DNA from: Polyangiaceae bacterium | Lineage (GTDB): Bacteria; Myxococcota_A; Polyangia; Polyangiales; Polyangiaceae | Assembly: GCA_023150915.1 (NCBI GenBank) | Contig: JAKLKA010000047.1 | Location: 1 to 44,800 of the forward strand | Length of the DNA: 44,800 nt | Reading direction: 5' to 3' | Part shown: piece by piece, positions 1-44,800 of the stretch | Position numbering within the stretch: the first letter of the stretch is position 1 | Layout: every line of letters begins with the position of its first letter | The notes under the pieces: generated by a model | What the model was told of the DNA's origin: nothing | Databases searched by the model: none | The model's input: the letters and a program-made list of their open reading frames with translations, nothing else | Program-made: the position numbers and the translations under genes

Positions 1-2
1 CC

Positions 3-106
3 AGCGGCGGAGCGGGGGGCGCCAGCGGCGGGGCGGGCGGCGCCAGCGGCGGGGCGGGCGGCGCCAGCGGCGGAGCGGGGGGCGCCAGCGGCGGGGCGGG
101 GGGCAC
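3..106 (+). repeat. 21-bp tandem repeat coding a Gly/Ala/Ser linker
   Basis: Four 21-bp units (3-23, 24-44, 45-65, 66-86) and a partial fifth unit follow each other, differing only at a few third positions. In the frame of the downstream esterase each unit reads SGGAGGA. The array already runs at base 1, so it extends beyond the window. Such linkers are common between a lipobox and the catalytic domain in exported myxobacterial proteins. A similar seven-residue unit recurs in the lipoprotein at 41168-42139. Confidence 0.9.
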
Positions 107-164
107 GGGCGGTGCGGTCACGGGCTGCGGCACGTCGGGGGCGTTCGTCGGCCTGAACGACTAG
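3..164 (+). CDS. N-terminal linker fragment of an exported esterase, ended by an in-frame TAG (partial at left edge)
   Basis: The Gly/Ala/Ser repeat is in frame with the esterase that follows. After the repeat the frame reads TGGAVTGCGTSGAFVGLND and then TAG at 162-164; it resumes as ATITVGG and runs into the esterase without a shift. Only the start of a longer gene, lying left of the window, could supply a signal peptide. The TAG may be a real nonsense mutation (one base from CAG, Gln), a readthrough codon or a sequencing error; the sequence alone does not decide. Confidence 0.6.
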   Translation, partial: SGGAGGASGGAGGASGGAGGASGGAGGASGGAGGTGGAVTGCGTSGAFVGLND

Positions 165-176
165 GCGACGATCACG

Positions 177-842
177 GTGGGCGGCGTGACGCGCTCTTAC
201 GTGCTCTCGGTCCCGGCAGACTACGTCTCGAGCAAGAAGTGGCCCGTGATCTTCGGGTTCCACGGCCTCAACGCCGACGGCGCCAGCGCGCGCAACTACC
301 TGTCGCTCGAGCAGGGCGCGGCCAAAGACGCGCTCTTCGTCTACCCCACGGCGACCAACAAGAGCACCGGCTGGAAGATGAAAGAAGGGGAGGGCGACGT
401 CGAGCTGTTCGACGCGCTGGTCGCCAGCCTCGTGGCGAGTCACTGCATCGACCCCGCGCGCGTCTACTCGACGGGGTTTTCGCACGGTGCGATGTTCACC
501 AACAACCTGACGTGCTGGCGTGCGAGCAAGCTGCGGGCCGTGGCGCCGACAGGAGGCTCAGGCCCCTGGTACGGCGCCAGCTGCACCGCCAGCCTGCCGG
601 CGATGATCACCCACGGCAAGAGTGACGGCACCGTACCGCTCGCCGACGGCGTCAAGACGCGGGACTACTGGCTGAAGCAGAACGGGTGCAAGTCCACCAC
701 CAAGCCCCACCCGGCCGATCCGTCCTGCGTCGCGTACGACGGCTGTACCAAGCCGGTGGTGTGGTGCGAGTTCGCCGGTGGCCACACCGTGCCGGCGTTC
801 GCCGGGCCCGGCGTGAAGGCGTTCTTGCTCGGGGCGCCCTGA
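177..842 (+). CDS. PHB-depolymerase/feruloyl-esterase-like alpha/beta hydrolase (LpqC type), possibly a split gene
   Basis: The protein is an exported-type esterase. Counting from GTG 177, the nucleophile elbow is GFSHG (Ser102), followed by HGKSDGTVP (Asp150) and AGGHTVP (His203), the triad order of the extracellular polyhydroxybutyrate depolymerase / feruloyl esterase family. FGFHGLNADG near residue 27 gives the oxyanion-hole region. Several Cys suggest disulfides and therefore export. The GTG at 177 has no Shine-Dalgarno sequence and lacks a signal peptide, so the natural gene most likely starts left of the window and is interrupted by TAG 162-164. If so this is a pseudogene, unless the stop is an error. 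Its own stop lies one base from the convergent stop at 844. Substrate is not determined. Confidence 0.75.
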   Translation: MGGVTRSYVLSVPADYVSSKKWPVIFGFHGLNADGASARNYLSLEQGAAKDALFVYPTATNKSTGWKMKEGEGDVELFDALVASLVASHCIDPARVYSTGFSHGAMFTNNLTCWRASKLRAVAPTGGSGPWYGASCTASLPAMITHGKSDGTVPLADGVKTRDYWLKQNGCKSTTKPHPADPSCVAYDGCTKPVVWCEFAGGHTVPAFAGPGVKAFLLGAP

Positions 843-843
843 G

Positions 844-1239
844 CTACTTCTTGACCGGATCGCAGCCCCACTTCACGTCGTCGACCCGCCAGGCTTGCTT
901 GCAGGCCGAGCCCGACATCTCGACGCGGTGACTCTCGCTCCCCGCCAGCGCGAAGCGCTCGACCTGGGCGCTGCGTGACTCGACCTTGCCGTCGTTGTCC
1001 GAGCACTGCACGACCCAGCTCACCTTGCACGCGAGCTTCATGCCGCAGCTCGACTCGATGTCGAACGAGATGCCCTTCTCGAGATCGCCCTTCTTGAACG
1101 ACAGGCAGCTCTCGGCGGTCTCTTCGGCCTGGGCTACCGCCACGGGCAGGCCGCCGCCGCCGGCAGCACCCCCATGCGGCGTCGCCGCCACCCCGAACGC
1201 CGCCAAACCGAGCACGAATGCCACCGCACGCCGACCCAT
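844..1239 (-). CDS. Small Cys-rich secreted protein, unknown function
   Basis: 131 residues. I chose ATG 1239 because AAGAAGGAG lies seven bases upstream and the protein then begins MGRRAVAFVLGLAAFGVAAT, a plausible signal peptide ending around an AVAQA site. The mature part is short, charged and has six Cys (ESCLSF, SSCGMKLACK, VVQCSD, SACKQ, KWGCDP), which suggests three disulfides in the periplasm or outside the cell. I do not recognise a named family. It is convergent with the esterase and divergent from the EEP-family gene. A longer open frame upstream of 1239 has no better start signal. Confidence 0.7.
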   Translation of the reverse strand: MGRRAVAFVLGLAAFGVAATPHGGAAGGGGLPVAVAQAEETAESCLSFKKGDLEKGISFDIESSCGMKLACKVSWVVQCSDNDGKVESRSAQVERFALAGSESHRVEMSGSACKQAWRVDDVKWGCDPVKK

Positions 1240-1385
1240 GTGCCTGCTCCTTCTTGGGCAAAACGCCCGAACCGCCGCGCGAAGCGGCCGAATGGGGAGA
1301 CTGACAAGCGCCCGGGCCAGAGGTTCCCGGACTTTTTCCCGCCGTGGGGGTAACACCCGGGGGGCAATCCGGAGAGCCACTGGCA

Positions 1386-2231
1386 ATGACGCTCAGAATC
1401 GCCACCCTGAACATCTGGAACAAGGCTGGCCCCTGGCCCGAGCGCCTGGGGCTCATCCGGCGCGAGCTCGGGGAGCTCGGGCCCGACGTGCTGGGCCTGC
1501 AAGAGGTCCTGCGGATGACCACCCCCGGCGCAGCGCCCGATGCCGCGAGCTGCCAGGCGACCGAGATCTGTCAGGGGCTGCCGTACGAGATCGCGTATGC
1601 GCCGGCCATGCACTATGGCGGCGGGCTGCACTTCGGCAACGCGGTGTGTAGCCGCTGGCCCATCCGGCACGTTGCGCACTTTCCGCTGCCCGGCGCTGAT
1701 TCGAGCGAGGCACGGGTGCTCTTGCACGCGCGGGTCGAGACGCCGCACGGCGTGCTCCCGGTGTTCGTCACGCACCTGAACTGGAAGCTCCACCACGGAA
1801 GCATCCGCCTCGAGCAGGTGCGCTTCATCGTGGACACCCTGTTCGAGCACTGCCCGGTAGACGACGGCCAGCTGCCGCCGGTGCTGATGGGTGATTTCAA
1901 CGCCGGGCCCGAGTCGGACGAGATCCGCTACCTCTCGGGCCACGCCACGGTCGAGGGCAAGAGCGTCTACTTCGCCGACGCCTGGGTCCACGCCGGCGAC
2001 GGCCCCGGCTACACCTTCGATCGCAAGAACCGGTTCGCTGCGCTGGCGCACGAGCCGCCGCGCCGCATCGACTATGTCTTCGTGCGGGGGCCAGACCGCC
2101 AGCTACGGGGTGAGCCCTTGTCGACGCGGCTGGCGTTCGCGAGCAGCGAGCCCGCGGCGGGGGGCCTGCTCTGGCCCAGCGATCACTTCGGCGTGGTGAC
2201 GGACCTCGCGGCGTCGCCCCGTTCGGCCTGA
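1386..2231 (+). CDS. Endonuclease/exonuclease/phosphatase (EEP) family phosphoesterase
   Basis: 281 residues spanning a whole EEP (DNase I-like) fold. Visible landmarks in order are the start strand TLRIATLNIWN, the metal ligand in LGLQEV (Glu40), THLNWKLHH, the MGDFNAGPESDE loop, RRIDYVFVRG and the terminal WPSDHFGVV. These are the Mg-binding and catalytic residues of the superfamily. No signal peptide is seen, so it is probably cytoplasmic. ATG 1386 was chosen because the fold begins there and GGAGAG precedes it; an upstream start at 1344 adds only low-complexity residues. Family members cleave phosphodiesters or phosphomonoesters of nucleic acids, inositol phosphates or lipids; the substrate cannot be told here. 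Confidence 0.85.
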   Translation: MTLRIATLNIWNKAGPWPERLGLIRRELGELGPDVLGLQEVLRMTTPGAAPDAASCQATEICQGLPYEIAYAPAMHYGGGLHFGNAVCSRWPIRHVAHFPLPGADSSEARVLLHARVETPHGVLPVFVTHLNWKLHHGSIRLEQVRFIVDTLFEHCPVDDGQLPPVLMGDFNAGPESDEIRYLSGHATVEGKSVYFADAWVHAGDGPGYTFDRKNRFAALAHEPPRRIDYVFVRGPDRQLRGEPLSTRLAFASSEPAAGGLLWPSDHFGVVTDLAASPRSA

Positions 2232-2276
2232 CATCTCGGTTGAACCGCCGGGGGAAATGCTCTACCTGAGCCCGTC

Positions 2277-2588
2277 ATGAAGCACGTCGTGCACCACGGT
2301 TTGGGATTCGACACGGCCAAGAAGGTCGCCGACGCGGCGTTCGTCTCGTACAAAGAGCGGTTTTCGCAGTACCACCCCGAGGCACGTTGGGTGGACGACA
2401 AGCGTGCAGAGATCACCTTCAAGGTGAAGGGTGTGTCGCTGGCCGGGTCTCTCGACGTGAACGAGCGCGACATCGAGATGGATCTCGACGTGCCGTTCGT
2501 GCTGCGCCCGTTCAAGGGCAAGGCCATCGGGCTGATCGAAGAAGAGATCAAGAAGTGGGTCGAGAAGGCCAAGAACGGCCAGCTCTGA
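2277..2588 (+). CDS. Polyhydroxyalkanoic acid system family protein (PHA_gran_rgn-like)
   Basis: 103 residues, basic ends and a central beta-rich section with FKVKGVSLAGSLDVNERDIEMDL, followed by VPFVLRPFKGKAIGLIEEEI and a Lys-rich tail. This length and pattern fit the small PHA-granule-region family, found near polyhydroxyalkanoate genes in proteobacteria and poorly characterised. No transmembrane segment or signal peptide is present. It sits 45 bases after the EEP gene. Its stop and the convergent amidase stop (2600-2602) both lie in a TGACC...GGTCA inverted repeat at 2586-2602. No PHA synthase lies in the window, so the PHA link rests on family resemblance and the nearby PHB-depolymerase-like esterase only. 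Confidence 0.65.
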   Translation: MKHVVHHGLGFDTAKKVADAAFVSYKERFSQYHPEARWVDDKRAEITFKVKGVSLAGSLDVNERDIEMDLDVPFVLRPFKGKAIGLIEEEIKKWVEKAKNGQL

Positions 2589-2599
2589 CCGGGCCGGGG

Positions 2600-4273
2600 T
2601 CACCCGAACAAGTCGATCCCAGCGCCCGGCCGCGCGACGTGTGCGGCGCCGATCCTCTCCAGATGCCCGAGCACCTGCAGCACTGCGGCTTCGTCCCAGG
2701 CGTCGCCGACGATCTGCAGGCCGATCGGTAGGCCGCTTTCGTCCATGCCCACCGGTGCGGTGCCCGCGGGGTAGCCGGTGAGATTGCCCAGGAAGGCGAA
2801 GCGACAGGCGGCGTCGAGCGCCGCGGGGTCGACGAAGCCGTCGGTCAGATCGGCGTCCCCGACGGGGGGCGCGGTGGTCGCGGTGGTGGGCAGCGCGAGC
2901 ACGTCCACGCCGGCGAGCACGATGGCCACCTCGGCTCGAAGCTCGGCGCGCAGCCTCTGGGCGTCCAGGTAGTCGTCCGGCCGGAAGGTCTCGAGGTTCG
3001 CGAAGAACATCTGCAGATCCAGCCCGACGTCGTCCATGTGGGACTGGCGGACGTTGGCCAGGGTGGTCAAGAACTCGAGGCCGATGGTCAGATACCCGAT
3101 GGCCGCCGCGTGACGGGCGAGGCGCGTGCCCACCGACACCAGGGTGGCGCCCTCTTTTTCCAGCGCTTCGAGGGCGCGTTGGCCGTGGGCGCGGATCTCG
3201 GGGTTGGCTGCCGCCCACTCGTCGTCGTCGACGCCAATGCGCAGGCCCCGCACGCCGCGGCCGATGGCCTCGGTCAGCTCGTGGGGATCGAGCCGGGGTT
3301 GCGCCAGGCTCGATGCATCGCGCTCGTCGTGTCCGCTGGCCGCCTCGAGGAACACCGCCAGGTCGTGGGCGGACGCGCCGATGGGCCCCAGGTGCACCAC
3401 ACTGGACCCGCCGGGCACGCCGTGCCCGACCACCGGCACGCGGCCGAAGGTGGGCTTGATCCCGAACACTCCGTTGTAGGCCGACGGGATTCGAATCGAC
3501 CCGCCGCCATCCGCTCCGAGCGCCAGCGGCACGACCCCCGTGGCCACCGCGACGCCCGACCCGCTCGAGCTTCCGCCCGGCAGCCGATCGCTGCGGTGTG
3601 CGTTGCGCGGCATCACGCGATGCACGTTCCCGCCCAGCGGCGACATCCCGTATTCCGTCATCGGCGTCGTGCCGATCACGATGGCGCCGGCCTCGCGCAA
3701 CCGGCGCACCGGCACCGAGTCTTCACCCGCCGGCGTGCTCGGCAAGAACCCGGTTCCGACCCGGGTGGGCAGCCCCGCGACGTTCACCTCTTCTTTGATC
3801 GCGATGGGGATCCCTTCGAGCGGACCCCGAAGCTCGCCGCGTGCCAGGCGCTCGGCGCTCTGCCGGGCGGCCTCGAGCGCGCGCGCGTCGTCGCGATCGA
3901 GCAAGGGGCCCAGGCTCGGCGAGCGCGCGCTCAGCTGGTCGGCGGCCTCGAGCGCCCGCCGGACTAGGTCTTCCGGACCCAGGCGACCCGATGCCAGCGC
4001 TCGCCGGCAGCCATCCACCGTCCGCGGCCAATCGCCCACGGTGGGGATGCCGAGGCGCTGTGACTCTCGCCGGTGGTCGGCGCGCGCGGCCCGAGGCTCG
4101 AGGCTGAACGGCAGATCCGCGCGCGAGTCGCCGCCCAAGGCGCGAAGCGCATCGATGCCGAGTTGTTTGCGAAGCACCTGCGCGGTGGCGTGCCTGGCCG
4201 GGGTGTTTCGCACCAGTGAGACCAGCGCCCGCAGCGCGCGACCGCGAATTCGGGTCGGGGGAAGCTCGAACAT
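2600..4273 (-). CDS. Amidase signature family hydrolase
   Basis: 557 residues, typical of amidase-signature enzymes that hydrolyse carboxylic amides. The catalytic triad is visible: Lys in IPIAIKEEVNVAG, the cis-Ser in the Gly/Ser-rich PGGSSSGSGVAVA, and the nucleophile Ser in GADGGGSIRIPS. GFGVKPT-type sequence appears as FGIKPTFGRVP. The first 100 residues are an Arg-rich helical extension before the core, seen in some fungal and bacterial members. ATG 4273 (MFELPPTR) was preferred over an upstream start because the extra residues look non-coding. No signal peptide. It diverges from the kinase at 4368. Substrate unknown: short-chain amides, aryl-acylamides or a lipid amide are all possible. 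Confidence 0.9.
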   Translation of the reverse strand: MFELPPTRIRGRALRALVSLVRNTPARHATAQVLRKQLGIDALRALGGDSRADLPFSLEPRAARADHRRESQRLGIPTVGDWPRTVDGCRRALASGRLGPEDLVRRALEAADQLSARSPSLGPLLDRDDARALEAARQSAERLARGELRGPLEGIPIAIKEEVNVAGLPTRVGTGFLPSTPAGEDSVPVRRLREAGAIVIGTTPMTEYGMSPLGGNVHRVMPRNAHRSDRLPGGSSSGSGVAVATGVVPLALGADGGGSIRIPSAYNGVFGIKPTFGRVPVVGHGVPGGSSVVHLGPIGASAHDLAVFLEAASGHDERDASSLAQPRLDPHELTEAIGRGVRGLRIGVDDDEWAAANPEIRAHGQRALEALEKEGATLVSVGTRLARHAAAIGYLTIGLEFLTTLANVRQSHMDDVGLDLQMFFANLETFRPDDYLDAQRLRAELRAEVAIVLAGVDVLALPTTATTAPPVGDADLTDGFVDPAALDAACRFAFLGNLTGYPAGTAPVGMDESGLPIGLQIVGDAWDEAAVLQVLGHLERIGAAHVARPGAGIDLFG

Positions 4274-4305
4274 GCGCTGGCATGGTAGCGGGCAGCGGCG
4301 TCGGG

Positions 4306-4342
4306 GCGGCGATTTTTCGCCGCTCTGGCTTCTCACTGCCAG
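4306..4342. promoter_or_regulatory. Divergent intergenic region with two inverted repeats
   Basis: The 94 bp between the amidase and the kinase hold a perfect 7-bp stem with a TTTT loop (GCGGCGA / TCGCCGC, 4306-4323), then CTGGC / GCCAG (4325-4342). An AT-richer patch (CATTATCTT) follows just before the kinase start. Operator, promoter-proximal hairpin or chance are all possible; no sigma-factor assignment is claimed. Confidence 0.25.
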
Positions 4343-4367
4343 GCGAGTCCATTATCTTGCTTCGTTC

Positions 4368-5969
<1,602 letters not shown>

Positions 5970-5986
5970 GGTCGGGCCGCTCGAGC

Positions 5987-8290
5987 TCAGGCGTCGCGGT
6001 TCTTCTCGTCCAGGCGCCGCAGGCCTTCGAGGATGACCATCTCTGGGCTGGCCTGGATGGTGGTGGTGGTGGGCTGGAACGCCGGGTCGAGCGAGAAGCT
6101 GCCCTCGGCGAAGGTGAGCATTTCGTACACCGCCTCTTCGCCCGCCATCTCGTCGAGCAGAGCGTGCACCATTCGACCCTCTTGGAAGTGCAGCTGGCCC
6201 TCGCGGCCGGCGGACTTCACGCTGACTTTTCCGCTCTTTCGCCCGTGGAAGAGGATCTGCATCAGGTCCGGCAGCGCGAGATCTCTGAGCGAGCCCGCCA
6301 CGCCCGTGGCCACGCTTTCCGAGCTGTTCTTGCGCGGGGCCGCTTGCAGCCGACGCAGCTTGCCGGCCAAGACGTCGCCGGTCGTGGGCTTGACCACGTA
6401 GTCTTGGGCGCCCAACGAAAACGCGCGATCGACCGCCGCGGCGTCCGAGTTTTTGGCCACGAACAAGAACGGCACCGACGCCGTGGCTTCCGCCCGCCGC
6501 AGCCGCTGGAGCAAGTCGAAGCCGTCGAAGGGTTGCAGCTCGACCTCTGCGAGCACGTATCGCACCTTGCCCCCTTCGGCGACCTTGAGCGCCTGGTCGG
6601 CGGCACGCGTCACCTTCACGTCGAAGCCCTGCGCCACCAGCCGAAGCTCGAGAATCGTGGCCTCTTCGGCGTCGGGCTCGACGATCAGCACCAGCGGCTT
6701 GTCGTCGCTCAGCTGACGTCGCAGGTCTTCGCCCACGACCAGCTGCGCCAAGAGCTCGACCAGGTCGGGGTCGAACAGCGTCCCGGCGTGCTCGGCCAAG
6801 ACCTTGTGAGCTTCTTCGTGGGACAGCTCTTTGCGGTAGAGATTGCGCGGGTTGAGCGTGAGGTCCGAATAGGTGTCGCAGAGCGCGAGCACGCGCGCGC
6901 CCAGCGGGATCTGCTTGCCGGAGACCCGACCCGGAAACCCGGTTCCATCGAAGCGCTCGTACATCGTGCTGACGGCGGTGGTGGTCTCTTTGGGCAGGCC
7001 CACGCTCTCGATCAGGCGCTGCGGTGTGTACACCAGCTTCAGCGCCGCGCGCCGGTGGGTGTCGTACTGCGCCACGTTGAGCAGCGTGAGGTGATACGAC
7101 ACCGGTTTGCCGAGGTCGTGCAGGTTGGCGGCGATGGTCGCGTGCAGCTGCTCGATGTCGCCCAGCCCCATCCGCTCGGTCATCATCTTGCTGAGCCGCG
7201 CCACAGACGCCGAGTGGCCCCGGAACTCGTCGCGGGTGTTCTCGTTGAGCGTGACCAGCACGTTGAGCAGCTCGGCCAGGTCGTTCAGGCGTTTGTCGCT
7301 GGGTTCGGCGTGAGCCGCCGGAAACAGCGACGATCGGAAGCGGGCAGCCGACGACGAGGGCGAGCTCGGCGCCGGCGCTTCGCGCGGCGCGTGTGCGTCG
7401 GGGAGCACGCTGCCCGGCTCGGGCACGCTGAAGCCTGGGCCGGGCAGGCCGCTGGGGGCGCGTGGTGCCTGGAATGGATTGGGCGGCGGCGTGAGGTTCT
7501 TCGGAGCGCCGAAGGGCTGCGCCCCCGGCCGCAGCGCTTGGGGCCGCATGGGCTCTGGAGCGAGCGGCGGGCTCAGCTCGAGCATGGGCGGCGGTGGCGG
7601 GACGTCGAGACCCCCGCGGGGTGGCAGCGGTGTCGCAAAGTGATCCGGCCGAGGGTGCGCCGCTGCCGCCGGGACGGGCGTCACGAAGTACTCGGCCCGT
7701 GGGGCCGGGGCAGGCGGCGCCGCCGGGGGGTCGAGCCGCGTCGCGGGGCCGGGCCGCGTGTCGGTGGCGCGCGGGCGCGGCTCTTCGAAGGCGTTGCCCA
7801 GCATGAAGGCGTCCGACACCAGCATGGCGAACGGGTTCGTCTCGCCGCGGTACCACTTGGCAATCGCGGCCTTCACCGCCGCCGGGCGCGCGATGTACGC
7901 CTTGACCTCTCGCACGCGGATCGCGATCGAGAGCTGCTTCTTGTACTCGGGGTCACCGGCGTCGGGTGAGACGACGCTGAGCGTGTCGGCGTCGGCCTCG
8001 TAGCGGACCGGAAACAGCAACAGCTTTTCGGCCACGCGCTCGGGCACCAGACGCAGCGCCTGGTCCGTCACCTGCAGGCGCGAGAGCTTGGCGGTCGATA
8101 CGAACTGCGTGCGCATGCGCTCGGCGGCGAAGCGCAAGAGGCGATCCTCGTCGATGGCGCCGATGCGCAGCAGCGACTCTTCCATGCGCTCGTTGTAGAG
8201 CTGCATGGCCTGGACCGTGGCAGAGAGCTGCGCGGCCGTGATCAGCCCCTCGGCGCGCAGGCGTTCTCCGACCCAAGTGGGGGACCACAT
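5987..8290 (-). CDS. T2SSE_N - HD-GYP-like - receiver - PATAN (DUF4388) fusion regulator
   Basis: 767 residues with four blocks. Residues 5-148 resemble the N-terminal domain of GspE/PilB-type ATPases (MshEN/T2SSE_N, c-di-GMP-binding in some members). Residues 170-330 are Pro/Ala-rich linker. Residues 335-525 look like an HD-GYP c-di-GMP phosphodiesterase, with His359 and HDLGK (391-395), but the HHExxxGxGYP motif reads MYERFDGTGFP, so two metal-binding His are replaced. Residues 531-645 are a receiver in which Glu582 occupies the phosphorylated Asp position; VKP Lys634 is kept. Residues 665-760 are a PATAN/DUF4388 domain. It is probably a c-di-GMP-related scaffold or sensor with weak or no catalysis. 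ATG 8290 begins directly at the first domain. Confidence 0.8.
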   Translation of the reverse strand: MWSPTWVGERLRAEGLITAAQLSATVQAMQLYNERMEESLLRIGAIDEDRLLRFAAERMRTQFVSTAKLSRLQVTDQALRLVPERVAEKLLLFPVRYEADADTLSVVSPDAGDPEYKKQLSIAIRVREVKAYIARPAAVKAAIAKWYRGETNPFAMLVSDAFMLGNAFEEPRPRATDTRPGPATRLDPPAAPPAPAPRAEYFVTPVPAAAAHPRPDHFATPLPPRGGLDVPPPPPMLELSPPLAPEPMRPQALRPGAQPFGAPKNLTPPPNPFQAPRAPSGLPGPGFSVPEPGSVLPDAHAPREAPAPSSPSSSAARFRSSLFPAAHAEPSDKRLNDLAELLNVLVTLNENTRDEFRGHSASVARLSKMMTERMGLGDIEQLHATIAANLHDLGKPVSYHLTLLNVAQYDTHRRAALKLVYTPQRLIESVGLPKETTTAVSTMYERFDGTGFPGRVSGKQIPLGARVLALCDTYSDLTLNPRNLYRKELSHEEAHKVLAEHAGTLFDPDLVELLAQLVVGEDLRRQLSDDKPLVLIVEPDAEEATILELRLVAQGFDVKVTRAADQALKVAEGGKVRYVLAEVELQPFDGFDLLQRLRRAEATASVPFLFVAKNSDAAAVDRAFSLGAQDYVVKPTTGDVLAGKLRRLQAAPRKNSSESVATGVAGSLRDLALPDLMQILFHGRKSGKVSVKSAGREGQLHFQEGRMVHALLDEMAGEEAVYEMLTFAEGSFSLDPAFQPTTTTIQASPEMVILEGLRRLDEKNRDA

Positions 8291-8527
8291 TGTCGACCAT
8301 TTTTCAGGCGCAGGCGCTCGCCGTCAATTGCACGACAGAACGAGCCTTTTCTTCGGGTGCGCGCGCGAAGGGGTGGACGAAACTTGTCCCTTTGCCTCGG
8401 CCTGTGGCATCCCGAAGACCACCACGAGAAGGCCCGCGCCGCAGCCCTCTGCAGCCCGGGCGGGGACTTCTTCCGTTGCCTGCGGCCGTCCGCGGGCGGA
8501 CATCGATCTTCCTGAAGGAGCCAAGTC

Positions 8528-8842
8528 ATGAGGATTTCGACCGACGAGCTGGAACGTCCGACCGAGTGGCTCAGGCGCCTGGCCGAAAATCGCGCGCTCT
8601 ACCGGCAGCTGCTCGACAGCGCCGGGGGCTTGGCCATCGCCGCCTATCGCCTGGCGCGCGCGCGCTGTCGCATCCAGCCGGTGCCGAACGCCATTCCCAC
8701 GGCGGCCGAGCTGCGGGTGGCTGCCGACGAGATCGCGCGCTACGTGGGGATGCGCTTCACGCTGAGCGCACGGCAGCTGGTCGCGGACTGCGAGCACGCG
8801 GGCCTGGCGGTGATCGTGCCGATCAACGCGACCGCCGCCTGA
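8528..8842 (+). CDS. Hypothetical small helical protein
   Basis: 104 residues, predicted mostly helical, rich in Arg, Ala and Leu, with no signal peptide or membrane span. ATG 8528 follows a good ribosome-binding site (GAAGGAG, eight bases upstream). Residues 1-55 are amphipathic (RPTEWLRRLAENRALYRQLL), and the C-terminal part ends in a hydrophobic strand LAVIVPINATAA. I do not recognise a family. It stands alone: 237 bp upstream lies the start of the divergent HD-GYP fusion, with no clear gene between, and its stop abuts the convergent lipoprotein gene. Coding character and the strong RBS support a real gene. Confidence 0.65.
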   Translation: MRISTDELERPTEWLRRLAENRALYRQLLDSAGGLAIAAYRLARARCRIQPVPNAIPTAAELRVAADEIARYVGMRFTLSARQLVADCEHAGLAVIVPINATAA

Positions 8843-10060
8843 TCAGCACTTCGGCGGCTTCGTGGGGCCCGGCAGCACCGAGACCGGGGGCTTCACCGGC
8901 TTCCATTCGAACGCGAACGCGAAGCTCTGGGCGTCGCACGGCTTGCCGGGAGTGATCATCGTCGGACCGGCGCCCAGGTCGCGGGCCGGCAGCACGTAGC
9001 TGTCCATCAAGAGCCCCCCCAGCGCCGGCACGCACCCCACGAGCTCGAGGGCGATGGGGCGGAAGTACTTCTCGATCTCGCTGGTCGCGACGGCCGCCGA
9101 GAGCTGAGAGCTCACGACCTGATCGTGCTTGGCCGTGAGTTGCACGGCCAGAGTCGTGGTGAGGGTGTCGACCACGGTCAGACGATCGAACACGAACAGC
9201 GGCACCTTCTCGGGAGACTTGCCGAGATCGCCGCTGACCCAGACGTTCTTCGACAGGTAGCCCTTGTCGAACACGAAGAGCGGTTTGTCGACCAGGGGTG
9301 ACGGTGGGGCCGCGTCGCCGCCGCCGTCTTTCGGGCCGGCGTCCGCCGTGCCGCCGTCGCCCGCGTCGGCGCCCGCCGGTGCATCGGTCGACGCCTGGTC
9401 GATGGTGAACTGATCGGCGCCGTCCCAGCTGGGGGCCTTCTCGAAGGCGGGATTGCGCGGAACGCTCACGTAGAGCGCGCCGCGCACGTAGGGGTCGTCG
9501 GCGTCGCCCGAGAGGTCGTCCAGGCGTAGGATGTAGGTCGGAGTCTCGGCCGTGAGCAGCCCCGCGTGCAGCTCAGGCTCGAAGTTGATGCTGACCACCT
9601 GCGTGCCCACGGCGACCAACCGCCCCGCGGCGTTGTCGCGGCAGTCGTCGCCGTCTTCCAGCGAGTCCACCGATGCTGCCGAGGGCTGCTTGCACGTGGC
9701 CGACGAGTTGCTCTTCGAGATCTCGAGCGTCGTGCACTCACCGTCGATGTCGTGCCCAATGCGTCGCCAGGCCGTCTTGTCTGCCTTGCGAGTCTCGGGA
9801 TCGTGCGTGCCGATGAAGATGGTGCGCGCCGCGAACCACCGGGTGGCCCCGCCGCCGGGGACCGGGTCCCCCGGGGGCCGGCCGGGCGGCACTGGATCGG
9901 CGCCGGTGGGGCCGCTCTGGGCGTCGGGCGCGCCGCCGGTGCCGCCGCTGCCCAGGTTCGGATCGAGCTCTTTGTCCTCGATACCCAGCACGGCCTGGCA
10001 CGAGACCGCGACCGCGAGCGCCGACGAGGCGAGCGCAGCGAAGCGGGACAAGCTCACCAT
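8843..10060 (-). CDS. Exported lipoprotein, unknown function
   Basis: 405 residues. The N-terminus (MVSLSRFAALASSALAVAVSC) is a lipoprotein signal peptide with Cys21, followed by QAVLGIEDKEL; a Cys-(X)3-LGI(D/E)D start recurs in many myxobacterial surface lipoproteins. A Gly/Pro linker (40-75) precedes the folded part, and an Asp/Gly/Ala-rich linker lies near residues 240-265. The C-terminal third contains a strand-rich section ending in PPKC. No catalytic motif is recognised. ATG 10060 overlaps the end of the upstream TPR gene in ATGGTGA, so translation is likely coupled. It is the third gene of a kinase - TPR - lipoprotein operon. Confidence 0.75.
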   Translation of the reverse strand: MVSLSRFAALASSALAVAVSCQAVLGIEDKELDPNLGSGGTGGAPDAQSGPTGADPVPPGRPPGDPVPGGGATRWFAARTIFIGTHDPETRKADKTAWRRIGHDIDGECTTLEISKSNSSATCKQPSAASVDSLEDGDDCRDNAAGRLVAVGTQVVSINFEPELHAGLLTAETPTYILRLDDLSGDADDPYVRGALYVSVPRNPAFEKAPSWDGADQFTIDQASTDAPAGADAGDGGTADAGPKDGGGDAAPPSPLVDKPLFVFDKGYLSKNVWVSGDLGKSPEKVPLFVFDRLTVVDTLTTTLAVQLTAKHDQVVSSQLSAAVATSEIEKYFRPIALELVGCVPALGGLLMDSYVLPARDLGAGPTMITPGKPCDAQSFAFAFEWKPVKPPVSVLPGPTKPPKC

Positions 10061-11052
10061 CGACCGGAGAGAAGGATACCCGAAGACCGCGTGCCGATCG
10101 AAGGGGCCAGCCGAACTTTCGCGCTTTTCGCGGGAGCGGGCCGCTCTTTCGCGGTCGGCTCGGTCAGGTGGAAGTACGCGCCGACACCGATCGCGACCAG
10201 CCCCACGCCGAACCCGATGTTGCTGACGGTGGCGGAGCGATCGGCTTCGTCGTTCAGGTCGAGCCCCTGTTGGCTGCACTTCTGCCCGTCGCAGTGCTCT
10301 TCGGCGGCGTTCTTCTTCGACAGCGCGCGCAGCCCGAAATAGCCGCCCACGCCCAGCGCGACCACACCCACACCACCGGCCACGTACACTACGATGCGCG
10401 ACGAATCGCCGCCGCCGGAACCCTTCTCGCCTTTCGGGTCAGGGTCGCCCCGCGGCGGGGGCGGCGCTGCCGGCAGCTTCTCGAGCTTGGGAACGACCAG
10501 CGTCTTCTGCTCGGCGGGCGAGACGCGCACTTCCGTGCGCCAGGTGCGGTAGCCGCTGGCACTGGCCGAGATCGCGACCGCGACGCCCGGATCCACTGGC
10601 ACCGCGGTGCCCCAAGCGCCTTCGCCCACGCTCTCGCCCCCGCGCTGGATGGTCAGGCCGTGTACGCGGGCTTCGCTGGGGACGTCGATGGTGAGCCGGG
10701 CCAGCTTCTTTTCGAGCTCGGCGAGCTCTTTCCCCGCCAGCCGCACCCGATCGCCGCGCTTGGCTTGTTTTGCCAGCTCCATCGCCTCTTGGAACTCGAC
10801 CCAGGCGCTGGCCGTACGGCCTTCGCGCGCGTGGCAAACCGCCAGGTTGAGCAGGGTGCCGCCCTGAGGGTCGAGCCGCTGGCTCTCTTCGAGCTTGCGA
10901 CACGCCTCTGCATACCGCTTCTTGGCGAAGAGCTGCTTGGCGTCGCGGAACAGAGCCTCGGCTGCCGCGCGATCGGACGGTGCGGGGTCGGCGCTCGCCC
11001 GGAGCGGAACCAGCAGCATCAGCACTGCGACGACCACACGCCAGGGCGCCAT
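10054..11052 (-). CDS. Exported TPR protein with PEGA-like domain and membrane segments
   Basis: 332 residues. A signal peptide (MAPWRVVVAVLMLLVPLRASA) is followed by TPR-like helices at about 27-115 (EALFRDAKQLFAKKRYAEAC, LLNLAVCHAREG). Then a short beta domain at 118-195 (LTIDVPSEARVHGLTIQRGG) resembles PEGA domains. A Gly/Lys linker precedes two hydrophobic, Gly-rich segments near 220-240 and 280-300. This layout is common beside Ser/Thr kinases in Polyangia. Its ATG (11050-11052) overlaps the stop of the upstream kinase in TGATG, and its end overlaps the next gene. It probably sits in the envelope and acts with the kinase, a role inferred only from the operon. Confidence 0.75.
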   Translation of the reverse strand: MAPWRVVVAVLMLLVPLRASADPAPSDRAAAEALFRDAKQLFAKKRYAEACRKLEESQRLDPQGGTLLNLAVCHAREGRTASAWVEFQEAMELAKQAKRGDRVRLAGKELAELEKKLARLTIDVPSEARVHGLTIQRGGESVGEGAWGTAVPVDPGVAVAISASASGYRTWRTEVRVSPAEQKTLVVPKLEKLPAAPPPPRGDPDPKGEKGSGGGDSSRIVVYVAGGVGVVALGVGGYFGLRALSKKNAAEEHCDGQKCSQQGLDLNDEADRSATVSNIGFGVGLVAIGVGAYFHLTEPTAKERPAPAKSAKVRLAPSIGTRSSGILLSGRW

Positions 11053-12401
11053 CAGAGTCGTCCGCCGAGCGGATCTGCGTTCGGCCGGTTCGGGCGAGGC
11101 TTTTGGGCCGACGCGGTCGCCGCCGGCTTGACCCCGGCGTCCCCGGGCGTGGGCAGTGGGGTGGGGGCCGGGGCAGCAGCGGGCGGTGCTGCCGGCCGCG
11201 CCGACGCGGCCTCGTTGGCGGGGCTCGCCTCGATCTCGGGCTGCGGCGGCGCTTCGCGGAACCAGGCCAGCGCGATCATGGTGATGCTGATGGCCGAGAA
11301 CACCGCCACGCCCACCCCCAAACCCACCGCGATGCCTCGCCGGGTGCTCATCCGGCGTTGATGGGTCGTGCCCCAGGCATTCGCGGTATTGCGCAGCGAT
11401 GGGTAGGGCCCGGAGACCCCGGCGCTGCCAGTGGTGCCTGCCAGGTGTTTGGCCACCGCAATGGCGAAGATCCGATCGAGGTGCTGCCGCGACGACGCGG
11501 CGGTGAAGGGCGCCAGCTCTTGCACCAGCTCGTGCACGCTCTGAGGGCGGTCGGCGGGCTTCTTCGCCAGACAGCGCAGGATCACGCGTTCGATCTCGGC
11601 GGGCAGATCGGGACGCAGGTGCGACGGCGGCAGCGGCTCGTCGCTGACGATCATCGCCGACAGCGCAGGCAGCGATTCCGCGATGAACGGCGCCTTCCCC
11701 GTCATGATCTCGTACAGCACCACGCCCAGCGACCAGATGTCGGTGCGGTGGTCCACGTTTCGAGCGCTGCGGACCTGCTCGGGCGACATGTGCGTCGGTG
11801 TGCCGAACACCTCGCTCGTTCCGGTCAGGCTGGGGGTGTGGTCTTGCTCGAACCAGTCGGCCTTCGAGATGCCGAAGTCGAGCACCTTGACCAGCCCGCG
11901 CTGCCCGGGGTTCTCGAGAACCATGATGTTCTCGGGCTTGAGGTCCCGGTGCACGATACCGGCGGCGTGGCAGTGCGCGACCGCGACGGCGGCCTGCAGC
12001 AGATAGTCGAGCCCCTCTTGCAGCGGCAGCGCTCCGCGGTGTTCGACCAGGCGCGAGAGCGGAGCCCCCACGACGAACTCCATCACCATGAAGGGCGTCT
12101 GATCGTCGAGCCGGCCGACCTCGAACACCTTGACCACGTGATCGCTGTCGATGGCGCTGGCGGCACGTGCCTCGCGCAGGAAGCGCTCGACGCCCAGCAC
12201 GCTCTTGGCTGCGCGCGGCGGCAAGAGCTTGATGGCGACGCGTCGGCCGAGATCGGTCTGGATCGCGCTGACCACCGCGGCCATGCCGCCCGAGCCGAGC
12301 AGCCCCTCGATCTGGTAGCGGCCCGCGAGCACCGTTCCCGGTTCGGGCACCCAGCTTTCGGACGAGTCCGAAGGCGGCACGCTGTCGCCGAGCCTGGGCA
12401 T
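11052..12401 (-). CDS. Hanks-type Ser/Thr protein kinase, single-pass membrane
   Basis: 449 residues. The kinase domain covers about 29-290: GSGGMAAVV loop (36-44), Lys58 in VAIKLL, HRDLKPENIMV, DFGISKAD, GTPTHMSPEQ in the activation segment and DIWSLGVVLYEIMTGKAPF. All catalytic residues are present, so it should be active. A hydrophobic span near 355-380 (GIAVGLGVGVAVFSAI...) follows a 70-residue spacer. The remaining tail is Ala/Pro-rich with no visible sensor fold, so it is probably in the periplasm. ATG 12401 has AGGTAAG upstream. It is the first gene of an operon with the TPR protein and lipoprotein, both overlapping, which suggests those are its membrane-side partners. Confidence 0.92.
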   Translation of the reverse strand: MPRLGDSVPPSDSSESWVPEPGTVLAGRYQIEGLLGSGGMAAVVSAIQTDLGRRVAIKLLPPRAAKSVLGVERFLREARAASAIDSDHVVKVFEVGRLDDQTPFMVMEFVVGAPLSRLVEHRGALPLQEGLDYLLQAAVAVAHCHAAGIVHRDLKPENIMVLENPGQRGLVKVLDFGISKADWFEQDHTPSLTGTSEVFGTPTHMSPEQVRSARNVDHRTDIWSLGVVLYEIMTGKAPFIAESLPALSAMIVSDEPLPPSHLRPDLPAEIERVILRCLAKKPADRPQSVHELVQELAPFTAASSRQHLDRIFAIAVAKHLAGTTGSAGVSGPYPSLRNTANAWGTTHQRRMSTRRGIAVGLGVGVAVFSAISITMIALAWFREAPPQPEIEASPANEAASARPAAPPAAAPAPTPLPTPGDAGVKPAATASAQKPRPNRPNADPLGGRL

Positions 12402-12458
12402 CGCAGCGATCTTACCTAGAAAACGCCCCCGCCGCCGGGAATATCGTGCGGCGTGCGG

Positions 12459-12959
12459 TCACGAGCCGAGGGCGACGTGCGTCAGGTGGGCCTCGCCACC
12501 GGGAGCGTCGCCGCTCATGTCGAGGTCGACCACCAGCTTGGCACGCTCGGGATGGCACGCGGCGCCCTCTTCCTTGCCGCACCAGTAATACGAGAGATCG
12601 ACCTCTGCGGGACCCGTGGCGCCATCGGCGACGTCCACCGGAATGCGCAAGGGAAGCTGCCCAGGCTGGAGTTTTCCGCGGACGCGGTTCGGAAAGCTCA
12701 GGTGCGCGCCGCGCGCCTCGACCGTCAGCGGTGCGCCCTCGGTCAGCTTGCCGCTCTTGGGTGGAAGCAGCGAGATCACCAAGGTGCCGCGGCCGGGGCC
12801 CAGCTGTCCGACGGCACGCACGCGCTGCGCGCGCGCCGGGGCAAGCCCCGCGCTGCTGTCGGCGGGCGCCGGTGCGTCGCGTGTGGCGCCCTCGCGCCGG
12901 GCACAGCCGGCCGCCATCAGGCCCAACACACCGACCACCACCATGCCTCGCAGCGACAT
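12459..12959 (-). CDS. Small lipoprotein, unknown function
   Basis: 166 residues. ATG 12959 gives MSLRGMVVVGVLGLMAAGCA, a lipoprotein signal with lipobox LMAAGC; ATG 12944 is a possible internal alternative. The mature protein has a disordered Ala/Pro start and one compact beta-rich domain (LVISLLPPKSGKLTEGAPLTV, then SYYWCGKEEGAACHPE, then AKLVVDL). The strand pattern and the paired Cys recall the C-terminal beta domain of NHL-repeat/thioredoxin proteins, but that is a weak resemblance from memory. It is upstream of nothing on its own strand except the kinase operon 57 bp away, and diverges from glgP. Function unknown. Confidence 0.65.
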   Translation of the reverse strand: MSLRGMVVVGVLGLMAAGCARREGATRDAPAPADSSAGLAPARAQRVRAVGQLGPGRGTLVISLLPPKSGKLTEGAPLTVEARGAHLSFPNRVRGKLQPGQLPLRIPVDVADGATGPAEVDLSYYWCGKEEGAACHPERAKLVVDLDMSGDAPGGEAHLTHVALGS

Positions 12960-13074
12960 TTCGGAACGATAGAGCCAGGAACGCGGCACGAGGGTTCTCT
13001 GTTCCCGTGATCTTGAGGCAAACCGCGGGAAAATCCAGTCGAAACTGCGGCTGGTCTGGTAGCTTCCGCCGCTG

Positions 13075-15537
13075 ATGACCGACCCGACCCCCGATGCGGC
13101 CCACGCCGACGACCTACCGCTGACCGCCGAGTCGATGCGGAAGAGCTTCTTGAAGCACGTCCGCCACACCCAGGGGAAGGACCCGAGCGTCGCCACGCAG
13201 CTGGATCATTTCATGGCCGCTGCACACGCCGCGCGGGATCGGATGTCCGACCGTTGGACCCGGACGTCCCTGCGCTACGCCCGCGAGCAACCCAAGCGGG
13301 TCTACTACCTCTCGATGGAGTTCTTGCTCGGGCGCCTGCTCGAGGACGGGCTCTTGAACTTGGGCTGCCTCGAGGCCGCCGAAGAGGGAATGCTCGAGAC
13401 CGGCGTGGCGCTCTCGGATGCGGCCGACCAAGAGCACGACGCCGGGCTCGGCAACGGCGGTCTCGGTCGCCTGGCGGCTTGCTTTCTCGACTCGATGGCC
13501 ACCCTCGGCATCGCCGGCATCGGCTACGGCATCCGCTACGAGTACGGCATCTTCTTGCAAGACATCGTGCGCGGCGAGCAGTTCGAGCGGCCCGACCCCT
13601 GGCTGCGCTACGGCAACCCCTGGGAGTTCGAGCGGCCCGAGCGTCGCTACGCCGTCCACTTCGGTGGGCGGGTGATCCAGTACACCGGCTCCCGCGGTCG
13701 GCGCGTGCACGAGTGGGTCGACACGCACCAGGTCTTGGCCGTGGCGTACGACACGCCGGTGCCCGGCTTCGAGAACGGTGTGGTCAACACGCTACGGCTC
13801 TGGTCGGCGAAGGCGACGCGAGCCTTCGACATCTCGTATTTCAACCAGGGCGACTACATCAAGGCGGTCGAAGACAAGGCGGCCACCGAGACCATCTCGC
13901 GCGTGCTCTACCCGAACGACGCACAGCTGGCCGGCAAAGAGCTGCGGCTCAAACAAGAGTACTTCCTGGTCTCTGCCACGCTGCAAGACGCCGTGGCACG
14001 CCACCTGACCCGGCACGAAGATCTGACCGACTTCCACCGCTTCGCCATCTTCCAGCTGAACGACACTCACCCCGCGCTGGCGGTGGCCGAGCTGATGCGG
14101 CTGATGGTCGACCGCCACGGGCTCAGCTGGGACCAAGCGTGGGAAGTGACGCGCCAGTGCTTCGCGTACACCAACCACACCATCATGCCCGAGGCGCTCG
14201 AGCGCTGGCCGGTGTGGCTGATGGAGCGCCTCTTGCCGCGGCACCTGCAGATCATCTACGAGATCAATGCGCGCTTCCTGGAGCAAGTCCGCAGGGCCTT
14301 CCCGGGGGACGAGGCGCGCGCGCAGCGCATGAGCCTGATCGAAGAGGGGCACGAGAAACAGGTGCGCATGGCCCACCTGGCCATCGTGGGCAGCCACAAG
14401 GTGAACGGCGTATCGGCCTTGCATTCACGGCTGATCCGCGAGGCCTTGTTCCGGGACTTTGCCGAGCTTCTGCCCGACAAGTTCGTCAACCAGACCAACG
14501 GCGTCACGCCGCGCCGCTGGCTGATGAAGTGCAACCCCGAGCTGGCCCGGTTGATCACCCGCCACATCGGCCGGGGCTGGGCCACCGACCTGGACCAGCT
14601 GACGCGGCTCGAGCCCTTCGCCGACGACCCGGCATTCCAGGCAGAGTGGCGCGGCATCAAGCAGCGGAACAAGGAGAGGTTCGCCCGCTGGTTGCGCCGG
14701 GCCCACGGGCTCGAGCTCGACCCCACGCACCTGGTCGATTCGCAGGTCAAGCGCATCCACGAGTACAAACGGCAGCTGCTCAACGTTCTGCACGTGGTCT
14801 CGCTGTACCAGCGCCTGCGGCGCAGCCGGGGCGGCGACACCGTGCCGCGGACCTTCGTCTTCGGCGGTAAGGCCGCGCCCGGCTACGCCATGGCCAAGCG
14901 CATCGTCCACCTGATCAACGCGGTGGCCACCAAAGTGAACGCCGACGAGAGCACCCGGCACTTGCTGCGCGTGTTGTTCGTGCCCAACTATTCGGTCACG
15001 GCAGCGGAGCTGATCATTCCCGCGAGCGACGTGTCGGAGCAGATCTCGACCGCCGGTATGGAGGCATCGGGCACCGGCAACATGAAGTTCGCGTTGAACG
15101 GCGCGCTCACCATCGGGACCCTCGACGGCGCCAACATCGAGATCAAGGACGCGGTGGGCGACGAGAACATCTTCATCTTCGGGCTCACCGCCGAAGAGGT
15201 CGAGGCGCGCCGTCACGACTACGACCCGTACCCGATCTACCACGCGGACCCCGAGCTGCGCGCGGCGCTCGACGCCATCAGCGGCGGACTGTTCTCTCCC
15301 GAAGACCCTGGCTGTTTCCGCCCGATCGTCGACGCGCTCTTGGCGGGCGGCGATCGCTACTTCACGCTGGCGGACTTCCGGAGCTACACCCGCGCCCACG
15401 GCGTGCTCGAGCAGACCTACCTGGAGCCCGCCGTGTGGACCCGGCGGTCGATCGTGAACGTGGCGCGGATGGGATACTTCTCTTCCGATCGCACGCTGCG
15501 GGGCTACGCCCGGGACATCTGGGGCGTACCCGCCTGA
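13075..15537 (+). CDS. glgP: Glycogen/starch/maltodextrin phosphorylase
   Basis: 820 residues, the usual length of GT35 phosphorylases, which release glucose-1-phosphate from alpha-1,4-glucans. Characteristic stretches are YYLSMEFLLGR, AGLGNGGLGRLAACFLDS, QLNDTHPALAV, VNQTNGVTPRRW, the RIHEYKRQLLN motif and EASGTGNMKFALNG with the PLP-binding Lys671. The sequence is complete and shows no damage. ATG 13075 lies shortly after the divergent lipoprotein's start (115 bp between). The last 34 bases overlap the 3' end of the convergent histidine kinase gene. Phosphorylases are commonly controlled by adenylate level or phosphorylation in eukaryotes; here control is not visible, but the neighbouring island is full of CBS adenylate-sensor-type proteins. 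Confidence 0.97.
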   Translation: MTDPTPDAAHADDLPLTAESMRKSFLKHVRHTQGKDPSVATQLDHFMAAAHAARDRMSDRWTRTSLRYAREQPKRVYYLSMEFLLGRLLEDGLLNLGCLEAAEEGMLETGVALSDAADQEHDAGLGNGGLGRLAACFLDSMATLGIAGIGYGIRYEYGIFLQDIVRGEQFERPDPWLRYGNPWEFERPERRYAVHFGGRVIQYTGSRGRRVHEWVDTHQVLAVAYDTPVPGFENGVVNTLRLWSAKATRAFDISYFNQGDYIKAVEDKAATETISRVLYPNDAQLAGKELRLKQEYFLVSATLQDAVARHLTRHEDLTDFHRFAIFQLNDTHPALAVAELMRLMVDRHGLSWDQAWEVTRQCFAYTNHTIMPEALERWPVWLMERLLPRHLQIIYEINARFLEQVRRAFPGDEARAQRMSLIEEGHEKQVRMAHLAIVGSHKVNGVSALHSRLIREALFRDFAELLPDKFVNQTNGVTPRRWLMKCNPELARLITRHIGRGWATDLDQLTRLEPFADDPAFQAEWRGIKQRNKERFARWLRRAHGLELDPTHLVDSQVKRIHEYKRQLLNVLHVVSLYQRLRRSRGGDTVPRTFVFGGKAAPGYAMAKRIVHLINAVATKVNADESTRHLLRVLFVPNYSVTAAELIIPASDVSEQISTAGMEASGTGNMKFALNGALTIGTLDGANIEIKDAVGDENIFIFGLTAEEVEARRHDYDPYPIYHADPELRAALDAISGGLFSPEDPGCFRPIVDALLAGGDRYFTLADFRSYTRAHGVLEQTYLEPAVWTRRSIVNVARMGYFSSDRTLRGYARDIWGVPA

Positions 15538-16922
15538 TCCGGCGCCTCGCGTGGGCCCATCCCGATCTCCTCCAGCCAGACCGCGACGCGCGTCCCGCAC
15601 CCCGGCTCGCTCCAGAGATCGAGGTGGCCCCCGGACTGGTCCGCGATGGCGAGCACGGTGGCCAGGCCCAAGCCCGTGCCCTTGCCCGATTCCTTGGTGG
15701 TGAAGAACGCCTCGAACGCCCGGCGGCGAGTGGCCTCGTCCATGCCGTGGCCTTGGTCCTCGACCTCGAGCACGGCCCAGCGCCCGGCGGCCGGGGTGCC
15801 GTGCGAAAGCTGCTGTTCGCGCTCGAGCTCGACGACCTTGCTGCGCAGGGTGAGCCGTCCGCCGTTCGGCATGGCGTCGCGGGCGTTCAGCGCCAGGTTC
15901 AGCAGCACCTGGTGCAGCTGAACCTCGTCGGCCAGGACGGTCGCGGGCTCGTTGCACTGCGTGACCAGTTGAATGTCCGAGGGCAGCACCCGCGCTAGGG
16001 TCTTCTGGTAGCCGTCGATCACGGCGTCGAGCGAGAGCGCGGCCGGGCGCGGCGCTTCGCGCCGACTGAGCACCAAGAGCTGCCGGGCAAGCGCGCTGGC
16101 GTCGTCGACGGCTTCGCCGATGGCGGCCAGCGCTTCGCCGCGCCGGTCGTCGCCGACCTTGGTGCTTCCCAGGAGCTCGGCCCACATCCGTACCACCAAG
16201 AGCGAGTTGTTGAAGTCGTGGGCGACGCCTGCGGCGAGCCGCCCCACGGCTTCCAGGCGTTGGGCCTCGAGGGCCGTCTGCTCGGCCGCGGCGCGGCGGC
16301 GCTCTGCCTCGGTACGCTGCTCCGCGAGCTCGCGCTCACGCGCGACGGCGAGCTCGAGTCGTTCGACCAGACGCACGATGCCGAGACCGATCAGACCGAG
16401 CAGGGCCAGCGCCACGCCCATGGTCCGTGCCCACGCCAGCCCGTTGTGGGGGGCAAGGTCGTCGGCGCCGGCCAGTGGAACCACACCGCGGATGGCGGCC
16501 CACGCTGCGAGCGCGGTCGACACGGCAGCCGCTGCCAGCACCCCGATCAGCGCGCGCCGCCCGAGCAGCAGCCCCGCCGTGACCACCGTGGCCGCGCAGG
16601 AAATGGCAGGGCCAGCGAGGAAGCCGACCGCGACCAGGCCGGTGACCGACGCGGCGAACATCACGCTGACGACCAGCCACGAGCGTGCGCGCGCCGGCAG
16701 GCGAGGCCGCCGGTACTCGAGCGCGCTCGCGAGGGCAGTGAGCACGGCGACCCCCTGCACCAACGCCCGGCCCGGCCCGCCCTGCAACGTGACGCCCGCG
16801 GCCACCGCCATGGCGGCAGCCACCGCGCCGCAGGACAAGAGCAACACGTGCGTGAGGCTGGCCCGCCACGCCGACACGGTCGGCGGATCACGACTGGGCT
16901 CGCTTGGAACGGGTCCCCCCAA
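15504..16922 (-). CDS. Membrane histidine kinase (NtrB-like catalytic core)
   Basis: 472 residues. The first 185 residues hold about six hydrophobic segments with no large extracytoplasmic domain. A coiled region (190-225, ELAVARERELAEQRTEAE) leads to the dimerisation helix with phospho-acceptor His235 in GVAHDFNN. The ATPase domain shows the N box (LLNLALNARDAM), G1 (DQGHGMD) and G2 (GKGTGLGLATV). The HDFNN form of the H box is usual for kinases that partner with sigma-54 activators. The start is TTG 16922, preceded at nine bases by GAGGAG. It lies 63 bp downstream of the CBS gene 16986-17480 on the same strand, probably one operon, and overlaps glgP tail to tail by 34 bp. No receiver is attached. 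Confidence 0.88.
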   Translation of the reverse strand: MGGPVPSEPSRDPPTVSAWRASLTHVLLLSCGAVAAAMAVAAGVTLQGGPGRALVQGVAVLTALASALEYRRPRLPARARSWLVVSVMFAASVTGLVAVGFLAGPAISCAATVVTAGLLLGRRALIGVLAAAAVSTALAAWAAIRGVVPLAGADDLAPHNGLAWARTMGVALALLGLIGLGIVRLVERLELAVARERELAEQRTEAERRRAAAEQTALEAQRLEAVGRLAAGVAHDFNNSLLVVRMWAELLGSTKVGDDRRGEALAAIGEAVDDASALARQLLVLSRREAPRPAALSLDAVIDGYQKTLARVLPSDIQLVTQCNEPATVLADEVQLHQVLLNLALNARDAMPNGGRLTLRSKVVELEREQQLSHGTPAAGRWAVLEVEDQGHGMDEATRRRAFEAFFTTKESGKGTGLGLATVLAIADQSGGHLDLWSEPGCGTRVAVWLEEIGMGPREAPDQAGTPQMSRA

Positions 16923-16985
16923 AGCTGGTGCTCCTCGATGCAGTCTAACCGGAACCAGCGGTCCGGGAGGAGGAGCTTGGTGGGC

Positions 16986-17480
16986 TCACCGGCCGGCGTG
17001 AAGCGCAGCGATCGGCCAGGTCCCGGAGACGGGGGGGGCCCCCTCGAGGGCCTCGAGCACGTCCATGGCCGTCACCATCCCGGCCAACCGGCCCTCGGCG
17101 TCGACGACCACGAAGAAGTCGCGGTTCTCGTCCAGCAGGGCGGCGTGCACCGAGCGCAGGGTGGACGTCTCGGGCACGAATCGACCGCCCGAGCGGGCCG
17201 CGTCGAGGACCGTCGCCTGCTCGAAGCGCGCCGGAGTCAGCCGCCGCGCCAGGGCCAGCACTTCGGTCGCGGTGACGACGCCGAGCGGACGCCTGCGTTC
17301 GTCGACCACGACCAGCATGCTGGAGCCGGGCCGGACCAGCAACTCTGCGGCGCGAGTCAGGGCCGTCGATGCCGTCACGACCGGGGGCAGACGCAGCAAG
17401 CCCGTTATGGAAGCGACGCGGGGCAGCTCCGACTCGTCTCGGGCCGAGCCCGTCCCCACCGGTTGAATGGCCTGGATCAT
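16986..17480 (-). CDS. Tandem CBS-domain protein 1
   Basis: 164 residues with two CBS motifs, about 35-85 (ALTRAAELLVRPGSSMLVVVDERRRPLGVVTATEVL) and 95-150 (TLRSVHAALLDENRDFFVVVDAEGRLAGMVTAMDVLEAL). CBS pairs bind adenosine nucleotides such as AMP, ATP or SAM. No other domain is attached. ATG 17480 has a strong GGAGGAGGGA ribosome-binding site; the long upstream frame has none. The gene diverges from CBS protein 2 and is followed by the histidine kinase at 15504-16922. A sigma-54-type promoter (17531-17544) would start its transcript near 17520, giving a leader of about 40 nt. Ligand not determined. Confidence 0.85.
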   Translation of the reverse strand: MIQAIQPVGTGSARDESELPRVASITGLLRLPPVVTASTALTRAAELLVRPGSSMLVVVDERRRPLGVVTATEVLALARRLTPARFEQATVLDAARSGGRFVPETSTLRSVHAALLDENRDFFVVVDAEGRLAGMVTAMDVLEALEGAPPVSGTWPIAALHAGR

Positions 17481-17530
17481 TCCCTCCTCCGTTCTGCGCC
17501 GAAGCGGCGGCCGGCGCAGGGCTGCTCTCA

Positions 17531-17546
17531 GCAAGAGGCATTCCAG
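17531..17546 (-). promoter_or_regulatory. Putative sigma-54 promoter for the CBS1-histidine kinase operon
   Basis: Read on the minus strand the site is TGGAATGCCTCTTGCT: GG at 17544-17543 and GC at 17532-17531, exactly ten bases between, with the full TTGCT -12 element and TGG...G of the -24 element. The predicted transcript start is near 17520, leaving about 40 nt to the ATG at 17480 and its strong ribosome-binding site. GG-N10-GC is frequent by chance in GC-rich DNA, so the extended match and location carry the weight. Confidence 0.45.
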
Positions 17547-17622
17547 CGGAGCTGTGCCCGATCTCGCGTCGCTTCTCGGCGCCGTCCGTGGCAGCACGCC
17601 CCAGTTGGTGCGCATTGCCTCG

Positions 17623-17642
17623 CGCCACCGGTGGGCGTGGCG
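17623..17642. promoter_or_regulatory. Palindrome between divergent sigma-54 sites, candidate activator site
   Basis: CCACCGGTGG (17625-17634) is a perfect 10-bp palindrome nested within CGCCAC / GTGGCG (17623-17628 and 17637-17642). It lies about 110 bp upstream of the predicted minus-strand start and 60 bp upstream of the plus-strand one, a range usable by sigma-54 activators with Fis-type HTH domains such as the one at 20365-21780. No binding is shown. Confidence 0.3.
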
Positions 17643-17663
17643 GTACTTCCGGCGCCCCGGTGC

Positions 17664-17680
17664 TGGCACGACAGGTGCTT
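17664..17680 (+). promoter_or_regulatory. Putative sigma-54 promoter for the CBS2-kinase-receiver-activator operon
   Basis: TGGCACGACAGGTGCT carries the full -24 element TGGCACG (GG 17665-17666), ten bases, then GC (17677-17678); the -12 box is GTGCT rather than TTGCT. The predicted start is near 17690, only a few bases before the GTG at 17693. That would give a nearly leaderless mRNA unless translation begins further downstream (for example GTG 17750 or ATG 17753). Confidence 0.45.
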
Positions 17681-17692
17681 CACCCATCGAGC

Positions 17693-18220
17693 GTGTCTCC
17701 TGCGTCCTATCCGCTGAACCCGATCGATCCGGGCCTGCCGGTCGACACGGTGATGACGCGTGCGGTCACCGTCCCTTCGGGCGTCGGGATCCGCGCAGCG
17801 CTGGTCGAGCTGAGCGAGGCTGGGGGCGAAGAGATCATCGTGGTGGACGACTCGCGTCGGCCGGTGGGAGTGTTCGCGGGCGAGCGCATCGCGGCCGAGT
17901 GGTGTCCAGGGCGCGTGGATCGCGGGAGCTCGCCGGGCGAAGAAGCAGACCCCGACGGGTGGCCGCTGCCCTCCGCGACCCCGTCGCGCGTCGACGAGCT
18001 GATGGTCCCCGTGCGTGCGCGCCTGGCGGCCGGAGCGTCCATTGCAGAGGCGTGCGCGCTGATGGCCAGCTCGGGCTGCTCGCGCGCAGCTGTCATCGGC
18101 GAAAACGGGCGATTGGTCGGGGTCGTCACGGCTGGCAGCGTGCTCTTCTGGGTGGCACGCGCGGTGGCGAGTGGAAGGGAACCACGGGCGGGCCAAGGCC
18201 CGCCCCGACGGGGAGCGTGA
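17693..18220 (+). CDS. Tandem CBS-domain protein 2
   Basis: 175 residues from GTG 17693. The first CBS motif begins at VDTVMTRAVTVPSG and contains EIIVVDDSRRPVGVFAGERI; the second starts VDELMVPVRARLAAGASI and contains AAVIGENGRLVGVVTAGSVL. The two are separated by an acidic linker of about 25 residues. The start is uncertain: the frame is open far upstream, no clear Shine-Dalgarno sequence precedes GTG 17693, and GTG 17750 or ATG 17753 would still keep both motifs. The stop lies one base before the start of the kinase at 18222, so the two are co-transcribed. Nucleotide sensing is the family role; the ligand is unknown. Confidence 0.75.
   Translation: MSPASYPLNPIDPGLPVDTVMTRAVTVPSGVGIRAALVELSEAGGEEIIVVDDSRRPVGVFAGERIAAEWCPGRVDRGSSPGEEADPDGWPLPSATPSRVDELMVPVRARLAAGASIAEACALMASSGCSRAAVIGENGRLVGVVTAGSVLFWVARAVASGREPRAGQGPPRRGA
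18186..18205 (+). other. Strong GC hairpin at the CBS2-kinase junction
   Basis: GGGCGGGC and GCCCGCCC pair perfectly over eight G-C bases with a four-base loop (CAAG). The hairpin is inside the last codons of the CBS gene, 16 bases before the kinase ATG, and leaves its GGGGAG ribosome-binding site unpaired. No T-run follows, so it is not a standard terminator. It may tune translation or mRNA stability between the two cistrons, or be a by-product of GC-rich coding. Confidence 0.4.
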
Positions 18221-18221
18221 G

Positions 18222-19883
18222 ATGGTCTTGGGGGGAAAAGGCGCGCAGCTGAGGCTCGTTCGGCCGCCGGACACGGACGACGACGCGGCTCCGGTCGAGT
18301 CGCGACGCCAGCGCATCGAGCGCTTTGCCGGCTACTCGCTGCATCGCGTGATCGCGCGCGGTGGGATGGCGGCGGTCTGGCATGCGACGGCGCCCGACGG
18401 CCGAGAGGTCGCGCTCAAGCGCATGCTGCCGGCCCTGGCCGCCAACCCGCAGACGGTGCTGATGTTCTCGGACGAGGCGCTGCTCGGCATGCGGGCTCGC
18501 CACCCCCGCTTGATCCACACGTTCGCGCTCGACGTCCACGAGCAAGAGCCGTTTCTCGTGATGGAATACGTCGCCGGGCCGTCGGTGGCCGATTTGCTCA
18601 ATCGCGGCGCCGGGCCGATGTGGCCCGCCGCCGCGACGCACGTCGTGTTTCAGTTGCTCGAGGGCCTGGCAGCCCTGCACGATCTCCGAGACGACGACGG
18701 GGCGCCGATGGGCGTGGTCCACCGCGACGTGTCGCCGAACAACATCTTGCTCACCTCGGACGGGGACGTGAAGCTCGGCGACTTCGGCATCGCGCTGATC
18801 ACTCGCGGCGATCGGTCAGTTTGCGCGAACGCGCTCCAAGGCAAGATCGGGTACATGGCCCCGGAGCAACTTGCCGGCGAGCCGCTGGATGCGCGCACCG
18901 ACCTGTTCGCGGCCGGGGTGGTGTTGCTCGAGCTCTTGACGGGTCGCCGAGCATTCGCCCGTGACCATGAGCTGGCGACGTTGGCCGCCAACTACGCGGG
19001 CTACGCTCGGGGCCTCGATTCGGATTTGCCGGGTCCGCTGGCCGGGGTGGTGCAGAAGGCCCTGGCGCAGCGTCCCGACGACCGCTTCGCGTCGGCCGGC
19101 GACTTCGCGCACGCGCTCGGCCGGGCCACTCGAGAGCTGGGGCATCGCGCAGGACGAGAGCAACTGGCCCGGTCCCTGCGGGAGGCAGAGTCCGAGGGAA
19201 ACCCGAGCGTGGCCTCGACAGTGCGGGGGGTGGTGCGGGCGCGTCGAACCGCAGGCCCGCGACCGAGCTTGCCACCCGGCGTGGGTATCGAGTCCCGACG
19301 CGCGGCCAGCGTGGCGCGCGAGGCCCGCGCGCTGGCCAAGGGCGCGCCCTTCGAGCACGACCCATCGCTGCCCGCCAGCATCGAGCGCCGGCGCGGCCTC
19401 TTGGCCTTTCACTTCGGCCAGCCCGCCGAGCTGCCCGAGCGGCGCCGGCTGACGCCGGCCGCGACTCGAAAGATGGTGCGCCAGCTGATCGAGACGCGCG
19501 CCTCGGGCCTGCTGATCGCCCGCACGCCCAGGCGCGAGACACGCGTGTTCTTCGATGACGGCGCGCCGGTGTTCACGGCGTGCTCCGACGAATGCGAGCT
19601 CTTGGGGGAGCGATTGGTGCGACTCGGCCAGGCGACACCGGCATACATCGAGCTGGCGATCGAACGGGCGCTGCGCTGGGACTGCCCGCTGGGCGAAGCG
19701 CTGGTCGACATGGGTGTGGTCAGCGCGCGCTCCGTGTTCGTGGAAATCCGTCGACAGATGCGTGAACGCCTGCGCGACGTCTTGAGCTGGAAATCCGGAG
19801 AGCTCGGATTCGTGAAGAACGCGCGGTCCGGGCTGGTCGCGGTGAGGTATTGTCCTTCCGAGCTCGAGCACGGCCTGGCGTGA
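18222..19883 (+). CDS. Ser/Thr protein kinase fused to a PATAN (DUF4388) domain
   Basis: 553 residues, cytoplasmic, no membrane span. Kinase domain about 36-300: ARGGMAAVW loop, Lys66 in VALKRML, HRDVSPNNILL (167-177) and DFGIAL, then GKIGYMAPEQ. The catalytic Asp169 and metal Asn174 are kept, but the Lys usually two residues after HRD is Ser171; HRDVSP is a recurrent myxobacterial variant, so activity is still plausible. After an Arg-rich linker, residues about 425-550 form a PATAN/DUF4388 domain (ASGLLIARTPRRETRVFFDD, SWKSGELGFVKN) as in the fusion at 5987-8290. ATG 18222 follows the CBS2 stop at once. Operon with CBS2, and probably with the receiver and activator downstream. Confidence 0.88.
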   Translation: MVLGGKGAQLRLVRPPDTDDDAAPVESRRQRIERFAGYSLHRVIARGGMAAVWHATAPDGREVALKRMLPALAANPQTVLMFSDEALLGMRARHPRLIHTFALDVHEQEPFLVMEYVAGPSVADLLNRGAGPMWPAAATHVVFQLLEGLAALHDLRDDDGAPMGVVHRDVSPNNILLTSDGDVKLGDFGIALITRGDRSVCANALQGKIGYMAPEQLAGEPLDARTDLFAAGVVLLELLTGRRAFARDHELATLAANYAGYARGLDSDLPGPLAGVVQKALAQRPDDRFASAGDFAHALGRATRELGHRAGREQLARSLREAESEGNPSVASTVRGVVRARRTAGPRPSLPPGVGIESRRAASVAREARALAKGAPFEHDPSLPASIERRRGLLAFHFGQPAELPERRRLTPAATRKMVRQLIETRASGLLIARTPRRETRVFFDDGAPVFTACSDECELLGERLVRLGQATPAYIELAIERALRWDCPLGEALVDMGVVSARSVFVEIRRQMRERLRDVLSWKSGELGFVKNARSGLVAVRYCPSELEHGLA

Positions 19884-19951
19884 TGCAATCCGCGACACTG
19901 GTTGGCTCGCGAGGCGAGGGGTATGCTGAAGCCGGCGCGCGGAGCCGGGTG

Positions 19952-20320
19952 ATGACTGCGCTACCCATGCTGCTCGTCGTCGACGACGACATCGCGATTC
20001 GGGACGCGCTCGCGGACGTGTTGAGCGACGAGGGGTACTCCGTCGTCACTCGTCGCGATGGTTGCGAAGCGCTCGACTACCTCAAAGCCGGGCACCGCCC
20101 CAGCGCCATCATCCTCGACCTCTGGATGCCGCAGATGGACGGTTGGGCGCTGCGCCGCAATCTGCTCGCGGATCCCGAGCTCGAGTCGATTCCGGTGCTG
20201 GTGCTCACGGCGGCTGCGGAGCGCGCCGATCTGCCCGTGCGTGTCGCAGGCGTGCTGCAGAAACCCGTTGGGCTCCAAGTGTTGCTCGAGCTTCTCGCGG
20301 CCACCGTCCGGCCGAGGTGA
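19952..20320 (+). CDS. Stand-alone response-regulator receiver domain
   Basis: 122 residues, a single receiver: acidic pocket LLVVDDD, phospho-acceptor Asp in AIILDLWMPQMDGW, the Thr in VLVLTAAAE and the conserved Lys in VLQKPVG. All active-site residues are intact and there is no output domain, as in CheY/DivK-type relay proteins. ATG 19952 (MTALPM) has GGAG upstream; the open frame further upstream overlaps the kinase. It lies 68 bases after the kinase and 44 before the activator, so it is likely in the same transcript. It could receive phosphate from either histidine kinase of the island and relay it, or act as a phosphate sink. Confidence 0.9.
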   Translation: MTALPMLLVVDDDIAIRDALADVLSDEGYSVVTRRDGCEALDYLKAGHRPSAIILDLWMPQMDGWALRRNLLADPELESIPVLVLTAAAERADLPVRVAGVLQKPVGLQVLLELLAATVRPR

Positions 20321-20364
20321 GCGACGGCGTGTCGTGGCAGAACGCGACAGGAGTTGCGTTTTCG

Positions 20365-21780
<1,416 letters not shown>

Positions 21781-23145
21781 TCAGGCGTGGGTGTCCGTGG
21801 TGGGCGCTGGCGGCGGGCGTGACCCTTCGGCTGGGCCATATTGCTTCAGCTTGCGGTAGAGCGTGCTTCGATCGACGCCCAGCAGTTGCGAGGCGCGGGC
21901 GCGATTGCCGCCCACCGACTTCAACACCGACAGGATGTAGCTTCGCTCGACGTCGGCGAGCGGCAAGAGCTCGCACTCGCCCGGGGCCACCGCGGACCGC
22001 TCGGGCTGAAGTTCCGCCGGCAAGTCCGTGGCGCGGATGTGGTCGTTGCTGGCGTGCGCGATGGCCGACACGATGCAGTGCTCGAGCTCGCGCACGTTCC
22101 CGGGCCACGCATGCGAGAGCAGCGCGCGGGCCGCGCCGGGGGTGAGCCCCACGATGGGCCGAGTGGCGCTCGAAGCGCGGTGGATGAAGTGCTGTGCCAA
22201 CAGCAGCACGTCGAGCCCGCGTTCGCGCAGCGGCGGAACCCGCACCTGCAGCACGTTGAGGCGGAAGAACAGGTCCTCTCGGAACCGGCCCTCGATCACC
22301 TCGCGCTCCAGGTGCTTGCTGGTGGCGGCGATCAGGCGCGCGTCGAAGGGCACCTCGCGCGTGGAGCCGAGCGGACGGACCGAGCGCTGCTGCAGCACGC
22401 GAAGCAGCTTCGGCTGGAGATCGAGCGGCAGCTCTCCGACTTCGTCCAAGAAGAGGGTCCCGCCCGAAGCCTGCACGAACAGGCCGGTGCGATCGCGTGT
22501 GGCGTCGGTGAAGGCCCCTTTCGCGTGCCCGAAGAACTCGCTCTCGAGCAGCTGGTGGGGGATGCACGAGCAATTGACGGTCACGAAAGGCCGGTCGCGA
22601 CGCGGGCCACGAGCGTGCAACGAGCGCGCCACCACCTCTTTGCCCGTACCGCTCTCGCCCGTGACGAGCACCGTGACGTCGGAGCCCACGACGCGCGCGA
22701 GGCGCTTCTTCAGCTGCTGCATCGCCGGGCTCTCGCCAGTCAGGTCGGTGGGGCGGGCCGGCTCGGCGGCGAACCCCCGCAAGCGGTTGAGCTCGCGCCC
22801 CAGCGCCCGGTCGTCGATCACGGCGGAAATGCGCTCGATGACGCTGTCTGGGTCGTCCCCGGTGGGCACGAAGTCGGTGGCCTGGGCCCTCAGGGCCGCG
22901 AGTGCCTCTGCCATGTTCCCGGACGACGACAGCACCACGACCGCCGCTGCGAGCCCGGCATCGCGGAGCGCGCGGCACGCGCCGCCGCAGTCGCGCACGC
23001 CAGGGCCGATCACCGCCAGATCGTAGCTGCCTTCGGCCTCGCCCAGCCGTGCGACGCGCTGGACGTCGAAGCGCCGCCCGAGCGCCGCCAGCACCGCGGG
23101 TGCGACGCGACCCCCTTCGTCGAGCACTAATAGCGTGGCGGCCAT
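21781..23145 (-). CDS. Sigma-54 activator with degenerate receiver and GAFTDA loop
   Basis: 454 residues. Residues 1-115 have a receiver-like fold (LLVLDEGGR, then YDLAVIGPGVRDCGG) in which Gly stands at the phospho-acceptor Asp and the acidic pocket is lost, so phosphorylation is unlikely. The AAA+ domain is intact (GESGTGKE, GGTLFLDEVGELP, FREDLFFRLNV), but the sigma-54 contact loop reads GAFTDA instead of GAFTGA. A Fis-type HTH closes the protein (GGNRARASQLLGVDRSTLYRKL). ATG 23145 opens the receiver fold; GTG 23172 is also possible because GGAAGGAGG lies 12 bases before it. It follows the CBS3 gene on the same strand. Either it activates sigma-54 with altered coupling or it acts without a phosphate signal. 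Confidence 0.9.
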   Translation of the reverse strand: MAATLLVLDEGGRVAPAVLAALGRRFDVQRVARLGEAEGSYDLAVIGPGVRDCGGACRALRDAGLAAAVVVLSSSGNMAEALAALRAQATDFVPTGDDPDSVIERISAVIDDRALGRELNRLRGFAAEPARPTDLTGESPAMQQLKKRLARVVGSDVTVLVTGESGTGKEVVARSLHARGPRRDRPFVTVNCSCIPHQLLESEFFGHAKGAFTDATRDRTGLFVQASGGTLFLDEVGELPLDLQPKLLRVLQQRSVRPLGSTREVPFDARLIAATSKHLEREVIEGRFREDLFFRLNVLQVRVPPLRERGLDVLLLAQHFIHRASSATRPIVGLTPGAARALLSHAWPGNVRELEHCIVSAIAHASNDHIRATDLPAELQPERSAVAPGECELLPLADVERSYILSVLKSVGGNRARASQLLGVDRSTLYRKLKQYGPAEGSRPPPAPTTDTHA

Positions 23146-23261
23146 GGTGTGTACCCGGCACGTTGCGACCACTTTGGCCGCGACCCTCCTTCCTACAAAC
23201 ATCACGCCACGGGATCGGGAAGTCAAGCGGGCGCGGAGAGAAATCTGGAAGGTGGTGAGCT

Positions 23262-23798
23262 TCAGTCGCTGCCGCCCAGGGTGGTGACGGTGAAGTCCCC
23301 CGGGGGCTGCGCGCGATCGATGCAGGCTGCGCAGAACACCACGGCGCCGCCGCGAGCTGGCCAGACCAGCGCGTGGGTTTCGCCGCAGGCAGCGCAGGCA
23401 TCGAAGCCCATGGTCCCGGGGAGGGCGCCCGCATGTCTCAGATCACGACGCGTCACCAGGCCCGCGAGCCGGCCGCCGTCGTCCAGGACCGGAAGGCAAC
23501 CGACGCCTTGTGCGACCATCGTCGCCGCAGCGACCTCGACACTGGCGTTCGGCGACACGAAAACGAAGGGCGACTGCATGTGCTGCTCGACCAGCTCCCG
23601 CTCGCTCGCATCGGCGAGGTCGCACTGGCAAATCACGCCGACCAAGAGGTCGTCCACGGTGACCATCAGGTGGTGCACGCCCCAGGTTTCGGCCATGTGC
23701 CGAGCCTCTGCGACGCTTCGATCCGGCCCTACGGCGACGGGCCAGGCGGTCATCACATCGCGCACGCACAGCATGTCGATCGGTTCTGCAAGAGGCAT
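23262..23798 (-). CDS. CBS-domain protein 3 with C-terminal zinc-ribbon-like motif
   Basis: 178 residues. Two CBS motifs: CVRDVMTAWPVAVGPDRSV with HHLMVTVDDLLVGVICQCDL, and MQSPFVFVSPNASVEVAAA with GCLPVLDDGGRLAGLVTRRDL. The tail adds CAACGETHALVW...VVFCAACIDR, two CxxC pairs spaced like a small zinc ribbon, not present in the other two CBS proteins here. ATG 23798 is my choice because it starts just before the fold, but no good ribosome-binding site is seen; ATG 23864 and ATG 23774 are alternatives. It is followed 116 bp later by the GAFTDA activator on the same strand and diverges from the histidine kinase at 23952. No convincing sigma-54 site was found upstream. Confidence 0.8.
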   Translation of the reverse strand: MPLAEPIDMLCVRDVMTAWPVAVGPDRSVAEARHMAETWGVHHLMVTVDDLLVGVICQCDLADASERELVEQHMQSPFVFVSPNASVEVAAATMVAQGVGCLPVLDDGGRLAGLVTRRDLRHAGALPGTMGFDACAACGETHALVWPARGGAVVFCAACIDRAQPPGDFTVTTLGGSD

Positions 23799-23951
23799 GC
23801 CGCGGCGACACGTGATGGAACCCCGGCGAGTCGTGGGTGGGGCGAGTGTCGCAAGGAGACACATGCCGCGCTTTCACTCGCCGCCGGGTCGAGCGTATGC
23901 TGGAGGGTGCGGCTGTGCGTAGCAGGGGCGCGTCGCAGGGGGAGGGGGACC

Positions 23952-25523
23952 ATGGGGGAAACGAGGAGGCGGCGGCAGCCGTCGCCGGCACGCGAGGACG
24001 GCGACGCCATCGACGTCTTGGTCGCGAGCGGACGCCGCCAGAAGCTGCGGATGTTGGGACAGGCCTTGGGTGCGCCGCGGTATCGCTGCATGCTTGCGTC
24101 GTCGTCGAGCGAAGCGTTGCAGCGCGCTGCGGAACGGGACTTTGGCGTGGTCGTGATCGACGCGAGCGTGCCCGAGCTGGACGGCTTCGGGCTGGCGCGG
24201 GCCCTGCGCAAGCGCAAGCGCAGCCGAAAAGTGCCGATCGTCTTCGTGATCGGGCGCGAAGCGGACCCCGCCAGCGTCTACCGTGGGAACGTGGCCGCCC
24301 CCGTCGACCACGTCCATCGGCCGGTCGATCGGGACGTGATCCGGACGAAGGTGCTCACCGCCGCCGAGCTCTCGCGGCGCGACCGGCACATCGCGCACCT
24401 GTCGGCTTCGCTGCGCGAGGCGGGCCGAAGGGCACGGGAAGGCAACGTCACCGAGGCGGCGGCCGTCGCGGACAAGCGCTATTCGAACCTCACCCAGGCC
24501 ATTCCCGAGCTGGTGATCACCCTCGATGCTGCGGGTTCGCTCGAGTACTGCAATCGCCGCTGGCTCGAGTACACCGGGATGTCTGCCGAGCACTCGCGGG
24601 GCCGGGGCTGGGTCCTGGCGATCCACCCGGACGATCGGCGCCGCTGCGTGCGGGCGTGGGAGCGCTCGCTGGCATCCGGTGAGGTGCTCGAGATCGAGTG
24701 TCGGCTGCGCCGTGGGTTCGACGGCGCCATGCGCTGGCACACCTGCAGGGCGCTGCCCGAGCGCGACGACGACGGCACCATCATGGGCTGGCTCGGGACC
24801 TATTCGGACTCCGAAGAGTTGAAGCAGGCCATCCGTGCCCGGGACGAGTTTCTGTCGATTGCCTCCCACGAGCTTCGCACCCCGCTGACGGCGCTCAAGC
24901 TTCGGCTGGAGAGCCTGGCGCACACCGGCACGCCCGACGAGCGTGCCTCGCGCAAGCTTCAAGGCGCGATTCGCCAGACCGAGCGACTCGAGCGACTGAT
25001 CGATCACCTGCTGGACGCCTCTCGGATCAGCGCCGGGCGGCTGGTGCTCGAGCGTGGGCCGGTGTCTCTGGGTGAGCTCTGCTCCGAGGTTCTGGAGCGG
25101 GTGCGCGAACAGCCGGGAGCTGCCGCGCAGGTCTTCGAGCTCTCGGCCGAAGGCGATCTGGTCGGTAGCTGGGACCGCACGCGGCTCGAGCAGGTGGTCG
25201 AGAACCTGCTGTCGAACGCCCTGAAGTACGGGGCGGGTCGGCCCATCGAGGTGGGGGTCCGCGGTGACGACGACGCGGTGGAGCTCACCGTCAGCGACCA
25301 CGGGATCGGCATCGACCCGCCGGACCTCGGGCGCATCTTCGAGCAATTCGAGCGGGCGCGATCCAGTCACGGCCAGAGTGGCATCGGCATGGGCCTGTAC
25401 ATTGCCCGCCAGATCGTCCAGGCGCACGGCGGAGAGATCCACGTCGCGAGCGCGCTGGGGCAGGGCTCGGTGTTCCACGTCGTGCTCCCGCGCCATTCTC
25501 GGCCGCTCACTCCTCTCCCCTGA
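23952..25523 (+). CDS. Hybrid-type histidine kinase: receiver-like - PAS - HisKA - HATPase
   Basis: 523 residues, soluble. Residues 19-135 form a receiver-like domain: Asp70 in VVVIDASVPELDG is kept, but the acidic pair is replaced (DVLVASGRR) and the conserved Lys is Arg (HRPVD), so it may not be phosphorylated normally. Residues 175-295 are a PAS domain (LVITLDAAGSLEYCNRRWLEY, HPDDRRR). HisKA carries His306 in SIASHELRTPL. The ATPase shows N (VVENLLSNALKYG), G1 (DHGIGID), F and G2 (GIGMGLYIARQI). ATG 23952 is preceded by GGGAGG. It diverges from CBS3. Its partner is unknown; the intact receivers at 19952 and 20365 are candidates. Confidence 0.92.
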   Translation: MGETRRRRQPSPAREDGDAIDVLVASGRRQKLRMLGQALGAPRYRCMLASSSSEALQRAAERDFGVVVIDASVPELDGFGLARALRKRKRSRKVPIVFVIGREADPASVYRGNVAAPVDHVHRPVDRDVIRTKVLTAAELSRRDRHIAHLSASLREAGRRAREGNVTEAAAVADKRYSNLTQAIPELVITLDAAGSLEYCNRRWLEYTGMSAEHSRGRGWVLAIHPDDRRRCVRAWERSLASGEVLEIECRLRRGFDGAMRWHTCRALPERDDDGTIMGWLGTYSDSEELKQAIRARDEFLSIASHELRTPLTALKLRLESLAHTGTPDERASRKLQGAIRQTERLERLIDHLLDASRISAGRLVLERGPVSLGELCSEVLERVREQPGAAAQVFELSAEGDLVGSWDRTRLEQVVENLLSNALKYGAGRPIEVGVRGDDDAVELTVSDHGIGIDPPDLGRIFEQFERARSSHGQSGIGMGLYIARQIVQAHGGEIHVASALGQGSVFHVVLPRHSRPLTPLP

Positions 25524-25567
25524 AACCTCGTTCGGAACTTCTCTGGGCCTCGGGTTGTCGGGCAGGG

Positions 25568-26017
25568 GTGCGCCCGCTGTCATGGCTGCTTGGCTTCGCC
25601 CTGGCCCTGGCGCCCGCGCGCGCCGCAGCCTCGAGCATCGCCCGGGAGCCGATCGTGCGGATCTTGCGCCAGGCGGCGCCCGACGTGCGCGCCTGTGCAG
25701 CGCGCCTCGCGCTGCCCGACGGGCGCTACGCGGTTCGGCTGGCGATCTACGACGGGCGCGTTCGCGACGTTCGGGTGATCCAGTCGCCGGTGGCGCTGAC
25801 CCCCGAGGCGGCAGTGTGCTTATCCGGGGCATATCGCCGCCTGCGCTTCCCCGAGATGGCCTCCATCGACGACGGCCGACCCGAGCACTGGTCGATCGCG
25901 TTCCCGTTCATTCTCTCGCTCGAACCGCGGCTGCCGCCCGCACCCCGGGTTCGACCGAGGCCGGCGCGCGTGGGCGGCCCCATCCGGCGCAGGAATTTCG
26001 GGCCGCTTCCGGGCTGA
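25568..26017 (+). CDS. Small exported protein, AgmX/TonB-C-like
   Basis: 149 residues from GTG 25568. A signal peptide ([21 protein letters not shown]) leads to one domain: [24 protein letters not shown], then [29 protein letters not shown]. The pattern of a Cys, a strand with G-x-V, a second Cys and a terminal FP matches the AgmX/PglI-type C-terminal domain, related to TonB-C, found in many myxobacterial envelope proteins. A Pro/Arg-rich tail follows. Likely periplasmic or outer-membrane-associated. It sits between the histidine kinase (44 bp away) and the exporter operon; whether it belongs to either is not clear. Confidence 0.65.
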
Positions 26018-26060
26018 CGCTCGGGCTGCGCGGTTCAGGCGGAAGTCCGCGGCTTCTCGG

Positions 26061-26076
26061 CGGCACGAACGCTGCA
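26061..26076 (+). promoter_or_regulatory. Putative sigma-54 promoter for the ABC exporter operon
   Basis: CGGCACGAACGCTGCA has GG at 26062-26063 and GC at 26074-26075 separated by ten bases, and differs from TGGCACG-N4-TTGCA at only two positions. The predicted start is near 26087, a few bases before ATG 26091, which would remove the AAGGGG ribosome-binding site from the mRNA. That conflict lowers confidence. Confidence 0.35.
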
Positions 26077-26090
26077 GTCGGCAAGGGGCG

Positions 26091-26804
26091 ATGTCCGTCG
26101 ACCCCGCCGTGCTCGAAGGTCGCGCGCTCACCAAGGTCTACCGCATGGGCGACGTCGACGTGCACGCCCTGCGAGGCGTGGACCTGAACCTGCACGCCGG
26201 AGAGCTGGTCGTGCTGCTGGGAGCCTCGGGCAGCGGCAAGAGCACCCTGCTCAACATCCTGGGGGGGCTCGACGTGCCCTCTGGCGGCACCGTGGTCTAC
26301 CGCGATCACGACCTGACCGCTGCGACCGAGCGCGAGCTCACTCGCTATCGTCGTGAGCACGTCGGCTTCGTGTTTCAGTTCTACAACCTGATTCCGAGCC
26401 TGACCGCTCGCGAGAACGTCGCCCTCGTCACCGAGATCGCCGACGACCCTCTCTCACCGGAAGACGCGCTCGGCCTGGTGGGGCTTGGCGAGCGCATGGA
26501 TCACTTCCCGGCGCAGCTCTCGGGGGGCGAGCAGCAGCGGGTCGCCATCGCCCGCGCGGTGGCCAAGCGCCCCGATCTGCTGCTGTGCGACGAGCCCACG
26601 GGTGCCCTCGACTATCAGACCGGAATCGTCGTGCTCGAGGTCATCGAGGCCGTCAATCGCGAGCTGGGCACCACCACTGCGGTGATCACCCACAACGCGC
26701 CGGTGGCTGCCATGGCCGACCGCGTGATCACGCTGCACGACGGGCGGGTGATGGGCGAGGCGCGGAACGAGCGTCGCATGGCGGCCAAGGAGCTGAGATG
26801 GTGA
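26091..26804 (+). CDS. ABC exporter ATPase (MacB/LolD-like)
   Basis: 237 residues, a complete nucleotide-binding domain of the MacB/LolD/FtsE class: A-loop Tyr in TKVYRMG, Walker [10 protein letters not shown] (44-52), Q-loop [12 protein letters not shown], signature LSGGEQQR, Walker [13 protein letters not shown] and switch His in VITHN. The FNLIPSLTA-type Q-loop and PTGALD are hallmarks of the class that powers mechanotransmission exporters acting on periplasmic substrates. ATG 26091 is unambiguous. The stop overlaps the permease start in ATGGTGA. First gene of an ATPase - permease - membrane-fusion operon. Confidence 0.95.
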
Positions 26805-29164
26805 GGCCCCTGGACCGCAAGCTCTTCCGCGACCTGTGGCGGCTCAAGGGTCAAATGGCGACCATCGCGCTGGTGGTCGCGGCGGGTATCGCCGCGTTCG
26901 TCACCTTGCGCGGCACGCACACGTCCATCCAGGACGCACGGTCGGCGTACTACGAACGGCAGCGGTTCGCCGACGTGTTCGCGCGGCTCGAGCGCGCGCC
27001 CCGTTCCCTCTTGTCTCGCGTCGAGCAGGTGCCGGGGGTGTCGCGGGCCGACGGCCGGGTGCTCGAACCGGCCATGGTCCCGCTGCCCGAGGTGTCGGAG
27101 CCGCTCCGGGCGCAGGTGGTGTCGGTGGGCACGGAGGAGCTGCAGGTTCTGAACCAACTTCACCTGCGAGACGGGCGCTGGCTCGAGCCCGGCCGCAGCG
27201 ACGAGGTCCTATTGCTCGAGTCTTTCGCGGTCGCACGGAAGATCAAGCCGGGGGACCGCCTGCCCTTGGTGCTGAACGGAAAGAAGCGCGACGTCCGCGT
27301 GGCGGGTGTGGTGATGAGCCCGGAATACGTCTTCGCGATCACCGCCGGCGACATCTCGCCCGATCCGGATCGCTTTGCGGTGATGTGGATGGCCGACGAA
27401 GCCATCGCGGCGACCTTCCAGATGGAGGGTGCGTTCAACGTTCTGTCGGTGCGTTTGCAGCCGGGGGCCAGCGAGCGCGCGGTGATCGACGCGCTCGACC
27501 GCCTGCTCGAGCCCTTCGGGGGTACGGGCGCCTACGGCATCGGCTGGCAGCCGTCGAACCGGGCGATCGACGGTGAGCTGGCACAGCTTCGGAGCTTCTC
27601 GACCGTGCTGCCGGTGATCTTTCTGATGGTCGCCGCGCTCTTGGTCAACGTGGTGCTCTCGCGCCTGGTGCACCTGCAACGACCCGAGATCGCGACGCTG
27701 AAGGCGCTGGGGTACTCGGATTTCGAGGTGGGCTTCCACTTCTTCGAGCTGGTGCTGGTGATCTTGGTGCTCGGCGCGGGCGTCGGGGTGGGGGTGGGGG
27801 GCTACTTCGGCAACGTGATGGTCGACCTGTACGCGGTGTACTTCAAGTTCCCGAACCTGAGCTTCCGCTTCGATGGCGCCAGCGCCAGCGCCGCGGTGGT
27901 GATCAGCGTGGTGGCGGCGTTGCTCGGGGCGTTCAGCGCGGTACAGAGCGTGGTCAGCCTGCCGCCCGCCGAGGCGATGCGCCCGCCGGCGCCGGCCCGC
28001 TATCGACGTTCGCTGGTGGACCTCTTGGGCCTGGCCCGCGTGGTCGGACCGTCGCTGCACATGATCGTGCGCGAGCTTCAGCGGCGACCGCTGCGAACCG
28101 TGTTCTCGGCCCTCGCCATCTCGGTGTCGATCGGGCTGATGGTGATCGGCGGGTGGTACTACGACGGCATCCGCGAGCTGGTTCACACCCAGTTCCACCA
28201 GGCAATGCGCGAGGACGTGGCGGTGGCGTTCATCGAGGCCCGGCCAGCGCGCGCCCTCTCGGACCTGGCGCATACCCCCGGCGTGCTCGCGGCCGAGGGG
28301 CTGCGCGCGGTGCCGGTGCGGTTCCGCTCTGGCCACGCTCACCGTGATGGTGCGATCTTCGGCTACCCCGAAGGCGGCGAGCTTCGCCAGCTGCGGGACC
28401 GCTATGCTCGGCTGGCCCCCTTGCCGCCCGACGGCGTGGTGCTCACCGACGTCTTGGCCGAGGTCCTGCGCGTGCGTCCCGGCGATCGAGTCGAGGTCGA
28501 GATCCACGAAGGGCAGCGCGGCACGAAGCAGCTGGTCGTCTCTGGCACGGTGGACGACGCCATGGGGCTTCAAGGCCACATGACGGCTGACGCGCTGGCG
28601 CGCTTCATGGGCGAGACGCCGAAGGTCAACCTGGCCCTGTTGCGGATCGATCCGACCAGCTCGGAGACCATCGACGCGCGCTTGAAGGACTTGCCCTACG
28701 TTGCCAGCGTCACCCGTCGCGCGGATCTGCTGGCGCGCTTCGAGAGCCAGAGCGCGAGCATGATCACCACCATGTCGGCCATCATCTTGCTGTTCGCCGC
28801 CACCATCACCGTGGGGGTGGTCTACAACAATGCCCGCGTGGCCCTCTCGATCCGCGCGCGCGACCTGGCCAGCCTGCGCGTGCTGGGCTTCACCCGCGGC
28901 GAGATCTCGGCCATTTTGCTGGGCGAGATGGGGCTGCAGGTGCTGCTTTCACTGCCGCTGGGGCTGGTGTTCGGGCGCTGGCTGGTGGTCGGGATCGCCT
29001 CCACCGTGGACCCCGAGCAGTGGCGAATGCCGGTGGTGATCACCGACCGCAGCTACGCCATCGCGCTGTCGGTGGCGCTGATCGCCGCCGTGCTGTCGGC
29101 GCTGCTGGTGCGGCGGCGCCTGGACAAGCTGGATCTGATCGGAGTGCTCAAGACGCGAGAATGA
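26798..29164 (+). CDS. ABC exporter permease with duplicated FtsX domains
   Basis: 788 residues. A first membrane helix near 22-40 is followed by a large periplasmic domain (about 42-290), then three helices (about 300-440, [20 protein letters not shown]...). The pattern repeats: a helix near 505-525, a second periplasmic domain and three C-terminal helices ending at [14 protein letters not shown]. This two-fold FtsX architecture matches long MacB-type permeases (as opposed to single-copy LolC/E). Duplicated FtsX signature segments are [12 protein letters not shown] and [15 protein letters not shown] 26798 overlaps the ATPase stop and has AAGGAG. The end overlaps the membrane-fusion gene in ATGA. 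Substrate unknown. Confidence 0.92.
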
Positions 29165-30396
29165 CCATGGACGACCGGAAGGAAACGAAGCGGCGCCGGG
29201 CGCTGTCACGCTGGATCAAGCGCGGGCTATTGGCCACGGTGGCCCTTGGGTTGCTCGCGCTGCTGGTCAAGGCGATGCTGCCCAAGCCCGTGCCCGTGGA
29301 CCTGGCCGTGGCCGAGAAGGCCCCGCTGCGCGTCACGGTGGACGAAGACGGTACGACCCGAGTCAAAGACCGTTACGTGGTCTCGGCGCCGCTCACCGGA
29401 AGCTTGGCGCGCCTCGAGCTCGATCCCGGCGACAGCGTGAAGCAGGGGGACGTGGTGGCACGCATCGTTCCCCTGGCGCCGCCGTTGCTCGACGAGCGCA
29501 GCAAGCAGAGTGCCGAGGCGCGCGTTGCCGCCGCGCTGGCCGCCCAGCGGCAAGCCACCGCCCAGGTCGAGCGCGCGAAGGCCAACCAAGAGTTCGTGAA
29601 GAAGAACATCGAACGCGCGCGCTCGCTGGCCGACAAGGGGGTCGCAGCTCGCGAGAGCGTGGATCAGGCCGAGCTCGCCGAGCGCACCGCCTACGCCGAT
29701 CTCGAGTCGTCCCGGTTCGGGGCCAAAGTGGCGGACTACGAGGTGGAGGTGGCGCGGGCCACGCTTGGAAGGCTGGGAAAGAAGCTGAAACCCGGCAGCG
29801 AAGAGCAGTTCTTGGTCAAGTCACCGGTGGCCGGGCGCGTGCTCAAGGTGCTTCACAAGAGCGAGGGGGTGGTTCAAGCCGGCACGCCGCTGGTCGAGGT
29901 CGGTGATCCGGCGGCCCTCGAGATCGTGGTCGACGTTCTGACCAGCGACGCCGTGGAGGTGCTGCCCGGCACCGAGGCCGTGCTCGGTGAGTGGGGTGGC
30001 GCGCCCCTGCCCGCCCGCGTGCGCATCATCGAGCCCTCGGCGTTCACTCGGCTTTCGGCGCTGGGCGTGGAAGAGCAGCGAGTGAACTTGGTGCTCGACC
30101 CCATGGGGCCGGCCGAACCCTGGGCACGGCTCGGCGATGGCTACCGCGTGAAGGCCGAGATCGTGACCCGCGAGAAGGCCGATGCCCTGCAAGTTCCAGC
30201 GAGCGCGGTCTTCCGTCGCGACTCGGGCTGGGCGGTGTTCCGGGTCGAGGGCCAGGTGGTGCGGCTGAGCCCGGTTCAGCTCGGGCTCAGGACCCAGCGG
30301 CGCGTCGAGGTGGTGGCCGGGCTCGAGCCGGGTGCGCGGGTCGTGGTGCACCCGAGCGACCGGGTCTTCGACGGGGTGAAGGTGTCGGCTCGCTAG
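29161..30396 (+). CDS. Periplasmic membrane-fusion (HlyD/MacA-like) protein
   Basis: 411 residues. A single N-terminal membrane helix (about 20-37) anchors a periplasmic protein with the usual order: barrel strand region, lipoyl half RYVVSAPLTGSLARLELDPGDSVKQGDVV, a helical hairpin (about 105-215, Ala/Gln/Lys-rich coiled coil) and the second lipoyl half FLVKSPVAGRVLKVL. A beta-barrel and MP domain follow (VPASAVFRRDSGWAVF). It bridges the permease to an outer-membrane channel in tripartite exporters; no TolC gene is in this operon. ATG 29161 overlaps the permease stop (ATGA). Its TAG (30394-30396) overlaps the convergent ABCG gene's stop, both within CTAG. Confidence 0.93.
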   Translation: MTMDDRKETKRRRALSRWIKRGLLATVALGLLALLVKAMLPKPVPVDLAVAEKAPLRVTVDEDGTTRVKDRYVVSAPLTGSLARLELDPGDSVKQGDVVARIVPLAPPLLDERSKQSAEARVAAALAAQRQATAQVERAKANQEFVKKNIERARSLADKGVAARESVDQAELAERTAYADLESSRFGAKVADYEVEVARATLGRLGKKLKPGSEEQFLVKSPVAGRVLKVLHKSEGVVQAGTPLVEVGDPAALEIVVDVLTSDAVEVLPGTEAVLGEWGGAPLPARVRIIEPSAFTRLSALGVEEQRVNLVLDPMGPAEPWARLGDGYRVKAEIVTREKADALQVPASAVFRRDSGWAVFRVEGQVVRLSPVQLGLRTQRRVEVVAGLEPGARVVVHPSDRVFDGVKVSAR

Positions 30397-33332
30397 ATGC
30401 TGTCGCGCCGCTTGAGCGCGATCAGGATCCAGATCAAGACCGCGAACATCATCGCGCACAGCACCGCCGGCGGCAGCCAGATCAGCTCGTAGTCCTTGAA
30501 GCCCCACGCGCCGTTGAAGTCCATGCTGGCGATCTGGGCCTCGGCGCAGCGGAACTTCCCCTGCGTCACGAAGTTGTCGACGCTGGTGGTGTCGGGGCGT
30601 TTCAGGTCCATGACCCACGCCGGGTCGCCGGCGATGGCCATGCGCTCTTGAGCCACCACGCCCTGGAAGCCCCAGCGCGCCGGCACCAGGTACATCGGCC
30701 ACTCGAGGAGCGAATTGGTGGTCATGGGCACCATGATGCCGCCCAAGACCACCTGCGGGATGAGGGCGATGGGCGTGAGGGCCATGGCCGCCTCGCTGCT
30801 GGTCACGATGGTGCTGAGCAAGAGCCCGATCGCCACGCTGTTCATCGCGGTGATGATCAAGGTGCCGAGCTCGATCACGAACGAGATGGGGCCGCCGTGA
30901 AAGCCGAGCGCGAAGAACACGATGCCCAAGAGAACCGTGCACTGGATCACGCAAATGAACGTGAGCAGCAGGAACTTGCTGAATACGTAGTTGAACAGCT
31001 TCAGGTTCACCATGCGCTCGCGCATGTAGATCGCGCGCTCGCTGACGATCTCACGAGCGGCGTTGCTGGTGCCGAACCAGACCGCCGCGACCACCAAGAA
31101 GAAGGCCGCGCCCGAGTGGTCGGTGGTGACCTGCATGCCCGAGAGCAGATCGTTCGACCCGGTGCCCAGGCCGCCCGAACGCCGCCCCAGCTCTTGCAGC
31201 GCGCCCAGACACCAATACGGGATGGCCTCTTTCTGCCCGCCGAAGACCAGCGCCAGCAAGATGCCGATGATCGGCGCCTGGGCCAGCATGATCACCGTGC
31301 CGCTGACGTCGCGCACCTTGGTCTTGAAGTAGCGCGAGAAGAGCAGGAAGAACTGGCCGCCGGTGCGCCCGCGGCCCCGGGGCACACCCTGCTGGTGGCT
31401 GCCGGCACCCACCGCGCGCTGGCCGCTGAACATCTTCTGGAAGACCGGGTTCTGCGGGTTGAAGAACTCGGCGTTCCACTCCCGCGCGGCGGTCTGGCGC
31501 GCCACGACGCGCGGTGTGTAGGGGTTCTGCGCGCGCAGCGCGTCCCAGATGGGCCGTTCGCGCTGGTTCAGCATGTCGAACATGTCGCGCGGGTTGTCGA
31601 CCGTGTTCGGCTTGCCCTGGCGCTCGAGGAAGCTGCCGAAGAAGCGGTAGCCGTCCTTGGTGGGGCCGTAATAGATCGGGATGCCGCCCTGCCCGAGCAC
31701 CAGCGCCAGGTTGAACTTCTCGTACTCGTCCTTTGCCGGCTGGTGGATGGTGCAGATGATGGTCTTGCCGGTGGTGTGCGCCAGCTGCGCCAAGAGCTCG
31801 ACCAACGCGGTGGTGTCGTCGGCGGCCAGGCCCGAGGTGGGCTCGTCCAGGAACATGATGACCGGGTCGGTCACCAGCTCCATGGCGATGTTCACGCGCT
31901 TGCGCTGGCCGCCCGAGAGGATCTTCTTCTCGGGCTTGCCGATCTGCAGGTGCTGCACCGACTCGAGGCCCAGCTGGGCCAGCGTGGTCTGCACGCGCCG
32001 GTCGATCTCGTCGTTGCTGTAGTCCGAGGGCAGACGGAACTTCGCGCTGTAGCGGACGGCCTCGTAGACCGTCAGCTCGGGGTGCACGATGTCGTCTTGC
32101 GGGACGTAGCCAATGCTGCCGCGCAGCGCGTCGTAGATGGCGTACAGGTCTTCGCCGTTGATCCGAACCTGGCCACCAGTTGGCGGCAGGTACCCGTTCA
32201 GGGCCAAGAGCAGGGTGGTCTTGCCGGCACCGGAAGGCCCCATCAGCGCGATCAGGTCGCCCGGCATCGCCTTGAAGCTGATGTGATCGAGCAGGGTCTT
32301 CATCTGACCGGGGTTGTCCCGATCGTTCACCTGCATCACCAGGTCCCAGGCCTCGATCTCGTAGAGCGGGCGCCCCGCCCACTTGGCCATGTCTTCGACG
32401 ACGAGGGCGACCTCTTCCGCCTCGACCTGGATGAGCAGCGGCATCGGGCCGATGAAGACCTTTTCGCCGTTCGCCACCGGCACCCGCTGCCCGGGGGGAA
32501 TGCGCTGGCCGCGCACGTAAGTTCCGTTGCCGGCGCCGCGATCTTCCAGGAACAGCTGCGAGCCCAGCTTGTGCAAGATCGCGTGCTTGCTCGACACCTG
32601 TGGGTGCGGCAGCACGATGTCGTTGTCCGGCGTACGGCCGATGCTCTTGAAGGTGGGCTGACCGGGTCCGCCGATCGCGACCTGCCCGATCACCGTCTTG
32701 TGCTTGGGGCGCGCCGCGCCGGCGGCGCCGCCAGCGGGAGCGGCGGCCGGGGGTTGTGCCGCTGCACCGCCGCCCGCCAGCGACTGCGCGAGCTGCATTG
32801 CCAGGGCCACCGGCACGGGAATGGGGCCGATCGCCACGAGCCCGTTGGGATCGAGCGCCGTTGCCTGGTTGGCGGGCAAGCGGTTGCCCGCGATCCACGT
32901 GCCGCTGGTCGAGCCGTGGTCGGTGACCGCAAGTGGGTTCAGCGTGACCGTGGCGTGCTGGCCCGAGACACTGGCGTGCTGCAGCACGACATGCGCGCGA
33001 GCGGCCTCGCGGCCGAAGACGATCTGGCCGGCGGCGGGGGGCAGCGAGCCGGGCTGCATCAGCATCAGCGCCAGGGCGGGGTGCGTGTTCGGCACCGGCG
33101 TCTGCCCCACCATGAACTGCGTGCGGAAGTCGAAGGGCTGTGACGAGCCCGGGGCGATGGGCTGACCGTTCGCGAAGGTCTGGCTGGTGCCCGCGTCGAC
33201 GAACACCAGCTGCCCGCCGCCCTGGTGAACGATGCGCGCGTGCTCTGCCGCGACGCCCGGACCGCCCAGGTGGATCTCGCAGTGCGGGGCGCTACCGATC
33301 GTGATGCTCTGCTTGCCGAAGCCGGGGATCAT
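30393..33332 (-). CDS. Triple-FHA ABCG-type transporter
   Basis: 979 residues, fused FHA and half-transporter. FHA1 (1-75) has GSAPHCEI instead of GR, so phosphothreonine binding is doubtful; FHA2 (100-175) has GREAARAHVVL and GSTSGTW; FHA3 (225-300) has GRTPDNDIVL, SSKHA and GNGTYV. The ABC domain follows: Walker A GPSGAGKT (365-372), Q-loop VPQDDIVHPELT, signature LSGGQRKR, Walker B IMFLDEPTSGL. About six membrane helices close the chain (ABC2/ABCG type). The layout recalls Mycobacterium Rv1747, an FHA-ABC transporter controlled by Ser/Thr kinases, but with one more FHA. ATG 33332 begins the first FHA. Last gene of a four-gene operon. Substrate unknown. Confidence 0.93.
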   Translation of the reverse strand: MIPGFGKQSITIGSAPHCEIHLGGPGVAAEHARIVHQGGGQLVFVDAGTSQTFANGQPIAPGSSQPFDFRTQFMVGQTPVPNTHPALALMLMQPGSLPPAAGQIVFGREAARAHVVLQHASVSGQHATVTLNPLAVTDHGSTSGTWIAGNRLPANQATALDPNGLVAIGPIPVPVALAMQLAQSLAGGGAAAQPPAAAPAGGAAGAARPKHKTVIGQVAIGGPGQPTFKSIGRTPDNDIVLPHPQVSSKHAILHKLGSQLFLEDRGAGNGTYVRGQRIPPGQRVPVANGEKVFIGPMPLLIQVEAEEVALVVEDMAKWAGRPLYEIEAWDLVMQVNDRDNPGQMKTLLDHISFKAMPGDLIALMGPSGAGKTTLLLALNGYLPPTGGQVRINGEDLYAIYDALRGSIGYVPQDDIVHPELTVYEAVRYSAKFRLPSDYSNDEIDRRVQTTLAQLGLESVQHLQIGKPEKKILSGGQRKRVNIAMELVTDPVIMFLDEPTSGLAADDTTALVELLAQLAHTTGKTIICTIHQPAKDEYEKFNLALVLGQGGIPIYYGPTKDGYRFFGSFLERQGKPNTVDNPRDMFDMLNQRERPIWDALRAQNPYTPRVVARQTAAREWNAEFFNPQNPVFQKMFSGQRAVGAGSHQQGVPRGRGRTGGQFFLLFSRYFKTKVRDVSGTVIMLAQAPIIGILLALVFGGQKEAIPYWCLGALQELGRRSGGLGTGSNDLLSGMQVTTDHSGAAFFLVVAAVWFGTSNAAREIVSERAIYMRERMVNLKLFNYVFSKFLLLTFICVIQCTVLLGIVFFALGFHGGPISFVIELGTLIITAMNSVAIGLLLSTIVTSSEAAMALTPIALIPQVVLGGIMVPMTTNSLLEWPMYLVPARWGFQGVVAQERMAIAGDPAWVMDLKRPDTTSVDNFVTQGKFRCAEAQIASMDFNGAWGFKDYELIWLPPAVLCAMMFAVLIWILIALKRRDSI

Positions 33333-33386
33333 CGCGTCTGCCTTGGATCGAAAGGAAGCTCTAACAAAGCCGACCTGGCTTCTCAA

Positions 33387-34637
33387 TCACGAGCCGGCGT
33401 CGGCGTCGTCCCGTGGAGCGTTCGCAGGGGTTTCTGCGGCATCCGGCGCCGTAACATTTCCGGGCTTGGGTGGGGCTTTGACCTCGGGAGGGGGCACCAT
33501 CTCTTCTTGCCGGTCGCCTCCCCGGTGCACGCTGCGGCGCAGCGCCCACGCCGCGACGGCCGCCAGCGCGCTGCCCACGAGCACGATCGCCAGCCAGAGA
33601 AGCAGGCGGGACGAGCTGGTCGGTCGCACCGCAAGGTGCGGGGGCTCGTCGTGGGCGAAGCTCGGTGCGCGCGCCGACAGGCCGGGCTCGGTCCGACGAT
33701 CGCCGCCGTCGACCTGGGTCAAACCGGGCAGGGTGGGCCGCGGCGCGCCGTCGTCGAACAGCGTCTTGGCCGGCGCGCTGTCCGGGTCGACCAGCGTGCC
33801 CTTCGGCTCGGTGATCAACGTCCCACTCGGGCGATCGATCACCGTACCCCGCGCCGTGGTGGCGGGTGGCAGCTCGACCAGCGCGAGCACCAGCGCGGTC
33901 ACGTTGTCGTGGCCGCCGCGGGCGTTGGCGAGCGCCACCAGCTCTTGGCACACCACCGCGGTCCCGTTCTGAACCCGCCGCCGCACCACGTCGAGGAGCT
34001 CGGGGTCCGTCACCAGGTCGGTGAGCCCGTCGCTCGCCAGCAAGAGCACGTCGCCGGGCGCCAGGCCGAGCGGCTCGGGGCGCACCTCGACCGCGACCTC
34101 GGGCGCGATCCCCAGTGCGCGAGTGATCTTGTTGGCGTCGGGGTGCCCGAGCGCCTGCTCGGGCGACAGCATGCGCGACTCGACCAGCTCTTGGACCATC
34201 GAGTGGTCGCGCGTCAGGCGCTCGATGCGACCGTCGCGCACCAAGTAGGCCCGCGAGTCCCCGGCGTGCGCGACCTCGGCGCCGCCGGGGTGGAGCAGCA
34301 CCGCGACGCACGTCGAGCCGGGCCGGTGGGCGGCCTGCGCGGCGCCGCCCAAGGCGTATACGGCCCGGCCGGCCTGCTCGATTGCATGCTTCAGCACCAG
34401 CCCCGGCAGCACCCCCGGTCCCTGGGCGCGCGCGGCGTCGATGATGCAGCGCACCGCCGTGTGGCTCGCTTCGCGCCCCGCCTCGTGCCCCCCCATGCCG
34501 TCGCACACCACTGCCAGGTGACCGATGGGCGTCTCGGCATACCCCGAGGCGTCCTCGTTCACCTGCTTGGACGGATCACGACCCGGATCGCTCAGCTCGG
34601 CGAAGTCGACGACCACGCCGTGTGCGGAGCCGAGCAC
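33387..34637 (-). CDS. PP2C-type Ser/Thr phosphatase with C-terminal membrane helix
   Basis: 416 residues. PP2C domain about 5-250: SKQVNEDASGY, VVCDGMGGHEAG, HAGDSRAYLVRDG, LLLASDGLTDLV and GGHDNVTALV hold the Asp residues that bind the two metal ions. It dephosphorylates phospho-Ser/Thr. A Thr/Pro-rich linker and one membrane helix (SRLLLWLAIVLVGSALAAVAAWAL, about 335-360) follow, with a short periplasmic tail. GTG 34637 is supported by AAAGGAG nine bases upstream. Located 54 bases before the FHA-ABCG gene and 18 bases after the VWA-FHA gene, it is the natural eraser for phospho-signals read by the FHA domains of this operon. Confidence 0.95.
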   Translation of the reverse strand: MLGSAHGVVVDFAELSDPGRDPSKQVNEDASGYAETPIGHLAVVCDGMGGHEAGREASHTAVRCIIDAARAQGPGVLPGLVLKHAIEQAGRAVYALGGAAQAAHRPGSTCVAVLLHPGGAEVAHAGDSRAYLVRDGRIERLTRDHSMVQELVESRMLSPEQALGHPDANKITRALGIAPEVAVEVRPEPLGLAPGDVLLLASDGLTDLVTDPELLDVVRRRVQNGTAVVCQELVALANARGGHDNVTALVLALVELPPATTARGTVIDRPSGTLITEPKGTLVDPDSAPAKTLFDDGAPRPTLPGLTQVDGGDRRTEPGLSARAPSFAHDEPPHLAVRPTSSSRLLLWLAIVLVGSALAAVAAWALRRSVHRGGDRQEEMVPPPEVKAPPKPGNVTAPDAAETPANAPRDDADAGS

Positions 34638-34655
34638 TGGCGATCGCTCCTTTCG

Positions 34656-36923
34656 CTACTCGAGGCGCACGGTGAACTCGACTGGCCCGAAGCGGACCAG
34701 CGAGCCGTTCGGCGCCGGAGTCCACACCCCGGCGCTCAGGCGTGTGCCGTTGACGTGGGTCCCGTTGTTGCTGTTCTCGTCACGGACCAGGAGCTGCCCC
34801 CCGTCGAGGCGCACGGTGGCGTGCACCCCCGAGACGCGCGGCTCGGTCAGCAGGATGCCGCACTGCGCGCCATCGCGCCCCGCGCGCATCTCGACACCGG
34901 GCACCACCGTGAACACCCCCGCGGCACCCTGCAGCGTGGCGCGGGAAGCCGCTGCGGGCGGGCCGCCGTACGGGTTCGGTGGCGCCGCCGCGGCCGGCAT
35001 GGGTGCCGGAGCCTGCGCCGGTTGGTTGCCGTACATGAACTCCGGGCTGGGGGCCGCGGGCGGAGGGGCCGCGTACGGGTTTGGCGCAGGCGCTGCGCCG
35101 TAGGGGCTTGGCGCGGGGGCGCCGTACGGGCTCGGCGCCGGGGCCGCGCCATAGCCACCTCCACCATAGGGCGGCATGCCGCCTGCAATCACCGGCGCGG
35201 GCGGCGGCGCGGCGCCGCCCTTCTTGCCGCCGCCGCGGACGATCACCACGATCAAGAGCAAGATCACCACCACCCCGAACAGCCCGCCGAGCACCCACAA
35301 GATGGGGAAGGGCTGAGTCGTGCCCTTGAGCTGCACGATGCTGTCGGCCGTGACCCCGCTCGTGCGGCTTGCCTTGTTGTCGTAGACGACCAGGCGCACC
35401 ACCGCTTGCTCCCCCGAGCCGTGGAGGATCTTCTCTTTGTCGGGCGCCTCGAACTCGGCGTAGGTGTCGCTGACCTCGACCGCGCGCCCCTTCATGCCCA
35501 TGGCGATCAACTGCTGCTGTGTGCGCTTGGCCTTCTCGACGTCGGCCCCGGCCAGGGCCGCCGGCGCCTGCTGGCCGGCAGGCAGGAAGTAGACCTCGGC
35601 CCGCCCCTTCTCGCCGCCCCAGCAGAAGTTGCCATACAGCTTGAAGGTCCCGTTGGGATGGACGCCTCCCTGGCGCTTGGCCATGTCCTGCGAGTACTGC
35701 GTGTCCACGTCGAGCGGCCACGTGGTCGGGTCGATGCCCACGGGCACGTCTTTGAAGGTGTTGTCCCCCAAGATCGGCGGCTTCACCTCTTTGAACACCA
35801 ACCCGAAGGTCTGCGTGACCCCGCGCTCGATGCACGACACCCGCCACTTGACGATGTGCATGTTCGAGAAGCGCTGCCGCACCGAGCCCACGATGGTGTT
35901 GCCCCGGGCGCCCTCGCCGGGTTGAACCACGGTGAAGAAGCCGCCGATCTCGGTGTTGGCGAGGCCGCGCATGAACTCGAGCGAGTTCTGGCGGTACTCG
36001 TCGTAGACCTTCGGCGGGAAAAAGATGCTGATCACCGGCACCGGTGCCTTCGGCAACGCGGTGTTCTCTTCCGGGAAGCGGCCGCCGGTCATGTACTTGG
36101 AGATCTGCATGCCGCCGGGGCCGGTGGTGAGCGCGTCGGCTCCGCCGTACCCGGTCGAGATCACGACCATGGCCTGGTGCAGCGGCACCTTCACGTCTTC
36201 GCCCACGTTCCCCAGCGACTTGAAGCCGTCGGTGGCGGCTTCTTTGATGATCGTGCCGAGCGAGCGATTGCGACCTTGCGACGCCCAGGTGCTGGTCACC
36301 GAGCTCACGAACTGCTGAGCTTGGCCCTTCTTGGCGGCGCTGAGCCACTTGCTGTCCTTCACCACCTGGCGGTCGTTGAAGAACATGACGTTCACGATGT
36401 CGCTGCCGCTCATGCTGCCGATGAAGGCGTTGGCGATCTGCTTGGCGTCTTCGAAGCCGTCTTTGATGCGGGCGTCGGCGTCCACCAAGATCACCCAGGC
36501 GGTGCCCACGCCCGGTTGATTCAGGCTGGCGCCCCACTTGGTGTGGCTCACGTACTTCGCCGGCTGGTCGCTGCCCTCGACCTTGACGGTGAACAGCGCG
36601 TTCTCGTGGGGGAAGGCGGCGTTGGCAGCACCGAAGGGCTGGTACAGCGCCTGCGGCTTCTCGAGCGAGTCGCTGAGGCAGCGGTAGTAGCTGCTGCCGC
36701 GATCGTCGACGCAATTGACGGTGGCGTCGCTGATGCGCTTGGTCTGCACCAGCTCGATCACGGTGGTCAGAATGGGGGCGCCGTTCTCGTTCGCGGCCCG
36801 AGGGTCGACGCGCAAGATGTGGGCTTCTGGAGCGGCGTGCACCACGGCGCTCACCACCAGGACGACGACGCCCACCAGCCAGGCCACGACGCGTGGCGGT
36901 TGTTTCAGCTTCGCAACTTCCAT
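34656..36923 (-). CDS. Exported VWA-like protein with membrane helix and cytoplasmic FHA domain
   Basis: 755 residues. A signal peptide (about 1-31) is followed by a large extracytoplasmic part; residues about 140-310 resemble a von Willebrand A fold (WVILVDADARIKDGF, VNVMFFND, AMVVISTGYGG), but the DxSxS metal site is degenerate (DADAR). A membrane helix at about 549-575 (LWVLGGLFGVVVILLLIVVIV) leads to a Pro/Gly/Tyr-rich stretch and an FHA domain at about 665-755 (MRAGRDGAQCGILL, SGVHATV, NSNNGTHVNGT). It thus links an outside-facing binding module to inside phosphothreonine recognition. ATG 36923 is 40 bases after the zinc-ribbon-FHA gene. Confidence 0.8.
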   Translation of the reverse strand: MEVAKLKQPPRVVAWLVGVVVLVVSAVVHAAPEAHILRVDPRAANENGAPILTTVIELVQTKRISDATVNCVDDRGSSYYRCLSDSLEKPQALYQPFGAANAAFPHENALFTVKVEGSDQPAKYVSHTKWGASLNQPGVGTAWVILVDADARIKDGFEDAKQIANAFIGSMSGSDIVNVMFFNDRQVVKDSKWLSAAKKGQAQQFVSSVTSTWASQGRNRSLGTIIKEAATDGFKSLGNVGEDVKVPLHQAMVVISTGYGGADALTTGPGGMQISKYMTGGRFPEENTALPKAPVPVISIFFPPKVYDEYRQNSLEFMRGLANTEIGGFFTVVQPGEGARGNTIVGSVRQRFSNMHIVKWRVSCIERGVTQTFGLVFKEVKPPILGDNTFKDVPVGIDPTTWPLDVDTQYSQDMAKRQGGVHPNGTFKLYGNFCWGGEKGRAEVYFLPAGQQAPAALAGADVEKAKRTQQQLIAMGMKGRAVEVSDTYAEFEAPDKEKILHGSGEQAVVRLVVYDNKASRTSGVTADSIVQLKGTTQPFPILWVLGGLFGVVVILLLIVVIVRGGGKKGGAAPPPAPVIAGGMPPYGGGGYGAAPAPSPYGAPAPSPYGAAPAPNPYAAPPPAAPSPEFMYGNQPAQAPAPMPAAAAPPNPYGGPPAAASRATLQGAAGVFTVVPGVEMRAGRDGAQCGILLTEPRVSGVHATVRLDGGQLLVRDENSNNGTHVNGTRLSAGVWTPAPNGSLVRFGPVEFTVRLE

Positions 36924-36963
36924 GTCCCTCGATCTCGGCTCTCGTGCGTGCCCGCGGGCGCGC

Positions 36964-38196
36964 TCAGACGATTTTCACGGTCGTGGTGTACCCGCCGAAG
37001 CGCAACGTGTCGCCGTCTCTCAGCTCGACGGGCACCCCCTTCGCGACCTTCTCTTCGTTCAGGTACGTCCCGTTGGTGCTGCCCGGATCCTCGAGCTTGA
37101 GCGAGCCCGGTCGCGCCGCGGCGTGAACCACCGCATGCCGCGACGACGTGGTCGGGTGATCGATCTCGATGTCGAGCCCCTCGACGGCGGCCTTGCGGCC
37201 GATCACGTTCTTGCCCTGATACAGCGGCCAGAAGGTGCCGCGATCGTTGCCCTCGAAGCTCACCAAGAAGCCGGCGAGCGTGCGCGGTGCGTCGGCCGCG
37301 ATGGCCATCGGATCGACCGCCACCTGGGCCGCCGTGCGCGACACACCGGTCGGGGGTGCGGCGCTCGGGCGATCGCCTTCGGGCGCCGGGGGGCTGGCCG
37401 AAGGGGCCGGCGGCACCGCGGACGGCGGCGCCGCTGCGGGTGCGGGCGGCGGGGGCGCTGGCGGCGCGCCCCCCGCGGAGCGCTTCGCGGCCTCGTGCTC
37501 GTCCGCCGTGGGCGGGGGAGCGGTCGCGGCGAAGGCGGCAGGATCGTTCCAACCCGGAGCGCCCGCTGGCGGCGGAGCGGCCGGAGGCGGTGCGGCCGGG
37601 GGCGGTGCGCCGGGCGGCGGCCCGGGCGGTGGCCCGACCGGCACCTGCCCGAGATCCGGCGCCATGGTGGCGCCGAACGGGTTCAGGCCTTCGGGCGAGC
37701 CCACGCGATAGCGCTCGTTCGCCGGAGTGAACCCGCCGGGTGGGCCGGCGGGTGGTGGAGCGCCTGCGGGTGGCGGAGGCGGGGCGCCGGGAGGCGGGCC
37801 CCAGCCCGGGGGAGGTGCGCCGTAGCCCGGCTGCCCGGGGGGCGAGCCGTACTGACCCGGCGGCGGGCCGTAGGGCGAGGGGGGCGCACCGGGCGGTGGC
37901 GCGCCAGGCGGCGCACCCGGGTACTGCGGTGGGGGAGCACCCCAGCCGGGCGGAGGACCGGGCGGAGGCCCCGGCGGCGCACCCGGCGGCGGGCCGTATG
38001 CGGGCGGGGGAGCCCCGGGTGGAGGGCCGGGGGGCGGACCCCAACCGGGCGGGCCCGCGGGCGGCCGAGCGCCGCCGGGACCTGGAAAGGTGGCGGGCTG
38101 GGCACCGACGCCGGAAGCCGGCAGCGGCGCGCCGCACGAAGCACAGAACTTACTGGTGGGCTGGTTGGAAATGCCGCAGCGCGGGCACGCGATCAT
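36964..38196 (-). CDS. Zinc-ribbon - Pro-rich - FHA protein
   Basis: 410 residues, cytoplasmic. A zinc ribbon at the start (CPRCGISNQPTSKFCASCG; Cys4, 7, 18, 21) is followed by about 280 residues rich in Pro, Gly and Ala, and by a C-terminal FHA domain at about 320-410 (NVIGRKAAVEGLDIEI, SSRHAVVHAA, DPGSTNGTYLNEE), with Arg, Ser and Asn of the phosphothreonine pocket in place. ATG 38196 has GGAGG eight bases upstream; an upstream start at 38262 has no such site. First gene of the FHA operon, so likely its soluble adaptor. Low-complexity part could phase-separate or span distance; that is a guess. Confidence 0.85.
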   Translation of the reverse strand: MIACPRCGISNQPTSKFCASCGAPLPASGVGAQPATFPGPGGARPPAGPPGWGPPPGPPPGAPPPAYGPPPGAPPGPPPGPPPGWGAPPPQYPGAPPGAPPPGAPPSPYGPPPGQYGSPPGQPGYGAPPPGWGPPPGAPPPPPAGAPPPAGPPGGFTPANERYRVGSPEGLNPFGATMAPDLGQVPVGPPPGPPPGAPPPAAPPPAAPPPAGAPGWNDPAAFAATAPPPTADEHEAAKRSAGGAPPAPPPPAPAAAPPSAVPPAPSASPPAPEGDRPSAAPPTGVSRTAAQVAVDPMAIAADAPRTLAGFLVSFEGNDRGTFWPLYQGKNVIGRKAAVEGLDIEIDHPTTSSRHAVVHAAARPGSLKLEDPGSTNGTYLNEEKVAKGVPVELRDGDTLRFGGYTTTVKIV

Positions 38197-38328
38197 CGAG
38201 GCGTCCTCCGAAACCCGAGAAAAGCCGTGATAACCCGGCAGATCACGGGCGGGCCCGAGCATAGCCGGTCCGCCCTCAGCGGAGTAGCACGATAGTGTCG
38301 GACGCTAGCGGCTCGACGAGCCCAGCGC

Positions 38329-38688
38329 TCAGACGTCCTTTTCGTCGCGGATGCGGGCGGCCTTGCCCTGCAGGTTGCGCAGGTAGCCCAGGCGCGCGCG
38401 GCGGACCACGCCGCGGGAAACCACGTCGATTTGCTCGATACGCGGCGAGTGCAGCAAGAACACGCGCTCGACGCCGACGCTGAAGCTGACCTTGCGCACC
38501 GTGAAGGTGCTGCGGGCGCCGGCGCGGTGGCGCTTGATCACGGTGCCCTTGAAGACCTGGGTCCGGAGCTTGTCGCCCTCGACGATCTTGTAGTGCACCG
38601 CGATCGTGTCCCCCACGCGGAAATTCGGCAGATCCGAGCGAAGAGCGCTGTTTTCGAAGGCTTCGATCTTGGGGTGAATCATCGACAT
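38329..38688 (-). CDS. rplS: 50S ribosomal protein L19
   Basis: 119 residues, typical L19 length. Diagnostic stretches are [52 protein letters not shown] and [18 protein letters not shown]. It binds 23S rRNA at the subunit interface. In many bacteria rplS ends an rpsP-rimM-trmD-rplS operon; here those genes are absent next to it, and the gene stands alone, divergent from rplC across 175 bp. ATG 38688 has GGAG eight bases upstream; ATG 38682 is the alternative. No damage seen. Confidence 0.97.
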
Positions 38689-38783
38689 GGCGGGGTCTCC
38701 GGCCGGCTGGGGGCGGGGATTATGCACGCGCCCGGGGGCTCGTCAATGGGCGAGGGGGCCCCACCGCGCCGCTTGCGCGAGGG

Positions 38784-38833
38784 CCGGAAATACACTACTT
38801 CCCGCAGCCCAATTTCCGGTAGGCCGAAAGGCC
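38784..38833 (+). promoter_or_regulatory. Structured leader/promoter region upstream of rplC
   Basis: A perfect 8-bp inverted repeat, CCGGAAAT (38784-38791) and ATTTCCGG (38812-38819), is followed at once by GGCC-GAAA-GGCC (38822-38833), a GNRA-tetraloop hairpin. TACACT at 38791-38796 could be a -10 box, in which case the first repeat would be in the promoter rather than the mRNA. Ribosomal-protein leaders often fold to allow autocontrol; that role here is only a suggestion. Confidence 0.35.
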
Positions 38834-38863
38834 CGCCTGCGACGACGAAAGAGAGACCGAACA

Positions 38864-39529
38864 ATGAACACGCATCCGGGTGTCATCGGGCGCAAGCTCG
38901 GCATGACTCAGGTCTTCACCAGCGACGGCTCCGTCATTCCGTGCACCGTGGTGGAGGCTCGTCCCGTCGTCGTCGGCAAGCGCACCAAAGAGAAGGACGG
39001 CTACGACGCGCTCGTGCTCGGCCTTGCCGACCGCAAGGACAAGCACACCAAGAAGCCGCAGGCGGGCATGTACAAGAAGGCGAGCGTCTCGCCGAAGCGC
39101 TGGCTGAAAGAGCTGCGCTGCACCCCGGAGTTCGCCGCGAGCTTCGAGCTCGGCGCCGAGGTCAAGCTCGACAGCGTGTTCGAAGAGGGCCAGCACGTCG
39201 ACGTGCAGGGCACCAGCCGCGGGCGTGGGTTCACCGGCGTCATGCGCCGCTTCAACTTCGCTGGCCAGGTGCAGACCCACGGCACGCACGAGTACAAGCG
39301 TCACGGCGGGTCGATCGGCACGAACATGACCCCGGGTCGCGTGCTCAAGGGCGTCGGCATGCCGGGCCAGCACGGCAACGCGAAGGTCACCGTCTACAGC
39401 CAGCGCGTGGTGAAGGTCTCTGCCGACGACAGCTTGCTGTTCGTCGAGGGCGGCATCCCCGGCTCGAAGAACTCGCTCGTGTTCGTGCGCGGCGCCGTCA
39501 AGCGCCACGGCGGCAAGAAGAAGGGCTGA
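38864..39529 (+). CDS. rplC: 50S ribosomal protein L3
   Basis: 221 residues. Diagnostic features are GVIGRKLGMTQVF at the N-terminus, GTSRGRGFTGVMRRFNFAG, the HGGSIGTNMTPGRVLKGVGMPGQHGNAKVTV loop that reaches toward the peptidyl-transferase centre, and GGIPGSKNSLVFVRGAV at the end. It is intact. L3 is normally the second gene of the S10 operon (rpsJ-rplC-rplD...); here neither rpsJ nor rplD is present. It is followed 7 bases later by the pseudouridine synthase/methyltransferase fusion. ATG 38864 is preceded by a weak GAGAG. Whether this is the only L3 or a second copy cannot be told from the window. Confidence 0.95.
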   Translation: MNTHPGVIGRKLGMTQVFTSDGSVIPCTVVEARPVVVGKRTKEKDGYDALVLGLADRKDKHTKKPQAGMYKKASVSPKRWLKELRCTPEFAASFELGAEVKLDSVFEEGQHVDVQGTSRGRGFTGVMRRFNFAGQVQTHGTHEYKRHGGSIGTNMTPGRVLKGVGMPGQHGNAKVTVYSQRVVKVSADDSLLFVEGGIPGSKNSLVFVRGAVKRHGGKKKG

Positions 39530-39536
39530 AGCCTAG

Positions 39537-41150
39537 GTGTGGCTCGACGCCCGCGTCGTCGCCTGTGACGGCGACGTGTTGGTGGTCGACAAGCCGCGCG
39601 GCATCGTGGTCCACGGCGGCGACGAGGCGCGCGCGGACGATCTGGTCACCCGCCTCCGCGAGTGGCTCGTGGCCCGCGGCGAGCCCGACTACCTGGGTGT
39701 GCATCAGCGGCTCGACAAAGATGCCTCCGGCGTGATGCTGTTCACGCGCCGCCGCGAGCTGAACGCGGCAGTGGCCGGCGACATGGAGGGGCATCGGGCC
39801 CGCCGCACCTACCTGGCGGCGGTGACCGATCCCGGGCTGTCGCCCCGGGGCGTGCTCGAGCACCAGCTCTCCCCCCAGAAGGGGGGCGTGACGCGGGTGG
39901 TGCCCCGCGGGGGCCAGCGCTCGGTGGCGCGCTATCGCGTGCTCGAGCGTGCCGGCGGCCGCGCGCTGGTCGAGCTGTCGCCCGAGACCGGCCGAACGCA
40001 CCAGCTGCGGGCGCAGCTGGCGGCGGTCCGCGCTCCCATCGCCGGCGATCGGCTCTACGGCGGCGCGCGCGCGAACCGTCTGATGCTGCACGCCTGCGCG
40101 CTCGACCTGCCGTCGCTCGGGCGGCGCTTCGAGTGCCCGGTGCCCGAGTCGCTCTCTGCCTGGGTCGCGCGCGGCGAAGCGGGGCTGCCCGCGGCGTTCG
40201 GCCCGGCGCTGGCCGATGCGCTGTGTCTGCGGGCCGCGCTGTTCGAGCACGCCTCCGCGTATCGGTGGGTCAACGGCGCCGGCGACGAGCTGCCGGGCGT
40301 GGTCGTCGATCGCTACGGCGACCACGCCGTGCTCGCGGTCTCGAGCGACGAGGCCGCGGGGCGCGCTCGCGAGATCGCGGGGGCGTTGCTCGTGCTCGGC
40401 GCGCGGGGCGTGTACCTCAAGCTGCGCGAACGCGCCGATCAACGTCAGGTCGACCGCGACAGGAACGCGCCGCCGCTGCCGATTGCCGGCGAGCCGGCCG
40501 AGCCCGAGCTGGTGGTGACCGAGGGCGAGCTGCGCTTTCCTGTGCGACTCGCCGACGGGCCGTCGACCGGGCTGTTCGTCGACCAGCGCGACAACCGCGA
40601 TCGGATCCGGCGGCTCTCGGGGGGGCGGAGAGTGCTGAATCTGTTCTCGTACACCTGCTCGTTCAGCGTGGCAGCCGCCCGGGGCGGCGCGCGCGAGGTG
40701 GTCAGCATCGATCTTTCGCGGCCTGCGCTCGATCGCGGGCGAGCGGCCTTCGAGGAGAACGGGCTCGACCCCGCGCAGCACCGCTTTCATCACGAGGACT
40801 GCGTGGCCTGGCTGGGGCGCGCGCGACGTCGCCAAGACCGCTTTGGTCTGGTGATCTTGGACCCGCCCAGCTTCGGCACGCGCAGCAAGCGCGCCACCTT
40901 CGACGTCGACCGGGACTATGGACGGGTGGCGGCCGACGCCCTGGCACTGCTCGAGCCCGGCGGGCGCCTGCTCGCCGTCACCAACCATCGCAAGACCAGC
41001 CGCGAGCGGATGCGTCGGACGCTGCACGAGGCTGCCCGCAGCGCTGGCGCGGAGGTGCGGCAGCTGAAAGATCTGCCCTCGCCCCTCGACTGCCCCGACG
41101 GCCCGGACGGCCCCGAGCCCATGAAGAGCTTTCTGGTCACCCTCGTTTGA
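39537..41150 (+). CDS. RluA-type pseudouridine synthase fused to RlmI-like 23S rRNA methyltransferase
   Basis: 537 residues. Residues 1-210 are an RluA-family synthase: VDKPRGIVVH, HQRLDKDASGVMLF with catalytic Asp60, and GRTHQLRAQLAAV, DRLYGG. Residues 215-537 match RlmI (23S rRNA m5C methyltransferase) after its PUA domain: YRWVNGAGDELPGVVVDRYG, GLFVDQRDNR, the SAM site VLNLFSYTCSFSVAAARGG, the acidic D-loop and ILDPPSFGTRSK, ending in TNHRKTS. The PUA domain of RlmI is missing and its place is taken by the synthase. It starts with GTG 39537, seven bases after rplC, so co-expression with L3 is likely. Target bases are not known; both activities are inferred by family. Confidence 0.9.
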   Translation: MWLDARVVACDGDVLVVDKPRGIVVHGGDEARADDLVTRLREWLVARGEPDYLGVHQRLDKDASGVMLFTRRRELNAAVAGDMEGHRARRTYLAAVTDPGLSPRGVLEHQLSPQKGGVTRVVPRGGQRSVARYRVLERAGGRALVELSPETGRTHQLRAQLAAVRAPIAGDRLYGGARANRLMLHACALDLPSLGRRFECPVPESLSAWVARGEAGLPAAFGPALADALCLRAALFEHASAYRWVNGAGDELPGVVVDRYGDHAVLAVSSDEAAGRAREIAGALLVLGARGVYLKLRERADQRQVDRDRNAPPLPIAGEPAEPELVVTEGELRFPVRLADGPSTGLFVDQRDNRDRIRRLSGGRRVLNLFSYTCSFSVAAARGGAREVVSIDLSRPALDRGRAAFEENGLDPAQHRFHHEDCVAWLGRARRRQDRFGLVILDPPSFGTRSKRATFDVDRDYGRVAADALALLEPGGRLLAVTNHRKTSRERMRRTLHEAARSAGAEVRQLKDLPSPLDCPDGPDGPEPMKSFLVTLV

Positions 41151-41167
41151 CCTGATACGCTTGCGTG

Positions 41168-42139
41168 ATGCGCGCCTTGGGTCTGGTGATGGGCCTGGTC
41201 GTCGTCGCGTGCTCGGGCACGACCACCGACAGCGAGAGCCCCAGCGGCTCGGGCGGCGCATCGGGCGGAACGGGCGGCGGGGGGGGCATCGACTCGGACG
41301 CTTCGGTCTGGCCGGACGGGGGTGGGGCCGTCGGGGGTGGCGGCAGCGGCGGCAGCGGCGGCAGCGGCGGCAGCGGCGCGGGTGGCGCAAGCGGCGGCGC
41401 GGGTGGCGCAAGCGGCGGCGCCGGGGGCAGCGGTGCAGCGGGGGGCGGGGGAGCCGGGGGCAGCTGCGGACCCGAGACCTGCAACAACAAGGACGACGAC
41501 TGTGACGGCACCGTCGACGATGGCCTTTCGCAGTCGTGCACCACCACCTGTGGCACCGGCACGCAAGCCTGCGCCGCCGGCGTGTGGGGCGCGTGCAGCG
41601 CCGCTCAGCCCCAATCGTGCATGAACTACGCGACCTGCAAGACCGAGCCGCAGTGCACCTGCGCGAAAGCACCGCCCGAGACGTGCAACCTGAAGGACGA
41701 CAACTGCGACAACAACTGCGACGACTTCGCCAACTGTCGCGTCGGGGTGCACCGCTCGTACAAGTCCGGCGAGCACTTCTACACCACCAACCTCACCGAG
41801 GCAGGGTGCTGCGGGTTCACGCTCGAGTTCCAGAACTTCTACTATCTCTATTCCGCGAGCACGCCCGGCCTGGTGCCGTTTCACCGCTGCGTGCTCTCGA
41901 ACGGCAAGCACTTCTACACTCAGAGCGCGACCTGCGAGGGCTCACCCGGGAGCAAGCTCGAAGGCGTGATGGGCTACGTCGCTACCAGCGCGGTGTGTGG
42001 CGCGGTGCCGCTCTATCGCATGAGCCACCCGTCGAGCAGCCACTTCTTCACCCCGAGCCTGGCCGAGAAGAACCAGGCCGTCACCACGCTGGGTTACAAG
42101 GACGAGGGCGTGGCAGGCTACGTCTGGACTGCGCCGTGA
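41168..42139 (+). CDS. Lipoprotein with Gly-rich linker, MopE-like motif and DUF5648 repeats
   Basis: 323 residues. MRALGLVMGLVVVAC is a lipoprotein signal with Cys15. Residues 25-98 are a Gly/Ser/Ala linker. ETCNNKDDDCDGTVDDG is the Asp-rich MopE/thrombospondin-3-like putative calcium-binding motif common in myxobacterial surface proteins, repeated in shorter form later (ETCNLKDDNCDNNCDD). The C-terminal third has three DUF5648-like strands: HRSYKSGEHFYTT, HRCVLSNGKHFYTQ and YRMSHPSSSHFFTP. A surface-exposed adhesive or binding protein is likely. ATG 41168 is used; GTG 41165 precedes it directly. The last codon overlaps the rlmE start in GTGA, an odd pairing of a surface lipoprotein with an rRNA methyltransferase. 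Confidence 0.85.
   Translation: MRALGLVMGLVVVACSGTTTDSESPSGSGGASGGTGGGGGIDSDASVWPDGGGAVGGGGSGGSGGSGGSGAGGASGGAGGASGGAGGSGAAGGGGAGGSCGPETCNNKDDDCDGTVDDGLSQSCTTTCGTGTQACAAGVWGACSAAQPQSCMNYATCKTEPQCTCAKAPPETCNLKDDNCDNNCDDFANCRVGVHRSYKSGEHFYTTNLTEAGCCGFTLEFQNFYYLYSASTPGLVPFHRCVLSNGKHFYTQSATCEGSPGSKLEGVMGYVATSAVCGAVPLYRMSHPSSSHFFTPSLAEKNQAVTTLGYKDEGVAGYVWTAP
41342..41419 (+). repeat. Short tandem repeats coding a Gly-rich linker
   Basis: A run of 9-bp units (GGCAGCGGC, coding GSG) from about 41342 to 41377 is followed by two identical 21-bp units (41378-41398, 41399-41419, coding AGGASGG). The seven-residue unit matches in composition the one at the left edge of the window, which points to shared linker turnover among exported proteins by slippage. 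Confidence 0.75.
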
Positions 42140-42738
42140 GCCACCGCCGCAACCCTTACGCGCGCGCCGACGCGCGCACTCTCGAAGCCAAGGCCAAGGG
42201 CTACCCCGCGCGCAGCGTGTTCAAGCTGGAAGAGATCGACCGCCGGCTGCGGCTGCTCGCGTCGGGGCAGCACGTGCTCGATCTGGGGGCCGCACCCGGC
42301 AGTTGGTCGCTGTACGCTGCCGAGCGGGTGGGGGCGCGGGGGCGCGTGCTTTCCATCGATCTCTCGAATATCCAGCAGGCGTTCCCCGAGAACGTGCGGG
42401 TCATCCAGGGCGACGCCCTCGATCTGGCGAACGACGCGCTCTCGGCCTTCGCGCCCTACGACGTGGTGCTGAGCGACATGGCGCCGAGCACCAGCGGCAA
42501 CAAGGTTCGCGATCAGACCCAGAGCTTCGAGCTCTTCATGCGCGGGCTCGAGGTCGCCGTGGCGCTGGGCAAGCCGGGCAGTGCCTACGTGGGCAAGCTG
42601 TTCATGAGCGGCGACTTTCAGGCGGCGCGGGCCGCGGTCAAAGCCCACTACGACAAGGAGCAGACCATCCGTCCGTCGGGCACCCGCTCGGTGAGCTCGG
42701 AGGTGTTCTTGGTGGGGCTTCGCCTGCGAAGTCGATGA
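42136..42738 (+). CDS. rlmE: 23S rRNA 2'-O-ribose methyltransferase RlmE (FtsJ/RrmJ)
   Basis: 200 residues, the usual length. The fold begins NPYARADARTLEAKAKGYPARSVFKLEEID and the SAM site is VLDLGAAPGSWSLYAAE. The catalytic tetrad K-D-K-E is visible: Lys in SVFKLEEI, Asp in VVLSDMAPSTSG, Lys in YVGKLFMSGD and Glu in SSEVFLVGL. It methylates the A-loop uridine U2552 (E. coli numbering) late in 50S assembly. It starts with GTG 42136, overlapping the lipoprotein's TGA (GTGA), so it is likely translated by coupling. A perfect hairpin follows the stop. Confidence 0.95.
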   Translation: MSHRRNPYARADARTLEAKAKGYPARSVFKLEEIDRRLRLLASGQHVLDLGAAPGSWSLYAAERVGARGRVLSIDLSNIQQAFPENVRVIQGDALDLANDALSAFAPYDVVLSDMAPSTSGNKVRDQTQSFELFMRGLEVAVALGKPGSAYVGKLFMSGDFQAARAAVKAHYDKEQTIRPSGTRSVSSEVFLVGLRLRSR

Positions 42739-42739
42739 A

Positions 42740-42764
42740 GTCGCCGCCTGGTCGCGGCGGCGAC
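42740..42764. terminator. Hairpin between convergent rlmE and 42798-43217
   Basis: GTCGCCGCC (42740-42748), seven-base loop, GGCGGCGAC (42756-42764): a perfect 9-bp GC stem directly after the rlmE stop. No T-run follows on either strand, so it would be a non-classical or bidirectional terminator, or a 3'-end stabiliser. Confidence 0.5.
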
Positions 42765-42797
42765 GGCCCGCGGTTGCGCCGTTTCAGGCTGCGGCCA

Positions 42798-43217
42798 TCA
42801 GCTCCGCGCGCACGTCATCCGAACCGCGCGTACCTCTTCGCCCCAGGGTGCGACGTTCGTCATTTGGAGCACCAGTTCGCCCGTGGGGCGCAGCGCGAGC
42901 GCGATGCGCCAGCCCCACACCGGCCCTTCGCCACCGGAGTACGTTCCGAAGACGCTGAACAGACCCCAGCGGTCGGCCTCGTCGCGGCACGCCATGGCCA
43001 CGGGTGAGTGGAATGTGTCGGTGAAGTCTGCGCCACCGGGGCGCAGCGCGAGGGTGCCCGTGTGGGGCGTGCTCTCGTGACTCCAGTGGTAGGTGACCGC
43101 GCCGTCCTGGACCGCGAGCGTGCAGTCACACACAGCGGCCTGATCGCCCAGCGGGTCGAGCCACAGCTCGCCGCGCCCCTGCCACCGTGTGCCCGCGAGA
43201 GCGTTCAGCGTCGTCAT
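42798..43217 (-). CDS. DUF1579-like small protein
   Basis: 139 residues from ATG 43217. The sequence alternates short strands with Trp landmarks (LAGTRWQGRGELWLDP, VTYHWSHEST, GADFTDTFHSPVAMAC, WGWRIALALRPTGELVLQMTNV), resembling the lipocalin-like DUF1579 group and its relatives, whose function is unknown. No signal peptide. No convincing ribosome-binding site precedes 43217, and the open frame runs further upstream without a start I trust. Nothing shows the ligand. Confidence 0.6.
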   Translation of the reverse strand: MTTLNALAGTRWQGRGELWLDPLGDQAAVCDCTLAVQDGAVTYHWSHESTPHTGTLALRPGGADFTDTFHSPVAMACRDEADRWGLFSVFGTYSGGEGPVWGWRIALALRPTGELVLQMTNVAPWGEEVRAVRMTCARS

Positions 43218-43755
43218 CGTGGCGCCCAAGGTACCGCGAGCGGGGCGGTGGCTGCCAGCGGCCCGACCCCCCGGGGCCGGGCGCCCGAGGCGCACCCGCC
43301 ACCTCTTGCCACGCTGGGCCCCTGAGGGTCCGTGGGCGGGGACGGGGAAGAGACCGGGGGCAGCGCAACCCGGAGCTTCGCGCCGACAGTTGCAGGACCA
43401 GACGCGCCCGACGTTGCACGGCTTCTTGCAACCCGACCACCACGCGCTGAGCTGTGCCCCGAGGGCCAAGCGATCGATCGGTGACCAGGCAAGCCAGGTA
43501 CTTTGCGCACTCCGCGTCAGCGCCACACGGGTCGAAGACACTCTGGCCGCTGTCGAGCAACGGTTCGCGATCGCTCTCGACCCCTGCTGCCTGGGCGCGT
43601 ACCCTTCGTCTCGGTGTTCTTGGCAGTTCGTTCTCGCGATGTGCAAGAGCGTTCGCATCACCTTCGGCGCAAGCAAGCCGTAGCGGGCGTCACGCGCGGG
43701 AGCTCGTCGAGGCGGAACCCCTCATCGCGGTCGAGTGAGCTGGCGGATCCCGCCG
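43218..43755. other. 538-bp stretch without a credible intact gene; possible decayed Cys-rich gene
   Basis: No frame here has a good start and gene-like composition over its length. On the minus strand, however, one frame reads DPCGADAECAKYLACLVTD (about 43530-43475) and, after a one-base shift, another reads WWSGCKKPCNVGRVWSCNC (about 43445-43390). Together they look like pieces of a Cys-patterned myxobacterial exported domain broken by a frameshift. The join is a guess. A short hairpin (GGCGG-ATC-CCGCC, 43742-43754) lies just after the stop of the gene at the right edge and could terminate it. Confidence 0.3.
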
Positions 43756-44800
43756 TCAGTTCTTCTTCATCACGACCGCCTTGCCCGGGTCCAGCGTGTC
43801 GTGACCGACCACGTAGCGCGTGCCGTCGGTGGCGAGCCAGAAGTCGCGGGGCTTCACGCCCTTGCAGGAGTCGACCGCGACCCACTTGCCGTCTGCGCCG
43901 CGGCGCAGGAATCGGGTCGCGGCGTCCTTGAGATTCCCCGGCGGGTCGAGCATCAAAGCCACCCAGACTTCGCCGCCGGCTGAAGCGGTGGCTCGCACGA
44001 TCGACAGTGGCTCCGTCGAGCCCGTGAGAGGCGTGGTCTCGGTCTCGATGCTCGCCGAGGTGCCGTCCCAGAGCGTCGCACTGAAGCTGGGGATGGTGGT
44101 CCCGCTCCGGAACGCGGCGAAACTCACCAGCTTGCCGCTGATTCCCGCCAGAGTGCCTTGGGATCCCGCCGGTCCATCCGTCCATTTCGTTCCGTCCCAA
44201 CGGGCGGCGTGGCCGGTGAAGCTGCAGTACACCTCGTTCGTGCTTCGCGCCCAGAGCGAGCTGCAGTTGCTCGGCGTGGCGATGCTGGACCAGCCTTGGC
44301 CGTTCCAGAAGAAGATCGCATCTTTGTACGTGTAGGCGTGCGCCCAGAGCTTCGAGGAGTCGAGCGCGAAGAGCGCCCCCGGCGCCGCAGCCAGCGTCGT
44401 CTGCGTCCAGCCCGTGCCGTCGAAGTGGCTCATCGCCTTTCCGGTGACCCAGAGATCGTTCGGCGTGAACGCCCAGGCCCGCGCGCTCATGCCGACGGTG
44501 GGGCTACCCGCCACGCTGCTCCAGACGCTTCCGTCGAAGCGCTTGCCACCGGTGAGGCCGAAGATGAATACGTCCTTTCCAGCCGCGGTGACGGCGGAAT
44601 AGGTCCCAGGCTCCTCGAAGATGCGCTGCCATCCCGGGCAATCGCCGCCGGCAGCCCCGCCCGTGCCGCCGGTCCCCGCGCCGCCCCCGGTTCCCCCACT
44701 ACCACCGGACCCACCCGCGCCGCCGCCAGCGCCAGCCGACCCACCCGCGCCGCCGCCAGCGCCAGCCGACCCGGCCGCGCCGCCGCCAGCGCCAGCCGAC
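43756..44800 (-). CDS. Exported beta-propeller-like protein with Gly-rich linker (partial, runs off right edge)
   Basis: About 348 codons are visible and the frame is open to the window edge, so the N-terminus and signal peptide lie beyond it. The visible part begins with a Gly/Ala/Ser repeat (about 44650-44800), then CPGWQRIFEEPGTYSAV, and continues with recurring motifs of the type DLWVTG...HFDGTGWTQ, KLWAHAY...FFWNGQGWSS and EVYCSFTGHAARWDGTKW, spaced about 40-45 residues. That W-D-G-x-x-W pattern is common in myxobacterial surface proteins and suggests a beta-propeller. The GTG at 44514 is an internal codon, not a start. No catalytic site seen. Confidence 0.75.
   Translation of the reverse strand, partial: SAGAGGGAAGSAGAGGGAGGSAGAGGGAGGSGGSGGTGGGAGTGGTGGAAGGDCPGWQRIFEEPGTYSAVTAAGKDVFIFGLTGGKRFDGSVWSSVAGSPTVGMSARAWAFTPNDLWVTGKAMSHFDGTGWTQTTLAAAPGALFALDSSKLWAHAYTYKDAIFFWNGQGWSSIATPSNCSSLWARSTNEVYCSFTGHAARWDGTKWTDGPAGSQGTLAGISGKLVSFAAFRSGTTIPSFSATLWDGTSASIETETTPLTGSTEPLSIVRATASAGGEVWVALMLDPPGNLKDAATRFLRRGADGKWVAVDSCKGVKPRDFWLATDGTRYVVGHDTLDPGKAVVMKKN
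44711..44800 (-). repeat. 30-bp tandem repeat coding a Gly/Ala/Ser linker
   Basis: Three 30-bp units (44711-44740, 44741-44770, 44771-44800) are nearly identical; the third differs by two bases. In the frame of the minus-strand gene each codes ten residues of Ser, Ala and Gly. The array continues past the window edge. Confidence 0.9.

Follow-up and report, generated by a model that had tools for sequence, protein, structure and literature searches.

A myxobacterial MshEN/HD-GYP/receiver/PATAN protein with replaced active sites is a candidate non-enzymatic adaptor

The 44,800-nucleotide stretch of Polyangiaceae DNA analysed here (the window) encodes a 767-amino-acid protein in which the active sites of an HD-GYP domain and of a receiver are both replaced. 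Both c-di-GMP hydrolysis and control by phosphorylation are very probably lost, because the HH pair, the GYP tyrosine and the phospho-accepting Asp are absent and more residues are exchanged. Since the two sites are replaced almost identically across the relatives examined, the protein probably persists as a sensor or scaffold and is not a decaying enzyme. With a probability of about 0.5, it is a conserved myxobacterial pseudo-phosphodiesterase and pseudo-receiver acting as a non-enzymatic adaptor, with a ligand-binding pocket and a receiver locked by Glu. What the sequences show of this model is that the catalytic His pair and the phospho-Asp are missing across the family and that purifying selection acts; we infer the ligand binding, the locked conformation and the output.

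Gene and domain organisation

The open reading frame is a genuine coding sequence by its codon positions (GC3 0.88, GC2 0.47) and by a dN/dS of 0.081 against the relative L009. The coordinates, strand and domain order given in a preliminary description were correct according to the ORF and Pfam evidence (Table 1). All four Pfam matches are above the cut-off, i.e., MshEN (residues 67-151, E 1.5e-7, 31.7 bits vs. a cut-off of 23.1), HD_5 (347-510, 8.8e-23), Response_reg (534-643, 1.9e-13) and DUF4388 (665-763, 4.5e-23, 82 bits vs. a cut-off of 25), the last of which we take to be PATAN. The N-terminus MW[ST]PTW is common to the 767-aa protein and the relatives L009, L018 and L015.

Table 1. Features of the gene, with positions in the window.
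Feature	Position	Strand	Basis
Whole gene, MshEN / HD-GYP / REC / DUF4388 (PATAN), 767 aa	5987..8290	-	ORF, Pfam
MshEN (T2SSE_N) domain, residues 1-155	7826..8290	-	Pfam, PilF/PilB structure matches, motif score
Pro-rich linker, residues 156-330	7301..7825	-	dN/dS, low pLDDT
HD-GYP fold, residues 331-525, predicted not to hydrolyse c-di-GMP	6716..7300	-	Pfam HD_5, fold matches
Receiver domain (pseudo-receiver), residues 531-650	6341..6700	-	Pfam, PleD alignment
DUF4388 / PATAN domain, residues 663-767	5990..6304	-	Pfam E 4.5e-23
H391-D392, retained HD dyad	7115..7120	-	codon check, family alignment
R353 at PmGH catalytic D183 site	7232..7234	-	family alignment
M443-Y444 replacing His-His metal ligands	6959..6964	-	codon check, family alignment
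G451-F452-P453 replacing GYP	6932..6940	-	codon check, family alignment
E582 at phospho-Asp position	6545..6547	-	PleD alignment, codon check, family alignment
E37 codon, replacing second-motif MshEN glycine	8180..8182	-	motif scoring, codon check

Active sites across the family

The widest family set comprised 70 non-redundant members including the 767-aa protein, a first set comprised 37, and residues were aligned in detail for 65. In the widest set, HH is found in none of the 70 members and MY in 58, the GYP tyrosine is absent from all 70 (GFP in the 767-aa protein), and of the 69 members with a residue at position 582, 68 have Glu and none has Asp. MY and E582 both occur in 37/37 members of the first set. 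The preliminary description had named these three replacements, which were verified by codon check, and the conservation of MY and Glu is not a matter of chance. A relative of the same architecture with intact HH and Asp, which it had named as counter-evidence, was not found in the phylum, class and family samples (57, 121, 59, and 41 genomes); as these samples are partial, the absence of an intact ancestor is no proof.

In PmGH, Ala at either His essentially abolishes activity and Ala in the GYP motif lowers it little (PMC4159591), and the GYP replacement alone is therefore a weak sign of inactivity. With HH missing throughout, the family has very probably lost c-di-GMP hydrolysis, as had been proposed from the single sequence. 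Further replacements were identified beyond those named before. The equivalent of PmGH D183 is R353 (R in 55/65, Asp in 0/65) and that of D308 is S475 (S/A family-wide, Asp in 1/65). The third His, H250 in PmGH, is probably replaced too; its counterpart is K418 by phmmer alignment to L134, the genome's own canonical HD-GYP protein, L419 by equal HD-to-HH spacing (52 in both), and H412 by alignment to 4r8z. The 767-aa protein retains the HD dyad, the GK lysine K395 (61/65 members) and the H-HD-D quartet H359, H391-D392 and D472 (complete in 54/65). Residues H359, H391, E445, G449, G451, P453 and R466 are invariant in all 65 members, and H400 (64), N405 (57), H412 (56), R353 (55) and K/R418 (60) are typical of the family, so that the pocket appears remodelled and not randomly altered.

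H-HD-D is the ligand set of mononuclear HD centres, and its retention together with K395 is a hint of a remaining metal and possibly of residual chemistry. The domain might therefore be a repurposed HD enzyme, with a single metal bound by the quartet and a different phosphorylated substrate turned over in the remodelled pocket. Mononuclear HD centres have been linked to phosphomonoesterase activity (PMC4159591), and alarmone and other HD hydrolases appear on the fold list with lower Z; this reading is nevertheless unlikely, since the D183 and D308 required in PmGH are R and S/A and the quartet is incomplete in 11/65 members, which is hardly tolerable for an essential metal enzyme. More tenable, though tentative, is a rebuilt pocket that would hold a metal and sense a ligand other than c-di-GMP, signalling through the Glu-fixed receiver to the PATAN output with no c-di-GMP breakage, canonical binding or Asp phosphorylation. 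In this reading the catalytic Asp has become Arg, the His-His pair Met-Tyr and a third His Lys/Arg, while H400, N405 and H412 are new and H-HD-D is kept.

The receiver of the 767-aa protein carries E538-P539, A612 and K634, i.e., the second acidic residue and the Thr/Ser are missing. The family pattern is mostly D-P, T/S and K, and Glu occurs with Thr/Ser and Lys in 55/65 members. Aspartyl phosphorylation is very probably lost, in agreement with the silencing that had been claimed. In the accessible text of a 2025 review on pseudo-receivers (PMC12632262), aspartate-less receivers are said to carry Glu most often at the D position, and the hypothesis that Asp-to-Glu gives the active form is discussed and its testing called easy. 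The same text states that Glu as the source of activity was disproved in some pseudo-receivers. For the family, a Glu-based constitutive on-state, as suggested in the preliminary description, is plausible, but the 767-aa protein itself has A612 and P539, and the disproved cases also speak against it. The pseudo-receivers with Glu in this review resemble the present one in the Asp-to-Glu exchange, the kept Lys and, for most family members, the kept Thr/Ser; unlike the 767-aa protein, none is described there with an HD-GYP domain. Outside the family, the rows from the phylum search are REC-DUF4388 matches, and this related family has Asp at the phospho-site in 9 of the 10 rows aligned there; Glu therefore looks derived in the family of the 767-aa protein.

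A receiver combined with PATAN is also found in the Synechocystis regulators PixG, PilG, TaxP2 and PixE, whose output goes to the pilus motor PilB (PMC10519157, PMC9090330). They differ in having PATAN at the N-terminus (stated for PixG, PilG and TaxP2), and neither HD-GYP nor MshEN is named for them. For DUF4388 with Myxococcus, the literature searched, to which subscription journals mostly do not belong, gave no match.

Candidate sites for c-di-GMP and related folds

The preliminary description regarded the N-terminal domain as the site of c-di-GMP reading. An MshEN domain that binds c-di-GMP is expected to carry the RLGxx...L..L..Q motif twice, the third position being Gly each time. The 767-aa protein has W6-V7-G8 and R35-M36-E37, so the glycine is present in motif I only, and 12/22 key positions agree. 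In MshE, the exchange G11I abrogated c-di-GMP binding (PMC5013675), and for these three reasons reading via MshEN is unsupported as argued. The GSPII-A domain of PilF, with one degenerate motif, is the only one of three without attributed c-di-GMP binding (PMC11731258). Both glycines occur in only 2/62 members, the deep relatives L055 and L056, whose motifs are near-perfect (17 and 18 of 22). Despite these two and the Pfam match above cut-off, a c-di-GMP reader through MshEN is improbable. The family profile matches PilF and PilB structures and chains over the MshEN domain. That the MshEN motif was the last loss is not claimed, as L055 and L056 are not basal in a midpoint-rooted tree of 62 of the 65 rows.

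Degenerate EAL and GGDEF domains that read c-di-GMP are well known (LapD, SgmT). A degenerate HD-GYP receptor, DvhD of Desulfovibrio vulgaris (9rbz, 9rc0), was reported in 2026; with HH changed to MN and HD to SQ, it binds c-di-GMP metal-free and does not hydrolyse it (PMC13090378). It shares with the 767-aa protein the HD-GYP fold, the change of the His pair to Met-x and the non-catalytic state, which is predicted for the latter. In contrast, DvhD has lost the HD dyad as well, keeps the GYP tyrosine (Y621, by the mapping used here), and is a membrane protein that contains dCache and PAS domains and no MshEN, REC or DUF4388. At the c-di-GMP contact positions of DvhD, the family has an aromatic residue at 409 (54/65) and 485 (56/65), R/K482 (51/65) and R486 (56/65). 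R482, Y485 and R486 are kept in the 767-aa protein and the equivalents of DvhD K582, Y621 and E668 are not, in an ungapped and unsure loop mapping. By this precedent, c-di-GMP reading via the HD-GYP pocket is possible, and if c-di-GMP is read at all, the pocket would be a better candidate than MshEN.

In the preferred adaptor model, the remodelled pocket would bind, without hydrolysing it, a ligand that by the example of DvhD is most likely a cyclic dinucleotide. The receiver, not phosphorylatable on Asp, would be fixed by Glu in one conformation and would link the HD domain with the output through DUF4388/PATAN, and the N-terminal MshEN fold, with its canonical c-di-GMP site gone, might serve as a dimerisation or docking module. 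Points that speak against this model are the DvhD contacts that are missing, the retained H-HD-D and K395, the receiver Thr replaced by A612, the tighter constraint on DUF4388 and MshEN in the comparison with L018, the gene neighbourhood and the deletion of MXAN_2807 (see below).

A pure protein scaffold without any small ligand, in which the HD-GYP and receiver folds are protein-binding surfaces, is possible but doubtful. Bd1817 of Bdellovibrio (3tm8) is a catalytically inactive HD-GYP protein, likewise without the GYP tyrosine, that differs in its di-iron centre and closed lid (PMC4159591). RpfG binds GGDEF proteins regardless of its own activity (PMC4877007), the GGDEF domain of TmoK neither makes nor binds c-di-GMP, and in the present family the MshEN motif, too, is degenerate. 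However, the invariance of H359, H391, E445, G451, P453 and R466 in the PmGH active-site motifs exceeds what a surface role needs.

The full-length structure model (8-row alignment; mean pLDDT 51, pTM 0.27, linker pLDDT about 28) was left aside for domain packing, and an HD-only model (pLDDT 69) was used for the fold alone. Its Z-scores in VIA-align 2 were 14.7 for DvhD (9rbz), 13.8 for PmGH (4mcw) and 13.4 for PA4781 (4r8z), DvhD being top but tied within 1 with PmGH. With Foldseek and sequence search, PA4781, whose structure is named as a c-di-GMP phosphodiesterase, ranked above DvhD; the fold resemblance therefore favours no receptor over an enzyme. PmGH and PA4781 share the fold and the equivalents of H189, H221-D222, D305 and K225, and their HH, D183, D308, GYP tyrosine and probably H250 are replaced in the 767-aa protein. 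MXAN_2807 of M. xanthus, compared by description only, likewise combines HD-GYP and MshEN (PMC8844925) at a similar length of 661 codons, and the accessible sections of PMC4877007 do not list its deletion with those that impair development.

Selection, meaning and gene neighbourhood

Against L009, the dN/dS is 0.026 for the HD domain and 0.019 for the receiver, which indicates strong purifying selection, and 0.225 for the fast-evolving linker (156-330). Against L018, DUF4388 and MshEN are under tighter constraint than HD and REC. Of the 41 genomes sampled from the same taxonomic family, 32 gave matches. Several motifs are lost together, as would be expected of a decaying or mis-called gene, but the values of 0.02-0.03 for HD and REC and the occurrence in these genomes contradict this explanation, which we consider extremely improbable.

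The replacements are fixed at identical positions in a sizeable, conserved family, which suggests that an inactivated HD-GYP domain can be maintained by selection for a long time. The family also offers natural material to examine the idea that Asp-to-Glu locks a receiver in an active form, and annotation of such proteins as c-di-GMP phosphodiesterases or response regulators is probably wrong. No description of this family was found by title or opening of the abstract in the literature searched, with subscription journals mostly outside its scope.

For the gene neighbourhood, 27 contexts were clustered, made up of 20 regions (9.4-16.5 kb), six loci (9-10 kb) and the window's first 16.5 kb. From recurring clusters, one or two representatives were then scanned with Pfam. 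After this clustering, a conserved operon partner was rejected as a guide to function, and none of the scanned representatives was a pilus or c-di-GMP gene. Protein kinases lie near the gene in 7 contexts, which is weak evidence because this class is abundant. Ribosomal proteins L13 and S9, a semialdehyde dehydrogenase and UvrB represent clusters found in 5-6 contexts each; an MlaE permease recurs in 6, a transketolase in 4, and RNA polymerase beta and beta' and ketopantoate hydroxymethyltransferase in 3.

Gene structure and replaced residues

A GC3 of 0.88 and a whole-gene dN/dS of 0.081 against the close relative L009 identify the gene under study as a genuine coding gene. The four domains of the protein were found by Pfam above the curated cut-offs, and a Pro-rich linker, about 175 residues long, comes after the MshEN domain. 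The N-terminal 150 positions of the family profile matched PilF and PilB chains, and therefore the front domain has the T2SSE_N/MshEN fold.

Coordinates of the gene, its domains, related genes and neighboring ORFs
Feature	Location	Strand	Remark
Gene under study	window 5987-8290	minus	ORF, 767 aa
MshEN	residues 67-151		Pfam
HD_5	residues 347-510		Pfam
Response_reg	residues 534-643		Pfam
DUF4388 (PATAN)	residues 665-763		Pfam
Paralogue	L002:841-2769 (own genome, contig C286)	plus	643 aa; same MY and Glu changes
Separate REC-DUF4388 family	C214:9821-10540 (own genome); L004, L123-L133	minus (C214)	phylum search rows
Relative L055	L055:1435-3408	plus	HD-GYP site VY
Relative L056	L056:1393-3408	plus	HD-GYP site LF
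Protein downstream of paralogue	L075:8202-9059	plus	286 aa; no Pfam match
Divergent ORF	window 8528-8842	plus	104 aa; no Pfam match
Protein kinase-domain ORF	window 4365-5969	plus	Pkinase, E 1.4e-23
Protein kinase-domain ORF	window 11055-12401	minus	Pkinase, E 7.6e-47

The preliminary description regarded both the HD-GYP part and the receiver as apparently silenced, and the replacements named there were all verified in the codons: M443-Y444 at the His-His site, G451-F452-P453 where GYP is expected, and E582 at the phospho-Asp site. The HD dyad and GK are intact (H391-D392-L-G-K395). In an alignment with PleD, E582 falls on the phospho-Asp and E538-P539 on the acidic pair; judged from these residues, the receiver is not phosphorylatable on Asp. 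An HD-GYP protein of the own genome (L134) has HD, H, HH and GYP all intact and another match (L135) reads HHE...GYP, so that ordinary HD-GYP proteins coexist with the protein under study.

Conservation of the replacements

The relatives used are labeled Myxococcales, Polyangiaceae, Myxococcaceae or delta-/Deltaproteobacteria. Matches were obtained in 32 of 41 genomes of the own family (E <= 1e-40), and in 22 of 59 genomes of the class sample and 11 of 57 of the phylum sample (both E <= 1e-50). When the phylum was sampled more widely with a broader profile, matches came from 56 of 121 genomes (E <= 1e-40); judged from the match rows, 19 of these have matches reaching the HD part, and in the remaining 37 the match is to a distinct REC-DUF4388 family that is itself widespread.

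Among 70 non-redundant members, including the protein under study, the His-His site is MY in 58, LY in four and QY, RY, RH, IH, VY, LF, QH and VW in one each, but never HH. Position 452 is occupied by F (45), L (10), I (7), V (5), M (2) or T (1), with the Tyr of GYP in none of the 70. Position 582 is Glu in 68; of the other two rows, the long-branched L054 has Asn and L057 lacks the residue, and Asp was found in no member. In 17 members picked for diversity E582 is invariant, D392 is not. MY is thus conserved in most members and Glu582 in nearly all, and orthologues with intact HH and Asp, which would have spoken against silencing, are absent from the members examined. At the sequence level, a conserved pseudo-HD-GYP and pseudo-receiver is confirmed, rather than a one-off. 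The L057 match (genome G011) does not continue past the HD part, an in-frame TAG is reported within the matched stretch, and the gene looks like a broken copy.

Glu582 is probably a derived state, since phospho-Asp is present in nine of ten aligned rows of the separate REC-DUF4388 family (Glu in L129; L130 and L132 did not align at this site). Only three of these ten rows carry Asp at the second acidic position.

The paralogue is 47% identical to the protein across HD-REC-DUF4388 and represents the gene copy that is common within the same family. In the tree, the copy under study groups with L009, L018 and L015 in a single, long-branched clade (support 100/100), separate from the clade of the paralogue. 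For REC, HD, DUF4388, MshEN and linker, dN/dS was 0.019, 0.026, 0.033, 0.045 and 0.225 against L009, 0.171, 0.190, 0.261, 0.267 and 0.855 against L015 (about 0.85-1.1 synonymous changes per site), and 0.105, 0.138, 0.061, 0.075 and 0.317 against the more distant L018, where DUF4388 and MshEN are consequently more constrained than HD and REC. In all three comparisons the silenced HD and REC domains are clearly under constraint and not decaying.

Candidate ligand sites

In PmGH, the metal ligands are E185, H189, H221, D222, H250, H276, H277 and D305, and D183, K225 and D308 are also needed; exchange of H276 or H277 for Ala essentially abolished activity, and Ala in GYP caused no large loss (PMC4159591). 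Counted over 65 members, the retained equivalents are acidic 355 (E185, 51), H359 (H189, 65), H391 (H221, 65), D392 (D222, 60), D472 (D305, 58) and K395 (K225, 61). Replaced are H276-H277 (M443-Y444), D183 (R353; R in 55, Asp in 0) and D308 (S/A475; Asp in 1), and H250 corresponds to K/R418 (60/65) in one alignment and to H412 in another. Of the 65 members, 54 have the whole H-HD-D quartet, which serves mononuclear HD enzymes as their ligand set; a one-metal enzyme is a less likely possibility. Family-typical polar residues are near-invariant (H400 64/65, N405 57/65, H412 56/65), and the pocket may also have been remodelled for another ligand.

It is possible that a cyclic dinucleotide is read in the HD pocket, given the likeness to DvhD and the partial retention of its contacts. 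DvhD carries Met-Asn for His-His and SQ for HD, has no metal and does not hydrolyze c-di-GMP, yet binds it (PMC13090378); its His-pair change is similar, whereas HD is kept in the protein under study. By VIA-align 2, DvhD (9rbz) is the solved structure closest in fold to the HD model (Z 14.7, rmsd 3.8, 174 aligned), tied within 1 with PmGH (4mcw, Z 13.8), and PA4781 (4r8z) was ranked first for the HD part by Foldseek and phmmer. The positions of DvhD L577 and Y652 are aromatic (409, Y/W/F 54/65; 485, Y/F 56/65), those of R650 and R653 are R/K482 (51/65) and R486 (56/65), and contacts K582, Y621 and E668 are not retained.

The c-di-GMP reader role was originally proposed via T2SSE_N/MshEN; it is plausible via the HD-GYP part, as in DvhD, but unlikely via MshEN. 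The MshEN motif consists of two RLGxx(L/V/I)2xxG(L/V/I)2xxxxLxxxLxxQ copies five residues apart, and G11I abrogated binding (PMC5013675); Leu or Lys can stand in for Arg, and in PilF binding is attributed to GSPII-B and GSPII-C alone, with a degenerate second motif and no binding attributed for GSPII-A (PMC11731258). The motifs of the protein are W6-V7-G8 and R35-M36-E37, the latter with Glu for glycine. Because only 12 of 22 key positions were scored in a crude scan and both glycines occur in 2 of 62 members (L055 and L056), the domain appears ill suited as the c-di-GMP site. L055 and L056 combine these glycines with degenerate HD-GYP sites. Two other MshEN domains of the own genome (L095, L098) scored 17 and 18, the paralogue 12, and five further domains 11-14; for some of the latter two groups the best place may be in the wrong frame, and these scores carry little weight.

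MshEN-HD-GYP combinations were already noted in 2016 (PMC5013675), and the M. xanthus protein MXAN_2807 is described as carrying HD-GYP and MshEN (PMC8844925), a likeness drawn from the domain description. A MXAN_2807 deletion strain (661 codons) is included in a study in which 20 of 24 gene mutations were without effect on development, and the available text does not name MXAN2807 among the exceptions (PMC4877007). A published description of family-wide double silencing was not found in the literature searched by title and abstract start.

Receiver output and gene neighborhood

Glu with Lys and Thr/Ser in receivers has been proposed to mimic phosphorylation (PMC12632262). This combination is present in 55 of 65 members, which makes the suggested phospho-mimic role of Glu582 plausible for the family, but the protein itself has A612 for Thr. 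Synechocystis PATAN-receiver proteins bind the pilus motor PilB (PMC10519157, PMC9090330); that DUF4388 does so here is only a guess, and no support for a PilB link was seen among the scanned representatives of recurrent neighbors in the 27 gene contexts compared.

Of the 27 contexts, 5 have a homologue of the 286-aa protein just downstream of the paralogue next to the relative. Two protein kinase-domain ORFs flank the gene, with no evidence tying them to it. The ORF divergent from the gene falls into a cluster that is shared with L009 and L015. In L077 and L079, relatives adjoin genes for ribosomal proteins L13-S9 or for RNA polymerase beta-beta', which is an unusual location for a signaling gene.
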